The notes below the pieces were generated by a model. The model saw nothing but the letters and a program-made list of their open reading frames with translations. It had not been told where the DNA came from and did not search any database. Source: Firmicutes bacterium HGW-Firmicutes-11 (GTDB lineage: Bacteria; Bacillota; Clostridia; Peptostreptococcales; Anaerovoracaceae). Taken from it: a stretch of DNA of 64,000 bases. Made by a program: the position numbers and the translations under genes. The stretch spans positions 50,827 through 114,826 of the forward strand of contig PHAE01000003.1 of NCBI GenBank assembly GCA_002840285.1. The letters run 5' to 3'. Of the stretch, positions 1 to 64,000 are shown piece after piece (position 1 is the first letter of the stretch; every line of letters starts with the position of its first letter).

Positions 1-316
1 CGATGATCGAATAAGCTTCTTCCCAGGAGATCGCGACAAATTCATCGGAACCTTTCGGGCCGACTCTCTTCAGTGGTGTTTTGATCCGGTCCGGATGGTA
101 GACGTACTGCCTCGTGGAAGCTCCCTTTGAGCATAAGGTGCCTCTGCTATTTTTATGCTCGAGCATCCCTTCCACCTTAACGATCTCTCCATCCTTGATA
201 TAAAGGTCAAGTCCACAATGTGAATGGGGATTGCAGATCGAACAAATCGATTTTTTCACTTCGATTCCCGTGATTTCTCCGGGGATCTTGCCCTTTTTCA
301 GTTGTTCTTTCAGCAT
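1..316 (-). CDS. Molybdopterin oxidoreductase, N-terminal [4Fe-4S] region (partial, runs off the left edge)
   Basis: Reverse-strand translation MLKEQLKKGKIPGEITGIEVKKSICSICNPHSHCGLDLYIKDGEIVKVEGMLEHKNSRGTLCSKGASTRQYVYHPDRIKTPLKRVGPKG...; Cys cluster CxxCx5Cx..C plus DRIKTPLKR is typical of DMSO-reductase-family N-termini. Confidence 0.85.
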   Translation of the reverse strand, partial: MLKEQLKKGKIPGEITGIEVKKSICSICNPHSHCGLDLYIKDGEIVKVEGMLEHKNSRGTLCSKGASTRQYVYHPDRIKTPLKRVGPKGSDEFVAISWEEAYSII

Positions 317-320
317 GCCG

Positions 321-1601
321 TTACCTCATTTCCAGGAATTTCTTTTCCAACCGGGGATATTTATTGTACATTTTGTTCATGGCCAGATTATCATTGGCCA
401 AGGCCGAAAGGTCTGCCGTTGGTTTTGTGACCAGTCCTTTCACTATGAAATTCTTCAACAGACCGGAGATTTCAGGGATATTCAAAAGGTTGATGCCGAT
501 CAGTTTTTTATCTTTCCAGACAAAGCAGGCATATCTGTTGTTTTCTTCGTCGATCTCCTCATACATGTCGTCTCCGTTCAGTATGTTTCCTATACCGATA
601 AAATCGTGCTCGAGGAAATGGGTTATGTTGTGAGGCAGCGTTCCGTGATATTTCATACGCTTTCCAGCCATGTTCATACCTGCGGTCCTGCCCTGGTATC
701 TGCCATTGGACCAAAGTCCAATGATGCGTTGTTCACCGGTCATGATGTCCCTGCCCTGAGCCACATCGCCTGCCGCGTAAAGATCCGGGCAACTGGTTTC
801 CATATATTCGTTGACGATGATCCCCCGGTCCAGCTCGACCTGTTCCGGATCCAGGAACGACATGTTGGATTTTACTCCCGCGCACATGATGATGCAGTCC
901 GCCGTTTCGCAAGGACCCTCATCTGTAAAATAAGCAGTCACTTTATTGTCGTCTTCCTCGATCCGTTCCACAGCAGTTCCAAACCGTAGTCTGACATCCT
1001 TTTTCTCCAAAATATCCTGGATCAGCAGTGAGCAATTTTTATGTGCGATCATGGGGAATATATACTTTGCAAAATCCACGAGACATACGTCAAAGCCTTT
1101 ATCGATCAACGCTTCTACTGCCTTGATGCCCACCATGGATGCGCCTACGACCAAAACCTTCTTCTTTTCTCCGTTCAACAGTTTGCGAAAGCGAACTGCA
1201 TCGTCGATGGTACGGAGGGTATAAACATAGTCGGATATATTATGAAACGACGGTGGAATGACAGGGGAGGATCCGGTGGCCACAAGGCACTTGTCATAAT
1301 AGACTTTGAATCCCTTGGCCGTCTCTACACTTTTCTCCTCGGCATCCAGGTTCACGACGGGAGACCCGAGATAGAGCTTCACATCATGCTCTTGGTAAAA
1401 ATCGAGGTTGTTTCCATAGGGAAACATCATGTCATAATCGATCTTGCCAGAGGCAAAATAAGTTACAAGCATTGGATTATACGACGGTTGGAGCAAATCG
1501 GAAACAAGACAGATCGATCCCTTGTATCCATTCTCTCTCGCAGCCTTGATACCTTCCATTGCCGCGCAACCATTTCCTACAACAACATAATTTCCGGTCA
1601 T
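321..1601 (-). CDS. NAD(P)/FAD-dependent oxidoreductase (pyridine nucleotide-disulfide / NirB-like fold)
   Basis: VVVGNGCAAMEG, VLVVGASMVGIKAVEAL, LYAAGDVAQG motifs; GGAGG before ATG at 1601, so the ORF-track start at 1670 is probably too long. Confidence 0.85.
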   Translation of the reverse strand: MTGNYVVVGNGCAAMEGIKAARENGYKGSICLVSDLLQPSYNPMLVTYFASGKIDYDMMFPYGNNLDFYQEHDVKLYLGSPVVNLDAEEKSVETAKGFKVYYDKCLVATGSSPVIPPSFHNISDYVYTLRTIDDAVRFRKLLNGEKKKVLVVGASMVGIKAVEALIDKGFDVCLVDFAKYIFPMIAHKNCSLLIQDILEKKDVRLRFGTAVERIEEDDNKVTAYFTDEGPCETADCIIMCAGVKSNMSFLDPEQVELDRGIIVNEYMETSCPDLYAAGDVAQGRDIMTGEQRIIGLWSNGRYQGRTAGMNMAGKRMKYHGTLPHNITHFLEHDFIGIGNILNGDDMYEEIDEENNRYACFVWKDKKLIGINLLNIPEISGLLKNFIVKGLVTKPTADLSALANDNLAMNKMYNKYPRLEKKFLEMR

Positions 1602-1666
1602 ACAGTACCTCCTGACCTGTGCGCCAACCTTCACACCAGGCATGCTGGTCTCTCCTATTATGTTAA

Positions 1667-1681
1667 GCAATTATCATGCCA
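1667..1681 (-). promoter_or_regulatory. Sigma-54 -24/-12 promoter TGGCAT-GATAA-TTGC
   Basis: Reverse complement of GCAATTATCATGCCA; about 65 bp upstream of the FAD oxidoreductase start and next to a divergent sigma-54 activator gene. Confidence 0.8.
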
Positions 1682-1758
1682 TCACGGACTTTCAATCTTC
1701 TTACGGGTTTATGCCGGAATCCATAGGTTATATTGCTCATTTTGTTGACACTTGCACT

Positions 1759-1770
1759 GCACATATGTGC
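1759..1770. promoter_or_regulatory. Perfect palindrome GCACATATGTGC, candidate UAS/operator
   Basis: 12-bp perfect dyad about 80 bp upstream of the -24 element at 1667-1681 and upstream of the activator gene. Confidence 0.5.
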
Positions 1771-1852
1771 TATAATTGAACATGTACGAATCGATAATAA
1801 ATTTTTGATTGCAGAATTCTTGACAAGATCGCATCAATGCTGGAGGTGTTTC

Positions 1853-3304
1853 ATGAAAGCCATCCGTTTTTCTGACGAGAGCATCCTTGATTTCAATCCC
1901 TTGCTGGAAGTTGTTACGAACCTGGCCTTCGACTGTTCTTTTATGACCGACAGCAGCGGTCATATCATCAAATGTTCCGACACATCGCCGTTGGTATGGG
2001 GAATTCCCATCAGCGACATCTTGGGACAGCACATCTCCAAACTGGAGGAAGATACAACACCTCTTTCCGATTGCGTGCTGGGAGACAAGATCACGTTGAG
2101 CAAGCTATTTCTGATCAACGGCATCATTTGCTTCGTTCATATCATTCCCTTGTTCAACGAAAGAGAAGAGCACATCGGCACCTTTTGCGGTATCGTTCAC
2201 AGAGGGTTGGACAAATTGAAGAGTATCGTCGAGCATGTTTATGTGGAAGACGAACAAGAACAGATCCTGTCGCCGCTTCCCCGATCCGAAACAAGGTATT
2301 CCTTCAACGATTTTGTTGGCTCCTGCCCGGAGATACTGGACGTTATCAAAATGGCCAAGCGGGCAGCGAAATATGAATATCCCGTCCTGATTCGAGGCGA
2401 GACTGGCACAGGAAAAGAGCTTATCGCCAGCGGTATCCATACAGAAAGAGTAAAAGGAGCGGATCTCCCCTTCGTTAAGATCAACTGTACTGCCATCCCC
2501 CGGGAACTGCTGGAGTCGGAGCTTTTCGGTCATGAAAAAGGAGCGTTTACCGGCGCCTTCTCCAGAAAGCAGGGCAAATTTGAAATCGCCGGCTCAGGCA
2601 CCATACTTCTGGATGAGATCGGAGATATGGAGCTGGCACTGCAGAGCAAACTGCTCCGTGTATTGGAAGACCGCGAGTTTGAACGGGTCGGCGGCAATGA
2701 ACTGATTCCCTTTCGTGGCAGGATCATTGCTTCAACCAATCGAAATCTCGAGAGAATGATCAAAACAGGGCTGTTTCGCGAAGACCTGTACTATCGGCTC
2801 AGCACGATCGAAATAACTATACCTCCTGTTCGTAACAGCAAGGAAGATATTTTGCTGCTGACCAATTATTTTATGCGCCGCAGCAATCTTCATGTCCCTT
2901 TCAGCCCCGGCGCGATCGGAATACTAAAAAACTACGATTGGCCTGGCAATGTGCGACAGATCAAAAACGTCGTGGCAAAACTTTCGTTGCTCGAGGATGC
3001 GAGGATTTTCCGGGCGGATCACATTCGGGAGATCTTGATGCCCGTGCATCATTCGGACCGAAGGGACGAGCCGATGGAGATCGTGGAAATCGAACCCTTA
3101 GAAAGGCCAGTCATGACAGAGAGACCGACAGCGACGGCAAAAACTGACGTATTGTCCGACCGCGAAAAGGTCCACATCATCGACATCCTAGATAAAACCG
3201 GGATGAATTTGGCTGCAAGTGCCAGATTGCTTGGCATCAGCAGAAATACCCTCTATAATAAAATCAAAAAGTATGATATAAGTTTAAGGAAAGTGATTCT
3301 CTGA
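1853..3304 (+). CDS. Sigma-54-dependent transcriptional activator (PAS-like sensor, AAA+, Fis HTH)
   Basis: GETGTGKELIASGIH (Walker A), ESELFGHEKGAFTGA (GAFTGA), LDEIGDM, C-terminal Fis HTH AASARLLGISRNTLYNKIKKYDI; GGAGG upstream of ATG at 1853. Confidence 0.95.
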   Translation: MKAIRFSDESILDFNPLLEVVTNLAFDCSFMTDSSGHIIKCSDTSPLVWGIPISDILGQHISKLEEDTTPLSDCVLGDKITLSKLFLINGIICFVHIIPLFNEREEHIGTFCGIVHRGLDKLKSIVEHVYVEDEQEQILSPLPRSETRYSFNDFVGSCPEILDVIKMAKRAAKYEYPVLIRGETGTGKELIASGIHTERVKGADLPFVKINCTAIPRELLESELFGHEKGAFTGAFSRKQGKFEIAGSGTILLDEIGDMELALQSKLLRVLEDREFERVGGNELIPFRGRIIASTNRNLERMIKTGLFREDLYYRLSTIEITIPPVRNSKEDILLLTNYFMRRSNLHVPFSPGAIGILKNYDWPGNVRQIKNVVAKLSLLEDARIFRADHIREILMPVHHSDRRDEPMEIVEIEPLERPVMTERPTATAKTDVLSDREKVHIIDILDKTGMNLAASARLLGISRNTLYNKIKKYDISLRKVIL

Positions 3305-3326
3305 TCCTTGAAGGAGGAGCTCTATA

Positions 3327-4349
3327 ATGAAAGAAGTGTCCGTTTACGATGCCTTGGGAATGGTGCTGGCTCATGATATGACTCAGATCGTCCCAGGAGA
3401 ATATAAAGGAAGCCGTTTCAAAAAAGGTCATGTGATCCAGCATGAAGATGTCGAAGTCATGATCTGCATGGGAAAAAAACGTCTCTACGTTTTTGATAAG
3501 GAAGAAACGGATGTCCATGAGGACGATGCTGCCAGACGAATCGCTTCGGCGGCCTCAGGGCGCGGCGTTCTGTTGCGATCTGCCGGCGAGGGCAAGCTTG
3601 AGCTTCTGGCGGAATATGACGGTCTTTTGAAGATCGATACTAGTCTGTTGAGCGAGTTGATCGAACAGGATGACATCATGTTCGCTACCATTCACGAAAA
3701 TCAACTGGTGAAGGCCGGGGAAAAATTGGCTGGAACGAGGATCATACCTCTATATGTGAAAGAAGCGGTTTTGGCCACCGCAGAACAAGTCTGCGAAAAA
3801 GGGACACTGGTGGAAGTTCTGCCGCTAAAATCGATGAAAATCGGTCTGGTCACAACCGGAAGCGAGGTATATACCGGCAAGATCCGTGACGGGTTTGGAC
3901 CAGTGCTGGACACGAAATTCAAAGAACTTGGCAGTCAAGTCGTGAAGCAATTGTTTGCTGATGATGACGAGGTCATGATTGCCGCCTGCATCAATCAGTT
4001 GCTAGAGGAAGGCGTAGACATGATCGGAGTGACCGGAGGCATGTCGGTGGATCCAGATGACAAGACTCCGACCGGAATCAAGCTTGCAGGTGGAGAGATC
4101 GTCATCTACGGAACACCGGTTTTACCGGGAGCGATGTTTATGCTTGCTTACATCGGCGATGTACCGGTCGTCGGGATCCCCGGATGTGCGATGTACAGTA
4201 AGATCAGCATCTTTGATCTCGTCGTGCCTCGATTGCTGGCAGGCGAGTCTCTTTCGAAAGCAGATATCCGTAAGCTGGCCCATGGCGGTTTGTGCCGCAG
4301 CTGCAAACTGTGCACTTTCCCCAATTGCGGGTTCGGCAAGTCGTATTGA
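3327..4349 (+). CDS. Molybdopterin-binding (MoeA/MogA-like) protein with Cys-rich C-terminus
   Basis: MKIGLVTTGSEVYTGKI..., GVTGGMSVDPDDKTPTGIK, PVLPGAMFMLAYIGDVPVVGIPGC; tail CRSCKLCTFPNC. Confidence 0.8.
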   Translation: MKEVSVYDALGMVLAHDMTQIVPGEYKGSRFKKGHVIQHEDVEVMICMGKKRLYVFDKEETDVHEDDAARRIASAASGRGVLLRSAGEGKLELLAEYDGLLKIDTSLLSELIEQDDIMFATIHENQLVKAGEKLAGTRIIPLYVKEAVLATAEQVCEKGTLVEVLPLKSMKIGLVTTGSEVYTGKIRDGFGPVLDTKFKELGSQVVKQLFADDDEVMIAACINQLLEEGVDMIGVTGGMSVDPDDKTPTGIKLAGGEIVIYGTPVLPGAMFMLAYIGDVPVVGIPGCAMYSKISIFDLVVPRLLAGESLSKADIRKLAHGGLCRSCKLCTFPNCGFGKSY

Positions 4350-4400
4350 ACAAAGCCTTACAGGTCAAGTTCTGGCGCCAGGCACAATACAAGTAACAGA

Positions 4401-4443
4401 AAGAAATGCAACGATCCTCAATGAGTCGATCGTTGCATTTCTT
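4401..4443. terminator. Bidirectional hairpin between convergent genes
   Basis: AAGAAATGCAACGATC-CTCAATGAGTC-GATCGTTGCATTTCTT, 16-bp perfect stem. Confidence 0.8.
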
Positions 4444-4478
4444 ATAAAGTAGAGGAGAGGAATTTGATTTTAAGAAGT

Positions 4479-5453
4479 TTAGATGTTCAGGTCGAACAAG
4501 TTGATCGCATTTGTGCGGCCGATCTTTTCTCTGTCGTTTTCGCTGATGGAACAACTGTCGAACCACTCACAGGCTTCCGGAACAGATTCAAAGGGGAAGT
4601 CCGTTGCGAAGAGGATCCGGTCAGCACCTATTTCAGACATGGTGTTGATCAATGTTTGGGTGCGGTGATGACCGCTGGTGGTGTACCAGAAGTTCTTCAA
4701 AAGGTAATCGCATACTTGCAGTTTCATGGGTGCTCCGCGATCTTCTCTCTTCATCCGGTTGGATATGCGCCACATGGTGTAGGGCAGTGCTTCTCCCATG
4801 TGTCCCAGGATCATTTTTAGATTTGGGAACTCATCATAAAGTCCGGAACAAATCAGGCGGAGAGCATGGGTCGCCGTTTCCGTACCAAAGGTCCAGGCTG
4901 CGCCGTTGAGCCAGGGATGGCCATCTACGCTATGGGCGTTGCAAGGCATTGGTTCACGGGGATGCAGATAAAAAGGAATATTGAGTTTTGCTACTTCTGC
5001 CCAGAAGGGCCGGTAGGCCGGATCGTCCAGATACATGTAGTTGTCTTCCGCATCGATCTGCGAATAACCATTGGCCAGGACGCCGATGCAACCCAGATCC
5101 TTAACAGCTCTTTGCAGTTCCAGGATCGCCGCATCCGGATCTTGGAGAGGAACCGCAGCAAAGCCCTGAAAACGCTTCGGATGCTTATGAATAGCCTCTG
5201 CCATGGTATCGTTGGCGATCCGTGCTACCTCGATGGCTTCTTTTTTGTTGTAGATCGTCTGGATTGCAGGGGAATTGAGGGAAAGGATCATCATTTCCAT
5301 GCCGTTTTCGTCCATCAGTTGAAGCCGGGCATCCATCAGATCCAAAATTGCTGCGGAAAACTTGGGCCACACATCCTTCGGGAAATATTTTTCCGAACAG
5401 CCTAGGGTTTCAGGGATGGCGAAGGTCTCTTCGATGCCAATTTTGTTTAACAT
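4479..5453 (-). CDS. Amidohydrolase-2 family decarboxylase, gamma-resorcylate (2,6-dihydroxybenzoate) decarboxylase-like
   Basis: IEETFAIPET, GFAAVPLQDPDAAILELQRAVKDLGCIGVLANGYSQ, FYLHPREP, LGHMGEALPYTMWRI, ADRILFATDFPFE motifs characteristic of 2,3-DHBD/gamma-RSD-type decarboxylases. Confidence 0.8.
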   Translation of the reverse strand: MLNKIGIEETFAIPETLGCSEKYFPKDVWPKFSAAILDLMDARLQLMDENGMEMMILSLNSPAIQTIYNKKEAIEVARIANDTMAEAIHKHPKRFQGFAAVPLQDPDAAILELQRAVKDLGCIGVLANGYSQIDAEDNYMYLDDPAYRPFWAEVAKLNIPFYLHPREPMPCNAHSVDGHPWLNGAAWTFGTETATHALRLICSGLYDEFPNLKMILGHMGEALPYTMWRISNRMKREDRGAPMKLQVCDYLLKNFWYTTSGHHRTQTLINTMSEIGADRILFATDFPFESVPEACEWFDSCSISENDREKIGRTNAINLFDLNI

Positions 5454-5489
5454 GTTGCTACTCCTATTACAATTTTTTTATACCGATCC

Positions 5490-6803
5490 CTACATGGTCG
5501 AGGGAAGCCAGGTCGATAAGATTGGGAATACAGATAGGATCACGAGCCCCAAAGCAAGTACAAGCACGGTCGGGACCGCTCCCTTGATCACGGTTTCCAA
5601 CGTCAGGCCCGGAACCGCGCCTTTCAGAACGAAGAGATTCATTCCGACCGGCGGAGTGATCATGCCGATGCAGCAAGCAACGGTGGATGTCACTCCCAAC
5701 CAGATGGGATCAAATCCCATTGACGTCAAGGTCGGGAAGATGAAGGGCATCGTGATCAAAAGGATACCGACCGGTTCGAGGAAGCAACCTAAGATCAGTA
5801 AAACGATCATGACCGCCACAAAGGTCACCCAGCGATTGGGGCTGATGTCGATCACCACTTCCGCCAATTCCTGTGGTAGACCGTAAGCGCTCAAAAAGAA
5901 TGCGAATACCAGTCCGCCGAACATCATAAACAGTATCATACAGCTGTTTTTCGTGGTGTTCAGCAACGTTCGGCTGATGCATGTTCTCGTGAGCCTTTTA
6001 CGCAGAATAACCAGTACCAGAGCACCGATGGAACCCACCGCTGCCGATTCCGTCGCGGTCACGATGCCCGAGTACAGCAATCCAAGGACCACCAGGATCA
6101 GTGCCATGATCGGCAGGATCGAAGCCATATCGTGTCGCCGCAAATCCCTCTCATTGCTCTCAGAGACCTTGGATGGCACGATCCTCGACACATCGATCGC
6201 GTTGGGGAAGAACTTGATCACGAACAGAACATAAGCGATCAGTAGAATTGCCAATAGTATGCCGGGGATGATCCCCGCCATGAACAGCTCTACGATCGAC
6301 GTTTCTGTGATGATCCCAAACATGATGAAGGTGATAGAGGGCGGGATCAATATTCCAAGAGTCCCCCCCGCTGCCTGTATGCCGGCAGCTAGCTTCGGAT
6401 CGTAGCCGTTGTTGATCATCGATGGTATGCTGATCGTTCCAATGGTTGCGGCAGTCGCTGGGGCAGAGCCGCACACGGCAGAGAAAATCGCGCTTGCTAC
6501 CACGCTGCTGATCGCCAGATTGCCCGGCAGACGTTTCAGCTTTCTTGCGATCGTATCAAACATATCTGCTGCAACATCTGAGTTCGCCAACAGTTCCGCC
6601 ATCAGTATGAACAGTGGTATCATCAGTGTTGTGATGCTCGTTGCTTGTGTATATGTGATCAGGCTAAGTTGAGACAGCAGATTTGGGCTCAAAAACACCA
6701 TAATGCCTGCCATTCCAAGAAAACCAAGACCAAGTGAAATCGGTGTGCCAATAAATAAAATAATGATCAGTACGACGAACATGGCTGCAGTCATCCATAA
6801 CAT
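5490..6803 (-). CDS. dctM: TRAP transporter large permease (DctM)
   Basis: FIGTPISLGLGFLG, SVVASAIFSAVCGSAPATAATIG, GTLGILIPPSITFI motifs; 12-TM-like hydrophobicity. Confidence 0.93.
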   Translation of the reverse strand: MLWMTAAMFVVLIIILFIGTPISLGLGFLGMAGIMVFLSPNLLSQLSLITYTQATSITTLMIPLFILMAELLANSDVAADMFDTIARKLKRLPGNLAISSVVASAIFSAVCGSAPATAATIGTISIPSMINNGYDPKLAAGIQAAGGTLGILIPPSITFIMFGIITETSIVELFMAGIIPGILLAILLIAYVLFVIKFFPNAIDVSRIVPSKVSESNERDLRRHDMASILPIMALILVVLGLLYSGIVTATESAAVGSIGALVLVILRKRLTRTCISRTLLNTTKNSCMILFMMFGGLVFAFFLSAYGLPQELAEVVIDISPNRWVTFVAVMIVLLILGCFLEPVGILLITMPFIFPTLTSMGFDPIWLGVTSTVACCIGMITPPVGMNLFVLKGAVPGLTLETVIKGAVPTVLVLALGLVILSVFPILSTWLPSTM

Positions 6804-6807
6804 AATA

Positions 6808-7293
6808 TCAATTGCCTCCCTTTTCGTCTTTTGCCCTGAGGCATGCTATCAGTTTGGCAATCAATGTTATAAACAACATGACACAGCCGAAAATCATGAT
6901 TCCATAAAGGATCACAGAAGGAAACGGAATGTTTCCCATCGCATCCCATTGAAACTCATATGCCAATAATGCATAATCATAGGTCGATTTCGTCAATGCC
7001 CCTACAAATGAAAGGGCAAAAAGATATCCGATCGTCATCAGGATTTTTCTTACGAGGGGCTTGACCCGATCGACAAGAATTTCCACATGAACATGCCCTC
7101 CGCTTTGCAGGCAATAGGATGTGCCAAGAAAGGCAGCCGTCAGGATCATGTATTGGGAAATGGATTGCGCCCAAACTGACGGCGCTCCCAAAACGTATCT
7201 GCTGAATACGTCAAACAACATGATGACAGCCGTCAGAAAGAATAGAAAACCACTGACATAGCCCAGAATTAAATTGAGTTTTTTTAACAGCAT
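6808..7293 (-). CDS. dctQ: TRAP transporter small permease (DctQ)
   Basis: About 160 aa, 4-TM, FSRYVLGAPSVWAQSISQYMILTAAFLGTSY; adjacent to dctM. Confidence 0.9.
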   Translation of the reverse strand: MLLKKLNLILGYVSGFLFFLTAVIMLFDVFSRYVLGAPSVWAQSISQYMILTAAFLGTSYCLQSGGHVHVEILVDRVKPLVRKILMTIGYLFALSFVGALTKSTYDYALLAYEFQWDAMGNIPFPSVILYGIMIFGCVMLFITLIAKLIACLRAKDEKGGN

Positions 7294-7323
7294 TTACGGC
7301 ATCTCCTCGCTATAGAATCGCTT

Positions 7324-7366
7324 GTTTACACTTGCCGCTTCCGGAACGGAAGCGACAAGTGTAAAC
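7324..7366. other. Long intercistronic hairpin between dctP and dctQ
   Basis: GTTTACACTTG-C-CGCTTCCG-GAA-CGGAAGCG-A-CAAGTGTAAAC: 11 bp + mismatch + 8 bp, loop GAA; no T-run. Confidence 0.85.
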
Positions 7367-7381
7367 TCTGCTTTGTTTCGT

Positions 7382-8425
7382 TTACCAGGGAAGCGCCTGG
7401 AGAGTTTCCATCAGTTTGACGCCGAGAGGTCCGGAGTAAGCAGCGACTTCTTCCCAAAGTCCCTTGCTTGCTTCCATGAAAACTGCCTGTTCGTCCGGTG
7501 TCAAGTAGTATACAGATCCACCGGCCTGCTCAACATTTGCAAAAAAGGCTGCTTGATAATCCTCCATCAACGTGGCATTGTAATCCATCGCCAGTTCGCC
7601 GGCTTCGATCATGATGGCCTTTTGCTCGTCATTCAACTTTGCCCAGGCAGCATCGGAAATCGACACATACTGCCATGTGGAATTGGACAAACCGAGAACG
7701 CTGACGTTGGGTGCGGATTCATACAGTTTAAATGCGTTGACAAACGGCCATCCGGTATATCCGCCATCCACGGTTCCTCTTTCAAAGGCAACTGCAACGT
7801 CGGCCGGGAAAATGGTCATAGGAGAAGCTCCCCATGCTGCCAGTGTCTTCCCGATCCACATGCCGTGATCTCTGATCCTCAAACCTTTGATGTCGGCGGG
7901 GGAGTGAACTTCTTTCACTTGCTTGTCGTTCAAATAGAAAACGGTATCGCCTTCGTCTGTAGCAAACAGATATTGTTGTCTGTATTCCTTCAGGATCTCA
8001 TTCATGATCGGTGCGATCGCCGTGTTTGCTTCTCTCCACTTTCTGGGGTTGAACAATCCGGGAACGTCCATCGGTGCCAGTGCTTTTGCTTCACTGGAGT
8101 TCAGCGCGGTCGGGCAGGCAGCCATATCGACGGTATTCGTCATGACAGCTTTTAAAGCTTCCTGATTCTTGACAAGACCTTCCGACGGATAGACGGTGAT
8201 CTTGATCGTGCCATCAGACATTTCCGCTACTTTGTCCGCATAGAACTGATAGGTTTTGCCTCTGGAGTCCTGCTCCGGGAATGCGTGGTTGAAAGTGAAT
8301 TCAACGGTTTCTGCAACAGGTTCTTCCCCTTCGACAGGTTCGGCTGGCTCGGCTCCGCCGCATCCAACCAACGCGGTCATAGCCAAAAGCGCGACGAGCA
8401 GCAGTGATAAAAGCTTTTTGTTCAT
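7382..8425 (-). CDS. dctP: TRAP transporter substrate-binding protein (DctP), lipoprotein signal
   Basis: MNKKLLSLLLVALLAMTALVGCGG lipobox; DctP-fold motifs (GLRIRDHGMWIGKTLAAWGASPM, AFERGTVDGGYTG). Confidence 0.93.
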   Translation of the reverse strand: MNKKLLSLLLVALLAMTALVGCGGAEPAEPVEGEEPVAETVEFTFNHAFPEQDSRGKTYQFYADKVAEMSDGTIKITVYPSEGLVKNQEALKAVMTNTVDMAACPTALNSSEAKALAPMDVPGLFNPRKWREANTAIAPIMNEILKEYRQQYLFATDEGDTVFYLNDKQVKEVHSPADIKGLRIRDHGMWIGKTLAAWGASPMTIFPADVAVAFERGTVDGGYTGWPFVNAFKLYESAPNVSVLGLSNSTWQYVSISDAAWAKLNDEQKAIMIEAGELAMDYNATLMEDYQAAFFANVEQAGGSVYYLTPDEQAVFMEASKGLWEEVAAYSGPLGVKLMETLQALPW

Positions 8426-8485
8426 AGTGTCCTCCTGAAATTATAGTTGTAAACATTTGTGATAACGGCTATTCTTTCTATTTGC

Positions 8486-8860
8486 TTATTTGGTTTCCGG
8501 ATCAAATGGTTTCCACTCACTGGGATAGGGGCATCCGAGAGCAAAGTACCTGGTCACGCCGTCATAAGCATTGATCACCTGATGGGGTTCCCCGTCTTCG
8601 ACAAGAACGCATTCTCCCGGGCCGACGATCACTTCCATCTTGTCGGTCCTGACTTTGAGTCTTCCTTCCAGCATCAGAAAGTAATGCTCCGATCCTGGGT
8701 GAACGTGCATTTCTGCGCCTCCGCCGGGTCCTAAGATGGAGATTGCGACTCTTGCATGGATCGCTTGCTCCTTTGTGAAAATCTCATTACTTACCATGTC
8801 ATGATGAAGTGGTGGCAACGTCTCTTCCAGAGAGTTCAAACTGGAAACAATCATATTCAT
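8486..8860 (-). CDS. Small cupin-domain protein
   Basis: GGGAEMHVHPGSEHYFLMLEG...VGPGECVLVEDGEPHQVIN cupin motifs. Confidence 0.9.
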   Translation of the reverse strand: MNMIVSSLNSLEETLPPLHHDMVSNEIFTKEQAIHARVAISILGPGGGAEMHVHPGSEHYFLMLEGRLKVRTDKMEVIVGPGECVLVEDGEPHQVINAYDGVTRYFALGCPYPSEWKPFDPETK

Positions 8861-8901
8861 CCTCCTTACTCTGTTGTAACTGACTTCCTAAAACTATATT
8901 T

Positions 8902-8916
8902 GCAATCCTTGTGCCA
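8902..8916 (-). promoter_or_regulatory. Sigma-54 promoter TGGCAC-AAGGA-TTGC
   Basis: Reverse complement of GCAATCCTTGTGCCA; exact match to TGGCAC-N5-TTGC upstream of the cupin-TRAP-amidohydrolase operon. Confidence 0.88.
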
Positions 8917-8993
8917 ATCGTTAAATATTTGATATTCCAAGGAAAATGGCCGTTTCTTAATAAATCCTTCACAAACAGGAATCCAATCGTCGA

Positions 8994-9013
8994 TGCGCAT
9001 TGTCATCTGCGCA
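8994..9013. promoter_or_regulatory. Dyad TGCGCA-N8-TGCGCA, candidate enhancer (UAS)
   Basis: TGCGCATTGTCATCTGCGCA about 80 bp upstream of the -24 element at 8902-8916. Confidence 0.4.
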
Positions 9014-9020
9014 CTAAAAA

Positions 9021-9054
9021 AAAGAAAAGCGTGCCGATTCGCACACTTTTCTTT
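9021..9054. terminator. Bidirectional terminator-like hairpin
   Basis: AAAGAAAAGCGTGC-CGATTC-GCACACTTTTCTTT, 14-bp stem with one mismatch and A/T flanks, downstream of the activator gene at 9076. Confidence 0.75.
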
Positions 9055-9075
9055 ATTAGAGAGCAATGGCAGTGC

Positions 9076-10890
9076 TCACTTTGTTTTATACGTCAGGTTG
9101 TCGATACCATACACTTTCAACCGGCGATAGAGGGATCGTCTTCCCATGCCGATCATGTCCGCAGTCTTGCTGATATTTCCTTTGCACTTCTTTAGGCCTT
9201 CTATGATGGCCATTTTTTCCATCTCCTGAACAAGGGTTATCTTTCTCAGGTGCTGCTCTTCCTCTTCTATCGTTTCTCCTGTGCCCAACACTTTGAAATT
9301 CGTCGGAAGATCCTCGATACCGATCTCATTTCCTCTGGTGACATTGACCGCCCGTTCGATCACGTTCTCCAGTTCTCTTATGTTTCCCGACCAGTTGTGG
9401 GAGATCAACGCCTGTTTTGCGATAGGATCGATCCCGGTGATGTACTTGTTCAGCATGACGCTGTACCGTTTCAAAAACAGTTCGGAAAGCGGAAGAACGT
9501 CTTCGATGCGCTCATTCAGAGAAGGGATCCGAATGGAGAACACATTGATCCGATAATAAAGATCTTTCCGGAACCGGTTTTCCTGCACTTCCTTTTCGAT
9601 GTCGTGGTTGGTTGCTGCGATCACTCTCACATTGGTTCGTATGATCGAATTGCCGCCGACCCTTACGACCTCTTTGTTCTGGAGGACCCGTAGCAGGCTG
9701 ACTTGAACATTCAAGGGCATGTCACCGATTTCATCCAAAAAAAGTGTCCCCCCATTGGCTTGCTCAAACTTTCCCGGTTGTCCATCTTTTCTTGCGCCGG
9801 TAAACGCTCCCCCTTCATACCCAAAGAGTTCGCTTTCGATGAGTCCGCTGGGCATCGCACCGCAGTTGATGGCGACGAAAGGGCCTTCCCTCCGGGCACT
9901 ATGGTTGTGGATCGACTGGGCAAACAGTTCTTTTCCCGTACCGCTTTCTCCGAGGATCAGGACATTGGAAGTGCTTCTGGCTGCTATCTTGCCCAGCCGG
10001 ATCGCTTCCTGGAGTTTTCCCGAGTTGCCGATGACATCGTCAAATTGGAAATAGGCGATCTTGTCACCTTTGCTCTTCTTGAACTTGCTCATGTACTCTG
10101 CGTTTTTCAGTTTGATGATCAGGCCTTGCACGCTCTCGTTCTCTTCGCCTTTGACCAGTGAGACGATGACCTCGCAGTTCACCTTGCCATCCGGCATTTC
10201 GAAGGTCATTTCTTCATCGAAGAGCGTCCGTCCCTCGTCTCTCATCTTCTGAAACAGATTGCCAGTATTCAGGTATTCATCGACTCGCTTTCCGACGATG
10301 TCCTTGCTCTGATCTCCAAAGATTTTTTGCGTAGCATCATTGACATGCAGTATGGTCATTTTATTATCGGTGACGATCGTGCCGAGAGGGATCGTTTCCA
10401 TGGACCCTAACAGCTGATTGTAGACCCGGTCGTAATCCGCTTTGAACTCACCAGCCTTGCCTTGGCCCTCCAGGGCGGCAATGCTGATTTTAAGCGTGCC
10501 CCGGATGACGTTCATATTCACATCCGTGATCGGTCCGATCACACCAAGGCAACCGATGACCTCATCATAGGCGTTATGGATCGGTGCGGCCATATTATAC
10601 ATATTGTCCGACTTGTTCAGCGCTTCGATCCCGGATTTCAATTCAACGAATTGGTTGGTCTTCAATGCTTGCTGGAACGCATTTTCACCGGCCCAATCCT
10701 CGCTCAGATCATCGCCCACATTGACATCCAATATGAACTCCTGGCTGGCGGATACGTTGCTCCAGATATTGACGACTCTGCATTCCTTGTCCATCAGCAG
10801 GATCGTAGTATTGACATCAAACAGCACCTGGTACATGTTGCGTATGATCGTAGTTGCCAAGCTTGTGTATCTCTTGTTCATAAATTGCAC
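9076..10890 (-). CDS. Sigma-54-dependent transcriptional activator (PAS, AAA+, Fis HTH)
   Basis: GESGTGKELFAQSIHNHS, ESELFGYEGGAFTGA, LFLDEIGDMP, SKTADMIGMGRRSLYRRLKVYGI. Confidence 0.95.
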   Translation of the reverse strand: MQFMNKRYTSLATTIIRNMYQVLFDVNTTILLMDKECRVVNIWSNVSASQEFILDVNVGDDLSEDWAGENAFQQALKTNQFVELKSGIEALNKSDNMYNMAAPIHNAYDEVIGCLGVIGPITDVNMNVIRGTLKISIAALEGQGKAGEFKADYDRVYNQLLGSMETIPLGTIVTDNKMTILHVNDATQKIFGDQSKDIVGKRVDEYLNTGNLFQKMRDEGRTLFDEEMTFEMPDGKVNCEVIVSLVKGEENESVQGLIIKLKNAEYMSKFKKSKGDKIAYFQFDDVIGNSGKLQEAIRLGKIAARSTSNVLILGESGTGKELFAQSIHNHSARREGPFVAINCGAMPSGLIESELFGYEGGAFTGARKDGQPGKFEQANGGTLFLDEIGDMPLNVQVSLLRVLQNKEVVRVGGNSIIRTNVRVIAATNHDIEKEVQENRFRKDLYYRINVFSIRIPSLNERIEDVLPLSELFLKRYSVMLNKYITGIDPIAKQALISHNWSGNIRELENVIERAVNVTRGNEIGIEDLPTNFKVLGTGETIEEEEQHLRKITLVQEMEKMAIIEGLKKCKGNISKTADMIGMGRRSLYRRLKVYGIDNLTYKTK

Positions 10891-10917
10891 CCATCCTTTC
10901 CATCAGAGTATCACAAA

Positions 10918-10964
10918 AACAGACAACGTTGCAAGAAGGTTCCTCTTCTGCAACGTTGTCTGTT
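10918..10964 (-). terminator. Strong terminator of the phloroglucinol-type operon
   Basis: AACAGACAACGTTGCAAGAAG-GTTCCT-CTTCTGCAACGTTGTCTGTT, about 20-bp stem with one bulge, followed on the minus strand by TTTTTG. Confidence 0.85.
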
Positions 10965-11008
10965 AAGTGAAGGACGTCATGTATCATTTGGAGGAGACTC
11001 GTCGTCCG

Positions 11009-11845
11009 TTACTTTGTCAGAGACATTATGGCTCTCGCCTCATCCGGTGTAGCGATCTCTTTGTTGAATTCTGCTACGATCCGTTTGGTGCGTTCTACGA
11101 ATTCGACGTTGGATTTCGCCAGAACGCCTTTGGAATAGAGAATGTTGTCCTCCATACCGACGCGAACGTGGCCTCCCAGCGCCAAAGCGGTGAACATGAT
11201 GGGAAGGTGCCCTTTTCCGATTCCCAGGGCGCCCCAGGTACTGTCTGCAGGGATCAGACTCTTGAGAAAGACCAGGTTTTCCACTGTGGCATCCATACCG
11301 CCTGCCGCACCCAAAACAAACTGGAAGTGCAGGGGAGCTTTCAGAATGCCCTTTTTCAAGTAATAAAGAGCATTATAGATCATGCCGGCGTCAAAGATCT
11401 CGATTTCTGGCTTGACGTTGTTCTCTTGCATGACCGTGCCGAGCTTTTCCAGAAAACGCGGGCTGTTTTCAAACACGGAAGTGTGCAGCCAGTTCATCGA
11501 TCCGCAATCATAAGATGCCATTTCCGGCTTCAGATCAATGATATGCCGCATACGAGCTTCGTCTTCCAGACCAAGCTGCCCGGATGTGGTCAGATTCAAA
11601 ACGATATCACAGTCGGTGTCCCTGATGTAGCCCACAGTCTCCACAAACTTATCGTAGTTCATGGAAGATTTATCTTCATCGTCTCTCACATGGAGATGGG
11701 CGACGGAGGCGCCGGCTTTCCAACAGGCATAGACTTCATCAGCGATCTCTTTTGGCTGAAGAGGCACATACGGGGTATCTTTCTTGGACGGCCAAGCTCC
11801 GGTGGGAGCCACCGTCAGTATGACTTTGTTTTTCAAATCACTCAT
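11009..11845 (-). CDS. BKACE family (DUF849) beta-keto acid cleavage enzyme; proposed triacetate acetoacetate-lyase
   Basis: VILTVAPTGAWPSKKDTPYVPLQPKEIADEVYACWKAGASVAHLHVRD; HVRVGMEDNILYSKGVLAKSN typical of BKACE; pathway role inferred from neighbours. Confidence 0.85.
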   Translation of the reverse strand: MSDLKNKVILTVAPTGAWPSKKDTPYVPLQPKEIADEVYACWKAGASVAHLHVRDDEDKSSMNYDKFVETVGYIRDTDCDIVLNLTTSGQLGLEDEARMRHIIDLKPEMASYDCGSMNWLHTSVFENSPRFLEKLGTVMQENNVKPEIEIFDAGMIYNALYYLKKGILKAPLHFQFVLGAAGGMDATVENLVFLKSLIPADSTWGALGIGKGHLPIMFTALALGGHVRVGMEDNILYSKGVLAKSNVEFVERTKRIVAEFNKEIATPDEARAIMSLTK

Positions 11846-11858
11846 TTAGTTTCCCCTC

Positions 11859-12791
11859 TTAAAGTCCGCCGTAAGTGTACGTTCTCTCTGGAACATCGTT
11901 GATATCTTCTTCATCGATCTCCGCCACGCAGCGGACCATGGCGCCATCTCCCATGTACCAACGGATCGGGAAGCAGAGGAAACGGAATCGTTTACCGGAC
12001 ACCTTGTCCAGATCGCCGCCAAGATTTTCAACTCCAACGATTCCATGTCCCAGCATCAGTTTGTGGCAAGGTTCCCAGGTTCCCCAGCAGCCAATGGCTT
12101 CCAGCTCGCCGAACTTCTTGTCATAGGCTTCCTGGCCGTGAAGTTTGATGTACAGTTCTTTGTCAAACTCTGCATATGCCTCTTCACCGAACTGTTCGAT
12201 GTATTCTTTGGTGATCGGCCGTCCCGATGCGCCGACCAGGTTCATCGCGGTTCCGCCGTTGTTGCCCATGGCGGTGTGCAGCGGGTGATCCAGTGCCTGG
12301 CTGTCCATCGCCACACATTTCACCTTGTGTTTGACAAACCATTTTCCAGCGTCAACACCGGTGCCACAGGAGTAATGATAGTAATCTTTGGAATCGTCAA
12401 ACTTGCGGTGCATACCGGTGTTCAGGCACACAACCATGCCTTCCAATTCTTCCGGCTTGATGTTGGCTCGTTTGCATGCATCTTCAAGATGCTTGTCGGT
12501 GATGAGTCCCCATTTTTCCACTTCGATCTCAAGGCAGATCGCATCGCCGGTATAAGCATCCACCGGCATTTCGTGGGTGTAGCGGGCTCTCTTGCCATCA
12601 AATTCATATTCCATGACGTGGCGGGGAGCATCGGCGTGGGTTCCGGTATGCTGAACACAGTCGATTCTCTGGGTCAAGACGCCGCCCTTTGCCAGGGTAT
12701 GCATGGAATCGATCACCGGTTTTGCAAAATAGGGCCAGCGTGGGATCTCCGCGCTGAACGGATGTGTAAGGTCAACAAATTTCTTTGCCAT
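11859..12791 (-). CDS. Cyclase family (PF04199-like) hydrolase; proposed dihydrophloroglucinol cyclohydrolase
   Basis: HTGTHADAPRH metal-binding motif, DLTHPFSAEIPRWP N-terminus; operon context. Confidence 0.8.
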   Translation of the reverse strand: MAKKFVDLTHPFSAEIPRWPYFAKPVIDSMHTLAKGGVLTQRIDCVQHTGTHADAPRHVMEYEFDGKRARYTHEMPVDAYTGDAICLEIEVEKWGLITDKHLEDACKRANIKPEELEGMVVCLNTGMHRKFDDSKDYYHYSCGTGVDAGKWFVKHKVKCVAMDSQALDHPLHTAMGNNGGTAMNLVGASGRPITKEYIEQFGEEAYAEFDKELYIKLHGQEAYDKKFGELEAIGCWGTWEPCHKLMLGHGIVGVENLGGDLDKVSGKRFRFLCFPIRWYMGDGAMVRCVAEIDEEDINDVPERTYTYGGL

Positions 12792-12831
12792 TTTCTTTCT
12801 CCTTCTTTGATATGCATTTGATACGATTGAT

Positions 12832-13764
12832 TTATTTCAAGTCTTTGGTCACTTCGATCAGGTACTCTTTGAGACGGCGGGTGGAGGCTTCGATCTGTTC
12901 CGGCGTCCAGGTTTGATAACCCTTTCCGGTTTTGAAACCCAGGTCTCCTTTTTCCACAAGCTCTTTCAGCAACTTCGATGGCTCGTGGGAATCCTCCAGA
13001 TATTTCACGATGTAACTCTGAATGCTCAGCGAGAGATCCAGGCCGATCATGTCTGCATTCTCCAGGATCCCCAGGATGGGCCAGCGTAAGCCAGGTCCAT
13101 AACGAAGCGCTTCATCGACGGTGGCTGGATCGGCGATGCCGTTTTCCACGATGGAAAGGGCTTCTCTCCAGATCGCATGCTGCAGACGGTTGGCGATGAA
13201 GCCGGGAACGTCCTTTTGGCAACGAACCGGTCGCTTCTTCGCGCGGCGTAGCAGTTCCATGGTGAGTTCCATGGTTTCCTCACTGGTTTCCTCCGCTTTC
13301 ACGACTTCAACCAACGGGATCAGATAGGGCGGATTCCAGAAGTGGGCGCCGACGACTCTGGATTTGTCTTTTGTCTTGGAAGCGATCTCCGTGATGCTCA
13401 TGACAGAAGTATTGGTAGCGAAGATGGCATCCGGTTTGCACAAAGGTTCGATGTCACGGAAGAGATTCTGTTTGATCTCCATGTTCTCTACGACACACTC
13501 TATTACGAAGTCTGCATCTGCGAGGGAAGCCGCCAAATCGTCGGTGAAACGGATGCGGCTGAGAATACCGTCCGCTTCTTCCTTTGTCATCGCATCTTTG
13601 GATTGGAGAAGTTCCAGGTTCTTTCTCACGGGACCCAGTGGATCGTCTTTCATGCTGCGTGAGCGAAGGATGACTTGAATATCTTCACACTGTGCAAACA
13701 CCTGGGCGAGTCCGTTTCCCATCAATCCTGAGCCTAAAACAGTAACGTTTTTGATTTCTCTCAT
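12832..13764 (-). CDS. 3-hydroxyacyl-CoA dehydrogenase family; proposed 3-hydroxy-5-oxohexanoate dehydrogenase
   Basis: VTVLGSGLMGNGLAQVFAQ, FATNTSVMSITEIAS, VGAHFWNPPYLIPLVEVV. Confidence 0.88.
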   Translation of the reverse strand: MREIKNVTVLGSGLMGNGLAQVFAQCEDIQVILRSRSMKDDPLGPVRKNLELLQSKDAMTKEEADGILSRIRFTDDLAASLADADFVIECVVENMEIKQNLFRDIEPLCKPDAIFATNTSVMSITEIASKTKDKSRVVGAHFWNPPYLIPLVEVVKAEETSEETMELTMELLRRAKKRPVRCQKDVPGFIANRLQHAIWREALSIVENGIADPATVDEALRYGPGLRWPILGILENADMIGLDLSLSIQSYIVKYLEDSHEPSKLLKELVEKGDLGFKTGKGYQTWTPEQIEASTRRLKEYLIEVTKDLK

Positions 13765-13776
13765 GTTGTTCTCCTA

Positions 13777-14565
13777 TCAACCTGCGGTACAGCCGCCATC
13801 GACGTAGATCACCTGTCCGGTGATGAAGTCCGATGCTGCCGAAGAAAGATAAACAACAGTTCCTACCATATCCTGTACCAATGCGGCCCGGCCCATCGGG
13901 ATCCTGGAAAGGAAAATGTTCTTGAGTTTCTCATCTTCCAGTACTTCCTTTGTGAGCGGAGTCCAGAAGATGGTTGGAGCAACCGAGTTGACGTTGATGT
14001 TATACTTTGCCCATTCGGTCGCCAGTTGCTTCGTCAAGAGTGCAACAGCCGCTTTGCTGGTGCCGTAGGCCGCGTATCCACCCGGGTGACCGGCATACGC
14101 CCGTACCGAAGAAACCGTGATGATTTTCCCGAATCCTTGTTCTTTCATGACCTGTCCGACGATTTTACATGGGATAAAGGTTCCGGTCACATTGCTTTCC
14201 ATGACCTTCTGGAATTCTTCCACAGGGAAGTCTTCCGCAGGGAACCGCTTGGCAATTCCGGCAACGGTGACCAGGATGTCTATTTTTCCAAATTCCTTCA
14301 CGGTTTGTTCAACCATGCTTTTGACTTGTTCTTCATTGGTCACATCGCAGACGATCGCCAGTCCCCGCCCTCCGGCGGCTTTGATCTTTTCTACAGATTT
14401 TTCCAGTGTTGCCAGGGTTCGCCCTGTCACGACGACATCTGCTCCGTGAAGCGCGAGTCCTTCTGCTGTGCCTTCTCCGAGGGATCCGGCGCCGCCGGTG
14501 ACGATGGCGACTTTACCATCAAGGCGAAACATGTTTTTCAGTTGTTCTTTGTTCATCTCCTGCAT
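13777..14565 (-). CDS. Short-chain dehydrogenase/reductase; proposed phloroglucinol reductase
   Basis: VAIVTGGAGSLGEGTAEGLA (TGxxxGxG), YAAYGTSKAAV catalytic YxxxK, ITGQVIYVDGG; operon context. Confidence 0.88.
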   Translation of the reverse strand: MQEMNKEQLKNMFRLDGKVAIVTGGAGSLGEGTAEGLALHGADVVVTGRTLATLEKSVEKIKAAGGRGLAIVCDVTNEEQVKSMVEQTVKEFGKIDILVTVAGIAKRFPAEDFPVEEFQKVMESNVTGTFIPCKIVGQVMKEQGFGKIITVSSVRAYAGHPGGYAAYGTSKAAVALLTKQLATEWAKYNINVNSVAPTIFWTPLTKEVLEDEKLKNIFLSRIPMGRAALVQDMVGTVVYLSSAASDFITGQVIYVDGGCTAG

Positions 14566-14581
14566 CGTATATTCCTCGTTT

Positions 14582-14923
14582 CTACTCGTAGCTGATAGCT
14601 ACCAAAACCGTAGCTGGCATATTCGTTTCGTTGAGCATCTCTCTTCCTTCATTGGGTCCGATAAATATGGAATCTCCCTTTTTCAGAACAAAGGTCTCCG
14701 TCTTGGACTTGACTGTGATTTCTCCTTCGAGAACAAAATAAATTTTTTCTGTCGGGGAATCTTCGTAGGCATACTCTGCGCCTCCCATCGGCAAAAAGTG
14801 GGACAGTCCCATCCAGAATTTCTTGCTCCCGGTTTCTTCTGTTCCATGAAGCTTGAACGCCTTCATGTCAAAATGCTTCGGAGCGCTGTAGGGTTTTACA
14901 TTGGCCAATTCGACTTTTTTCAT
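14582..14923 (-). CDS. Cupin-domain protein
   Basis: KIYFVLEGEITVKSKTETFVLKKGDSIFIGPNEGREMLNE. Confidence 0.75.
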   Translation of the reverse strand: MKKVELANVKPYSAPKHFDMKAFKLHGTEETGSKKFWMGLSHFLPMGGAEYAYEDSPTEKIYFVLEGEITVKSKTETFVLKKGDSIFIGPNEGREMLNETNMPATVLVAISYE

Positions 14924-14944
14924 AGTTTCACCTCCTTCAATACA

Positions 14945-15604
14945 TCATACTTCCATTACTTTGAGTTCTTCGCTGATGATCACATCGGCATCTGTACTTT
15001 TTAAGATATCGGCTATTGTCGTATCCGGAGCGATCTCCTTCAAGGCCAATCCATCTTTTGTGACTTCGATCACTGCCAGTTCGGTGATGATCAAGTTCAC
15101 CTGTCCTGCCGCCGTGAGGGGCAGTGTGCACTTCTTCAATATTTTTGGTGCTCCCTTGGATGTGTGAGTCATCGTAATGATGACTTTTTTTGCACCGCTG
15201 ACCAGATCCATGGCGCCACCCATTCCCGGCACCATCTTCCCCGGCACCATGTGGCTCGCCAGGTTTCCCTTTTCGTCCACCTCCAGAGCGCCAAGGATCG
15301 TCGTGTCCACATGACCTCCGCGAATGATCCCGAAGGAGACGGAACTGTCAAAAAACGCCGCTCCCTGTTTGACCGTTACGCATTTTCCACCGGCATTCAC
15401 GATGTCCTTGTCCTCGCACCCGGGTTCGGGAACCGGACCGAGCCCGACAAAGCCGTTTTCCGACTGGAGGATCACGTGAACATCATCCGGAATGTAGTTC
15501 GCTACCATCGTTGGGAGACCGATTCCCAAATTTACAACATCGCCGTCGTTCAACTCCCGGGCTGCCCGCTTGGCGATTCGTTGTTTCGCAGTTGTGTCAT
15601 CCAC
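14945..15604 (-). CDS. 3-oxoacid CoA-transferase subunit B
   Basis: [48 protein letters not shown]. Confidence 0.95.
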
Positions 15605-16258
15605 TTATTTCTCTCCTTCTACGATCATGTCAACGAAGATCCCCGGAGTCATCACATCGCTAGGGTCGATCCCTCCGACCTCTACGACTTGTTCTGCGGC
15701 AGCGATCACAATATCTGCAGCTGTGGCAATCAAAGGATTGAAGTTTCTGGTCGCTCCCCTATAGTAGACGTTGCCCAGCTTGTCGATGACCGATGCCCGG
15801 ATCAGCGCCACATCCGCCTTCATCGGAAGCTCAAGCAAATAGATTTTGTCGTTCACTTGAATTTTTTGCTTTCCCTCTTCGATCTCTGTACCGATGCCGG
15901 TCTCTGTGAGAAAACCGCCGATACCGGCTCCTCCGGCACGTATTTGTTCCGCCAGGGTGCCCTGGGGAACGAGATCGACGATCAGTTCTCCACTGTTCAT
16001 CTGGCGGCCGGTTTCCGGATTGAGTCCGATGTGCGAAGCAATGATCCGTTTGACCTGTTTGTTCACGATCAATCTGCCGACTCCCCTGTCCGGTAAGCCG
16101 GAATCGTTGGCAATGATCGTAAGATCCTTGACTCCCTTTTCTATCATGGCATCGATCAGCAATTCCGGCGTGCCGATGCCCATAAATCCACCGATCATGA
16201 CAGTCATTCCATCTCTGATGTATTCCATTGCCTGATCGATCGTCTTGATTTTGTTCAT
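15605..16258 (-). CDS. 3-oxoacid CoA-transferase subunit A
   Basis: GMTVMIGGFMGIGTPELLIDAMI, LVPQGTLAEQIRAGGAGIGGFLTETGIGTEIEEGK. Confidence 0.95.
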   Translation of the reverse strand: MNKIKTIDQAMEYIRDGMTVMIGGFMGIGTPELLIDAMIEKGVKDLTIIANDSGLPDRGVGRLIVNKQVKRIIASHIGLNPETGRQMNSGELIVDLVPQGTLAEQIRAGGAGIGGFLTETGIGTEIEEGKQKIQVNDKIYLLELPMKADVALIRASVIDKLGNVYYRGATRNFNPLIATAADIVIAAAEQVVEVGGIDPSDVMTPGIFVDMIVEGEK

Positions 16259-16304
16259 AAACTACCTATACTTTCCGGGTCATATTGCTACGCTTTATAT
16301 ATTT

Positions 16305-16319
16305 GCAATTCCCATGCCA
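16305..16319 (-). promoter_or_regulatory. Sigma-54 promoter TGGCAT-GGGAA-TTGC
   Basis: Reverse complement of GCAATTCCCATGCCA, about 50 bp upstream of CoA-transferase A. Confidence 0.85.
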
Positions 16320-16448
16320 ATAGACCTTTACCTTGTCGAAGTCGGAAAACCCACTCATTGCAACGTTCTTTCTTTTTCTTTACGTCCAGTGAAACGATTG
16401 CTCCCTCTGGTGTAATACAAATACGTATCACTCTTGACAGAATAACAA

Positions 16449-16473
16449 CGGAGGCCTTACAGTAAGGCCTCCG
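16449..16473 (-). terminator. Terminator-like hairpin of the sigma-54 activator gene
   Basis: CGGAGGCCTTA-CAG-TAAGGCCTCCG, 11-bp perfect stem. Confidence 0.75.
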
Positions 16474-16513
16474 CATTGATTCATTTTTGTATTATAAGCG
16501 ATACGCAATCGTA

Positions 16514-17980
16514 TTACCAGTCTTTGATACCCAATGATTGGGCCTTTCGCACGATGGTTGGCTGAGTGACGCCGAGAAGTTCGGCGACTTTGTATGTGCT
16601 TCTATGCTTGCGCAGGGCCTTCTCTATCATATCTTTTTCCAGTATGTTGACGGCTTCCTTCAGGCTGATGGTCTCGCTGCTGGCGAAGTCGTTGATGAGC
16701 TTGTCCGTCCCAAGCAGATTGACGATATTGCTGTCTTTGATGGAATCATCGGTTTCTACGATGATCAATCGCTCGATGACGTTTTCCAACTCCCTCACAT
16801 TGCCCGGCCACCAGTATCTCTGCAGCACATACATGGCGCTTGCTTCCAGATTTTTATGCCGGTTGTACTTCTTATTGAACTTTTCCATGAAGCTATAGGC
16901 AAGAAGCGTGATGTCTTCTTTCCTCTCCCGTAACGGCGGGATCACAATGGGAACGACATTCAGCCGATAAAACAAATCTTCCCGAAAGGAACCGCTTTTG
17001 ATCTGGGTCTCTAAATTTTGATTGGTGGCAGCGATCACTCGCACATCGATCTTGATGCTGTCGGTGCCTCCCACTCTTGTGATCTCCCTCTCTTGCAGTA
17101 CCCTAAGAATTTTCGTCTGTAGTTTCAGAGGCATCTCACCGATTTCGTCGAGAAGGATGGTCCCATTGTTGGCGATTTCAAAGAGCCCCAATTTGGCCCT
17201 TTTGTCGGCGCCGGTAAACGCTCCCTTCTCATAGCCAAAGAGTTCCGATTCCAGCAGATTCTCCGGGATCGCCGCACAGTTGATCGTGATGTATTGTTCG
17301 CTTCTTCGGTTGCTGCTTTTATGGATCTCCCGGGCGACGACTTCTTTCCCGACGCCGGTCTCTCCGCTGATCAAAACTGTCGCCTCGGTTTTTGCAACGT
17401 GGGCAATGATATTTCTTATTTTTTGGATCGAGGGAGCTTTCCCGATCAACCCGGTGTCCGCGCCACCGTCCTTCATCAGGGTGATCTCTTTTCGATATTC
17501 CTCGTTCTTTCTTTCCGTTTCTTCAAGCTTTTCTTTCATACGGATCAACTCGGTCAGATCCCGCATGACCGTCAATACGCGGATAATGTTCCCGTTCTCA
17601 TCGAAGTAGGGATTTCCGGTGATCAGCACCTTTTTCCCACTCTTTGAAATGGTCGCGATCGACGAAACCTTCTTTTTCTCTTTGATGACCATCATGGATA
17701 CGGCGCTGCTGAAATACTTTCTGTCGACCATTTCCTGTATGTGCTTGCCGACGATTTCTCCTGCGTCGATTCCGGTGATTTCCGTGTATCCCAGATTGAT
17801 GCCTTCTACGATGCCGTTGCTGTTGACCACGCATATGCCGTCGGAAATCGCATCTCCGATGGCAAAGGCATCCAGTTCGAGTTTTTTGTGGGCTTCGTGC
17901 TCCGCTTCCAACTCAGCAAGGCGCTTCCTCAGCGCTGCGACCTCTGTCTTCAGTTGTTCGGTATCATGAAGTGATTCCAT
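16514..17980 (-). CDS. Sigma-54-dependent transcriptional activator with PAS domain
   Basis: ISGETGVGKEVVAREIH, ESELFGYEKGAFTGA, LLDEIGEMP, HTH TYKVAELLGVTQPTIVRKAQSLGI. Confidence 0.95.
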   Translation of the reverse strand: MESLHDTEQLKTEVAALRKRLAELEAEHEAHKKLELDAFAIGDAISDGICVVNSNGIVEGINLGYTEITGIDAGEIVGKHIQEMVDRKYFSSAVSMMVIKEKKKVSSIATISKSGKKVLITGNPYFDENGNIIRVLTVMRDLTELIRMKEKLEETERKNEEYRKEITLMKDGGADTGLIGKAPSIQKIRNIIAHVAKTEATVLISGETGVGKEVVAREIHKSSNRRSEQYITINCAAIPENLLESELFGYEKGAFTGADKRAKLGLFEIANNGTILLDEIGEMPLKLQTKILRVLQEREITRVGGTDSIKIDVRVIAATNQNLETQIKSGSFREDLFYRLNVVPIVIPPLRERKEDITLLAYSFMEKFNKKYNRHKNLEASAMYVLQRYWWPGNVRELENVIERLIIVETDDSIKDSNIVNLLGTDKLINDFASSETISLKEAVNILEKDMIEKALRKHRSTYKVAELLGVTQPTIVRKAQSLGIKDW

Positions 17981-18000
17981 GGTTGTTCCCCTTCGGATGC

Positions 18001-18894
18001 TTAGCAAAAATCCAATGTTTTCCGGTCTTTAAGATAATCAAGAAAGGGTTTCAGTCTTGGATTGGATTCGTTTTCTTTTAAATAGCAAAGATAGACGGGA
18101 TACTCCTCCGCGAAGTCTTCGATCGTTACCTCTTTGAGCAAACCGGTGGACAATTCTTTCTTTACCGAGCTTGCGGGAAGGAAGGAGAGACCAAATCCTT
18201 TGAAAACAGCTGTTTTAGCCGATTCCGTCGAATCCAGGGAAATCGCGATGTTGAAATCGGAAATGTCGCAGTGCAAGCTCTCCATCAGCGGTTTTCTCTC
18301 GTTGAATTTGTCGTTCAACTGGATCAACTTATATCGTTTCAACTCTTCCAGCGTCAGTCGCTCCGGAACAGAAAACTCCTTGGACGCAGCAAGAATCAAA
18401 CGATCGCTACCGATTTTTACGTAGCGGATATCGTGATACTCGCTCTTCTTATGGACGTATCCCACATCGCTCATGCCGTTTATGATATTTTTTTCAACCG
18501 GATTGACGGTGCTGAACGAAAGGTCGAAGTAGTAATCCTTGAATTGCGCCTGGGCTTGTGCCTCATAAACAGCACAAGGCAACGCGTAGGTTGCCAGGGT
18601 GATGTTGGAATCGATGCGGATCACATGTCGGTCGCCGAACAATTTGTTTGCTTCTTCAAATGCCTGATTGTAGATCGTCAGGATGCTACGGGCATGGGCT
18701 TCCAGGATCTGCCCCGCTTCCGTCAGTTGAACTCCCTTGTTTGTCCGGATCAGAAGCTTGTGGCCAAAGGATTCCTCCAGCTTTCGGATCTGAAGGCTCA
18801 GGGCCGGCTGAGAAATAAATAATTGTCCCGCCACCCTGGAAATGCTTTTCTCGTCAGCAACCTTGAGAAAGGTATGCAAGCTCTTGATATCCAT
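18001..18894 (-). CDS. LysR-family transcriptional regulator
   Basis: MDIKSLHTFLKVADEKSISRVAGQLFISQPALSLQIRKLEESFGHKLLIR. Confidence 0.95.
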   Translation of the reverse strand: MDIKSLHTFLKVADEKSISRVAGQLFISQPALSLQIRKLEESFGHKLLIRTNKGVQLTEAGQILEAHARSILTIYNQAFEEANKLFGDRHVIRIDSNITLATYALPCAVYEAQAQAQFKDYYFDLSFSTVNPVEKNIINGMSDVGYVHKKSEYHDIRYVKIGSDRLILAASKEFSVPERLTLEELKRYKLIQLNDKFNERKPLMESLHCDISDFNIAISLDSTESAKTAVFKGFGLSFLPASSVKKELSTGLLKEVTIEDFAEEYPVYLCYLKENESNPRLKPFLDYLKDRKTLDFC

Positions 18895-18952
18895 ATATGC
18901 TCCTCTTTCCATGTTGTGATACACATAGTAAGTATAGCATAGATGAATAAAA

Positions 18953-19627
18953 TTACGAACACATGATATCCAGGTATTCTTGCTCCAATTTCAAAAAACC
19001 AGAGAGAAGGCCGAGCCAACCCTGGTAGAACTTCGTCTCTGCGTGGGGAAGAGCTGCCTGGCAATAATCACCCAACCACCTGCTGAGATGGTCGTTCATA
19101 AATTGTTTTTGGAGTAGCAAAGTTGCTTCTGCGGGAGCATTGCCCTCTGCAATTTTCTGATTCAGCAAGCGGAGAAAATCAAGTTCGACACAGATGAAAT
19201 CCAACGATTCGACACTGTTCTCCGGCGAAAAACCCGCTGCCAGATACGTCTTTTTCAGATCCAGAAGAATCACGCTGGCATTCTTTGTCTTGATATACTG
19301 GCTTTCATAGGGAGCCCGAAGTCCCGACAGATGTGGGATCCGAATGATTTTCGTCCGGTCCACGCCGATTGCTTCGATCATCTGTTCCGGCGAAGTCTCT
19401 TTGTTTTCTGCCAAAAATTGAAGGATCAGATCCGCACCCTTTGCTATTTGCTTGTCTTTTAAACTTTTAAAGGTCATCAGACTCTCTGTAAACGCTTTTG
19501 ATGTGATGCTTTTGAAAAATGTCGGATCGGGTATCGAAGCGCAGGCGCCCAACAAAAAATTGTAGACCTCCACTCTTGTCCGAGTCATTTTTATGATCTG
19601 GTCATTGTCAAATCGGTACTTGCTCAT
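18953..19627 (-). CDS. TorD/DmsD-like molybdoenzyme chaperone
   Basis: All-helical about 220 aa protein, C-terminal PHAETKFYQGWLGLLSGFLKLEQEYL; located in the molybdoenzyme operon. Confidence 0.7.
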   Translation of the reverse strand: MSKYRFDNDQIIKMTRTRVEVYNFLLGACASIPDPTFFKSITSKAFTESLMTFKSLKDKQIAKGADLILQFLAENKETSPEQMIEAIGVDRTKIIRIPHLSGLRAPYESQYIKTKNASVILLDLKKTYLAAGFSPENSVESLDFICVELDFLRLLNQKIAEGNAPAEATLLLQKQFMNDHLSRWLGDYCQAALPHAETKFYQGWLGLLSGFLKLEQEYLDIMCS

Positions 19628-19645
19628 AACCGTTCCTATTCTTTC

Positions 19646-20704
19646 TTAGAACCAACTCAATACGAATGGCAAAATGTAAAGTTTGAATATGTATACCGCG
19701 TAGAAAATCACCACGCTCAAACTGAAGCTGGCGACCAGTGACCCCAATTCAATAATGGAAGGTTTGTAAGGTGTGATTTTCTCGAACATGCTGTAGGGAA
19801 GCGGTAACGACGGCTTGCCCTGATACTCTGTGACCAGATCGTATTTTTCTATGAATACAGCAAAGAGCACGAGAACCGCAATGATCGGGCCTGCAAAAAG
19901 TCCTTCTTTCAATACCAGATTCTCTGCCACCAGGCCGAGTATGATAACGCCGTTGATCACGAGGAATTTGATGTTTTTATGCTCAGTGCGTCCCAGCTTC
20001 GATGCAATAAAGGCGCCGGCAGAGCTTGCGAACACGATGATGGAGAATACAAGCAAAAACCCAAGGAACGTCTTCTGCAGGTCCAGACCGGTGGACATGA
20101 GAACCATTACGGCTGCTCCGCTCCAGATGCTTCCGGAAAAAATGTCCAAAGAGCTGAAAGGATGAGAATTGTATCCCGCTTCCACCTTGGGAATGAAAAA
20201 GATCGTATGGACCACGATGCAGAGCAATGAGGTCAACAAAGTGACCAACGCCCAAACTTTGATAAAAAAGACGTTTTGCGGAACCAGGTTGAACATCAGC
20301 AAAAAACTGCACAGTGTGAGTATCATAAGTGTGACGAAATCCCAGGTCAGCGGGGAAATAAAATTTCGTCCCTTTAAAATATATAGCGCCCGAAGCGGTC
20401 TTCCCAGATCCGAACCGAGAAGGATCTGAGAGCTGATGAGAAAGCCAAAAGCCAAAGTTCCTGCTGGGGCAAAGATCCCGCCGGGATCCGGCAAGCCCAT
20501 CAAGATCCAGGCAGATATGATCGTCAAAATGCCGGCGGCATAGGACGACAGAGTGAAAAACCCTTGAATGTTCAATCCCCAGACATATCTGTCATTCAGG
20601 CCGGTTCTGTTCAAGCCGTTGAACAGCTGATACAGGATGGCCAGACCACCGGCTCCAGTGAGCACGACAGCAATACCAAGAATGATCCAATTGATCCAGT
20701 GCAT
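19646..20704 (-). CDS. NrfD/PsrC-type membrane quinone-interacting subunit
   Basis: Polytopic; IPKVEAGYNSHPFSSLDIFSGSIWSGAAVMVLMSTGL, SSQILLGSDLGRPLRALYIL. Confidence 0.85.
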   Translation of the reverse strand: MHWINWIILGIAVVLTGAGGLAILYQLFNGLNRTGLNDRYVWGLNIQGFFTLSSYAAGILTIISAWILMGLPDPGGIFAPAGTLAFGFLISSQILLGSDLGRPLRALYILKGRNFISPLTWDFVTLMILTLCSFLLMFNLVPQNVFFIKVWALVTLLTSLLCIVVHTIFFIPKVEAGYNSHPFSSLDIFSGSIWSGAAVMVLMSTGLDLQKTFLGFLLVFSIIVFASSAGAFIASKLGRTEHKNIKFLVINGVIILGLVAENLVLKEGLFAGPIIAVLVLFAVFIEKYDLVTEYQGKPSLPLPYSMFEKITPYKPSIIELGSLVASFSLSVVIFYAVYIFKLYILPFVLSWF

Positions 20705-20715
20705 ATGTTGTCCTC

Positions 20716-21321
20716 CTATCCGTTGATATAGTAGACACAAGGTTCTGTGCCGATTTCCGCCTTGAACGCCACACCACCATGGTCTGCGATCAGTCTGGAA
20801 ACTTCGCTTTCCGGATCATCCAGATCCCCAAAGATCCTTGCGCCGGCCAGGCAGGTGTGAACGCAGGCAGGCTCGAGTCCTTCGTTGACACGATCGATGC
20901 AGAAGACACATTTTACGACAGTTCCCTTTTGGTATTTCTTGTATTGATGCTTTTCAAAAGGAGTCTCGTTTTGGTTTTCATAGTAGTTGTTCATCTTCCA
21001 GATGAACTGCCTGGAATCGTATGGGCAGGCAATGATGCAGGCCCTGCATCCGATGCAAAGATCGGTATCGATGGTGACGATGCCGTTCTCGTGCTTGACT
21101 GTCGCCTTTGTCGGGCAGACTTTCAGGCAAGGCGGATTGTCGCAATGCATGCATGGCATCGGTATCGCCTTCATCTTTGCGGAAGGATAGGTTCCCACTT
21201 CGTACTTTTTCATTTTGTTGAAATTGATCCCGGCGGGCGTTCCGTTCTGCCCCCGGCAAGCAATGGTACAAGCGCCGCAGCCAACGCATCTGGCAAGATC
21301 GATCACCATTCCATATCTCAT
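20716..21321 (-). CDS. 4Fe-4S ferredoxin-type electron-transfer subunit (DmsB/NrfC-like)
   Basis: CVGCGACTIACRGQNGTP, CMHCDNPPCLKVCPTKA, CIGCRACIIACPYDSRQF, CVFCIDRVNEGLEPACVHTC; start at MRYGMVIDLARC. Confidence 0.95.
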   Translation of the reverse strand: MRYGMVIDLARCVGCGACTIACRGQNGTPAGINFNKMKKYEVGTYPSAKMKAIPMPCMHCDNPPCLKVCPTKATVKHENGIVTIDTDLCIGCRACIIACPYDSRQFIWKMNNYYENQNETPFEKHQYKKYQKGTVVKCVFCIDRVNEGLEPACVHTCLAGARIFGDLDDPESEVSRLIADHGGVAFKAEIGTEPCVYYING

Positions 21322-23999
21322 GCTCGGTCGCTCCTTTTCGTTATCTTTACTGCCGGGGCAGTTTCCTGTCCTGCGCTTACACCGTCGAGAGTTTTGATGT
21401 CTGTTGTCAGCAATGAGTTGAAATTTGGACCTTTTCGATTCAACGGATTGCCGTGCTTGTTTCCGCCTCCGTAGCCGCCGGAAATACCGACCGCATCCGG
21501 GTGGAACAATTCTGACACTCGTACGATCCCCTGCAGGCTTCCATAGCGGGAAGCCACAGTGACCGGATCTCCATCCTTCAGGTTTTTTCGTCTCGCGGTC
21601 TCGCTGTTGAGGCACACGACGGCTTCAAAGGGGTCCGCTTTATACAGCTCCGCCAGCCAGGGATTTCCGGTAACATTTCCTACGTCGCTGGAAAAATACG
21701 GTGTCTTCCAGTTGATCGCCCACAGGTCATACTCCTTGGGCGCGTCGGTCTCCGAGTTTTTTACATAGTGAGGGATCGGCTGGTACATCTCAAAGATATG
21801 CTCGTCATTGTCCACGCCAGGAAACGAGATGTTGTTGTCTATCAGGTTCTTGTGTAGCTCATCGCCTGTATTCTTCAGGTGTTGGAAGTAGAACTCGTAT
21901 TTGGCCTGGTCATCGGGATAGTAATAGTACAGATAAAAATTCTTTCTCGGCTGCCAGTATTCCTTGTATCCAATCTTATTCAGTTCGTCGAAACCGGTGC
22001 CGTCGCCGAATTTCCAGCCCCGGATCTGGCTGTCGAAAATCTCTTCCAACGAGTGCTTTTTGTTGATATCCAGTTTGTATGGATCCACGAGGTTCAAACC
22101 GTGATCCTTGATGAGCCAGTCTTCTCCGTTGTTCAAATGGTCGTAGAGGCCACCTTCTCCATAAAGGATGCCGATCCGATCCGCCAGTTCCATGAAGATG
22201 TCGTCCACATGCATCGTATTGAACAATTTCGGTACCGGCTGCCGCATCTGGATCATCTGCAGTCCATTGACTTCGTCGGAAATCGATTGGTGCTGGGGAT
22301 AGAACGGCGCCACGCGAAGACGCTCCAGGAAACTGTGCTCTGGAAGGATCACGTCCGCCATGATCGCCGGTTCATCCATGTGATAGGCGATGGAAACCGA
22401 GAAGGGGATCTTCTTGAAGGCTTCTACGTACTTTTCCGGCTGAGCGTTCATACGGATGGGATTGCCTCCCACCGAGAACCATGCTTTGACCTCATAATCA
22501 ACATAATATTTCTCCGGCTCCAGGATCGCATTGACCGCCAGATGGGGAGTGGTGTGACAGTTGGGGAAAAATTCTTCCAGCCCGATATGATTCGGGGGGA
22601 AATGGAACGGTTTCGGCTCTGCTTCATAGCCGGGCTTCACAGTGCCATCCTCCGTTGGCGCTGCTGCGATCGCTCCGCGATAACCGGATCCCAGACAACC
22701 TCCAGGAACTTCGATGCATCCGACCATCATATTGATGAGCTTTCCGGTCAGATCTCCATAGGTCCCACCACGGTGGTTCGTTACGTTTCGCTCTGTGTTC
22801 AGAGAAACGGGACGGAACGGGAAGGTGAAACCGTCAATATCGATGGTACTGCCGATCCTTGCGTGATCGACAAACTCCCGGGCGATCCGTCGAATGTCCT
22901 TTGACGGAACCGTCGTAATGGTTTCCGCCCATTCCGGGGTGTAGGTGATGAAACTGTTTCGAACCATGTCAAAGCTGGTCGTCGCCTGGATCCCGTCGAT
23001 CGTATACGTTCCCTGTAGCGCCACATCGATGCCCTTTGTGTCAAAGGGGACGGCTTTCATTTGCTTTTTGTCCCACACAAGGGGTTTGTTCGTCTCCTTG
23101 TCCCGGAGATAATTGCCGTCAGGTCCGATCAGGTAAGTGCTGTTGGTTCTCTTGACTAGAAATTCGGTATCATAAGTCTGTATCTCATACATCATCACGT
23201 GGGCCATGGAAAGCAAAAACGCGTAGTCCGTGCCTGGCCGAATGGGGACCCATTCTCCCTTGGATGCCTCATTGGAGCATCTCGGATCGACGCAAACCAG
23301 TTTCATGCCACGATCGAGGGCTTTCATCAGTTTTCTTGTGCCGCCGGTGGTGGCAAAGTTGGGTCCCAGGGATCGTCCTAAGGTGATGTGGTATTCACAG
23401 TATTCAAGGTCGACGATCGACACGGGAAAATTCCCGTGGATCAATCCTGTCGCGTAATGGACGGTGCACAGCGGACCGTGGGATCCGATCTCGTTGGGTG
23501 TACCGTAGGCGAGACGGAACGGGATCCGAAGGATCGTGTCTCTTTCTCCCCAACCTTCACACATAACAAGGCCCCTGGGGTCTTCGTCGCGAATTTTCTT
23601 CAGTTCCTTGGCAGTGATGTCCAGGGCTTCATCCCAGCTGACTTCTTTCCACCTTGGATCGACTTCGAGCCCCTTCTCCGGGTTGGTCCTGACCAGAGGC
23701 GTTTTGACCCGGTAGGGATTGTACAGGCTCATGATCGCCGAATTCCCACGGGGACAAAGCGATCCGTAGTTGGGGGGAACGCCATCTCTGCCTTCAACTC
23801 TCGTCACGACCCCATCTTCCATGTGCACTAGGGTCGCACAGTCTCCCTGCATGCAATGGCGACAGAGTCCGAACAGCACTTCTTTTTCCCCGATGGAGGC
23901 GCCATCGGTTTCTTCCCATTCGTATGGCGTGAAGTTCATGCTGTCGCTGAACTCCTTTTTTGTAAGCATTTCTATATAGTTGTCTACCACTTTTGACAT
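21318..23999 (-). CDS. Molybdopterin (bis-PGD) oxidoreductase catalytic subunit
   Basis: FGLCRHCMQGDCATLVHMEDGVVTRVEGRDG...LCPRGNSAIMSLYNPYRVKTPL; WKEVSWDEALDITAKELKKI; C-terminal molydopterin dinucleotide domain; no twin-Arg signal in N-terminus. Confidence 0.95.
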   Translation of the reverse strand: MSKVVDNYIEMLTKKEFSDSMNFTPYEWEETDGASIGEKEVLFGLCRHCMQGDCATLVHMEDGVVTRVEGRDGVPPNYGSLCPRGNSAIMSLYNPYRVKTPLVRTNPEKGLEVDPRWKEVSWDEALDITAKELKKIRDEDPRGLVMCEGWGERDTILRIPFRLAYGTPNEIGSHGPLCTVHYATGLIHGNFPVSIVDLEYCEYHITLGRSLGPNFATTGGTRKLMKALDRGMKLVCVDPRCSNEASKGEWVPIRPGTDYAFLLSMAHVMMYEIQTYDTEFLVKRTNSTYLIGPDGNYLRDKETNKPLVWDKKQMKAVPFDTKGIDVALQGTYTIDGIQATTSFDMVRNSFITYTPEWAETITTVPSKDIRRIAREFVDHARIGSTIDIDGFTFPFRPVSLNTERNVTNHRGGTYGDLTGKLINMMVGCIEVPGGCLGSGYRGAIAAAPTEDGTVKPGYEAEPKPFHFPPNHIGLEEFFPNCHTTPHLAVNAILEPEKYYVDYEVKAWFSVGGNPIRMNAQPEKYVEAFKKIPFSVSIAYHMDEPAIMADVILPEHSFLERLRVAPFYPQHQSISDEVNGLQMIQMRQPVPKLFNTMHVDDIFMELADRIGILYGEGGLYDHLNNGEDWLIKDHGLNLVDPYKLDINKKHSLEEIFDSQIRGWKFGDGTGFDELNKIGYKEYWQPRKNFYLYYYYPDDQAKYEFYFQHLKNTGDELHKNLIDNNISFPGVDNDEHIFEMYQPIPHYVKNSETDAPKEYDLWAINWKTPYFSSDVGNVTGNPWLAELYKADPFEAVVCLNSETARRKNLKDGDPVTVASRYGSLQGIVRVSELFHPDAVGISGGYGGGNKHGNPLNRKGPNFNSLLTTDIKTLDGVSAGQETAPAVKITKRSDRA

Positions 24000-24032
24000 G
24001 TTTGCTCCCTTTCCAACCATTTGGCCGATACG

Positions 24033-25307
24033 CTAAAACTGGGTCACGTTCTTGTGTAACGGATCATTGTGGATCACGTCGAGCCTCGGTGTGACAAACC
24101 GATCCGTAAACTCGTGGTTCAGATAATCGAAAATCAACGGCAGACCTCCGATGCCAAAGAGATAATGGACATTTACCATATGTTTCAGCCCGGTTGCCAT
24201 AAGCCCGGTCAGCTTGATCGATTTCAATTTTGCCACCGCATAGACCGAACCGACCGAAACCATGACGCCGTGATAATTGGGAACAAAGGGCTTCATTTTT
24301 TTCTCGCCGAGCAGTCGGCCAATGTTTTCCGCTACCGACTCTCCTGATTGAACGGCAGTTTCCACGATCTGTGGTAAAGGCTTCTCGTTGTAGAGATAGG
24401 AAATCGTATCGCCTGCGCAGAAGACGTTTTCATGTTGTACCGACTGCATAAATTCGTTCACTTCCACGCGAAACCGGCGGTCGTACTTGATATCCATATT
24501 TTCAAGATAAGGGTTCCCCTGGATCCCTGCGGTCCAGATCAATGTGCCCTCGATTTTTTTCTTGGTGTTCAGATAGATCCCATCTTTGTCGACTCGCTCG
24601 ATCCCGCATTGTGTCAGGACTTGTACCCCGAGCTTTTCCAGTCGTTTCTTGCACTTGTTTGCCAGATCCGGGTCGAAGATGTTCAGTATGTTCGGCAGGG
24701 CTTCCAGCAAATAAATGCTGACTTCTTCTCTGTCGATGGAAAACTGTTTGCACAATTTGTTTTTCCATTCTCCCAATTCGCCTGCCATTTCAACGCCGGT
24801 AAACCCGCCACCGGCCACCACGAAGGAGAGCATCTTTTTGCGCTTTTCCCGGTTGGTTACTGTCGATGCATTGTGGAAACAGTCATAGATATGATCCCGT
24901 ACGACAACCGCTTCTTTATAGGACCAGAGTTTGAATCCCAAAGTCTCGATCCCCTGCAGTCCAAAGAAAAATGGACGACTGCCGGTGGCAATGACCAGAT
25001 AATCATATGGATACGACCCGTTTGCAGAGTAAAGCAACTGGTCGTTGAAATCGATGTTGTCGATCTTGTCTTGTATGATCTGCACCTTGTCTGTTTTGAA
25101 CAGACGGTTCAGGCCGATCCGCACGGAAGCAGGTGAAACTCTTCCGCCCGCCACCTCATGGAGCTCGGTCAGCAAGGTATGGTAAGTGTTTCGTTCGATC
25201 ATTTGGATTTCGATGTCCGGGCGGTTTTTGAATTTCTTCTCAAGGGTCTTCGCGGCACTGATGCCCGCATATCCACCGCCAAGAACAACTACTTTTTTCG
25301 TTGCCAT
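24033..25307 (-). CDS. NAD(P)/FAD-dependent oxidoreductase, type II NADH dehydrogenase-like
   Basis: KKVVVLGGGYAGISAAKTL, SFVVAGGGFTGVEMAGEL, VFCAGDTISYLYNEKPLPQIVETAVQSGE, FNYHGVMVSVGSVYAV-type C-terminus. Confidence 0.9.
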   Translation of the reverse strand: MATKKVVVLGGGYAGISAAKTLEKKFKNRPDIEIQMIERNTYHTLLTELHEVAGGRVSPASVRIGLNRLFKTDKVQIIQDKIDNIDFNDQLLYSANGSYPYDYLVIATGSRPFFFGLQGIETLGFKLWSYKEAVVVRDHIYDCFHNASTVTNREKRKKMLSFVVAGGGFTGVEMAGELGEWKNKLCKQFSIDREEVSIYLLEALPNILNIFDPDLANKCKKRLEKLGVQVLTQCGIERVDKDGIYLNTKKKIEGTLIWTAGIQGNPYLENMDIKYDRRFRVEVNEFMQSVQHENVFCAGDTISYLYNEKPLPQIVETAVQSGESVAENIGRLLGEKKMKPFVPNYHGVMVSVGSVYAVAKLKSIKLTGLMATGLKHMVNVHYLFGIGGLPLIFDYLNHEFTDRFVTPRLDVIHNDPLHKNVTQF

Positions 25308-25346
25308 AACTCTTGTCTCCACATTAAAGATACGTATAGATGCTGC

Positions 25347-25364
25347 TACTATAGTACTATAGTA
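25347..25364. promoter_or_regulatory. 18-bp perfect palindrome TACTATAGTACTATAGTA, candidate operator
   Basis: Perfect dyad 40 bp upstream of the NDH-2-like gene; also a tandem duplication of the 8-bp palindrome ACTATAGT. Confidence 0.5.
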
Positions 25365-25493
25365 TGTTTTGCGCACTTTGAAGTCAAGGGTTCCACCCAT
25401 AGCAATTGGTGATGGCCATAAGCAGTCTTTATAATTATTTCGACACGAGATATGGTAAAATGAATGCAAATCATGGAGACGGAGCGGTAAAAA

Positions 25494-26084
25494 ATGTTGA
25501 CAGATACTGCCATCATTCTGGCTGGCGGCAAAAGCAAGCGAATGGGTTTTGATAAGCAGGAAGTGATGATCGATGGTAAATTGGCGGCTGTTTACATAGC
25601 CGACCTTCTGTCTGAGGTCTTTTCTGACGTGATCATCGTATCCAATAAGCCGCACCTGTATTCCCACACCAACTATCCCGTCCTGGAAGACAATATCAAG
25701 AATTTTGGACCTTTGGGTGGTCTATATACCGGCCTGCTCCACGGGAAAAGCGATTTTGCCTATCTTCTTGCTTGCGATATGCCCAACGTGAATCTGGATT
25801 ATATCCGTTTCATGAAAGGACTGATCGAAGAGGATCCCGGCTTCGAGATCCTTGTCACGCTGTTTCACGATGGCATGACCGAACCCTTCAACGCTTTTTA
25901 TTCCAAGGCAAACATCAAAGTGATCGAAGAATTGTTTGCCGAGGACAAGCCCAGGATTAAAGAGTTGTACGACCGGGTTCCGACCCGCTACGTTTCAGAA
26001 ACAGAAGCGCGTCGCTTCAGCCCCGACTGGAGCATGTTCTACAACATGAACACCAAGGGCGATCTGGAAAGCTTCCGGCGCTGA
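25494..26084 (+). CDS. mobA: Molybdenum cofactor guanylyltransferase
   Basis: AIILAGGKSKRMGFDKQEVMIDG, LLACDMPNVNLDYI. Confidence 0.92.
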   Translation: MLTDTAIILAGGKSKRMGFDKQEVMIDGKLAAVYIADLLSEVFSDVIIVSNKPHLYSHTNYPVLEDNIKNFGPLGGLYTGLLHGKSDFAYLLACDMPNVNLDYIRFMKGLIEEDPGFEILVTLFHDGMTEPFNAFYSKANIKVIEELFAEDKPRIKELYDRVPTRYVSETEARRFSPDWSMFYNMNTKGDLESFRR

Positions 26085-26167
26085 CGAAAGGAAGCGCTTA
26101 TTGTATCTTTCAGGCAGATAATGGTATAATGTCCGATATTCCAATATTTATATTTTGGGAGGACGCA

Positions 26168-27208
26168 ATGAAGGCCATCATCAAAACCAAACCGGGTCCA
26201 GGAAATGTCGAGCTGGTCGACGTTCCGGTCCCTGGCATAGCTGAGACGGAAGTTCTCATCAAAGTCAGAGCAATGGGTATCTGCGGAAGCGATATCCTCA
26301 TCATTGATGGTGACATGGATGCCAATGTTCCTATCATACTGGGACATGAGTTTTCTGGTGAGATCGTAGAAAAAGGAAGTAAAGTGACCCATTTTTCCAT
26401 CGGCGACCGTGTGGCTTCAGAGCTTTCGATCCAAAGCTGCCGTTGGTGTGTCGACTGCCGACGGGGAGATTTTCATCTCTGTGCCAATCGTCGCGCACCG
26501 GGAATCCATATGAACGGTGTTTTTACCGAATACATAGCACTTCCGGAATTCAGTTTACATAAGATTCCTGATAATATCTCCTATGAAGAAGGGGCGGTCA
26601 TGGAACCCGCTGCGGTCGCTGCCCACGGTGTACTGGAACGAGCTCTGATTCAACCAGAGGATTTCGTTGTGATCATTGGTCCCGGCACGATCGGCCTTCT
26701 GGCGTTGCAGATGGTGATGCATTACGGGGCAAAAAAAGTGGTCGTTGCAGGAAAAGAAAATGACATGCATCTTCGGCTGCTGACAGCTCAAGAGCTTGGT
26801 GCGGACCGGATCATAAATGTGGACCGGGAAAATATTGAAGATATCGTGTTCGAGATGACCGACGGAAGAGGAGCTGACCTCGTAGTTGACTGCGCCGGTA
26901 CGCAGAGTGCCATCTACGAAGGGATCCAGGTCTTGAAGAAACACGGCCGCTTATGTACCATGGGCATGCCTGGTGAGATCGAGATCGGAATCCCTTGGAA
27001 AAAGGCGATTTTTAGAGATATGGATCTGATTTTCTCCTATAGTTCGTCCGCATCCAGTTGGAATATCGTACGATCCATGTTGGAGCGGGGTGCGATCAAT
27101 GTAAAACCTTTGATCACGCACAGGGAAAGTTTTTCGAACTATCAGATCGTATTGGACGATGCTACAAAGGGCAATGTGATCAAGGCCATCCTGTTTCACG
27201 AGTCATGA
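26168..27208 (+). CDS. Zinc-dependent alcohol dehydrogenase (MDR, sorbitol-DH-like)
   Basis: GICGSDILIIDG, GHEFSGEIVEKG, CRWCVDCRRGDFHLC, GPGTIGLLALQMV. Confidence 0.92.
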   Translation: MKAIIKTKPGPGNVELVDVPVPGIAETEVLIKVRAMGICGSDILIIDGDMDANVPIILGHEFSGEIVEKGSKVTHFSIGDRVASELSIQSCRWCVDCRRGDFHLCANRRAPGIHMNGVFTEYIALPEFSLHKIPDNISYEEGAVMEPAAVAAHGVLERALIQPEDFVVIIGPGTIGLLALQMVMHYGAKKVVVAGKENDMHLRLLTAQELGADRIINVDRENIEDIVFEMTDGRGADLVVDCAGTQSAIYEGIQVLKKHGRLCTMGMPGEIEIGIPWKKAIFRDMDLIFSYSSSASSWNIVRSMLERGAINVKPLITHRESFSNYQIVLDDATKGNVIKAILFHES

Positions 27209-27213
27209 TTTGA

Positions 27214-28617
27214 TCATTTCCGATAATCTGCAGGATCGATCTCAAATTTTTCCATCTTTCGATACAGTGTCCGTCGGTTGACGCCGCAGACAGCAGATGC
27301 CAGGTTGAGATTGCCTTTACACTGTTCCAGCACGGATACCAACAGTTCTCGTTCGTTCAGTTCCTCAGTGCCATTTGTTGTTTCTAAAACATCTTGTTCT
27401 TGAATTGGCTTTTGTCGCCCGGTGGTTGCCAGCTGCCCCAAGCACTTTCTGACAAGCTGTCTCGGTAAATCATCGACAGTAATGACCGCTCCCTTCGACA
27501 TATTTGAAGCCCATTCCAGCGTGTTTTCCAATTCTCTGGCATTCCCCGGCCAATGGTATGTTTTTAGTAGTTTGAGTACGGATTCGTCGATTCCGGTAAT
27601 TTGTGTTCCAAATCGTTCATTGCATCGGGAAATAAAATGGCGAGCCAAAGGTTCTACATCTTCTGTCCGATCCCGGAGTGGAGGTACTTGTATGTTAAAC
27701 ACGTTCAGTCTGTAAAAAAGATCGCTTCGAAATGTCTTTTGTAAAATACACTCTTCCAGATCCATATTGGTGGCTGCGATGACGCGGACATCGATTTTTT
27801 TTGAGCTTTTTCCCCCCAGTCGTATGATTTCCCTTGATTGCAGTACGCGAAGCAGGATGACCTGTAAGTGCATTGGCATATCTCCGACTTCGTCCAAGAA
27901 AATCGTTCCCCCTGCCGCCATTTCAAATTTGCCCGGTTGTCCCGTTGCTCTGGCTCCGGTAAAGGTCCCTCCTTCGTAACCAAACAGTTCGCTTTCGATC
28001 AATCCTTGCGGTATCGCGCCGCAGTTCAATGCGATAAAGGGACCGTGGGCCCGGCTACTTGCGTTATGGATCGCCTGAGCAATCAACTCTTTGCCTGTTC
28101 CGCTTTCTCCACAAATAAGGACGTTGGATGTCGTTTTTGCTGCAATACGGCTGATTCGCTCAACGTCACCCATGGAGGAAGACGCCTTCACGATCGACGA
28201 AAACGTATACCCTGCTTCGAATCCGTTGGAAAGCGGCAATTCTTTGGTGCCGGTTTCCGGTGCCGAATAGAATGTGACCAAAGTATCGCTGTCGCTGCTT
28301 TCTTCATTTTTTATCGTCTGAAATGAAAACAGCAATCGCAATTTTGTGTCGTATTTTGTTTTCACAAGAAAGGGCTGTTTTATTACATGGTCCGTGAGAC
28401 TTACCACCCGGTTTTGGTCAAGGTTAAAATCAAACACTTGAAAGAAGTGGTTGCCCAGGCAATCGTCGGCCTTCATTCTAAGAAGAACGCAGGCGGCATC
28501 ATTGATCTCTACGATATAACCATTGGCGTCTGTTACGATCACGCCGGTATTGCAGACCTCAAGTAACGATCGGAAATGGGATCCTGTATAAACGCTCTGC
28601 TTTTTAGTGTACTTCAT
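27214..28617 (-). CDS. Sigma-54-dependent transcriptional activator with PAS domain
   Basis: GESGTGKELIAQAIHNAS, ESELFGYEGGTFTGA (GTFTGA variant), FLDEVGDMP, NLASAVCGVNRRTLYRKMEKFEI. Confidence 0.95.
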   Translation of the reverse strand: MKYTKKQSVYTGSHFRSLLEVCNTGVIVTDANGYIVEINDAACVLLRMKADDCLGNHFFQVFDFNLDQNRVVSLTDHVIKQPFLVKTKYDTKLRLLFSFQTIKNEESSDSDTLVTFYSAPETGTKELPLSNGFEAGYTFSSIVKASSSMGDVERISRIAAKTTSNVLICGESGTGKELIAQAIHNASSRAHGPFIALNCGAIPQGLIESELFGYEGGTFTGARATGQPGKFEMAAGGTIFLDEVGDMPMHLQVILLRVLQSREIIRLGGKSSKKIDVRVIAATNMDLEECILQKTFRSDLFYRLNVFNIQVPPLRDRTEDVEPLARHFISRCNERFGTQITGIDESVLKLLKTYHWPGNARELENTLEWASNMSKGAVITVDDLPRQLVRKCLGQLATTGRQKPIQEQDVLETTNGTEELNERELLVSVLEQCKGNLNLASAVCGVNRRTLYRKMEKFEIDPADYRK

Positions 28618-28727
28618 GTGAGTCCTGCTCCATTCTTCTGAACGTCGTTGTTTTCCGTCATTATAACTGAATTCGGTCAGAAGTACAAAAGGAAAGTTCA
28701 CGAAAATCGGTTTGCATATGTGGCATT

Positions 28728-28775
28728 TCAGTATTGCACATATGTCTGTCACATCTTTTGTCCTGTCGCAATACT
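28728..28775. promoter_or_regulatory. Inverted repeat CAGTATTGC...GCAATACTG, candidate UAS
   Basis: 9-bp arms at 28728-28736 and 28767-28775 (arms extend towards TTTC/GGAAA), 30-80 bp upstream of the sigma-54 promoter. Confidence 0.5.
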
Positions 28776-28805
28776 GGAAACGGCTAGTTTCCATCGTTTA
28801 AGAAT

Positions 28806-28820
28806 TGGCATAAACCTTGC
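28806..28820 (+). promoter_or_regulatory. Sigma-54 promoter TGGCAT-AAACC-TTGC
   Basis: Matches TGGCAY-N5-TTGC; lies between a divergent sigma-54 activator and the ubiD-like gene. Confidence 0.88.
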
Positions 28821-28890
28821 GTTTGATAGTATCGTACTACCATGGAATTACATGGATTCCTTTGCTATTTCTCCTCCTTGGATAAATAGA

Positions 28891-28924
28891 TGGCAGCGGC
28901 CGGTTCGAGTCCCGGCCGTTGCCA
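28891..28924 (+). other. GC-rich leader hairpin resembling a tRNA T-arm/acceptor 3' end
   Basis: TGGCAGCGGCCGG-TTCGAGTC-CCGGCCGTTGCCA, 13-bp stem (one G-U); contains GGTTCGAGTCCC. Confidence 0.7.
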
Positions 28925-28967
28925 AATTCCAAACCATTGTCAGTTGTTTACACATAGGAGGTATGAG

Positions 28968-30386
28968 TTGAGTTATAAAAGCCTGCGAGACTTTCTGTCG
29001 AAGTTGGAAGAAGAGAAACTGCTGATCCATTACACCGATCCCGTTTCTCTGGAGCCAGATGTTCGTACGATTCTGGCTGCCGGAATGAATATGAAGGATT
29101 CCCCGGCGATTCTGATGAACAATATTGATGGCTTTCTTGGCAAAGGCAGGATCGTCGGCAACGTATGCGGTTCCTGGAAGAGCAACGCCTTGATGCTTGG
29201 CATGCAAACTGATGCTACGGTGAAGGAACAGTTCTTCCGCATGTCAGATCTGTGGGACAAATATATCGAAGGTTCTGTCACCTATATCGAGCAGCCGCCT
29301 TGCCAGGAAGTCGTTGTCGATGAGAATATCAACCTCTTTGAGTTGTTTCCGCTTCACAGAGTCAATGAACATGACGGGGGATTTTATTTAAGCAAGGGCC
29401 TGGTCGTTACAAAGGATATCGACGAGCCAGATAACCTTGCAGTGGAAAACGTTGGTGTTTACCGCATGCAGGTACAGCATCCGGATGTGATCGCACTCCA
29501 TGTCATGCCCTTTCACGATGGAGCCCGGCACATCAAAAAAGCTGAAGAACGGGGCGAAGCTCTTCCTGTCGCCATTTGCATCGGTGTTCCTCCTTCTCTG
29601 GCAACCATGGCATCTACGCCGCTGGATTACAACCAGTCGGAATATATCTTCACCTCCGCGATCGATGGGGAGCCGTTTGAACTGGCAAAATGCATCGGCA
29701 ACGACCTGGATGTCCCGGCGCACGCGGAAATCGTCATCGAGGGAGAAGTGATCCCAGGCAAGCGCTTCTACGAAGGTCCTTTCGGCGAGTTTCCGGGAAG
29801 CTACTCGGGGGCAAAGCAGGTATTCAACATCAAAGTCAAGCGAGTGACCCATAGAAAAGACCCCATTTTCGAGACTCTTTATATCGGCCGCCCTTGGACC
29901 GAACACGATACTCTCATCGGACTTTCGACTTCCGTGCCTATCTACAAGCAATTAAAAGCAACGATGCCGGAAGTCAAATGCGTCAATGCCAATTTTCAGC
30001 ACGGACTCTCGGTGATCGTTGCCACCGACCTTAAGTTTGGTGGATACGGGAAGACCGTTGCCATGAGAGTGGCGACAACTCCTCATGGTATCTCTTACGC
30101 TAAGAATATCATCATCGTGGATGGCGATGTGGATCCATTCAACCTGGAGCAAGTTATTTGGGCGATAAACTGCAGAGTTCGGGCAGATAAGGACGTCACG
30201 GTGATACAAAACACTCCCGGTTTCCAACTAGATCCCACATCAAATCCTCCGGGAATGGGCAACAAGCTGATCATCGACGCAACGACGCCGGAATACCCGG
30301 ATTCGATCCGGCCATTCCAAATGATCGACCTTCTGGATACAGAAGGGACGATGCAAACGAAACTGGAGGGTATGCTCAATGGCTGA
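28968..30386 (+). CDS. UbiD-family (prenyl-FMN) hydroxyarylic acid decarboxylase
   Basis: VENVGVYRMQVQHPD, PFGEFPGSYSGAK, AIGVPPSLATMAST-like; TTG start preceded by AGGAGG. Confidence 0.92.
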   Translation: MSYKSLRDFLSKLEEEKLLIHYTDPVSLEPDVRTILAAGMNMKDSPAILMNNIDGFLGKGRIVGNVCGSWKSNALMLGMQTDATVKEQFFRMSDLWDKYIEGSVTYIEQPPCQEVVVDENINLFELFPLHRVNEHDGGFYLSKGLVVTKDIDEPDNLAVENVGVYRMQVQHPDVIALHVMPFHDGARHIKKAEERGEALPVAICIGVPPSLATMASTPLDYNQSEYIFTSAIDGEPFELAKCIGNDLDVPAHAEIVIEGEVIPGKRFYEGPFGEFPGSYSGAKQVFNIKVKRVTHRKDPIFETLYIGRPWTEHDTLIGLSTSVPIYKQLKATMPEVKCVNANFQHGLSVIVATDLKFGGYGKTVAMRVATTPHGISYAKNIIIVDGDVDPFNLEQVIWAINCRVRADKDVTVIQNTPGFQLDPTSNPPGMGNKLIIDATTPEYPDSIRPFQMIDLLDTEGTMQTKLEGMLNG

Positions 30387-30633
30387 GAAAAATACAAACA
30401 TCCAATGTGTCAGGTGTCTCTCTGAGACTGCTTATCTGGCTGCATCGGCGCCGGATGGCAGCGGAGCCTGGGATCTTTATTGCTGCAGTTACTGCAATTA
30501 CGGCTGGCGAACCACAGAAGGATCAGAAATCACAGATGTTACTAAAAGAGATCCTCGTTTTTCTGTAGATAAAAATGAAGTGGAAAGCGTGTTTTGTTTG
30601 AACCCGATCCCCAAGCTCTTGAACAAGGAGTAA
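30379..30633 (+). CDS. Non-oxidative hydroxyarylic acid decarboxylase subunit D (BsdD/VdcD-like)
   Basis: About 80 aa, CVRC...CCSYCNYGWRTTE; between UbiD- and UbiX-like genes. Confidence 0.8.
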   Translation: MAEKNTNIQCVRCLSETAYLAASAPDGSGAWDLYCCSYCNYGWRTTEGSEITDVTKRDPRFSVDKNEVESVFCLNPIPKLLNKE

Positions 30634-30637
30634 AGAA

Positions 30638-31195
30638 ATGAAACCGATCATTTTGGGGATCAGCGGCGCGAGCGGAGCGATCTACGGGATTCGTCTGCTG
30701 GAGGAAATGAAAAAGCAAGGGATCGAAACACATGTCGTCATCAGCAAATGGGGCTCTTATACGATAAAAGCAGAGACCGACTATTGCATTGAAGATGTCA
30801 TCGGTCTTGCCAGTTTCTATTATGAAGATGACGATTTGGCTGCAAGGATTTCCAGCGGTTCGTTCAAAGCGTCCGGGATGATCATTGCGCCTTGTAGCAT
30901 GAAGACACTGAGCGGGATCGCAAATGGCTATTCGGAAGACTTGATCGTCCGCGCAGCCGACGTTTGTCTGAAAGAACAACGCAAATTGGTTCTATTGACC
31001 AGGGAAACCCCGTTAAGCCAGATCCATCTTCAAAACATGTTGACGGTTTCCCGTGCCGGCGGTGTCATTGCACCGCCGATGCCTTCCTTTTATACCAGGC
31101 CGACTTCTTTAGAGGATATGATCGATCAAACAGTCGGTCGCATTCTGGATCAATTCGACATTCCTTTTGCCGGACTTAGGAGATGGGAAGGGTAA
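30638..31195 (+). CDS. ubiX: UbiX-like flavin prenyltransferase
   Basis: IILGISGASGAIYGIRLLEEM, IIAPCSMKTLSGIANGYSEDLIVRAADV, RETPLSQIHLQNM. Confidence 0.95.
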   Translation: MKPIILGISGASGAIYGIRLLEEMKKQGIETHVVISKWGSYTIKAETDYCIEDVIGLASFYYEDDDLAARISSGSFKASGMIIAPCSMKTLSGIANGYSEDLIVRAADVCLKEQRKLVLLTRETPLSQIHLQNMLTVSRAGGVIAPPMPSFYTRPTSLEDMIDQTVGRILDQFDIPFAGLRRWEG

Positions 31196-31199
31196 GCGC

Positions 31200-31601
31200 A
31201 TGAGGGACGATATCAAAGTCATTTCGGTCACCAGCAATTGTCCTTCTTCTTTGTCATCGCCAACCACCCTGACTGCAGTTGCCACCTTCACCCCCGACGG
31301 CATACAGGTTTATGTCGGCGGCGGCAGCAAGCCACACATAGGCGCAGTCGCGATCAGTCAGCCACGCCCAAGTCTGAGCGACCCCCAAGCTACGAGTTGC
31401 ACCACTTCTGTCTTTACTTTTCTTGGCCACAAGGAAGAGCCGGTCGCAAGATCGATCTCCGAAAGGCTCTGTAAACGATTCCAACGCAATACTGTTGTGT
31501 CGGCAGGATTCCATCTCGAAGAAATCACTGAAGCCGAAATTGCCGAGGTGATGGCTTCCGCGGAGGACCTGTTGTCTGAATTACTTAATTCAATAAAATG
31601 A
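31200..31601 (+). CDS. Small protein of UbiD operon, LpdD-like putative prenyl-flavin chaperone
   Basis: GGGSKPHIGAVAISQPRPSL; position directly after ubiX. Confidence 0.6.
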   Translation: MRDDIKVISVTSNCPSSLSSPTTLTAVATFTPDGIQVYVGGGSKPHIGAVAISQPRPSLSDPQATSCTTSVFTFLGHKEEPVARSISERLCKRFQRNTVVSAGFHLEEITEAEIAEVMASAEDLLSELLNSIK

Positions 31602-31608
31602 TCCATTT

Positions 31609-31622
31609 GTTGCATATGCAAC
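31609..31622. promoter_or_regulatory. Perfect 14-bp palindrome GTTGCATATGCAAC, candidate CRP/FNR-family (HcpR-like) operator
   Basis: About 80 bp upstream of hcp. Confidence 0.5.
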
Positions 31623-31703
31623 TGCATTGATGATAAAATAACAATACAATCAAAGAGTAAACCATTCATGTAGAATTATCGTATCGATCGGAGGAGGAGA
31701 CCT

Positions 31704-33329
31704 ATGAGTATGTTTTGTTATCAATGCCAGGAAACCGCGAAGGGCACTGGATGCAATATCCGGGGAGTATGCGGCAAATCAGAGGACGTAGCCAATCTTC
31801 AGGACCTGCTGGTTTATCTGCTCAAGGGCATGTCGGACATTGTGAAAAAAGGCAACCTGAGCGTTTCAGAGCTCGCGGATGAAAATCACGAAATGCTCAA
31901 CAGCTTGTTTATGACGATCACTAACGCCAATTTCGACGAGAACGCATTTGAGGTACAAATCAAAAAGGTGGAAGCTCTGCGCGATGGACTCCGTAAAAAA
32001 GTCTCCGTTGAAGGATTGCATGACAGTGCTGTCTTTTCCGTCGGGACAGCAGAGGAAATGCGGAGCAAAGCCTTGTCCGTCGGTGTTCTTTCAACAGAAG
32101 ACGAGGATGTTCGTTCCCTCAGAGAACTGATCATCTACGGACTGAAAGGCATGGCCGCCTATACCCATCACGCCTTGAACATCGGGAAGGAAAACCCGGC
32201 GATCTACGAATTTATGTATGAAGCATTGGCAGCGACGCTGGATGACACATTGTCTGCGGATGATCTTGTTGCACTGACCCTCAGGACCGGATCCTTTGGT
32301 GTTGAAGCCATGGCGCTTTTGGACGGCGCAAACACTGGAAAGTACGGAAATCCTGAAATCACCCAGGTCAATATCGGCGTCGGAACCAATCCCGGGATCC
32401 TGATCTCCGGCCATGATCTTACCGATCTGGAACAACTACTTGAACAAACCAAGGGTACGGGTGTCGATGTCTATACCCACAGCGAAATGCTTCCGGCACA
32501 TTACTATCCGTTCTTCAAGAAGTACGACAATCTGGTTGGCAACTACGGAAACGCATGGTGGAAACAGATCGACGAATTCGCTTCTTTCAACGGGCCGGTC
32601 CTTTTTACCACCAACTGCATCGTGCCCCCGAGAAGCGAAGAAATTCGTGATCGTATCTTTACCACCGGTTCCGCTGGCTTTCCGGGTTGCACACATATCG
32701 TACCTGACAAAGATGGAAAGAAAGACTTTTCCGCAGTGATCGAAATGGCCAAAGCCGCGAAAGCTCCGAATGCCATTGAAAGCGGAACTATCGTCGGAGG
32801 CTTCGCTCACAATCAGGTCATTGCCCTGGCAGACAAAGTGGTAGACGCAGTAAAATCCGGCGCGATCAAGAAATTCTTTGTCATGGCTGGTTGCGATGGT
32901 CGCATGAAGTCCAGAGAGTACTATACTGAGTTTGCCAAGGCGCTACCGTCGGATACCGTCATTTTGACTGCCGGCTGCGCCAAATACAGATACAACAAGC
33001 TGGACCTTGGAGATATCGGTGGCATTCCCAGAGTTTTGGATGCTGGACAATGCAACGATTCCTACTCTCTCGCTGTCATTGCTTTGACACTGAAGGACGT
33101 ATTTGGACTGGAAGATATCAACGATCTTCCTATCGCATACAACATCGCGTGGTATGAGCAAAAGGCCGTGATCGTTCTGCTGGCCCTTCTGTCACTGGGA
33201 GTCAAGAACATCCACCTTGGGCCTACCCTTCCCGGCTTCCTTTCCCCGAACGTTGCCAAGGTTCTGGTCGAGACCTTCGGCATCGCTGGCATCGGCACCG
33301 TGGAAGATGATGTAGCCCTGTTCATGTAG
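31704..33329 (+). CDS. hcp: Hybrid cluster protein / hydroxylamine reductase
   Basis: [44 protein letters not shown]-terminus. Confidence 0.97.
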
Positions 33330-33370
33330 AACAGACGACAGTTAGTGAAATTAGTAAAAAATGAACGAAA

Positions 33371-33400
33371 GGGCTGTCTCCATTTTATTTGAGACAGCCC
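33371..33400 (+). terminator. Rho-independent terminator of hcp
   Basis: GGGCTGTCTC-CATTTTATTT-GAGACAGCCC followed by CTACTATTTTTTTG. Confidence 0.9.
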
Positions 33401-33441
33401 CTACTATTTTTTTGTTGGACACAGACTCTACCGTCAGTCGC

Positions 33442-33981
33442 TCAGTCACAAGCTTTTTCTATTGGCTTTTTATACCGTGCGCACCGAATGACAATATCTA
33501 TGCCATCCGAAAGGAGAACAAGGCTGTAAAGCACAAGTCCAATCGTCATGAATGCCACGAAGGGCCACAGCGGCCAGAAGACGACCCCGGTGGTGATACC
33601 AGCAGTAAACTGTTTTATGGTCTGTTGCAAGCCGGCATAGCCGATGAAAATCACAACCGCAAAGCTTACAAACAGTACGAATGCATCTACAATGTACCTC
33701 AAGCGTCCAGGGAGTTTGTTTACAAACATATCCACCCTTATATGCCCATTGCTTAGCTGCAGATAGGACAATGCTATGAATACGATGACCACCATGCCCA
33801 TCTCAGTTATTTCAAAGCTGCCTCTTATACTGGTATTCGTGATCTTCCGCAGAGCGACGTCTATGGTAGTGATAAAAACCAGAATAAAGGTAACAGCCAT
33901 GGCGATTATGGCAAGCTTGTTGCTGATAACAGTTAATACACTTCGAAACTTGGTCAAGTGTATTGCCCCCTTCCATTCCAA
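33442..33981 (-). CDS. dctQ: TRAP transporter small permease (DctQ)
   Basis: 4-TM, about 179 aa, ISNKLAIIAMAVTFILVFITTIDVALRKI. Confidence 0.88.
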   Translation of the reverse strand: MEWKGAIHLTKFRSVLTVISNKLAIIAMAVTFILVFITTIDVALRKITNTSIRGSFEITEMGMVVIVFIALSYLQLSNGHIRVDMFVNKLPGRLRYIVDAFVLFVSFAVVIFIGYAGLQQTIKQFTAGITTGVVFWPLWPFVAFMTIGLVLYSLVLLSDGIDIVIRCARYKKPIEKACD

Positions 33982-34004
33982 CTGATCATTTTAGTAGTAT
34001 TTGT

Positions 34005-35075
34005 TTACTTCCACTCGTCGATAAGTTCTAGCATTCTATCATAGATTTCCTGCGCAGGATAACCGGCTGCCGTCTGTGTCTCGATCCAGTTGACAACGAC
34101 CTGATCTGCGATCGCTTGCATTTCAGCACGTGTTTCAGGGCTGAGGTTATAGATTTCTCCGCCGTTATCCTTGATCAGAGCCTTTGCTTCTTCTTCGACT
34201 CTGTCAAAAATGTCGATGTCCAGATCCACCATGGCCTGGCCGCTGCACTCGTCGATGACAGCCTGCAGATCCGCCGGAAGATTGTTGTAAGAATCCTTGT
34301 TCATGATGAAGTAGAAGGAATTGACCGTGATCTGTTCGTCAGCGTAGTACTTGGCAGCTTCATACATACGGAAGGACAATACCGCATGCCAATCGCTCAT
34401 TGTTGCGTCCAGTGTGCTGTTCTGAAGAGCAGAGTATACATCGGCTACAGGAACATTGACGGGAGAAGCCCCGATTGCGGTTATGAAGTCATTGGGAGGT
34501 CCGGAAACTCCCCGAATGTTCCAACCTTTCAGATCGCTGAGCGTTTCAACTTTTTCTTTACCGGAGGTGATAGGCACATCGCAGTTGGCCCGGAAACCAA
34601 TGACCTTGAAGTCGTCCCATTCCGCCTGCATCTCGGGGAATTCATTATACAGATCCCAGAGCACACGGGTGGTCAGCTCGGACGAGTTCAATCCTACCAT
34701 GGGAAGGGAAATCACGTCGATGAGGGGAAAGACTCCGGGATAGAAGTGTGGCAGGCCCCAACCTAAGTCAACGGTACCGTCCCGAACGAAATCCACCGTT
34801 TCCGTTGGCTTTGCAAGAGCTGCGGAAGGATAGATCTCGATGATCAGGCGGCCGCCGCTCTTCTCCTTCACCATTTCGACCCACTGTGTCTGGTAGGCCA
34901 CTGCGGCGCTCTCTGGAGTATCATGAGTGGTTAGACTCAGGGTGTAGACGGTATCGTCTGCAACGGCATCGCCTTCCGGGGTTTCTGCAGGGTCCTCGGC
35001 GCCTCCTCCGCAGGCACTGAAACACAGGGCGAAGACCATGACCAGAGCCAGCAGAATTAATAGTTTCTTCTTCAT
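34005..35075 (-). CDS. dctP: TRAP transporter substrate-binding protein (DctP)
   Basis: Lipobox LCFSACGGG; LKGWNIRGVSGPPNDFITAIGASPVNVPVADVYSALQNSTLDATMSDW. Confidence 0.93.
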   Translation of the reverse strand: MKKKLLILLALVMVFALCFSACGGGAEDPAETPEGDAVADDTVYTLSLTTHDTPESAAVAYQTQWVEMVKEKSGGRLIIEIYPSAALAKPTETVDFVRDGTVDLGWGLPHFYPGVFPLIDVISLPMVGLNSSELTTRVLWDLYNEFPEMQAEWDDFKVIGFRANCDVPITSGKEKVETLSDLKGWNIRGVSGPPNDFITAIGASPVNVPVADVYSALQNSTLDATMSDWHAVLSFRMYEAAKYYADEQITVNSFYFIMNKDSYNNLPADLQAVIDECSGQAMVDLDIDIFDRVEEEAKALIKDNGGEIYNLSPETRAEMQAIADQVVVNWIETQTAAGYPAQEIYDRMLELIDEWK

Positions 35076-35159
35076 GTTTGCTTTTCCTCCTCTTATGGTT
35101 GTTTATAACGGTGTTGAATTAACTTTTATGCAATCAAGTGCGTAAAGCCACCATATGCC

Positions 35160-36467
35160 CTATACTGCGTAGAACAAACCCGGAAGCCAGAGCGCGATCT
35201 GAGGGAAGATTATGATAAACACTGCCGCCACCACTATGGTTGCAATAAATGGCAAGACTCCCCTGAATATCGTCTGCAGCGGTATATCCTTTGCCACGCC
35301 GGACATGACGTAACAACACATGCCAACCGGAGGAGTCAACAACCCGATCTGCATCGCCAGGATAATGATTACGCCGAACCAGATGGGGTTGAAGCCCAGA
35401 CCTAAAATGATAGGAAGAAAAATCGGTACTAAGATGATGGTCAAGGGTATCGCATCGATGAAGCAACCCAACACCGTGTAGACCAAAAGCACAAAGATCA
35501 GAATGATATAGGGAGAAACATCTGCATCTACAGCTATCCGGGCCAGTGCCATCGGCATTCTGGAGATGGTAAGAAAATAGCCGAATATATAAGCGCCGAT
35601 CATGATCATGAAAATCATAGCCGTGGTCTTTATGCTGTCAGAAAGGGCCGCTTTCAAATTTGCCAAAGTAGCCTTTCTTCGGATCACCATAAATACAAGA
35701 GATCCAAAGGCACCAATGGCACCGCCTTCGCTGGGTGTAAACCAGCCCCCGAAGATTCCACCTAAGACGAGAAGAAACAGGATGATAAAGGCAATAACAC
35801 CTTTCAAAGAGATGAGCATTTCTCTTAACGGGAAACTCTCACCTTTGGGGCCTGCGGATGGATCCTTCTTAGTAATTATGACGACTGTGATCATGAAGAG
35901 CACCATAAGTAGCAGCCCTGGAACGATTCCTGCGGCAAACAGAGCACCGATGGATTGCTCTGCGATCGTACCATAAATAATGAAGCCAACGCTGGGAGGG
36001 ATCAGGATGCCCATCGTACCGCCAGATGAGATCAGTCCGCAGGAAAGAGAATCTTTATACTTGTACTTCTGCATTTCCGGCAAACAGACGGTACCCAACG
36101 TTGCCACAGTAGCTGTTGCTGATCCGCAGATTGCGGAAAAGAGGGCACAAGCAGCCAGCGTGGAGATACCCAGACCACCGCGAACCCGTCCCAACCATTT
36201 ATAGCACGCATTGTACAGGTCGCTGCTTATGCCTGAGTAAAAGGCAATTTGGCCCATGAGTACAAATAACGGGATAACCGATAGCGAAAAATTTGCACTG
36301 GTAGTAAACGGCGTCGACTTCAGCGCTCCAAATGCGGCGCCAAAATTAGTAAATAGCCAGTACCCTACAAAGCCCACCAAGGCCATGGCAATACCAATTT
36401 GCATTCCTATAAACAACAAGAAAAGAAAGACAATAATGCCGATAATGCTCAAGACAGTTGGATCCAT
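35160..36467 (-). CDS. dctM: TRAP transporter large permease (DctM)
   Basis: STLAACALFSAICGSATATVATLGTVCLPEM; GGTMGILIPPSVGFIIYG. Confidence 0.93.
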   Translation of the reverse strand: MDPTVLSIIGIIVFLFLLFIGMQIGIAMALVGFVGYWLFTNFGAAFGALKSTPFTTSANFSLSVIPLFVLMGQIAFYSGISSDLYNACYKWLGRVRGGLGISTLAACALFSAICGSATATVATLGTVCLPEMQKYKYKDSLSCGLISSGGTMGILIPPSVGFIIYGTIAEQSIGALFAAGIVPGLLLMVLFMITVVIITKKDPSAGPKGESFPLREMLISLKGVIAFIILFLLVLGGIFGGWFTPSEGGAIGAFGSLVFMVIRRKATLANLKAALSDSIKTTAMIFMIMIGAYIFGYFLTISRMPMALARIAVDADVSPYIILIFVLLVYTVLGCFIDAIPLTIILVPIFLPIILGLGFNPIWFGVIIILAMQIGLLTPPVGMCCYVMSGVAKDIPLQTIFRGVLPFIATIVVAAVFIIIFPQIALWLPGLFYAV

Positions 36468-36751
36468 TCGTATCCCCCCTATTTATGTGATCCCTGGGCT
36501 GAAGAAATAAAAGCTAATTGCCCTAGTGTCCATGATATATTGCAGCCATAGGTGCGTCAAGGCGATAGCACAAGTCGGTGCAGCCCGCATAAGTTTGACC
36601 GCTCGTCTCTTGCAGCCTGCACAAATACACTGAAAGGCTTGAATTCTCTTGAGCCGTATCCTTGCTTTTGATTTTTCGCGACGGTATAATGAGGCGATTT
36701 GTCACACTATTTCTTGTACCTTGTTACGCCGTCTTAGCGGAGGTTTTTTAC

Positions 36752-37807
36752 ATGTATATCGGTCTTGCCGTATGTTTGGTCGCAGGAATCGCGGCAACTT
36801 TTTTAGGGGGAGTTCAACATTATGTCGGGGCTCCTATGATTGGCCTTTTTTTAGGGATTTTGATCTCCAATCTTTTTCCTGCGGGCTTTGTCGCCATGAC
36901 AAAACAGGGAGCGGGTTTTTCATCGAAATACCTTTTGAAGACCGGCATCATTTTGGTTGGAGGGACTCTGAGTTTCTCCCAGATCATTGGTGTGGGTCTC
37001 TATTCGCTTCCCTTGATATGCTTTAATATCTGCTTGTCCTTTGCCGTCGCCTATTTCGCCGGCAGCGCCATTCAGGTCCCGGGAAAGACCCGCGTCTTGG
37101 TAGGCGGCGGCACAGCGATCTGCGGAGGAACCGCCATCGCTACGCTGGCCCCCATCATCCACGCGGAGGAAGAAATGGCTTATGCCTTGACGGCAATTTT
37201 TCTCTTTGATATCTTCGCCGCAATCATGTTTCCTTATGCGGCAGCGGGCATCGGTCTATCTCCGGAACAGTATGGTATCCTCGGCGGCCTGGCCATCAGC
37301 GATACATCCAGCGTCACAGCTGCGGCAGGAACCTTTGATATGATCATGGGGCCCAAGGCTTTTACCCCCTCCGGTCTCAGCGGAGGAGATATGGCTATCG
37401 TCGTAAAGCTGACCAGAACCACCATGCTAGTGGTCGTAGCGATCGTGGTCATGTTGGTCAGTGTCGCGAGAGACAGCCGGTTGGAACGGGCGGCAGGAGG
37501 AACCGTGACCACGTCCTTTGGCAGAAATGTTGCGAAAGCCTTTCCTTTCTTCATACTGGGCTTCCTGGCCCTGGCGATCCTGAATACCGTTCTGGATTTC
37601 AGTACCATCGGAGGCGAAGAATTCAACCTTGGATGGGTCTGCAAGAAAGGCTATAAGTACTTTATCACCGTGGCTCTGGTCGGCATCGGTTATAAAATCA
37701 AATTCAATGGCCTCTTTACAAAAGGAGGCAAGCCTTTCATCCTGGGAGGTATCACCTGGTTGGCTCTGGCCATATCCTGTTTGGTCTACGTTTTATACAT
37801 CATGTAG
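36752..37807 (+). CDS. YeiH/UPF0324 (PF03601-like) family putative anion/sulfate-type exporter
   Basis: GGTAICGGTAIATLAPIIHAEEEMAYALTAIFLFDI, DTSSVTAAAGTF; start at ATG after GGAGG. Confidence 0.85.
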   Translation: MYIGLAVCLVAGIAATFLGGVQHYVGAPMIGLFLGILISNLFPAGFVAMTKQGAGFSSKYLLKTGIILVGGTLSFSQIIGVGLYSLPLICFNICLSFAVAYFAGSAIQVPGKTRVLVGGGTAICGGTAIATLAPIIHAEEEMAYALTAIFLFDIFAAIMFPYAAAGIGLSPEQYGILGGLAISDTSSVTAAAGTFDMIMGPKAFTPSGLSGGDMAIVVKLTRTTMLVVVAIVVMLVSVARDSRLERAAGGTVTTSFGRNVAKAFPFFILGFLALAILNTVLDFSTIGGEEFNLGWVCKKGYKYFITVALVGIGYKIKFNGLFTKGGKPFILGGITWLALAISCLVYVLYIM

Positions 37808-37832
37808 TGTTTATACAAAGGAGGTTCTGATC

Positions 37833-38060
37833 ATGCCACCCACCATCAGCAAAAATAAATGCAACGGATGCACCCTCTGCGCCCAAATATGCCCTCTGGA
37901 CGTTTTTGGACCTGCCGCACCGGGGCAGGTTCCTGAAGTTCGGTATCCGGACGAATGCTGGCACTGTCGGGCATGTGTTATAGACTGCCCCAAAGGAGCT
38001 ATTGACCTCAAGTACCCCCTTCCCCTGATGATGCTTCATCAGGTCGTTCGGGGCAAATAA
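37833..38060 (+). CDS. Small 2[4Fe-4S] ferredoxin, AprB-like
   Basis: CNGCTLCAQICPLDVFG...CWHCRACVIDCPKGAIDL; 75 aa, lacks the long AprB C-terminal tail. Confidence 0.88.
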   Translation: MPPTISKNKCNGCTLCAQICPLDVFGPAAPGQVPEVRYPDECWHCRACVIDCPKGAIDLKYPLPLMMLHQVVRGK

Positions 38061-38077
38061 GTCAGGAGGGGGAAACA

Positions 38078-39760
38078 ATGATCAAGACAAATAAAAACAT
38101 CCAAGAATGTGATGTACTGGTGATCGGAGGCGGCATCGGAGGACTTATGGCGGCAATTGCGGCAGCAGATGCAGGAGCCAGAGTGATCGTAGCCGAAAAG
38201 TCCGATACCCGCAGAAGCGGTTCCGGAACTACCGGCAATGACCACTTTAATTGCTACATTCCCGGCGTCAACGCCGACAGCCTGGAGGAATGTCTGAAGG
38301 AGTTCCGCCAAAGTCTGGTAGGAAAAGGCAGTTACGACGTCAGCATCCAGAAATTGTTCCTGGAACGAACCTTCGAGGTCGTTCAGGACTGGCATTCCTG
38401 GGGCATCAACATGAAGCCTCACGGGGAATGGGAATTCAACGGACACGCCTTCCCTGGAAGAAAGCGGGTCTTCTTGAAATATGACGGACGCAACCAGAAA
38501 CCGGTCCTGACTGCGGAAGCAAAAAAACGAGGCGTCGTCATTGAGAACAAAACACCGATCCGGGACTATCTCACCGACGCTAATGGTCAAATCATCGGCG
38601 CCGTGGGCGTTTCTATCAAAAATACAGAACCTGAGCTGAAAATATTCAAAACAAAGTGTATTATTTCCTGCACAGGAAATGCATCGCGTCTTTATCCTTC
38701 GATCACTCCCTCACAGATGTTCAATACCGCCCATTGTCCCTGCTGTTGTGGAAACGGTAGAGCCGCGGCTTATCGTGCCGGAGCTAGCCTGATCAATCTC
38801 GAACTGCCAAATACTCATGCAGGCCCTCGCTACTTTGAACGATGCGGCAAGGCCACCTGGATCGGGGTATTGTCCGACCCGGAAGGCAAACCGGTAGGGC
38901 CCTTCGTCACAAAGCCAAACAAGGAATTGGGAGATGTTACCGCCGACGTATGGCATGGTGTATTCAACGACAGATTCAAGGATGGCACAGGCCCGGTTTA
39001 CATGAACTGCACCGAGACCTCCCCGGAGGATATGGAATACATGATCTGGGGTCTAAACTGTGAAGGAGATACCTCCCTTTTGGATGCCATGGATAAACAA
39101 GGCATCGATCTGAGCCGACACATGGTAGAATTCGGCCAGTACAATCCCATGCTCATCGGCCGGGGCATCGAGATCGACGAAAAAGGAGCCACCAAAGTCC
39201 CGGGGCTCTATAGCGCAGGAGACGAGACTGGCAACTTCCGTTCTGATATTGCAGGAGCTGCGGTGATGGGTCGCATCGCCGGTGAAGCCGCAGCGGCAGA
39301 AGCCGCCGCCAGACCTGCCATCGACGATCAGTTGGAAACTCACGAAGTAGTAAAAGAATTGCAGGAACTATGCAGTCAACTTATGGAAAGAGAAGCCGGT
39401 GATTCCTGGAAAGACTTCAATTATGCCATTCAGCAGTTGATGAACGATTATGCGGGCATCTCCATCCCTCGTTCCGAAAACCTTCTTCGAACAGGGCTGA
39501 AATACCTGATAGATCTTGAAAATGCAGCCCTCGGAGCTGTCGGTTGCAAGGATTCTCACGAACTGATGCGGGCTTTGGACGCCTTTGACTTGGCACTGAT
39601 GGGTCGGCTGATCTTCCTCACTGCCATGGAAAGAAAAGAAAGCCGGGGACTGCATCGTCGTTCCGACTTTACTTTTACCAATCCTCTCATGGATGACATG
39701 ATGCTCATGATCTATCAACTGAACGGGGAACCGGTCACTGACTGGAGAAAGAGCTGGTGA
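38078..39760 (+). CDS. FAD-binding oxidoreductase, AprA/fumarate-reductase flavoprotein-like
   Basis: ECDVLVIGGGIGGLMAAIAAADAGARVIVAEKSDTRRSGSGTTGNDHFNCY; GLYSAGDETGNFRSDIAGAAVMGRIAGEAAA. Confidence 0.88.
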   Translation: MIKTNKNIQECDVLVIGGGIGGLMAAIAAADAGARVIVAEKSDTRRSGSGTTGNDHFNCYIPGVNADSLEECLKEFRQSLVGKGSYDVSIQKLFLERTFEVVQDWHSWGINMKPHGEWEFNGHAFPGRKRVFLKYDGRNQKPVLTAEAKKRGVVIENKTPIRDYLTDANGQIIGAVGVSIKNTEPELKIFKTKCIISCTGNASRLYPSITPSQMFNTAHCPCCCGNGRAAAYRAGASLINLELPNTHAGPRYFERCGKATWIGVLSDPEGKPVGPFVTKPNKELGDVTADVWHGVFNDRFKDGTGPVYMNCTETSPEDMEYMIWGLNCEGDTSLLDAMDKQGIDLSRHMVEFGQYNPMLIGRGIEIDEKGATKVPGLYSAGDETGNFRSDIAGAAVMGRIAGEAAAAEAAARPAIDDQLETHEVVKELQELCSQLMEREAGDSWKDFNYAIQQLMNDYAGISIPRSENLLRTGLKYLIDLENAALGAVGCKDSHELMRALDAFDLALMGRLIFLTAMERKESRGLHRRSDFTFTNPLMDDMMLMIYQLNGEPVTDWRKSW

Positions 39761-41003
39761 CTTTGATATCACCATTTGAAATTTCATCCTTGTAGGCTGC
39801 CACAATACAGGAATAGAGCAGCTGAAACCAGCTTTCCGGGGAGTCCAGATCCAGATCGAAAAGCTCCCGCATACGGGCGATTCGATATAGAACCGTATTA
39901 CGATGGGTGAACAGCCGCTTCGCTGCCAGCGGACAGCTCTTCTCGGATTGCAGAAATGCTAAAAGAGTCTGGAAATAGTCCGTCCCATATTTGGCGTCGT
40001 ATGTTCGTATTTCTACCACCTTTGAGCATAGGAAGCCATCCAAGGCATTGTTATCGTATCGGGCTGCACTCATGGCCATATCATAGAATCGATACTCCTC
40101 ATGGGATATCACAGGCCCGTTATTATGAAGCAGTTTTGCGATTTTAAGAGTCCGTAGGGTCCGCTGATAAACCTCCGGTATCTGCCTTAGATCTGTAAAA
40201 AAGTCGCTATAACATACCAAAGTGGTGTAACGGCACATCAGATCCCGAACTTTTTCATTCAGCATCGCGCTGTTGACCAGAGGTCTGGTGGCGATTCGAA
40301 GGACTTGCAGGTGGTTGTCATAAAGGATGACCCAACAGCCAGGAAACAAATATTCAAACGTATGCTTTAAGTTTCCGATCGACGCCCGGATATTGTCCTG
40401 AATGGGCACGGTCAGAAGTTGAAAACACTTAGCATCTTCCAGCTTTGCAGACAGCACCCGATTATCAAAAAAATTGTCGGACTGTACGTTACCAAGAAGC
40501 AAGTCGACAAAAATTGCCTCATATAGCCGGCTGTCGTTGAACACGATATTGTACTTCTCCGCTGAAAGGAGTTTGACGACCAGATTGCTGACGAAAGGTA
40601 AAAGCCGCCAAATTTCAACTGGCACAGGTTGGACTCCAAGCACCACAACAGAACCATAGATCTCGCCTCGAAAAACAAGTTTGCTGATATACCACATATA
40701 CGGACTGTCAGAATGCGACCTTTCATAAGGTTCATTGGTTGTGACTTGTAAGTCCCATGCACAATGTTCCGTGAGTATCTCTTCTATGAGCTCGTCGCAA
40801 TAAGCGCCGGTTCGAACGGCATCGGTCCAAAAGGGGGCATCGTCAAGATCGTCCACATTGGAGCTGGCAAGGACTTTAAATGCTTTTCCAACTACGATGA
40901 CCGGGTTGCCGATCAGTACAGAGACCTCCTTAATGAACTCGTCAACACTGGAGACCTGAAAAAAGCTTTGGAGAATCTTAGGATAAATATTGGAACTGTC
41001 CAT
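39735..41003 (-). CDS. PucR/CdaR-type transcriptional regulator (C-terminal PucR HTH)
   Basis: AKYGTDYFQTLLAFLQSEKSCPLAAKRLFTHRNTVLYRIARMRELFDLDL; GGAGG upstream of ATG at 41003. Confidence 0.9.
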   Translation of the reverse strand: MDSSNIYPKILQSFFQVSSVDEFIKEVSVLIGNPVIVVGKAFKVLASSNVDDLDDAPFWTDAVRTGAYCDELIEEILTEHCAWDLQVTTNEPYERSHSDSPYMWYISKLVFRGEIYGSVVVLGVQPVPVEIWRLLPFVSNLVVKLLSAEKYNIVFNDSRLYEAIFVDLLLGNVQSDNFFDNRVLSAKLEDAKCFQLLTVPIQDNIRASIGNLKHTFEYLFPGCWVILYDNHLQVLRIATRPLVNSAMLNEKVRDLMCRYTTLVCYSDFFTDLRQIPEVYQRTLRTLKIAKLLHNNGPVISHEEYRFYDMAMSAARYDNNALDGFLCSKVVEIRTYDAKYGTDYFQTLLAFLQSEKSCPLAAKRLFTHRNTVLYRIARMRELFDLDLDSPESWFQLLYSCIVAAYKDEISNGDIKVTSSFSSQ

Positions 41004-41141
41004 CTTACACCTCCGGTACACACTCCGAATTATACGACCTTTGTCTTCATTCCGTCAACCGGATTCAGAGATATGCGCTCGTTAGTATTTACATATATTC
41101 CCACATTTGTTTTTGCGCCGCAGAGATTAGGAGGATAACCC

Positions 41142-41510
41142 ATGATTATTTCCGACTTAAACACATTAGCCGAAAAGCTACCCCCTCTCCATCACGATAT
41201 GGTGAGCAATGAGATTTTTACCCCGGAGCAAGCGATCCATGCCCGAGTGGCCATTTCGATCCTTGGCCCCGGCGGCGGCGCAGAAATGCACGTCCATCCC
41301 GGCTCTGAGCACTATTTCCTCATGCTGGAAGGAACGCTGATCGTTCGGACCGACAAGGAAGAAGTTACCGTTGGCCCTGGCCAGTGTGTCCTCGTAGAAG
41401 ATGGCGAACCCCATCAGGTCATCAATGGCTATGACGGCGTGACCCGGTACTTTGCCCTTGCTTGTCCCTATCCCAGCGAATGGAAGCCCTTCGAGCCAGA
41501 GAAAAAGTAG
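41142..41510 (+). CDS. Small cupin-domain protein, close paralog of 8486-8860
   Basis: About 88% identical by eye to the cupin at 8486-8860. Confidence 0.92.
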   Translation: MIISDLNTLAEKLPPLHHDMVSNEIFTPEQAIHARVAISILGPGGGAEMHVHPGSEHYFLMLEGTLIVRTDKEEVTVGPGQCVLVEDGEPHQVINGYDGVTRYFALACPYPSEWKPFEPEKK

Positions 41511-41530
41511 AAAAGCAGCACGAAAACAAA

Positions 41531-41555
41531 AGAATCCCTGGCTCCCAGGGATTCT
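41531..41555. terminator. Terminator hairpin downstream of cupin
   Basis: AGAATCCCTGG-CTC-CCAGGGATTCT followed by TTAATTCCTTATTCTTT. Confidence 0.85.
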
Positions 41556-41599
41556 TTAATTCCTTATTCTTTATTCTCGAGTCTTGAGTTTTTATGATT

Positions 41600-42058
41600 C
41601 TATTGCTCCAGGAATTCCAGAATTTCTGCTGCGTTTGTGTCGGGATTTGCCTTTTCAAACACTTTGACTACGACCCCGTTTTCATCGATGATAAATGTTG
41701 ATCGTGACACGCCGAAACTCTTCTTTCCATACATCGTTTTTTCTACCCATACTCCAAAGGCCTCGATGGCCACGCGCTCCGGATCGGAAAGCAGAATGAA
41801 CGGCAGTCCGTATTCCTCTGCAAATTTCCTGTGAGAAGCAATGCTGTCCTTGCTGATGCCGATCACAACGATATCTTCCCGTTTGAAGCCATCGAATGCA
41901 TCCCGGAATGCGCATGCCTGCTTGGTGCAACCGGGCGTATTGTCCTTTGGATAGAAATATATGACCACTCGCTTCCCAAGAAAGTCCGATAAGCTGACTT
42001 CATTGCCGTCTTTGTCCATCAGTGTAAACTTCGGTGCTTTGTCTCCAGTTTTGAGCAT
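41600..42058 (-). CDS. bcp: Peroxiredoxin (Bcp/AhpC-TSA family)
   Basis: VIYFYPKDNTPGCTKQACAFRDAF. Confidence 0.95.
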   Translation of the reverse strand: MLKTGDKAPKFTLMDKDGNEVSLSDFLGKRVVIYFYPKDNTPGCTKQACAFRDAFDGFKREDIVVIGISKDSIASHRKFAEEYGLPFILLSDPERVAIEAFGVWVEKTMYGKKSFGVSRSTFIIDENGVVVKVFEKANPDTNAAEILEFLEQ

Positions 42059-42132
42059 CTGTGTATCCTCCGTTTCGTTTAAAATGCTTGGGTTAAATCT
42101 ACCCTTGAATCCGCAAAGCGAAACAAGTCGAA

Positions 42133-42148
42133 CCGTCCCCATGTTCTA
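42133..42148 (-). repeat. 16-mer TAGAACATGGGGACGG (copy 1)
   Basis: CCGTCCCCATGTTCTA on the + strand; overlaps the MFS stop codon. Confidence 0.8.
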
Positions 42149-43309
42149 CTTGCGTTCCAGGTACCAGTAGGTCAGCAGCGCAAGGATGGCGCAGACTGCG
42201 GAGGCGAGGTAGACCGTAGTAAAGCCGGCGACTTCGACGACAAATCCCCAAAGGAATGCGCCCAGGCCGATCCCGATGTCCATAGCCGCAAGCAGTGTAG
42301 ACGTTGCCGCCCCTCTTCTGTCTGGGGGGCAACGCTTTATGATGATAGCGTTGCTGATCGGATAGGAAGTTCCAAAGCCGATCCCGAAAAAAACAGCAGC
42401 GATCAAAACCACCATCAGAGAACTGGCGAAGGCAAGGATCACCATAGCAATCACCAGTGCGATCAAGGACGGCACCAAGACGATTCGAAACCCATGTCGG
42501 TCTGCGATCCGACCGGTCAAGAGCCTGGAGATCAGCACTGTGATGGAATACACGGTAAAAAACACGCCGATCCCGACGATGTCGCGAGCTACGCCATAGG
42601 ACGGCAAAAAAGTTATCACTGCTCCAAATGTCAGTGACACGAAGAACATGAGGAGCGAAGGCAAAATCGCCGTTCGTTCAACAAATTTCTCCTTCTTTCG
42701 CACCCCAATGTCAGGCGCTTTTGGCTCTTTCTTTTCGTAGTTGATGAACAGTGATATGATCAGTGCTACCAGCCAAAATATGAAGACGACAAGAAACAGC
42801 GTAGAATACCCGGTTTCTCTTGCGAAATATATTCCCAATGCCGGACCGATGGCCGTTCCCATGATGACGGAGATTCCATAGTACCCGATCCCCTCTGACA
42901 ATCTTCCTTTGGGGGTAAGGTCAGAAATGATCGTGCCCGCCGCTGACGTATGGGCGCTGAATCCAATTCCGTTGACAAAACGCAGCATAATCAGCAGCAA
43001 TACCGTCTGTGCAAATTGATACGACAAAGACACCACCACGAAAAGTACTGCTCCGGTGACCAGGATCAACTTCCGTCCCCTGGTGTCGATGAGAGGGCCA
43101 AAGACCGGTCGGAAGAGCAGCGCCGATATCGTCAGGGAAGTGATCATCATTCCCGCAAGCACATTGCTTCCGCTGAGTTCATTCGCATAGAGGGGCAGGG
43201 TCGCCATCAGCATATAATGGCCGGTGAACGTCAGTAGACTGACGATCAGCATGATATTAAAATGCTTGGTAAAAATCCTCTCGCTTGTCGTCTCGTTTTT
43301 CTCTGTCAT
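42146..43309 (-). CDS. MFS transporter
   Basis: 12-TM; RPVFGPLIDTRGRKLILVTG, GRIADRHGFRIVLVPS. Confidence 0.92.
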   Translation of the reverse strand: MTEKNETTSERIFTKHFNIMLIVSLLTFTGHYMLMATLPLYANELSGSNVLAGMMITSLTISALLFRPVFGPLIDTRGRKLILVTGAVLFVVVSLSYQFAQTVLLLIMLRFVNGIGFSAHTSAAGTIISDLTPKGRLSEGIGYYGISVIMGTAIGPALGIYFARETGYSTLFLVVFIFWLVALIISLFINYEKKEPKAPDIGVRKKEKFVERTAILPSLLMFFVSLTFGAVITFLPSYGVARDIVGIGVFFTVYSITVLISRLLTGRIADRHGFRIVLVPSLIALVIAMVILAFASSLMVVLIAAVFFGIGFGTSYPISNAIIIKRCPPDRRGAATSTLLAAMDIGIGLGAFLWGFVVEVAGFTTVYLASAVCAILALLTYWYLERK

Positions 43310-43352
43310 CGATTTTTACTCCTTTTTAACAATCATATCCTATTTTGTCCTT

Positions 43353-43393
43353 GAAAGAAAACAGCTATGCGTTCTACATAGCTGTTTTCTTTC
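43353..43393 (-). terminator. Terminator hairpin of FAD-oxidase operon
   Basis: GAAAGAAAACAGCTATG-CGTTCTA-CATAGCTGTTTTCTTTC, 17-bp perfect stem. Confidence 0.88.
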
Positions 43394-43410
43394 TTAGGAA
43401 TGGATCGTGC

Positions 43411-45081
43411 TTATTTGCCTTCCGGCACTTTGTCTGGTGTCAGGGTTCTGTAATAGCTTCCGCCCAAATGATTCGGGTTGAATGCCTCTCTTACTTTCCA
43501 CTGGTATGCCATGACGTGAGGTTGCGCCATCTTGACGAAGAATGAATCATGCTCTTCTTGTGTGTAGTTGTAAGAGTCTTCTCTTCTGCACTCCGTGTTC
43601 CATCTACTGAAATCACCGCCAAGGCCATGCTCTGTCATCCACCGTTGGGTATCGTCGAAGAACTCCTTGGTGCCACGGATGGAATCCTTGTCGTATGCGT
43701 CGAAATTGGTGAAGTATTCCCATCCGGTGACGCCGCCGCCACCGATACCAGAGATGCTGCCCATTTCCGAGTCGCCGCCGGTGGCTGCGATCGCAGTGGC
43801 TTCTACTTCCCACTTTCTCTTGAGTGCAGATGCCTCTTCCATAAGCGGGGTTGTCACATAGAGGTTGGATGACATTCCGAAGTTGCCTTCGTACGCGCCG
43901 CAGAGAACGTAGTTCAAGTTCTTATGTCCAAGGCGGAGCAAGTAGAGCAACGCCCAGTCGTGAACGTCCTTCTCCAGCATCATTTCGTTCTTCCATCCGC
44001 GGGATAGCTTCAAGATCTCGTCGATCGCTTTCTCTTTGTATTCCATATCCTTCTTGGTCATTCCCGCGATCACGACCTGGAATTCCAGCTTCATGCTCTC
44101 GTTTTGCTTTTGAAGTTCCGGATCTTCAAGCAGCTCCGGCAGGTCGCAAAGTTGTTTCTCTGGATCGGTCAGGATCCGTATCATAGCGCCCTTGAGATTT
44201 CTCCCAAACATATTGTACTGTCTGTGTCCGAGATACAGCACATCGTTTTCATGAATGATGGCTGCGGCAGTCGTCCAGCCCTCCCAATCCGGGAAACAAA
44301 GGGTGTAACATTTGAAGTTGTCAGGAAGCACTGCTTTGTATGCAGGAAGGACTCCGTCGGACGGCAGGAAGGTCGGTCCCGGCCAGGGATGAAGTCTGAC
44401 AGCGATCTTTGTGCAGACACCCATGGAACCAGCTACACCGGTCACTCCACGGAACACGGAACGAAAACTCGGTCCCGGGCCCTCACCGCAGAACCAACCG
44501 GCGCCTGCCCCTGCAGACCCTGTTTTGATTACTTCGCCATCCGGTAAAACCCATTCTGCGCTAAGCAAGTTTTCACCGGAAGCACCCATGAAAATCGATG
44601 TGGGTCCAAATCCTGCCCATCCGGAGGTGCTGGCAAGGGTGGAACTGCTGCAACCAACACCAGGGATATTGAGGTTCAAGCCAACCTTCATCGCTTCTGC
44701 TTGAACGACAGCGGCAATCGCATAGGGTTCAATGATCGCACACTGATTTTTGGCATCGATTTCAATTTTGGACATGCGGCGCATGTCTAATTGTACTGCA
44801 TAATCCGATCCGATGTATGCCATGGTCGCATAGAAGGTGGAACCTGCTTTGAATTGGATCTTGTATTTGTTACAGATCCGAACGACATTTTGAACCTCTT
44901 CCGTACTGCCCGGTAGTATGACTGCCTGGGGCAGTGGGGTCCAATGGTCGAAGGGACCGTAGTGAGCCGAGGTCTGGGACGCAATGCTGCGATAGGATTC
45001 GCAGACGCCGATATCTTCCGAAATGTTCTTCTTTCCAACGATATCTTCCAGAGCTTGATAGATTTCTCTTGCTAATGCCAT
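43411..45081 (-). CDS. FAD-linked oxidase (PCMH/VAO fold, GlcD-like)
   Basis: FDHWTPLPQAVILPGSTEEVQNVVRICNKYKIQFKAGSTF; GASGENLLSAEWVLPDGEVIKTGS; GVTGVAGSMGVCTKIAVRLHPWPG. Confidence 0.88.
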   Translation of the reverse strand: MALAREIYQALEDIVGKKNISEDIGVCESYRSIASQTSAHYGPFDHWTPLPQAVILPGSTEEVQNVVRICNKYKIQFKAGSTFYATMAYIGSDYAVQLDMRRMSKIEIDAKNQCAIIEPYAIAAVVQAEAMKVGLNLNIPGVGCSSSTLASTSGWAGFGPTSIFMGASGENLLSAEWVLPDGEVIKTGSAGAGAGWFCGEGPGPSFRSVFRGVTGVAGSMGVCTKIAVRLHPWPGPTFLPSDGVLPAYKAVLPDNFKCYTLCFPDWEGWTTAAAIIHENDVLYLGHRQYNMFGRNLKGAMIRILTDPEKQLCDLPELLEDPELQKQNESMKLEFQVVIAGMTKKDMEYKEKAIDEILKLSRGWKNEMMLEKDVHDWALLYLLRLGHKNLNYVLCGAYEGNFGMSSNLYVTTPLMEEASALKRKWEVEATAIAATGGDSEMGSISGIGGGGVTGWEYFTNFDAYDKDSIRGTKEFFDDTQRWMTEHGLGGDFSRWNTECRREDSYNYTQEEHDSFFVKMAQPHVMAYQWKVREAFNPNHLGGSYYRTLTPDKVPEGK

Positions 45082-45098
45082 TTTGATTCCTCCTCCTC

Positions 45099-46373
45099 TT
45101 ACAGCGCCATCTGTACGAGTTCAATGATGTCCAAGACTTGCATCTTGTTGCCATTTTCATCGACAGCGTTCGCGAAGTTATTTTTGCACCAGGGACATGC
45201 GCTTACCAGAGCATCCGCGCCGGTCGCGTTCGCTTCTGTCAATCTTTCTCCTGCCGTCCAGGAGGAAAATTCCGGCAAGGTGTCACTGCATCCGCCACCG
45301 GCACCGCAGCACCAGGAATATTCGCGGATCCGCTCCATTTCTACCAGTTCTACGCCGGGAATGCTGGCGAGAATGTTTCTGGGAGCGTCATAGATGCCAT
45401 TGGCTCCGGTATATCTGGGCCGTCTCGGTTCCCAAGTGTGGACCTGATTGAGGATTTTCTTTTCTTTCCCTTCCCAAGGGGTGAAGCTTTCGCCCAGTCT
45501 TCCCAGGTGGCAAGGATCGTGATAGGTCACGCTCATCGGAACCGACTTTGTGAACTTGATTTTACCATCAGCAATCAGACGATCCAGGTATTCGACCATA
45601 TGAAGAACTTCGACCGTGGATCCGGATTTGGGGTATTGCCGCTTGAATGCATGGTAGCAATCGGAGCAAGGTGTGACGATCGTTTTGACGCCAGCCTTTT
45701 CGAATGCTTTGATGTTGGCGGAGGACTGGTCATTGTATTCTTTTGTGAAGCCCATCTGCAGAGCTCTTCCGGCGCAACAGTTGTCCGCGCCCCCGAGGGT
45801 ACCGACCTTGACGCCGGCCTTTTGAAGAACTTTGACTGCGTTACGGGCAACTTTTTGCAGATCTTTGTTGTAGCTGTACTGGCATCCCGCAAAGAAAGCA
45901 ACATCAGCAGTTTCTTTGAAGAGATCGATCATGTCGAGTCCCTCTGCCCAATCCATGCGGTTCGCTTTTTTTGCCCCAACAAGCATAGTGTTTTCTTTTA
46001 CCAAGTTCTCGATCACCGGTAACTGTCCGGGAAGGGTTTTGCCGTCGGCAACTGCATGGGCTTTGAGTTCAAGATTGTGATCCAGTGGTTCCAGGTTATA
46101 ACGGCAGACTTTGCATGCCATATCGCAGGCTCCGCAAGCTGTACAGCTGTGGATGGTTTCAATGACATCATCCGTGTAAGTCGTGCGTCCATCCAGCATG
46201 CTCTGGGCCATCTGAAAGCGGCCGCGTGCTGTGTTTGTGTTGAAATTGTAGTAGCCAATGCTTGGGCAGTTTTGACCATATCTTTGGCTCTTGATCTTAT
46301 CAAAGGGAATCCATCTGCAATTAAGACACATGCTGCAGCGTTCCATCATAGGTCTGTAATCTTGTAAAGACAT
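45099..46373 (-). CDS. (Fe-S)-binding protein with CCG domains (HdrD/GlcF-like)
   Basis: CTACGACDMACKVCRYN; TIVTPCSDCYHAFKRQYP; YHDPCHLGRLGE; YSWCCGAGGGC. Confidence 0.9.
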   Translation of the reverse strand: MSLQDYRPMMERCSMCLNCRWIPFDKIKSQRYGQNCPSIGYYNFNTNTARGRFQMAQSMLDGRTTYTDDVIETIHSCTACGACDMACKVCRYNLEPLDHNLELKAHAVADGKTLPGQLPVIENLVKENTMLVGAKKANRMDWAEGLDMIDLFKETADVAFFAGCQYSYNKDLQKVARNAVKVLQKAGVKVGTLGGADNCCAGRALQMGFTKEYNDQSSANIKAFEKAGVKTIVTPCSDCYHAFKRQYPKSGSTVEVLHMVEYLDRLIADGKIKFTKSVPMSVTYHDPCHLGRLGESFTPWEGKEKKILNQVHTWEPRRPRYTGANGIYDAPRNILASIPGVELVEMERIREYSWCCGAGGGCSDTLPEFSSWTAGERLTEANATGADALVSACPWCKNNFANAVDENGNKMQVLDIIELVQMAL

Positions 46374-46402
46374 GAGTGAGGCCTCCTTTTCTCCTTGGTT
46401 GG

Positions 46403-47875
46403 TTATACCGTGAGCTTTCCAGTATTCATAACATCATTGGGGTCGAAAATCTTTTTCAGCTTTTTCAACGCATTGTAGGACTGTGCGTCCTTGTTCAGCT
46501 GGAGCTTCGCCCACATACCGTACGGCCTCGCATAAAATGCTCCCAGTCCCGACATTAGTTCGCTTCCCTTTTCGAACATCCGCTTGACTTTCGCGGTTTC
46601 CAGAGCGTTGTTCGGATCATAAGGAAGATGGAATTCCAAGTGATAGGAACTTCCACAGTGCTGCGGTTGAATGTAGACACCGATATCCGAAGTGTTATAC
46701 CCTTCATCTTCTGCCAACTCGTACATGGCCTTCAAGAACATAGGTGTTTTGTCCAGAGTCGTCACGAAGAAAATGTCCTGGTAAGCGCCTTTTGCGGTTT
46801 CCTTCCAATACAGTTCTTTGGATGGGTTGAGGGCCTTTGCGAGAACCTTGTCCCCTTTGATCTTGGGAAGCGCCGGAACCATTTTCAGACCATGCTGCTG
46901 TGCGATCTCTTCGATGTCGCTGGTCTGCTGCTCTACTCTGTCTTCCGGCAGAAGCTCGCGTCCAAGCACTCCGACCAGAGCGACCCACTGGGGAAGTTCT
47001 GCTTTGAGTTGCTGGATCTGTTCTGCAGACTCGCCAAGCAATTCGGCTAAATAGGAACCGTTCATTACCATAAGTTCGTCGCTGAAACGAAGACGGATCA
47101 CGCGATAGACAAAATCGATAAGATTTTCTAACTTTTTCGCAGGCACAAAGTGCATATTGTGAATGGTCGGCAGGACTTCGCATTTCAAGGATGCCCATGT
47201 AACGATCCCCATAGTTCCCTGTGCTTGTGTAGGAATTCTCAAGAAATCAAACATGTTGGGACCGTTTCCGCTGACTTGCCACTTTTGCGCGTCCCATTGC
47301 TTTTCCAGATCCTTGACACCACCGGCAGCTTCACCGGTAAACATCGAGTTGCCGTCGCCCCAAACCACTTCCATGCAACGTAGGGGGTCGTGATACTGCC
47401 ACTGGTGGTTGGCGTTGAGTCGCGGTTCGACTTCAAGAACACTCGTCATGACCGACTTTGTTGCTCTGGGCGCCAGCGGCATCGAAAGAGTCATCCCTTC
47501 CTTTGCCAACGCTTCCTGTAGTTCTCCATAGGTGACACCCGGCTCAACCACCGTCATTCTCTGCTGCCGGTTGATGTTGAGGATCCGGTTCATTCCTGAC
47601 AGATCGACGATAACAGACTGAGGAACGCTTGGGATCGTATCTCCCTTGTGGTGTGGGCCGCCGGAGCTGACAGGCACCAGCGGTGTACTGGTTTCGTTTG
47701 CCCACTTCACCAGATCCTGTACCTGTTGCGCGTTTTGCGGTTTGACGACGAACCAAGGTCTGATGCCAGTTGCGAAGCTTTGGTCCTTCGCATAGGACTC
47801 CAGAATACCGGCATCGTCCTTGACGTTATCTGCGCCAACAATGGTGGCCAGCTTTTCTTTCATGCTATCGAACAT
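46403..47875 (-). CDS. FAD-linked oxidase (PCMH/VAO fold)
   Basis: VVKPQNAQQVQDLVKWANETSTPLVPVSSGGPHHKGDTIP; TVVEPGVTYGELQEALAKEGMTLSMPLAPR. Confidence 0.88.
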   Translation of the reverse strand: MFDSMKEKLATIVGADNVKDDAGILESYAKDQSFATGIRPWFVVKPQNAQQVQDLVKWANETSTPLVPVSSGGPHHKGDTIPSVPQSVIVDLSGMNRILNINRQQRMTVVEPGVTYGELQEALAKEGMTLSMPLAPRATKSVMTSVLEVEPRLNANHQWQYHDPLRCMEVVWGDGNSMFTGEAAGGVKDLEKQWDAQKWQVSGNGPNMFDFLRIPTQAQGTMGIVTWASLKCEVLPTIHNMHFVPAKKLENLIDFVYRVIRLRFSDELMVMNGSYLAELLGESAEQIQQLKAELPQWVALVGVLGRELLPEDRVEQQTSDIEEIAQQHGLKMVPALPKIKGDKVLAKALNPSKELYWKETAKGAYQDIFFVTTLDKTPMFLKAMYELAEDEGYNTSDIGVYIQPQHCGSSYHLEFHLPYDPNNALETAKVKRMFEKGSELMSGLGAFYARPYGMWAKLQLNKDAQSYNALKKLKKIFDPNDVMNTGKLTV

Positions 47876-47914
47876 AATATCCTCCTTTATTCGATTACAT
47901 TGGTCTAGTATAAA

Positions 47915-47939
47915 CTGAATGCTTTCACTGAATTCATTC
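47915..47939. promoter_or_regulatory. TetR operator candidate, site 1
   Basis: CTGAATGCTTTCACTGAATTCATTC; 40 bp upstream of the FAD-oxidase start at 47875. Confidence 0.6.
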
Positions 47940-47998
47940 TTTCCCCGTCCGCTCTCATATTCATGTAGCGCATACTTTATGGAGCAGGTACCGGACCT

Positions 47999-49303
47999 TT
48001 ATTTGATCATGAGGCTCGGCAAGAATGTGGCAATGCCCGGGAACACGATCAGTACCAGTGCTGCCGCCATCAAAGCGAACCAGAACGGTATCGTTCCCTT
48101 AAAAACAGTTTCCAGCTTGATTTTGGTCAATCCCGAAGTGACTATGGCAACAACACCGACCGGCGGTGTCAGGAAACCGATCAAGATCATCAGGATCGTT
48201 ATGATCCCATACCAGATCCCGCTGAATCCAGCCGCGATCACGATGGGATAAAACAGACTTGTGAATATAATGAGCGCTGCCATGGCGTCCATGAAAAATC
48301 CCGACACGAAGAAGATCGCAAAAATCGTGAGCATCAGGAGCACCGGTGGCAGTTCCAAAAGATAGACTTGAAGAAATGAAGGGATTCGGCTGACGGAAAT
48401 GAAATTGCCAAAGGTGATGCCGCCAATGATGAAAATCATGAGCATGCCGGTGATCCTGGCAGTTCCGTACAGCGAATCCTTCAATCCCTTCAGTGTGCAA
48501 CGCCTGGTAGCAAGGCTGACGACAAAGGCCAGGAATGCGCCGAAAGCACCACCTTCGGTTGCGGTAAAAAGTCCGATCAGGATGCCGCCCATAGATACGA
48601 TGAAGATGAATGGGATCGGCCATACCTTTTTAAATGCCTCATTTCGTTCTGCCCGGTCAACTCTCACCGTATTAGGTGCCAGTTCCGGCTTCACACGAAC
48701 CATGATGAAGACCGTGATGATCATAAACAGCGCTGTCATGAGTCCGGGAAAAATACCTGCGATCAGCAACTGTCCGATGGATTCCTCGGTCAGCATGCCG
48801 TAGATTACCAAGTTAGAGCTTGGTGGAATGAGGATTCCCAGTGTGCTTCCTGCGGCTACAACACCTGCAGCGAGAGAGTCCTGGTAATTGCTTCTGCGCA
48901 TCTCCGGAACTGCGACCGGGGCGATCGTCGCAGTTGTAGCGATAACCGAGCCTGATACGGAGGCGAAGGCGGCGCAGGTGGCGACTGTGGCCATAGCGAG
49001 ACCACCACGAAATCGACCCAATATCGCGTTGAATGCGACGAACAGGTCCCGGCCCAGGCCGGTGTTGCCTAGCAACATTCCCATAAAAGTAAACATGGGG
49101 ATGACGCTTAGAGTATAATTGTTCACATTGTTGAAGGGGTCGGTTCCTAGTTTAGCAAGGGCGGCTTGCGGACTGACAACAAGACCGTATCCCACGGTTC
49201 CCACGAGGAACAGACTAAATCCGATCGGCACTTTGAGGAATACCAACACAAAGAGCGTGATGATGCCGACCACGCCAGTCATTTCGCTACTTAATTCCCA
49301 CAT
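47999..49303 (-). CDS. dctM: TRAP transporter large permease (DctM)
   Basis: ATVATCAAFASVSGSVIATTATIAPVAVPEM; AAGSTLGILIPPSSNLVIYG. Confidence 0.93.
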   Translation of the reverse strand: MWELSSEMTGVVGIITLFVLVFLKVPIGFSLFLVGTVGYGLVVSPQAALAKLGTDPFNNVNNYTLSVIPMFTFMGMLLGNTGLGRDLFVAFNAILGRFRGGLAMATVATCAAFASVSGSVIATTATIAPVAVPEMRRSNYQDSLAAGVVAAGSTLGILIPPSSNLVIYGMLTEESIGQLLIAGIFPGLMTALFMIITVFIMVRVKPELAPNTVRVDRAERNEAFKKVWPIPFIFIVSMGGILIGLFTATEGGAFGAFLAFVVSLATRRCTLKGLKDSLYGTARITGMLMIFIIGGITFGNFISVSRIPSFLQVYLLELPPVLLMLTIFAIFFVSGFFMDAMAALIIFTSLFYPIVIAAGFSGIWYGIITILMILIGFLTPPVGVVAIVTSGLTKIKLETVFKGTIPFWFALMAAALVLIVFPGIATFLPSLMIK

Positions 49304-49796
49304 TTGTGTTGTCTCCTTTAAAATCATAGACTGCTTTGATCAGATCCCAGAAGAATGCTACGATCAAAACGAAGATCCCAAATGCCGCCGTGTAGATGAA
49401 CGGCGTCAAGGGCAGGTGCAGTACGGGAGTGATCTGGTTTGAGCTTGCCATGCGTCCTGCAAAAGTCAGTGTCTGACGAAAAACCACAGAAAACAAGGCA
49501 ATGCATAGAATGCTTATAAAGAAATCGAAGACCGCTTTCACTTTGGGTTTCAATCGGTCATAAATCATTGTGACACCGACATTCTCGCCCTCGATCTGTG
49601 GCAGGCCCATTGCCAAGAAGCTGATGACTACCAGTCCTAAGCTGGATAGCTCATACACTCCAGCCACCGAGGAGTTGAACAGCCGGCGTCCTGCGATATC
49701 CCAAACCGTCATCAGCATGATCAAGAAAATGCAGATACCACTGATGCCGGCGGAGAAGTTGATCAATTTTCGTATGCCTTTCTCGGCTGCTTTCAT
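49287..49796 (-). CDS. dctQ: TRAP transporter small permease (DctQ)
   Basis: 4-TM about 169 aa, MTVWDIAGRRLFNSSVAGVYELSSLGLVVISFLAM. Confidence 0.9.
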   Translation of the reverse strand: MKAAEKGIRKLINFSAGISGICIFLIMLMTVWDIAGRRLFNSSVAGVYELSSLGLVVISFLAMGLPQIEGENVGVTMIYDRLKPKVKAVFDFFISILCIALFSVVFRQTLTFAGRMASSNQITPVLHLPLTPFIYTAAFGIFVLIVAFFWDLIKAVYDFKGDNTNVGIK

Positions 49797-49819
49797 TTCC
49801 GTTCCCTCCGGAAGTAGTC

Positions 49820-49854
49820 CGGGAAAGGGTCAACTTGTGATCGACCCTTTCCCG
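49820..49854. other. Intercistronic hairpin between dctP and dctQ
   Basis: CGGGAAAGGGTC ... GACCCTTTCCCG, 12-bp perfect stem, no T-run. Confidence 0.8.
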
Positions 49855-49872
49855 AAAACAAAAGGATAAAGT

Positions 49873-50922
49873 TTAGTGTGCTTCGATGTATTGCAGTGCC
49901 TTTTCATACATTTCGGTTCCGGCAAGACCCTTGGCGTCCATGTCTGCAATCCACTTTTCTTTCAATGGGTCAGTGATCGCATGGAACTTAGCTTCTTCTT
50001 CTGCTGAGAAGGTAATGAAGTTGATACCTTGCTCTTTACCGAACGCAACGCCGTGCTCAAATTCTGCATCGTACTGGGCGCCGATCACCGCCGGGAATTC
50101 TGCGAGCAGATCTTCCATTACCTGCTGATCGTCTGCGGATACTTTCGCCCAGGCGTCATTGTTCATGACGAAGATCAGAGGATTCATGTACACATCAAGA
50201 TCGATGATGTTGTCGGTGACTTCGGATAGTTTGAAGGAAACCAGAGCGGATGGCGACATCAGACTTCCGTCGACGATGCCTCTGTCCAATGCGTCATACA
50301 GGTCGCTGACCGGCAACGAAAGCTCTGTGGCTCCCAGCTTTGCATACAGTTCATTGTAAAGAAGTCCGGGGGAGCGCAATTTGAGACCCGCAAGACCTGC
50401 GACATCAGAGACTTCCTTGTTTATGAAGATTTTAGCGATGTCGGTTCCGCCGACCCACAGAAGCTTCATGTCACTGTACTCATACTTCTGCAAATCGTCG
50501 CGCATGTCCGCTGCGACCAGGTTGCCCTGCAGAGCGGTTTCAAACATGAAAGGGAATTCTAAAATGGATGTCAATGGAAATCTTCCCGGGGTGTAGGCTG
50601 CCAGAACAAAGCCCATTTCAAATGCGCCGCTGACGACAGAGTCCACCGTGGTCGGGGGTGGTCCCAATTCATTACTGGGATATACGTTGATGGTTACTCG
50701 TCCTTCGGTCTGTTCATTGACAGCGTCAGCAAACGGAACCAGGACATTGGTGTGGAGCGGATGCTGATTTGACATGAAATGGGACAAGCTGAAGGTCACC
50801 GGATCGGCTACCGGTTCTTCCCCTTCTGGTGTCTCACCACCGCCGCCACCGCAACCCGCCAGTACAGCAAGCAGCAATGCCATGATCAGGAGAACGCTAA
50901 GCTTTTTTGATACTTTATTCAC
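49873..50922 (-). CDS. dctP: TRAP transporter substrate-binding protein (DctP)
   Basis: Lipobox LAGCGGG; LAGLKLRSPGLLYNELYAKLGATELSLPVSDLYDALDRGIVDGSLMSP. Confidence 0.93.
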   Translation of the reverse strand: MNKVSKKLSVLLIMALLLAVLAGCGGGGGETPEGEEPVADPVTFSLSHFMSNQHPLHTNVLVPFADAVNEQTEGRVTINVYPSNELGPPPTTVDSVVSGAFEMGFVLAAYTPGRFPLTSILEFPFMFETALQGNLVAADMRDDLQKYEYSDMKLLWVGGTDIAKIFINKEVSDVAGLAGLKLRSPGLLYNELYAKLGATELSLPVSDLYDALDRGIVDGSLMSPSALVSFKLSEVTDNIIDLDVYMNPLIFVMNNDAWAKVSADDQQVMEDLLAEFPAVIGAQYDAEFEHGVAFGKEQGINFITFSAEEEAKFHAITDPLKEKWIADMDAKGLAGTEMYEKALQYIEAH

Positions 50923-50952
50923 AACTAATTCCCTCCTCTTTGACTAAATGGT

Positions 50953-50970
50953 TTCATTGAATGTATTCAA
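50953..50970. promoter_or_regulatory. TetR operator candidate, site 2
   Basis: Reverse complement TTGAATACATTCAATGAA; 16/18 identical to site 4. Confidence 0.65.
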
Positions 50971-51084
50971 TATACATGAGCATTTTGCCCAAGTCAATAA
51001 AATAATTAGAATTTTTTGCATTTTCTTGACATTGTTATATTCTAAGCACTTTAGAGGTTGACAAATGAAAAAAATGATTGTATG

Positions 51085-51110
51085 CTGAATTTGTTCAGCG
51101 AACACATTCA
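51085..51110. promoter_or_regulatory. TetR operator candidate, site 3
   Basis: TGAATTTGTTC-AGC-GAACACATTCA imperfect dyad (one mismatch), upstream of dctP. Confidence 0.6.
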
Positions 51111-51166
51111 TTGCATATCTTCTCACTCCATCCTTGTAATAAGCCGTTAGCTCTGTGTGATTTGCG

Positions 51167-51200
51167 AAAGGATGCCGACCCTCTGGGGTCGGCATCCTTT
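51167..51200. terminator. Terminator-like hairpin downstream of tetR-family gene
   Basis: AAAGGATGCCGACCC-TCTG-GGGTCGGCATCCTTT, 15-bp perfect stem. Confidence 0.75.
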
Positions 51201-51218
51201 CGTTTTATCTTTGCTATA

Positions 51219-51812
51219 TCATTGTTGTTTGAATACTGTAACCAGTCGTCTCATATAGAAGGGCAAAACTTCTTCGATATCGTAGCTGCCATCGTGCAGG
51301 CACCAGTCGAATACGATCCCACGGGCGGTGATGAAAAAATATTCGACGATGGCGATGGATTCCTCTGTCCTTATGAGTTCTCCGGTTCTTTGTCCTCTCT
51401 CGACGATTTCGTTCATCAGGTGAAACATTGCGCGATCTCGATCAAGAAAGGCTTTGTTGTCTGTATTGTACAATCTCTTGGTAAAATCCATGCTTGTGAG
51501 TTTTACGTATTTTGCATAATAGATGTAAAACTGCACGATCTGGTCTTCGATCGGTAAATTGCTCATGCTGTCATCGATGTGGGCTTGAAGATAATCGTCC
51601 GCCTTATGAAAGATGTCCAACAGGATGTCATTCTTGGATTTGAAATAGTAGTAGAAGGATCCCACCGAAACCCCCGCCTTTTTACTGATCGTCTCGATCG
51701 TGATGTTGTCAAAACCTTTTTTTTGCATCAGATCGATCGTAGTTTTCAGGATCTTGTTTCTGGTTTTGATTGCCTGTGCCTGCCTGGATGTGATTCGTTT
51801 ACTCTGTGCCAT
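51219..51812 (-). CDS. TetR-family transcriptional regulator
   Basis: TRNKILKTTIDLMQKKGFDNITIETISKKAGVSVGSFYYYFKSKNDILLDIF. Confidence 0.95.
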   Translation of the reverse strand: MAQSKRITSRQAQAIKTRNKILKTTIDLMQKKGFDNITIETISKKAGVSVGSFYYYFKSKNDILLDIFHKADDYLQAHIDDSMSNLPIEDQIVQFYIYYAKYVKLTSMDFTKRLYNTDNKAFLDRDRAMFHLMNEIVERGQRTGELIRTEESIAIVEYFFITARGIVFDWCLHDGSYDIEEVLPFYMRRLVTVFKQQ

Positions 51813-51888
51813 CTCAAGTTACCCCTGCTTCAAATCGTCTATTTTGTATCATATCTTAAACCACCTGGATTGCAATGTCAAACATATG

Positions 51889-51906
51889 TTGAATGGATTC
51901 AATGAA
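51889..51906. promoter_or_regulatory. TetR operator candidate, site 4
   Basis: TTGAATGGATTCAATGAA between the MFS stop and the tetR start. Confidence 0.65.
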
Positions 51907-53109
51907 TTATTTGCTCATGTCATCGAAGCTTTCTCTTCGCCGAAGCACAAATGCCATCACAAACATGAGCGCCGCAAACCCGAGCATCGCGATCGGCACG
52001 AGGAAATATGAGCCAGTCGATGTACGTATCCAGCCGGCCAATGTCGGCCCGACCGTTGATGATACCATGATCCCGCATGTTGCGATGCTGAAGTTGAGAG
52101 CGAGGTTTTTCGAACCAAATCGCGTTCGCACATAGTTGATCGTCAAAGTGGAAGAGCTGCCATAAAAGAGGCCTATGATAACACATCCTGTAATCAGAAT
52201 CGGCAAAAACCCGGTCCCAAAGTATATGATCAACAGGATCGTCCCAAGGGAGGACCCTGCGCATACCGTAAACATAGTTCTCGAAAATCCATTTCTGTCG
52301 AAGAAAACCCCGGTCAGGAATCTCCCGGATCCGTTGGCGATGGAAACCAATCCTACGACAAAGGCGGCAAATGTAGCCGTCATTCCAAAATCAAGTACCA
52401 TCGGGCTGGCATGGGCGATCAGCATCAAACCTGTGATCGAATGGCAGATCATCCAGGTCAAATACACCTTGAAATTTTTGGATTTGATCATCTCCATACC
52501 CGAGTAATCCCGGATCGCCACGATATCACTCTCGATTTCTTCCGGCATCACCATCTTTTGACTTCGAATAAACAGCGCCGCAATCGTCAGAAACAGTGCG
52601 TCAGCGATCGCGATCCCGAGAAAGGTCGTTCGCCAACCTTGTAGGAGGATGATACGAGTGACCGCTGTTCCTAAGATCATGCCGCCCAGACCAAACGCAA
52701 ACATCATCAGTCCCGATACCATTCCTTTTCGACGAAACAGCGGGATCATGGTTCCAACGACTGCGTTGTAGGTGATGCCCACGCCAAATCCGCAAAAGAC
52801 GCCATAGGCGAGGAAGATCTGCCATAGCTCATGCACTCTGGAAGAAAGACCGAACCCTATGAAGAGAAAGACCGCCGCCAATAAGAAAACAAAGCGTGTG
52901 CTGAAAACCCGCATCAAATTACCGCTGGCGAGTCCGCCAAGACAAAAGAACACCATGGAGATCGAGAAGATGAACGATGTCTCCGTGCGATTCCAGCCAA
53001 ATTCAGCTTCCAATGGACTCACAAAGATCGACCATGCATAAATCAATCCTACCAACAGCATCAAAAAGAATCCATAAATCAAATAAACGTATCGCAGTAT
53101 GATCCCCAC
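51907..53109 (-). CDS. MFS transporter (OFA/monocarboxylate-like)
   Basis: 12-TM; LMLLVGLIYAWSIFVSPLEAEFGWNRTETSFIFSISMVFFCLGGLASG. Confidence 0.9.
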   Translation of the reverse strand: MGIILRYVYLIYGFFLMLLVGLIYAWSIFVSPLEAEFGWNRTETSFIFSISMVFFCLGGLASGNLMRVFSTRFVFLLAAVFLFIGFGLSSRVHELWQIFLAYGVFCGFGVGITYNAVVGTMIPLFRRKGMVSGLMMFAFGLGGMILGTAVTRIILLQGWRTTFLGIAIADALFLTIAALFIRSQKMVMPEEIESDIVAIRDYSGMEMIKSKNFKVYLTWMICHSITGLMLIAHASPMVLDFGMTATFAAFVVGLVSIANGSGRFLTGVFFDRNGFSRTMFTVCAGSSLGTILLIIYFGTGFLPILITGCVIIGLFYGSSSTLTINYVRTRFGSKNLALNFSIATCGIMVSSTVGPTLAGWIRTSTGSYFLVPIAMLGFAALMFVMAFVLRRRESFDDMSK

Positions 53110-53225
53110 CTTTCCAAGTTCAACATTATACCATATTGAGGTGGCACCATCGACTAAAGTATTATATAATTGTTTTGTTTATAGTTATTCACTTTTTTAT
53201 TTCATGCAGATAGAGGAGGCCGCAA

Positions 53226-56195
53226 ATGACCGATGCAAAGAAACGACTGTCGGAACAGCTGCTCGGGCTGGAGCAATTGCTGAACGACACGGCAGCCAAG
53301 CACCCCCACTTTGCCAAGCGATTGCAAGAAAGAAACATGATTGCACAAATCAAGCTCAGAGATGATTCTCTGGGTCGGTACTATATATTCAAAGATGGGC
53401 AGGTAGCTTCTGAGTCCGGCATCCATCCTGACGCGGATGCAATGGTTTGGTTCGACAACGCGGAAACTGCCCTGGCGATCCTGAAGTCGGATAGAAATCA
53501 GCTGGAATACATCAGCGCGATCAAGAGTTTTCAGATGGGCATGCCCGGTCCCGACGAGCCTAAGCTCTGGTTCTGGGAAACACTTGGAATGATGGTGACC
53601 GCTCCCATCACCTATGGAACCGACATGGGCGACGGTGTAACAAGATACACGAGCAACACCAACGGCGGACCGGTATTTGTGTATGTCAAGGAGGATAAGA
53701 TCCTGCGGATCACGCCGATCTATTTTGATGAGGAGGATGCGGATCCCTGGGTCATCGAGGCAAAAGGCAAAAAATACTCTCCGCCAAAAAAAGCGACCGT
53801 CGACTCCTATACACAAGCATGGAAATCCATGGTCTACTCGAAAGAACGACTTTTATATCCGATGCGTCGAGTAGATTTTGATCCCAATGGAGATCGCAAT
53901 CCTCAAAATAGAGGAATTTCAGGTTATGAACGCATTAGTTGGGAAGAAGCATTGGACCTGGTGACCAGTGAGATTCGAAGAATGAAGCGGGATCACGGTC
54001 CCGGCGCGATATTGAACGGCAGTGGCTCCCATCACACCTGGGGCTATCTCGGCTACTGGTTGAGCCTGCGGTTGCGTTTTTTCAATCAGATCGGTTTTAC
54101 ACCGGTGGACCACAATCCTGATAGCTGGGAAGGCTGGTTCTGGGGCGCGTCCCACCATTGGGGACAGATCATGCGTCGTGGCGGAGGAGAAACTTACGGC
54201 ACCCTGGAAGATTGCATGAAGAACTGCGAGATGATCGTGTTCTGGTCCAGCGACCCGGAAGCTACCAGTGGCCTGTATTCAGCCCACGAAGGAACGATCC
54301 GCCGGCAGTGGCTCAACGATCTTGGCATCAAGGTCGTCCACATCGACCCGTACTACAACCATACCGCTGCCTACCTCGGCGGAAAATGGATCGCGCCTAA
54401 AGTCGGAACCGACGTGGCCATGATTTTGGCGATCGCTTACACCTGGATCAAGGAAGATCTCTACGACAAAAAATATGTGGCTGACCGCACGGTGGGATTT
54501 GAAAAATGGCAATCCTATATCCTCGGCGAAGTGGATGGGATCGAAAAGACTCCCGAGTGGCAGGAAGCTGAAACCGGTGTCCCTGCAAAAACCGTCCGGG
54601 CTCTCGCGAGAGAATGGGGCACAAAGAAGACCTATCTTTCTCCGGGAGGCATCGTCGGCTTCGGCGGCGCTTGCCGCGCTTCCACCGGCCCGGACTGGGC
54701 AAGAGGCCTGGTCATGCTGATGGCGATGCAGGGCCTCGGAAAACCGGGGATCAACCTGGGCAGTCTCCAACAGGGCGCGCCGGTCGATACGAGATTCTAT
54801 ATCCCCGGGTATTCAGAAGGCGGATTCTCCGGCGACATCAACGCCACCGCCAACGCAGTCAACCTATACCAGCGGATGCCCCAGCTTGCTTCTGAAAATA
54901 CCGTCCGACAGATGATCCCGCGGCTAAAACTGCCGGAGGCCATCATGGAAGGCAAGTGCGAAACCAACTTTACCGACTCCAAGGTGTTGGAGGGACAGTT
55001 CTTTGAATATAAATATCCGGCACCGGGCCATTCGCCGGTCAAAATGTACTACAAGTACGGTGGTTCCCATTTCGGTACCATGACCGATACCAACCGCTAC
55101 GTCAAGATGTATCAGAGCGACAACCTGGAATTCGTCGTGAACCAATCCATCTGGATGGAAGGCGAAACGAAGTTCGCCGACATCATCCTGCCGGCCTGCA
55201 CCAGCTTTGAGCGCTGGGACTTCAGTGAATTCGCCAATTGTGGCGGTTACATCCACCAGTGTTACACCCAGGTCAACAGTCGGGTCGCAGTCCTGCAGCA
55301 CAAATGCATCGAACCGCTGGGTGAATCCCGTTCCGATTTTCAGATTTTCTACGAGATCGCCAAGCGCTTGGGTTATGGATTCAACTTCTCCGAAGGGAGC
55401 ACCGAGTTCGACTGGTGCAAGCGCCTGTTCGACGGCACCGACTTGCCGAAAGCCGTCCAATGGGAGGACTTCTGCAAAAAAGGATACTATGTCGTTCCTC
55501 CTCTTCCGGAGAACAGAAGAGATCCGGTTTCCTACAACTGGTTTGCCGAGGATCGGGCAAAGGATACCCCGGAAATGTTCCCCATGCCGGGAGACTACAC
55601 CGAGGAATTCCCCAAAGGCCTTCAGACACAATCCGGAAAACTGGAGTTTGAGTCATCCAGTCTTAAACGCTACAACCCGGACGATCCGGAACGGCCTCCG
55701 ATCCTGACCTACATCCCCTCTTGGGAAGGGCCCCATTCCACGGATTTGCTCAAGAAATATCCGATGCAGCTCGTTTCTCCCCATCCCCGGTTCAGTTTCC
55801 ACACGATGGGGGATGGCAAAGACAGCACCATCAACGATGTCAAAGATCACCGGGTGCTCATCGACGGCCATTACTATTGGATCGCCCGAGTCAATCCGGA
55901 GGATGCTGCCGCAAGAGGGATCAAGGAAAACGACCTGATCAAAGTATACAATGACCGGGGCGCTGTCATCTGCGCCGCTCAGGTCAGCGCCAGGATCCGG
56001 CCGGGAGTGGTCCATTCCTACGAGTCCTGCGCGATCTACGAGCCTGTGGGAAAACCCGGCGAATCGCCGGATCGGGGAGGATGCATCAACAATCTGACAC
56101 CGAGCCGCATGATCATCAAAAAATCCCACGGAATGGCAGTCAACTCCTGCCTGGTAGACGTGGCAAAATGGGACGGAAAGGAGACGGTACTGTAA
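53226..56195 (+). CDS. athL: Pyrogallol:phloroglucinol transhydroxylase large subunit-like molybdoenzyme with N-terminal SCP2-like extension
   Basis: Strong remembered similarity to Pelobacter acidigallici Ath[22 protein letters not shown]-like [31 protein letters not shown]-like, LEFVVSQSIWFEGE-like, [24 protein letters not shown]; about 130 extra N-terminal residues look like SCP2. Confidence 0.88.
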
Positions 56196-56196
56196 C

Positions 56197-57033
56197 ATGA
56201 AAAAATGGCATATGATCATCGACGTCGAAAAATGTGAAGACTGCAACAACTGTTTCCTTGCATGCAAAGATGAGTTCGTTGGCAATGAATGGACCGGTTA
56301 CTCGGCTCCCCAGCCCCTTCACGACCATCGCTGGATCAACATCCATCGAAAAGAGAGAGGCGCCTTCCCTTATGTGGACGTTGCCTACCTTCCGATCCCC
56401 TGCATGCACTGTAAAGAAGCCCCTTGCATCGAAGCCGGAAAAGGCGCTGTTATCCGTCGCCCTGACGGTATCGTCATCATCGATCCGGAGAAAGCCAAGG
56501 GTAATGCGGAGCTTATCGCTTCCTGCCCTTACAATGCGATCTTCTGGAATGAAGAGCTGGCTCTTCCTCAAAAATGCACCTTCTGTGCCCACCTTCTTGA
56601 TAAGGGCTGGGAGATGCCCCGATGCGTCCATTCCTGTCCTACCGGAGCCCTCCGGGTGGAACATGTCGAGGATGCAAAGATGGAGCGGATCGCTGCAGAA
56701 GAATCTTTGGAGATCCTTTACGGAGAGTTGGGCTCCCGACCCAATGTCTACTACAAGAACTTGTTCCGCTTTGAAAAATGCTTCATCGCCGGCAGTGTCG
56801 ACGCTATAAAAAATGACGTCGTCGACTGTGTCGAAGGCGCCAGGGTCCTGCTTTCAAAAGATGGAGCTACGATAGCCGAAACCACCACTGACAACTACGG
56901 CGACTTCCGATTCGACGGACTGACCGGTGACGGCTCATCCTACGCCGTAGTCGTTGAGAGCGACGGATACGAAGCAAAAACACTGACCGTCGTCGTAAGC
57001 GACAGCGTCAATATGGGAAACATCCGACTGTAG
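56197..57033 (+). CDS. athS: Transhydroxylase small subunit-like protein: ferredoxin domains plus C-terminal transthyretin/Cna-B-like barrel
   Basis: MIIDVEKCEDCNNCFLACKDE, CMHCKEAPC, CTFCAHLLDKGWEMPRCVHSCPTGAL; C-term CVEGARVLLSKDGATIAETTTDNYGDFRFDGL. Confidence 0.88.
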   Translation: MKKWHMIIDVEKCEDCNNCFLACKDEFVGNEWTGYSAPQPLHDHRWINIHRKERGAFPYVDVAYLPIPCMHCKEAPCIEAGKGAVIRRPDGIVIIDPEKAKGNAELIASCPYNAIFWNEELALPQKCTFCAHLLDKGWEMPRCVHSCPTGALRVEHVEDAKMERIAAEESLEILYGELGSRPNVYYKNLFRFEKCFIAGSVDAIKNDVVDCVEGARVLLSKDGATIAETTTDNYGDFRFDGLTGDGSSYAVVVESDGYEAKTLTVVVSDSVNMGNIRL

Positions 57034-57044
57034 AGCCCTGTGCC

Positions 57045-57800
57045 CTATTCATCGAATTCTTCGCCGATGCCGTCACAAAGTAGAATTGAAGGGATGCTAC
57101 CTTCTTCAAGCCCGCTCTGCCTAAACTTTGCGACGCTTTCTTTGGTGGCCTTCGTCCATCCATATGTATCCGCTTCCGGAAGCGGAAAATGTACCGCTAT
57201 GATGTGGTGAGGGGCAATTTGTTCTCTCACCTTTTCTCTTGCATTGGGCAGCCCTATATTGGGAAAAGCAGTGATCATCCAATCGATTTTTTTTGCCGGA
57301 AATTCCCATGAGGTTACATCCGCGTCCTTGAATCCTGCGTCACCTGTATGCAGGATCTTCTTTTTATCCAGTTCGATCAGAATCGCAAAGTGCTCCACAT
57401 CCTCATACGATCTGCCGCCGTCATGGGCGATGGGATATGCGTTAACCACGCTCGATCCGAACTTATAAGTCGCATGCTCCGGAACGATGACCCGCGACTT
57501 GGCATCATCGTCAACCTTTTCTTTGATCATGGAAAGAGACGCTCGGTTCATCATCACGACCACATCCTTGTTTTCAGCCAGGAATCGAGCGCAAGCATCC
57601 GGGTCGAAGTGATCCGGATGCTCATGGGTAAAAATGATAAGATCCAAGTTCTCAAATGGAGCGATGCCACATTGGATCGCTCGACCTTCCTCTACGCTGG
57701 TCGAAGGATACAGACCGTCGGCGCAGGTAAGGCCATCAATCAAAATGTTGCAGCTTCCTCGGATCAGCACTCCCGCATTAGCTAAATGTCGGATTTGCAT
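57045..57800 (-). CDS. MBL-fold metallo-hydrolase (UlaG-like)
   Basis: IIFTHEHPDHFDPDACARFL, HTGDAGFKDADV, HHIIAVHFPLPE. Confidence 0.88.
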   Translation of the reverse strand: MQIRHLANAGVLIRGSCNILIDGLTCADGLYPSTSVEEGRAIQCGIAPFENLDLIIFTHEHPDHFDPDACARFLAENKDVVVMMNRASLSMIKEKVDDDAKSRVIVPEHATYKFGSSVVNAYPIAHDGGRSYEDVEHFAILIELDKKKILHTGDAGFKDADVTSWEFPAKKIDWMITAFPNIGLPNAREKVREQIAPHHIIAVHFPLPEADTYGWTKATKESVAKFRQSGLEEGSIPSILLCDGIGEEFDE

Positions 57801-57815
57801 AGGACCTCCTGTTGT

Positions 57816-58481
57816 CTAAGTGTGCATCCGTTTGTCCAGTTCGGAGCGGATGTTGTCTCCTTGAAATATGAATATCGCTGCCAGGAAAATCACACTGGCG
57901 CCGATGCAGACGATCGAAGGGTAGAGCACCTTGGTCCATTTCAGCAAGAGAAACGCGATGGGGATGATTCCAAACAGACCATCCAAAAATGCATAGGTGA
58001 TATAGTCCCGGATGCTGAGCTTCATGATTTTCGCCGTGACGTACATGACGAACATCGCCGCTACATAAATGATCGGTATGACATAATCCAGCGACCATCC
58101 TCTCCATCCGGTCTGCCAATCCCAAAAGACTGAGAGCAGGGTCACGATGACCACGTGCCACAATATCGTCTTTGGGATGTTGTGCCGCTTCCTCAAAATG
58201 ACGATCAGGCTGATCCACATGCTGGCAAGGCCAAACAGTATGAATAGTGGCCATCTCACATCGATGGGGAAAATGATATACGCAGCAAAGCTGGACACCA
58301 CGGCCGTCACGGAAATGAAAACCATGATGCGAACCGCCAGATGACGCTCATAGGATGGCGGAATATCCGGAAATAGTTTCTGGTCCTCGGTGCCTCCGTT
58401 ATGTGGCAAGCCGTTTCCGCAGAGTGGGCACTGTTCCATTTTTCCACGCACCTTCACATGGCAGTGGTTGCAATACTGCAT
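57816..58481 (-). CDS. DUF6320-like zinc-ribbon membrane protein
   Basis: MQYCNHCHVKVRGKMEQCPLCGNGLP followed by six or so TM segments; next to acyltransferase and esterase genes. Confidence 0.7.
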   Translation of the reverse strand: MQYCNHCHVKVRGKMEQCPLCGNGLPHNGGTEDQKLFPDIPPSYERHLAVRIMVFISVTAVVSSFAAYIIFPIDVRWPLFILFGLASMWISLIVILRKRHNIPKTILWHVVIVTLLSVFWDWQTGWRGWSLDYVIPIIYVAAMFVMYVTAKIMKLSIRDYITYAFLDGLFGIIPIAFLLLKWTKVLYPSIVCIGASVIFLAAIFIFQGDNIRSELDKRMHT

Positions 58482-58497
58482 GGATCCCATTCTCCTT

Positions 58498-59778
58498 TCA
58501 ACTGTTGGATGCGATCTCGACGTCAACGCCCCGTTCGGATAAAAACTGGAAGAACGTCCGTTGCATATCTGCGTCGGCATAGGGCGAGGTGGCGCTGATC
58601 ACCAGCCGGTCCCGGAAGGAGCAGATGGTAAGTTGTGGCCTTTTCGCACCTGTGCTCACGCCGAACTGGCGGATAAAAGGATCAAATTCTTCTGGCATGT
58701 TGATCCTTCCTAGATTTGAAATTGCCGAAGTGACGCTTCGGTCGGCGATTCGGGCAGCGATCCGCAAGGACAGATCCTTAAGCGGAAGCGGCATCAATCG
58801 GAGGACCGGATGTTGCTCCAGGGCAAGAAGCAGGCTTGCCTGTTCTTTGATCCATTCTTCATTGAGGTTTGTCCGAAAAGCCACGGTCAGTTCATCGATC
58901 ACGTCCTGCAGCTGCGGATTCTGCTCCTTGAACTGATAGCCGACGTTCATCGTACTGAAAAAGTTTCTCGCCGTCACCGATTCAAAAAAGTTGCGAAGAT
59001 CCACCGGAACCGACAGGACCACCGGAAACTTGCGCATGCGGTCGGTCATTTCTTTGTTGATCGAACACATCCATAAGGAAGCCAGAAATATGGTCATCGT
59101 TGTCTTATACTCATGGGCAAGATCCAGAACCTCCCGCACGGATGCGGATCCCTCGATCAGCCGCGTTCTGTTTTCAGGAAGCGGGGTACCTTTCAACCGA
59201 TGGGCTTTTCCGAATCGTTGCGCTTCTTGCCGTCTCTGTCTGCGCTTCAAGACCTTCCCACCGGCGAAGTGCTTGTCGAAGCTATTGTCCATTTTTTTGC
59301 TGACTGCTGCCTTCGGTCGAAACAGAGGTGTCGCAGAAAGGCCTTCCCCACTGTGTTTTCTGACCAGATATTCGTACACCAGCACCTCCATGAAGGAGAT
59401 CGCTCCGCTCCCATCAGCCAGAGCGTGGAATACTTCCAGATTGATACGGTCATGATAGTAAAATACACGAAAGAGCAAATTGCGCCGATCTCCAAAATAG
59501 ATCGGTGCGCAAACTGGGTTATTTTCCATTTCCACCACCGGCTGGATGTCGCTGTATTCAAGGTAATACCAAAACACACCTCGCCGGAGAACCGACCGGA
59601 AAAGGGGAAATCCTTCGATAGCTTTGTTCAATGCCTGCTGAAGAACCAGTGGTTCCACCGGTTCCGTCAGCTCACAGTGCAACCGAAAGACCTTGGTATC
59701 TCGATTGCTTCTTACTGCGGGAAATAGTTTTGAGGCATTGTCCAGTTTGACCCAGCCTACCCGTTTCTGCTGTTTCAT
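58498..59778 (-). CDS. Condensation/alcohol acetyltransferase-like protein
   Basis: VFHALADGSGAISFMEVLVYEYL (HxxxDG variant HALADG); LRNFFESVTARNFFSTMNVG. Confidence 0.8.
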   Translation of the reverse strand: MKQQKRVGWVKLDNASKLFPAVRSNRDTKVFRLHCELTEPVEPLVLQQALNKAIEGFPLFRSVLRRGVFWYYLEYSDIQPVVEMENNPVCAPIYFGDRRNLLFRVFYYHDRINLEVFHALADGSGAISFMEVLVYEYLVRKHSGEGLSATPLFRPKAAVSKKMDNSFDKHFAGGKVLKRRQRRQEAQRFGKAHRLKGTPLPENRTRLIEGSASVREVLDLAHEYKTTMTIFLASLWMCSINKEMTDRMRKFPVVLSVPVDLRNFFESVTARNFFSTMNVGYQFKEQNPQLQDVIDELTVAFRTNLNEEWIKEQASLLLALEQHPVLRLMPLPLKDLSLRIAARIADRSVTSAISNLGRINMPEEFDPFIRQFGVSTGAKRPQLTICSFRDRLVISATSPYADADMQRTFFQFLSERGVDVEIASNS

Positions 59779-60713
59779 TGGTTCGTCCTGATTCCTTCGT
59801 TTTTCTCATCGAGAAAGCGATTGATGATCTCATAGCTCTTCACCACTGAGTCTGTATTCCATGGCAATGAGAAAAAGCCATGAAGTGCGTCTTTCATGCG
59901 ATAGATTTCCACATAGTTACCAAATTCTTCCAGTTTGCGACCGTATGCCTCGCCTTCGTCCCGCAGAGGATCGAATTCGGCGGTTATGATCAGTGTCTTA
60001 GGTTGCATCGAAAGATCCTCCGCCAGCAAGGGAGCGACGTGGGGACTGTCGCGATATTCCAGGTTCTGTACATAAAGTTCCATATAATCCCGGATCAGCT
60101 GTGAGGTCAGGACATAGTCGGTGCCGTTATCCCGAACCGATGGATACGGGGAATCTTCCGTGTGATCGTTGTTCGTTGCCGGGTAGATGAGGATCTGCTT
60201 CGATGGCAGAAACTCGCCCCGTTCTTTCGCGATCAGCGAGACCACTGCGGCAAGGTTGGCTCCGGCGCTGTCTCCGGCCAGAGTGATGTCCTCTGCTTCA
60301 CAGTGGATCAAATCGAGATTCTTGAATAATTCTTTGGCGACATAATAGCAATCTTCGACGCCGGCGGGGAACGGATGCTCCGGCGCCAGCCGGTAATCTA
60401 CAGAAACCACTGTATGCCCCGTTTGCTCTGCCATGTTGGCGCACACTGTCGTATAAGTGTCGATGTCACCTACGACCCAGCCACCACCATGAAAGAATAG
60501 GATGACCTTTGGCAATTGATTTTGCTTGGGATAAAACACCCTTACCGGGATCTCCCTTTCTTCCACGCGAATCTTACGGTCCAGAATTCGATACGCCGGC
60601 CGCAGATAAGGATGTATGATCTTCAGCATCTGACGACGCAGTTTGTAGTCCTTTTTTACACTGATCATCGGAGATGACAGCGCTTTCAGAGCCAGCCGTT
60701 GTAATTTGTTCAT
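59775..60713 (-). CDS. Alpha/beta-hydrolase (HSL-type esterase/lipase)
   Basis: VILFFHGGGWVVGD (HGGGW), LAGDSAGANLAAVV (GDSAG). Confidence 0.95.
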   Translation of the reverse strand: MNKLQRLALKALSSPMISVKKDYKLRRQMLKIIHPYLRPAYRILDRKIRVEEREIPVRVFYPKQNQLPKVILFFHGGGWVVGDIDTYTTVCANMAEQTGHTVVSVDYRLAPEHPFPAGVEDCYYVAKELFKNLDLIHCEAEDITLAGDSAGANLAAVVSLIAKERGEFLPSKQILIYPATNNDHTEDSPYPSVRDNGTDYVLTSQLIRDYMELYVQNLEYRDSPHVAPLLAEDLSMQPKTLIITAEFDPLRDEGEAYGRKLEEFGNYVEIYRMKDALHGFFSLPWNTDSVVKSYEIINRFLDEKNEGIRTNQ

Positions 60714-60997
60714 GAATGCCTTCCTAGAACAGCAGAACCGTCCCCATGTTCTAAAATTTCTTTTGCTTTGTCGAAATCACGTTTATGCACGTAGATGAAA
60801 AACCCGTCGGCCTTGTTTCTTCGTCTTCCGAACAAGTCCGACGCAGCGCTCCTTGAGTCAAACATGTGGGCGCTGTTTTTTTGGAACATCCGAAACTTGA
60901 AACGGATGCTGTGGGAGGCGAGTTTCTCCCGAACTGAGGTAAACTCTTCCTGGGAGTGGCCGACGTAGACTTCCTTTTGGTTCCAAATCGTTATCAT
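60710..60997 (-). CDS. Small hypothetical protein
   Basis: MITIWNQKEVYVGHSQEEFTSVREKLASHSIRFKFRMF...; C-terminus encoded within the repeat copy at 60738. Confidence 0.65.
   Translation of the reverse strand: MITIWNQKEVYVGHSQEEFTSVREKLASHSIRFKFRMFQKNSAHMFDSRSAASDLFGRRRNKADGFFIYVHKRDFDKAKEILEHGDGSAVLGRHS
60738..60753 (-). repeat. 16-mer TAGAACATGGGGACGG (copy 2)
   Basis: CCGTCCCCATGTTCTA on the + strand. Confidence 0.8.
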
Positions 60998-61683
60998 GGT
61001 CGTTGCAACCCCATTCTGATCTCGCGTTTTCTCTCCCGCCAATCCGGAAGGTATCGGTCCATGTAGTCTTTGAATAGTGGACCGTGGTTTTTTACCAAGA
61101 GGTGGACCAGTTCGTGGACGACCACATATTCCAGGCAGTGTTCCGGAAACCTTGCCAGCTGCAGATTGAGCCAGACTCGTTTGTCTATGGTGTTGCAGGT
61201 GCCCCACCGGGTGCGCATGTTCTTTATGCCGACCGCGTTTGTCTTGACTCCGATCACTCTTTCCCAACGTTCGACCAAGGGCAAACCCTTTGCTTTCAGC
61301 TCGTTTCTGTACAAATCGTTCATCGCCTTTTCACGATGTTCCAGGCTTGCGGACTCCCGCACGGTCAGGAAGATCCGGTCATCACGAATTTCCGCGATGC
61401 GAGGCCGGCCTCCACTACGAATCTCCAAGGAATGCCATTTGCCCCAAAGGCAGTGCTGCTCACCGGAGACATAGTCCGATGCCCTGTGCCCCGCCTCCCT
61501 CTGGATCCGCTGGACGTGGGTCCGGATCCAGTCGGTCTTGCCTTCTGCGAAGGCCCGTATCACTTGATCGGATACGTGGCGGGGCGCTGTGATACGAACC
61601 TTCCCCGAGGGAGGTAGCACCGTCAAATGAATATTCTTGATATTCTTCTTGATGACCTCGATATCGATTTCGGCAACGCGCAT
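60994..61683 (-). CDS. YgjP-like M48/DUF45 metallopeptidase
   Basis: EYVVVHELVHLLVKNHGPLFKDYMDRYLPDWRERK (HExxH-type HELVH). Confidence 0.92.
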   Translation of the reverse strand: MRVAEIDIEVIKKNIKNIHLTVLPPSGKVRITAPRHVSDQVIRAFAEGKTDWIRTHVQRIQREAGHRASDYVSGEQHCLWGKWHSLEIRSGGRPRIAEIRDDRIFLTVRESASLEHREKAMNDLYRNELKAKGLPLVERWERVIGVKTNAVGIKNMRTRWGTCNTIDKRVWLNLQLARFPEHCLEYVVVHELVHLLVKNHGPLFKDYMDRYLPDWRERKREIRMGLQRP

Positions 61684-61713
61684 ATTTCACCTTGGTCGCT
61701 ACTGTATTTGAGT

Positions 61714-62364
61714 CTATTGTTTTTTTCGATTCTTGTGATCCGCCTCGATGTTCTTCTTCCAATTACCATCGATGGCTTTGTTGTTCCGGTAATCGATGAC
61801 CGTTGCCGAGACCGCTTCAAAGTTGAGTCTGGTGCCAATGGTGTCCGCGTGGTAATTGGTCGCACGGTCGGCACCGATACCAAAGCTTGCCGCTGTTTCG
61901 ATCGCGTCGATGTTGGCGCCCAGGAACAGAAACTCCCAACCGTATTTGTTCGTTTGGTGCTGGATGCTTTTTTTGATCGCTTCTGCGGAATATTCCTGGC
62001 TTGCGTTTTCCATGCCGTCGGTGGTGATGACAAATAGGACTTTGTCGGCCCGCTCTTCTTCGCTGGTATTCTTTTGTACTTTTATCATCTTTTGAATCGT
62101 CTTTCCGATGGCATCCAACAATGCCGTGGTGCCGCCGATCACATATTCCTTGTCCGTTATGGGGCGGACGCCTTTGATGTCGATCCGGTCGTGAAGCAGC
62201 TCATACGTATCGTCAAAAAGTACCGTAGTCACCGTTGCCGCGCCCTCTTCCTCCTGTTGCCTCTTCAGCATTGCATTATAGCCGCCGATGGTGTCGCTCT
62301 CCAGCCCCGCCATGGAGCCGCTCTTGTCCAGAATAAAAACCAGTTCGCTTTTGCTCTTCTTCAT
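61714..62364 (-). CDS. von Willebrand factor A domain protein
   Basis: ELVFILDKSGSMAGLESDTIGGYN (MIDAS DxSxS). Confidence 0.92.
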   Translation of the reverse strand: MKKSKSELVFILDKSGSMAGLESDTIGGYNAMLKRQQEEEGAATVTTVLFDDTYELLHDRIDIKGVRPITDKEYVIGGTTALLDAIGKTIQKMIKVQKNTSEEERADKVLFVITTDGMENASQEYSAEAIKKSIQHQTNKYGWEFLFLGANIDAIETAASFGIGADRATNYHADTIGTRLNFEAVSATVIDYRNNKAIDGNWKKNIEADHKNRKKQ

Positions 62365-62444
62365 TGTAGTATCCTCCCTTTCTGTGGATAAGGTAAGAAT
62401 ACCAGCAAAGGCGTCCCGTCAGGTCGCCGTGGAAGCGACAAATA

Positions 62445-63455
62445 TCAGGCACCCAACGGTATTTGGTCAAAGGCGAACAGCGCCTCGTTGATCTCAAAAA
62501 TGTTGTGATTTCCCTCGTTGATAAAGTACTCGATGATCACGTCGAACTTGCTGCTGGGAGACAAGGTATAGCCGGCTCTCGCCAGCAGATCCTTGGTTTC
62601 GTCGAGGTTCAGCCGCAAAGCGATGGCAAGTGCGATGGATGTCGACTTTTTCGGTTGATACGAAGCGCCGCCGCGAATTTTGGAAAAGAGCCGCCGATCC
62701 ATATTGGCCCTCTTATAGGTTTCCACATCGGTCATGCCCTTTTCGTCAATGAGGCGAAGCACCATCTGGGAAAACGTTTCGTCCAAATGCCCGACCAAGT
62801 CCTCCAGGCTTCGCTGTTTTTTGCCGAGAGGTTTGTTGTATGCTTTACCGAAATCCGCTTCTCTGATTTCGCTCCGCCGCATCTGGTTCACGATGGTCCG
62901 ATCGCCTTCTATCGCGTGAAACGCTTCAACATAATTGTCGTCAATGTAGCTTTCGATCGCAGCAAACAGGGTTTCGCTGAGGGTCACCGCTTTCTTGTCG
63001 AAGACGACCAGATAAATGGTCATTTCATGCTGCATCAAAAATTCGCTGATAGCGGATATCGCGATCCGAAGCGCCTGATCCTTGGGATAACCATAGATGC
63101 CGGAAGAGATCAAAGGAAACCCGATGGTCTTGCACTTGTACTTCTGTGCCAGCAATAGAGAATTGCGATAGCAGTTGTACAGCTTTTCCGCTTCCCCGTC
63201 ATTTCCCCCATGCCAGATAGGACCGGGGGTGTGGATGATATATTTTACCGGCAGTGCGAAGCCGTCGGTAATTACCGCTTCCCCCACTTCGCATCTGCCG
63301 ATTGCATCGCAAGCCGCCTGAAGACGGTCTGCGCCTGCAGCTTTAAAAATGGCGCCACACACGCCGCCGCCGGCTTTCAGTTCTGTATTCGCGGCGTTGA
63401 CGATGGCGTCCAGCTTCATTTTGGTCAGGTCGTTACGGACGATTTGAAAGGGCAT
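62445..63455 (-). CDS. Macro-domain protein (ADP-ribose-binding) with C-terminal helical/HTH-like domain
   Basis: DAIVNAANTELKAGGGVCGAIFKAAG; GFPLISSGIYGYP. Confidence 0.93.
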   Translation of the reverse strand: MPFQIVRNDLTKMKLDAIVNAANTELKAGGGVCGAIFKAAGADRLQAACDAIGRCEVGEAVITDGFALPVKYIIHTPGPIWHGGNDGEAEKLYNCYRNSLLLAQKYKCKTIGFPLISSGIYGYPKDQALRIAISAISEFLMQHEMTIYLVVFDKKAVTLSETLFAAIESYIDDNYVEAFHAIEGDRTIVNQMRRSEIREADFGKAYNKPLGKKQRSLEDLVGHLDETFSQMVLRLIDEKGMTDVETYKRANMDRRLFSKIRGGASYQPKKSTSIALAIALRLNLDETKDLLARAGYTLSPSSKFDVIIEYFINEGNHNIFEINEALFAFDQIPLGA

Positions 63456-63467
63456 AGGAACATACCT

Positions 63468-63483
63468 CCGTCCCCATGTTCTA
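63468..63483 (-). repeat. 16-mer TAGAACATGGGGACGG (copy 3)
   Basis: CCGTCCCCATGTTCTA on the + strand, between the CoA-binding and macro-domain genes. Confidence 0.8.
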
Positions 63484-63484
63484 T

Positions 63485-63865
63485 TTAAGTGGAAACCAAA
63501 ACGCAGGCCTGAAGTGACTTCAGTCCAAGCTCATCGATTTTTTGCATCAATTCCACGTCATAGGTCCCTGGCTGTAACCAGACGTAGGGAACTCCCAGTT
63601 TCGCTGCCTCTTCAATGACCGGCAGTCCTCTTTGGGGATTGACTACCATGTCGATCACATCCGGCACCTTCGGCAGTGACGACAGATCTTTGTAGCAAGG
63701 ATCGCCTTCCACCGTTTCCAGTCCGGGATTGACCGCATAGACTTCATAGCCGCGATCTTTCAATCGGCGATAGATTTTGTTTCCGAATTTACTCCGGTCT
63801 TGGCTCGCACCGACAACGGCCCAGACGGCCTGGTCGAGCATTGTTTTTTCTAATGTGTTTGACAT
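63485..63865 (-). CDS. CoA-binding (Rossmann) domain protein
   Basis: VWAVVGASQDRSKFGNKIYRRLKDRGYEVYAVNPG; VPYVWLQPGTYD. Confidence 0.93.
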   Translation of the reverse strand: MSNTLEKTMLDQAVWAVVGASQDRSKFGNKIYRRLKDRGYEVYAVNPGLETVEGDPCYKDLSSLPKVPDVIDMVVNPQRGLPVIEEAAKLGVPYVWLQPGTYDVELMQKIDELGLKSLQACVLVST

Positions 63866-64000
63866 TTCACTTCTCCTTCATTACCCTCGCATGTGATTCG
63901 TAAATCTCTTATGATAGTATAGTACCATATTTTCTGTTGGAAATTAGAGAAACTGCATTAGCTTTCGAAATACGAATACAGCGCTTCGTCCACCGAGTCC

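Follow-up and report, generated by a model that had tools for sequence, protein, structure and literature searches.

MbdR, a TetR-type repressor of anaerobic 3-methylbenzoate degradation in Azoarcus sp. CIB, takes 3-methylbenzoyl-CoA as its effector and has operators that overlap the transcription starts of an anaerobic catabolic gene cluster (PMC4424350). In type of regulator, cluster and operator placement it resembles the system described here, and both sequence and fold comparisons place it with the best matches to our TetR protein; however, identity over the ligand domain is low, and MbdR recognises ATAC-N10-GTAT and controls different enzymes (PMC4424350). FadR of Bacillus, also of the TetR type, is the best fold match. 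Its operators likewise carry TGAAT/ATTCA half-sites, but they consist of a single palindrome at fatty-acid genes rather than a tandem 13-bp array. QacR, CprB and DarR place two dimers on operators of 20-32 bp (PMC4150764, PMC10636190), with the dimers on overlapping palindromes, whereas the sites considered here are tandem palindromes of up to three units at a pitch of 13 bp. Finally, the CouR/TarPQM system of Rhodopseudomonas palustris provides a precedent for one aromatic-responsive repressor acting on both a TRAP transporter and the enzymes that handle its class of substrate, as may be the case in our locus, although CouR is MarR-type and its enzymes and operator are others (PMC3610893).

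The window (the whole 64-kb stretch of DNA analysed) comes from an uncultured anaerobe. Its genes of interest all lie on the minus strand, in the transcription order MFS, tetR, dctP, dctQ, dctM, FAD1, CCG Fe-S protein, FAD2 and MFS (Table 1). The TetR protein combines a TetR_N DNA-binding domain with an all-helical ligand domain: its AlphaFold model is all-helical (pLDDT 88.7) and matches TetR folds, FadR of Bacillus and MbdR being the nearest solved ones. We rejected its identification as FadR or AcuR, since it scores far under the cut-offs of both equivalogs, with 53 bits against 200 for Bacillus FadR (NCBIfam NF053878) and 55.1 bits against 247 for AcuR (NCBIfam NF051457).

Table 1. Genes, operators, promoters and candidate RNA elements of the locus (window coordinates)
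Feature	Position	Strand	Remarks
MFS gene	51907-53109	-	First in transcription order, upstream of tetR
tetR	51219..51812	-	197-aa TetR-family regulator, presumed repressor; TetR_N PF00440 E 1.1e-14; TetR_C_24 weak
dctP	49873..50922	-	TRAP substrate-binding protein; PF03480 E 7e-46
dctQ	49287..49796	-	Small TRAP permease; PF04290
dctM	47999..49327	-	Large TRAP permease; PF06808 E 1e-88
FAD1	46403..47875	-	FAD_binding_4 oxidoreductase, VAO/D-lactate dehydrogenase superfamily; domain and fold matches
CCG-domain Fe-S protein	45099..46373	-	FAD1 operon; PF02754 E 3e-29; order FAD1-CCG-FAD2 conserved
FAD2	43411..45081	-	Second FAD_binding_4 oxidoreductase of FAD1 operon; PF01565; conserved order
Operator A	47916..47940 (core 47917-47939)	.	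0 mismatches to 23-bp core; 18/20 independent consensus; upstream of FAD1 (start 47875)
Operator B	50945..50969 (core 50946-50968)	-	2 mismatches; 18/20 independent consensus; on dctP promoter
Operator C	51086..51110 (core 51087-51109)	+	2 mismatches; 19/20 independent consensus; on plus-strand promoter
Operator D	51890..51914 (core 51891-51913)	.	3 mismatches; 17/20 independent consensus; weakest; overlaps MFS stop codon, upstream of tetR -35
dctP promoter	50969..50997	-	TTGACT-N17-TATATT; 10/12 match; ends on base 1 of operator B
Promoter at operator C	51058..51086	+	TTGACA-N17-TATGCT; 10/12 match; directed at tetR 3' end
tetR promoter	51881-51853	-	TTGACA-N17-TAAGAT; D just upstream of its -35
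Candidate ~120-nt RNA from C promoter	51093..51212	+	Start predicted; no downstream gene on plus strand
Intrinsic terminator	51164..51203	+	18-bp stem, T-rich plus-strand tail; strong; ~70 nt past predicted start

The initial annotation had collected four sites under an asymmetric consensus. All four sequences lie where it had placed them, to within a base, and re-alignment yields a better shared consensus, a full palindrome with the symmetric core GAATGnnTTCAnTGAAnnCATTC, in place of the asymmetric one. Common to sites A-D is thus a 23-25 bp palindrome, TGAAY-nn-RTTCA-N-TGAAY-nn-RTTCA, built from two 12-bp palindromes (TGAAYnnRTTCA) at a pitch of 13 bp. The centres of B and C lie 141 bp apart. 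At up to three mismatches the core has six matches in the window against 0.14 expected, a number reached in no shuffle; two of these matches fall within other genes. Across the entire genome (1.93 Mb in 75 contigs, 95.85% complete) A, B and C are the only places within two mismatches, and a reversed control gave none. Site D is one of six places at three mismatches, and by this count it is not significant alone. Equal motif density elsewhere in the genome, which the initial annotation named among the results that would speak against a regulon, was not what this search for further sites returned, and the claim is not refuted by this check. An independent consensus derived from the loci of other genomes and scored out of 20, TGAAYNNRTTCANTGAAYNNRTTCA, ranks exactly C (19), B (18), A (18) and D (17) highest in the 64-kb window, the best unrelated position reaching 15. 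It could be argued that the sites are chance resemblances in AT-rich intergenic DNA, since TGAA/TTCA half-sites are short and TTCANTGAA by itself is not enriched within the window. However, the window and genome counts, the ranking by TGAAYNNRTTCANTGAAYNNRTTCA and the promoter-fused matches described below all speak against such a coincidence, and it is already refuted by the co-occurrence of operator and TetR across genomes, so that we assign it practically no probability. Searching the text of the literature for the operator core brought up no paper on a bacterial regulator among the matches listed.

Of the 346 genomes of the order, 37 encode orthologues of the TetR protein (E<=1e-30), which are also present beyond the order, in Halanaerobium and in one MAG each of Halanaerobiales and Chloroflexi. 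Orthologue identity is ~37-60% in Peptostreptococcales, Halanaerobium and Chloroflexi, and most orthologues are adjoined by the same operator, which at identities of at least ~37% lies within a few hundred bases at most loci; a palindromic operator near tetR is thus kept with tetR in the relatives. More distant TetRs that we examined have no operator beside them. Among diverged TetRs next to FAD1-CCG-FAD2, those of L183 and L184 have no adjacent motif and that of L126 has only a site ~7 kb off. In the TetR loci a sigma-70 promoter, TTGACA-N16-18-TATAMT, usually runs directly into GAAY, so that promoter and operator are fused and the last T of the -10 element is operator base 1. This fused pattern has 17 matches in 14 of the 346 genomes (reversed control, 1), and 15 of them adjoin TetR orthologues; the other two are found in G308, beside a TetR of 27% identity, and in G339, beside no TetR. 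When every operator was taken irrespective of promoter (68 orientations, a promoter being a match of at least 10/12), the promoter fell at offset +1 in 21 and at offset -12, where it is the same one measured from the following unit, in 6, and at any other offset in at most 2. It is chiefly these two counts, which draw on more than the window, that connect the operator with TetR. They are independent, in contrast to the promoter columns of a set of 27 promoter-operators, which was selected partly by promoter geometry; in this set conservation extends to all four half-sites and, in part, to a fifth in register.

It is conceivable that the palindromes serve a different regulator, be it a second TetR paralogue or some unrelated protein, and that tetR is a mere neighbour: binding of the operator by TetR is a prediction, and the promoter-operators of G308 and G339 would fit such a scenario. 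However, 15 of the 17 exact matches adjoin TetR orthologues even though the target genes differ, indicating that TetR is the common factor, and we consider another regulator very improbable. The TetR regulon put forward in the initial annotation is supported in that the operator follows TetR orthologues across genomes and also sits on their dctP and FAD1 promoters. Judged by such comparisons of sequence, the regulon is real and well supported, and it is ordinary in kind.

How does the repressor occupy its sites? Each site carries four alternating half-sites, TGAA, TTCA, TGAA and TTCA, repeated at 13 bp. Half-site centres are 8 bp apart within a unit and units are 13 bp apart, the centres of the inner pair being separated by only 5 bp. 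The 12-bp unit usually occurs twice and sometimes three times (L120, L124, L125 and L042), at the 13-bp pitch. The interleaving of half-sites noted earlier is supported: all four are conserved, hence more than two per operator, as would be expected of binding in the QacR/CprB manner, the fifth is partly so, and three-unit arrays occur naturally. Two dimers side by side at each site, whose cooperative binding the initial annotation had suggested, are the simplest reading, which fits this geometry, and we infer such an arrangement; TetR proteins known to bind as dimers of dimers have operators of 22-32 bp (PMC4150764). Alternatively, one dimer might read the inner TTCAnTGAA palindrome, the outer half-sites only adding affinity, and the inner half-sites are indeed perfect in A, B and D. 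However, their centres are 5 bp apart while the recognition helices of solved TetR-type dimers are 31-38 A apart (PMC4150764); with the outer half-sites conserved as well and arrays of up to three units, we consider this arrangement unlikely.

Placement at the promoters suggests how repression would work. Operator B begins at the last base of the dctP -10 element and covers about -7 to +18 relative to the predicted start, so that a repressor bound there would block the promoter and keep RNA polymerase off. Sites B and C, like the operators of most relatives, are placed in this way, at offset +1 from the -10 element, but the standard geometry is absent at A and D. The promoter at FAD1 is weak, with TATACT present and no -35 recognisable, and operator A overlaps its -35/spacer region; perhaps FAD1 is also read through from dctM, in which case A could serve as a roadblock or act on an internal promoter. 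Site D does precede tetR, as the annotation had it, but it lies upstream of the -35 and not on the promoter, so that autoregulation, which may be weak, is plausible rather than proven. We consider it highly probable that this is a local TetR-family repressor regulon, in which TetR would bind the palindromic arrays over the start regions of its target promoters and hold the TRAP and FAD1 operons repressed until a small-molecule effector arrives. Entry of the effector into the C-terminal pocket would release the repressor, and dctPQM and FAD1-CCG-FAD2 would be induced together, so that the effector, or a precursor of it, could be taken up and converted.

Site C, the best site of the window by the independent consensus (19/20), is peculiar. 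Its promoter stands at the offset seen in regulated promoters of other genomes but faces the 3' end of tetR, with no gene downstream on the plus strand, whereas 25 of the other 26 promoter-operators have a same-strand gene start within ~360 bp and the remaining one runs off its contig. Two sites had been assigned to dctP; C, however, sits on a promoter directed away from dctP, with a terminator closing its path ~120 nt on, and the conserved offset of this plus-strand promoter weakens the case for C as a second dctP operator, which it probably is not. A predicted promoter of its own and a predicted Rho-independent terminator with no gene between them are what a small-RNA locus would show, and for the candidate 120-nt RNA the folding energy is -43.3 kcal/mol (z -6.1), to which the terminator hairpin contributes most. 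Inspection by eye gave no convincing small ORF in the transcript, an ATG falling inside the terminator stem. A known family, conservation in relatives and a target were each sought: Rfam returned no RNA family at the gathering threshold for 42-60 kb of the window, the closest relative (L165/L040) has no counterpart of site C, and pairing with 17 gene-start regions gave none under p 0.08 against shuffles. Tentatively, and with more doubt than conviction, we propose that C controls a noncoding RNA of ~120 nt and that the tandem array of two to three palindromes at 13-bp pitch is a TetR operator layout undescribed in the literature searched. There is about an even chance, in our estimate, that C is instead a looping second dctP operator or the relic of a lost plus-strand gene and that no stable RNA is made, in favour of which speaks the lack of a counterpart in the closest relative, an Rfam match or a convincing target. 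Against it stand the 10/12 promoter at the conserved offset followed by a plus-strand terminator and, for a relic, the decay that would be expected and is not seen in the best site of the window. Should C indeed drive an RNA, this would be transcribed convergently to tetR, as an antisense RNA to the tetR 3' UTR, and the repressor would switch it along with the transport and oxidation operons, possibly with feedback on tetR.

What the effector might be can be approached through the target genes. The TetR, the TRAP transporter and the FAD/Fe-S operon recur together across genomes. A first class of targets, dctPQM with FAD1-CCG-FAD2, is found in the window, L120, L121, L165 and L167, and FAD1-CCG-FAD2 also in L043. 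The second is a reductase of ~600 aa (FMN_bind+FAD_binding_2, fumarate-reductase-like) in many Peptostreptococcales and in Halanaerobium; in L176 and L182 the operator adjoins a BaiCD/OYE-type reductase, and the promoter geometry there is not the usual one. The TetR tree sorts by target, with 3 changes against 10.5 in shuffles. The reductase targets are a lead towards an unsaturated or aromatic acid, or the corresponding CoA ester, as are the nearest solved folds, those of FadR and MbdR, both of which respond to acyl-CoAs (for MbdR, PMC4424350). The relation of FAD1 to vanillyl-alcohol-oxidase enzymes points the same way, although FAD1 is also related to D-lactate dehydrogenase: its weak model (pLDDT 67.6) finds 4-phenol oxidising VAO enzymes and D-lactate dehydrogenase alike as best folds. 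The best solved relatives of DctP are 7nr2, 4n6d and 7nsw, and the titles of these PDB entries name no ligand. Presumably 7nr2 and 7nsw are linked with lignin aromatics, and binding of aromatic acids by DctP is only a lead. Given these hints, our guess for the effector, somewhat short of an even bet, is a carboxylic acid that is either aromatic or alpha,beta-unsaturated, or else the CoA thioester of such an acid.

The promoter-operator provides a searchable signature, TTGACA-N16-18-TATAMTGAAYnnRTTCAnTGAAY, that appears to mark, among anaerobic Firmicutes and Chloroflexi, an undescribed subfamily of TetR proteins. One regulator would thereby tie together uncharacterised TRAP transporters, FAD/Fe-S oxidoreductases and fumarate-reductase-like flavin reductases, and this shared control narrows the search for the substrates of all three. 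It is this signature, together with site C and its lack of a gene, that deserves attention; the possible small RNA under repressor control is the unusual element of the system.

The operator reaches into neighbouring coding sequence at its weakest site, operator D. Beyond the MFS gene lies a molybdopterin enzyme whose first domain is pyrogallol-hydroxytransferase-like (AhtL), and no operator was found at its gene. On the other side, the T-rich tail of the sole strong hairpin past tetR lies on the plus strand, which makes this hairpin no obvious terminator for tetR.

Caption: Features in the window and at loci in other genomes
Feature	Sequence	Position	Remark
Operator D/MFS stop codon overlap	window	51907-51913	MFS gene upstream
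MFS gene	window	51907-53109	
Molybdopterin enzyme, 989 aa	window	53226-56195	divergent from regulon-adjacent MFS gene
Hairpin	window	51164-51203	
L165	G339:C13	1325-13823	
L185	G339:C10	5570-6330	
L186	G308:C57	3946-6060	

In three other loci (L126, L183 and L184), FAD1-CCG-FAD2 operons adjoin diverged TetRs of 35-38% identity; the operator motif is absent beside these regulators, whose own operator presumably differs. Promoter-operators of the window type also occur away from close TetR orthologues. An exact copy at L185, with no close orthologue adjoining it, precedes the gene for a 223-aa protein without a Pfam match, followed by an HlyD-type membrane-fusion protein, and this locus is possibly a distant regulon member. 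At L186, one lies upstream of the gene for a branched-chain amino acid transporter; next comes a TetR gene with only 27% identity to the window regulator.

Within a single 12-kb stretch, L165 carries a pair of TetR paralogues, 60% and 41% identical to the window TetR; one adjoins dctPQM, the other FAD1-CCG-FAD2, and each has operator-like sites. At this locus, the single regulon of the window is split.
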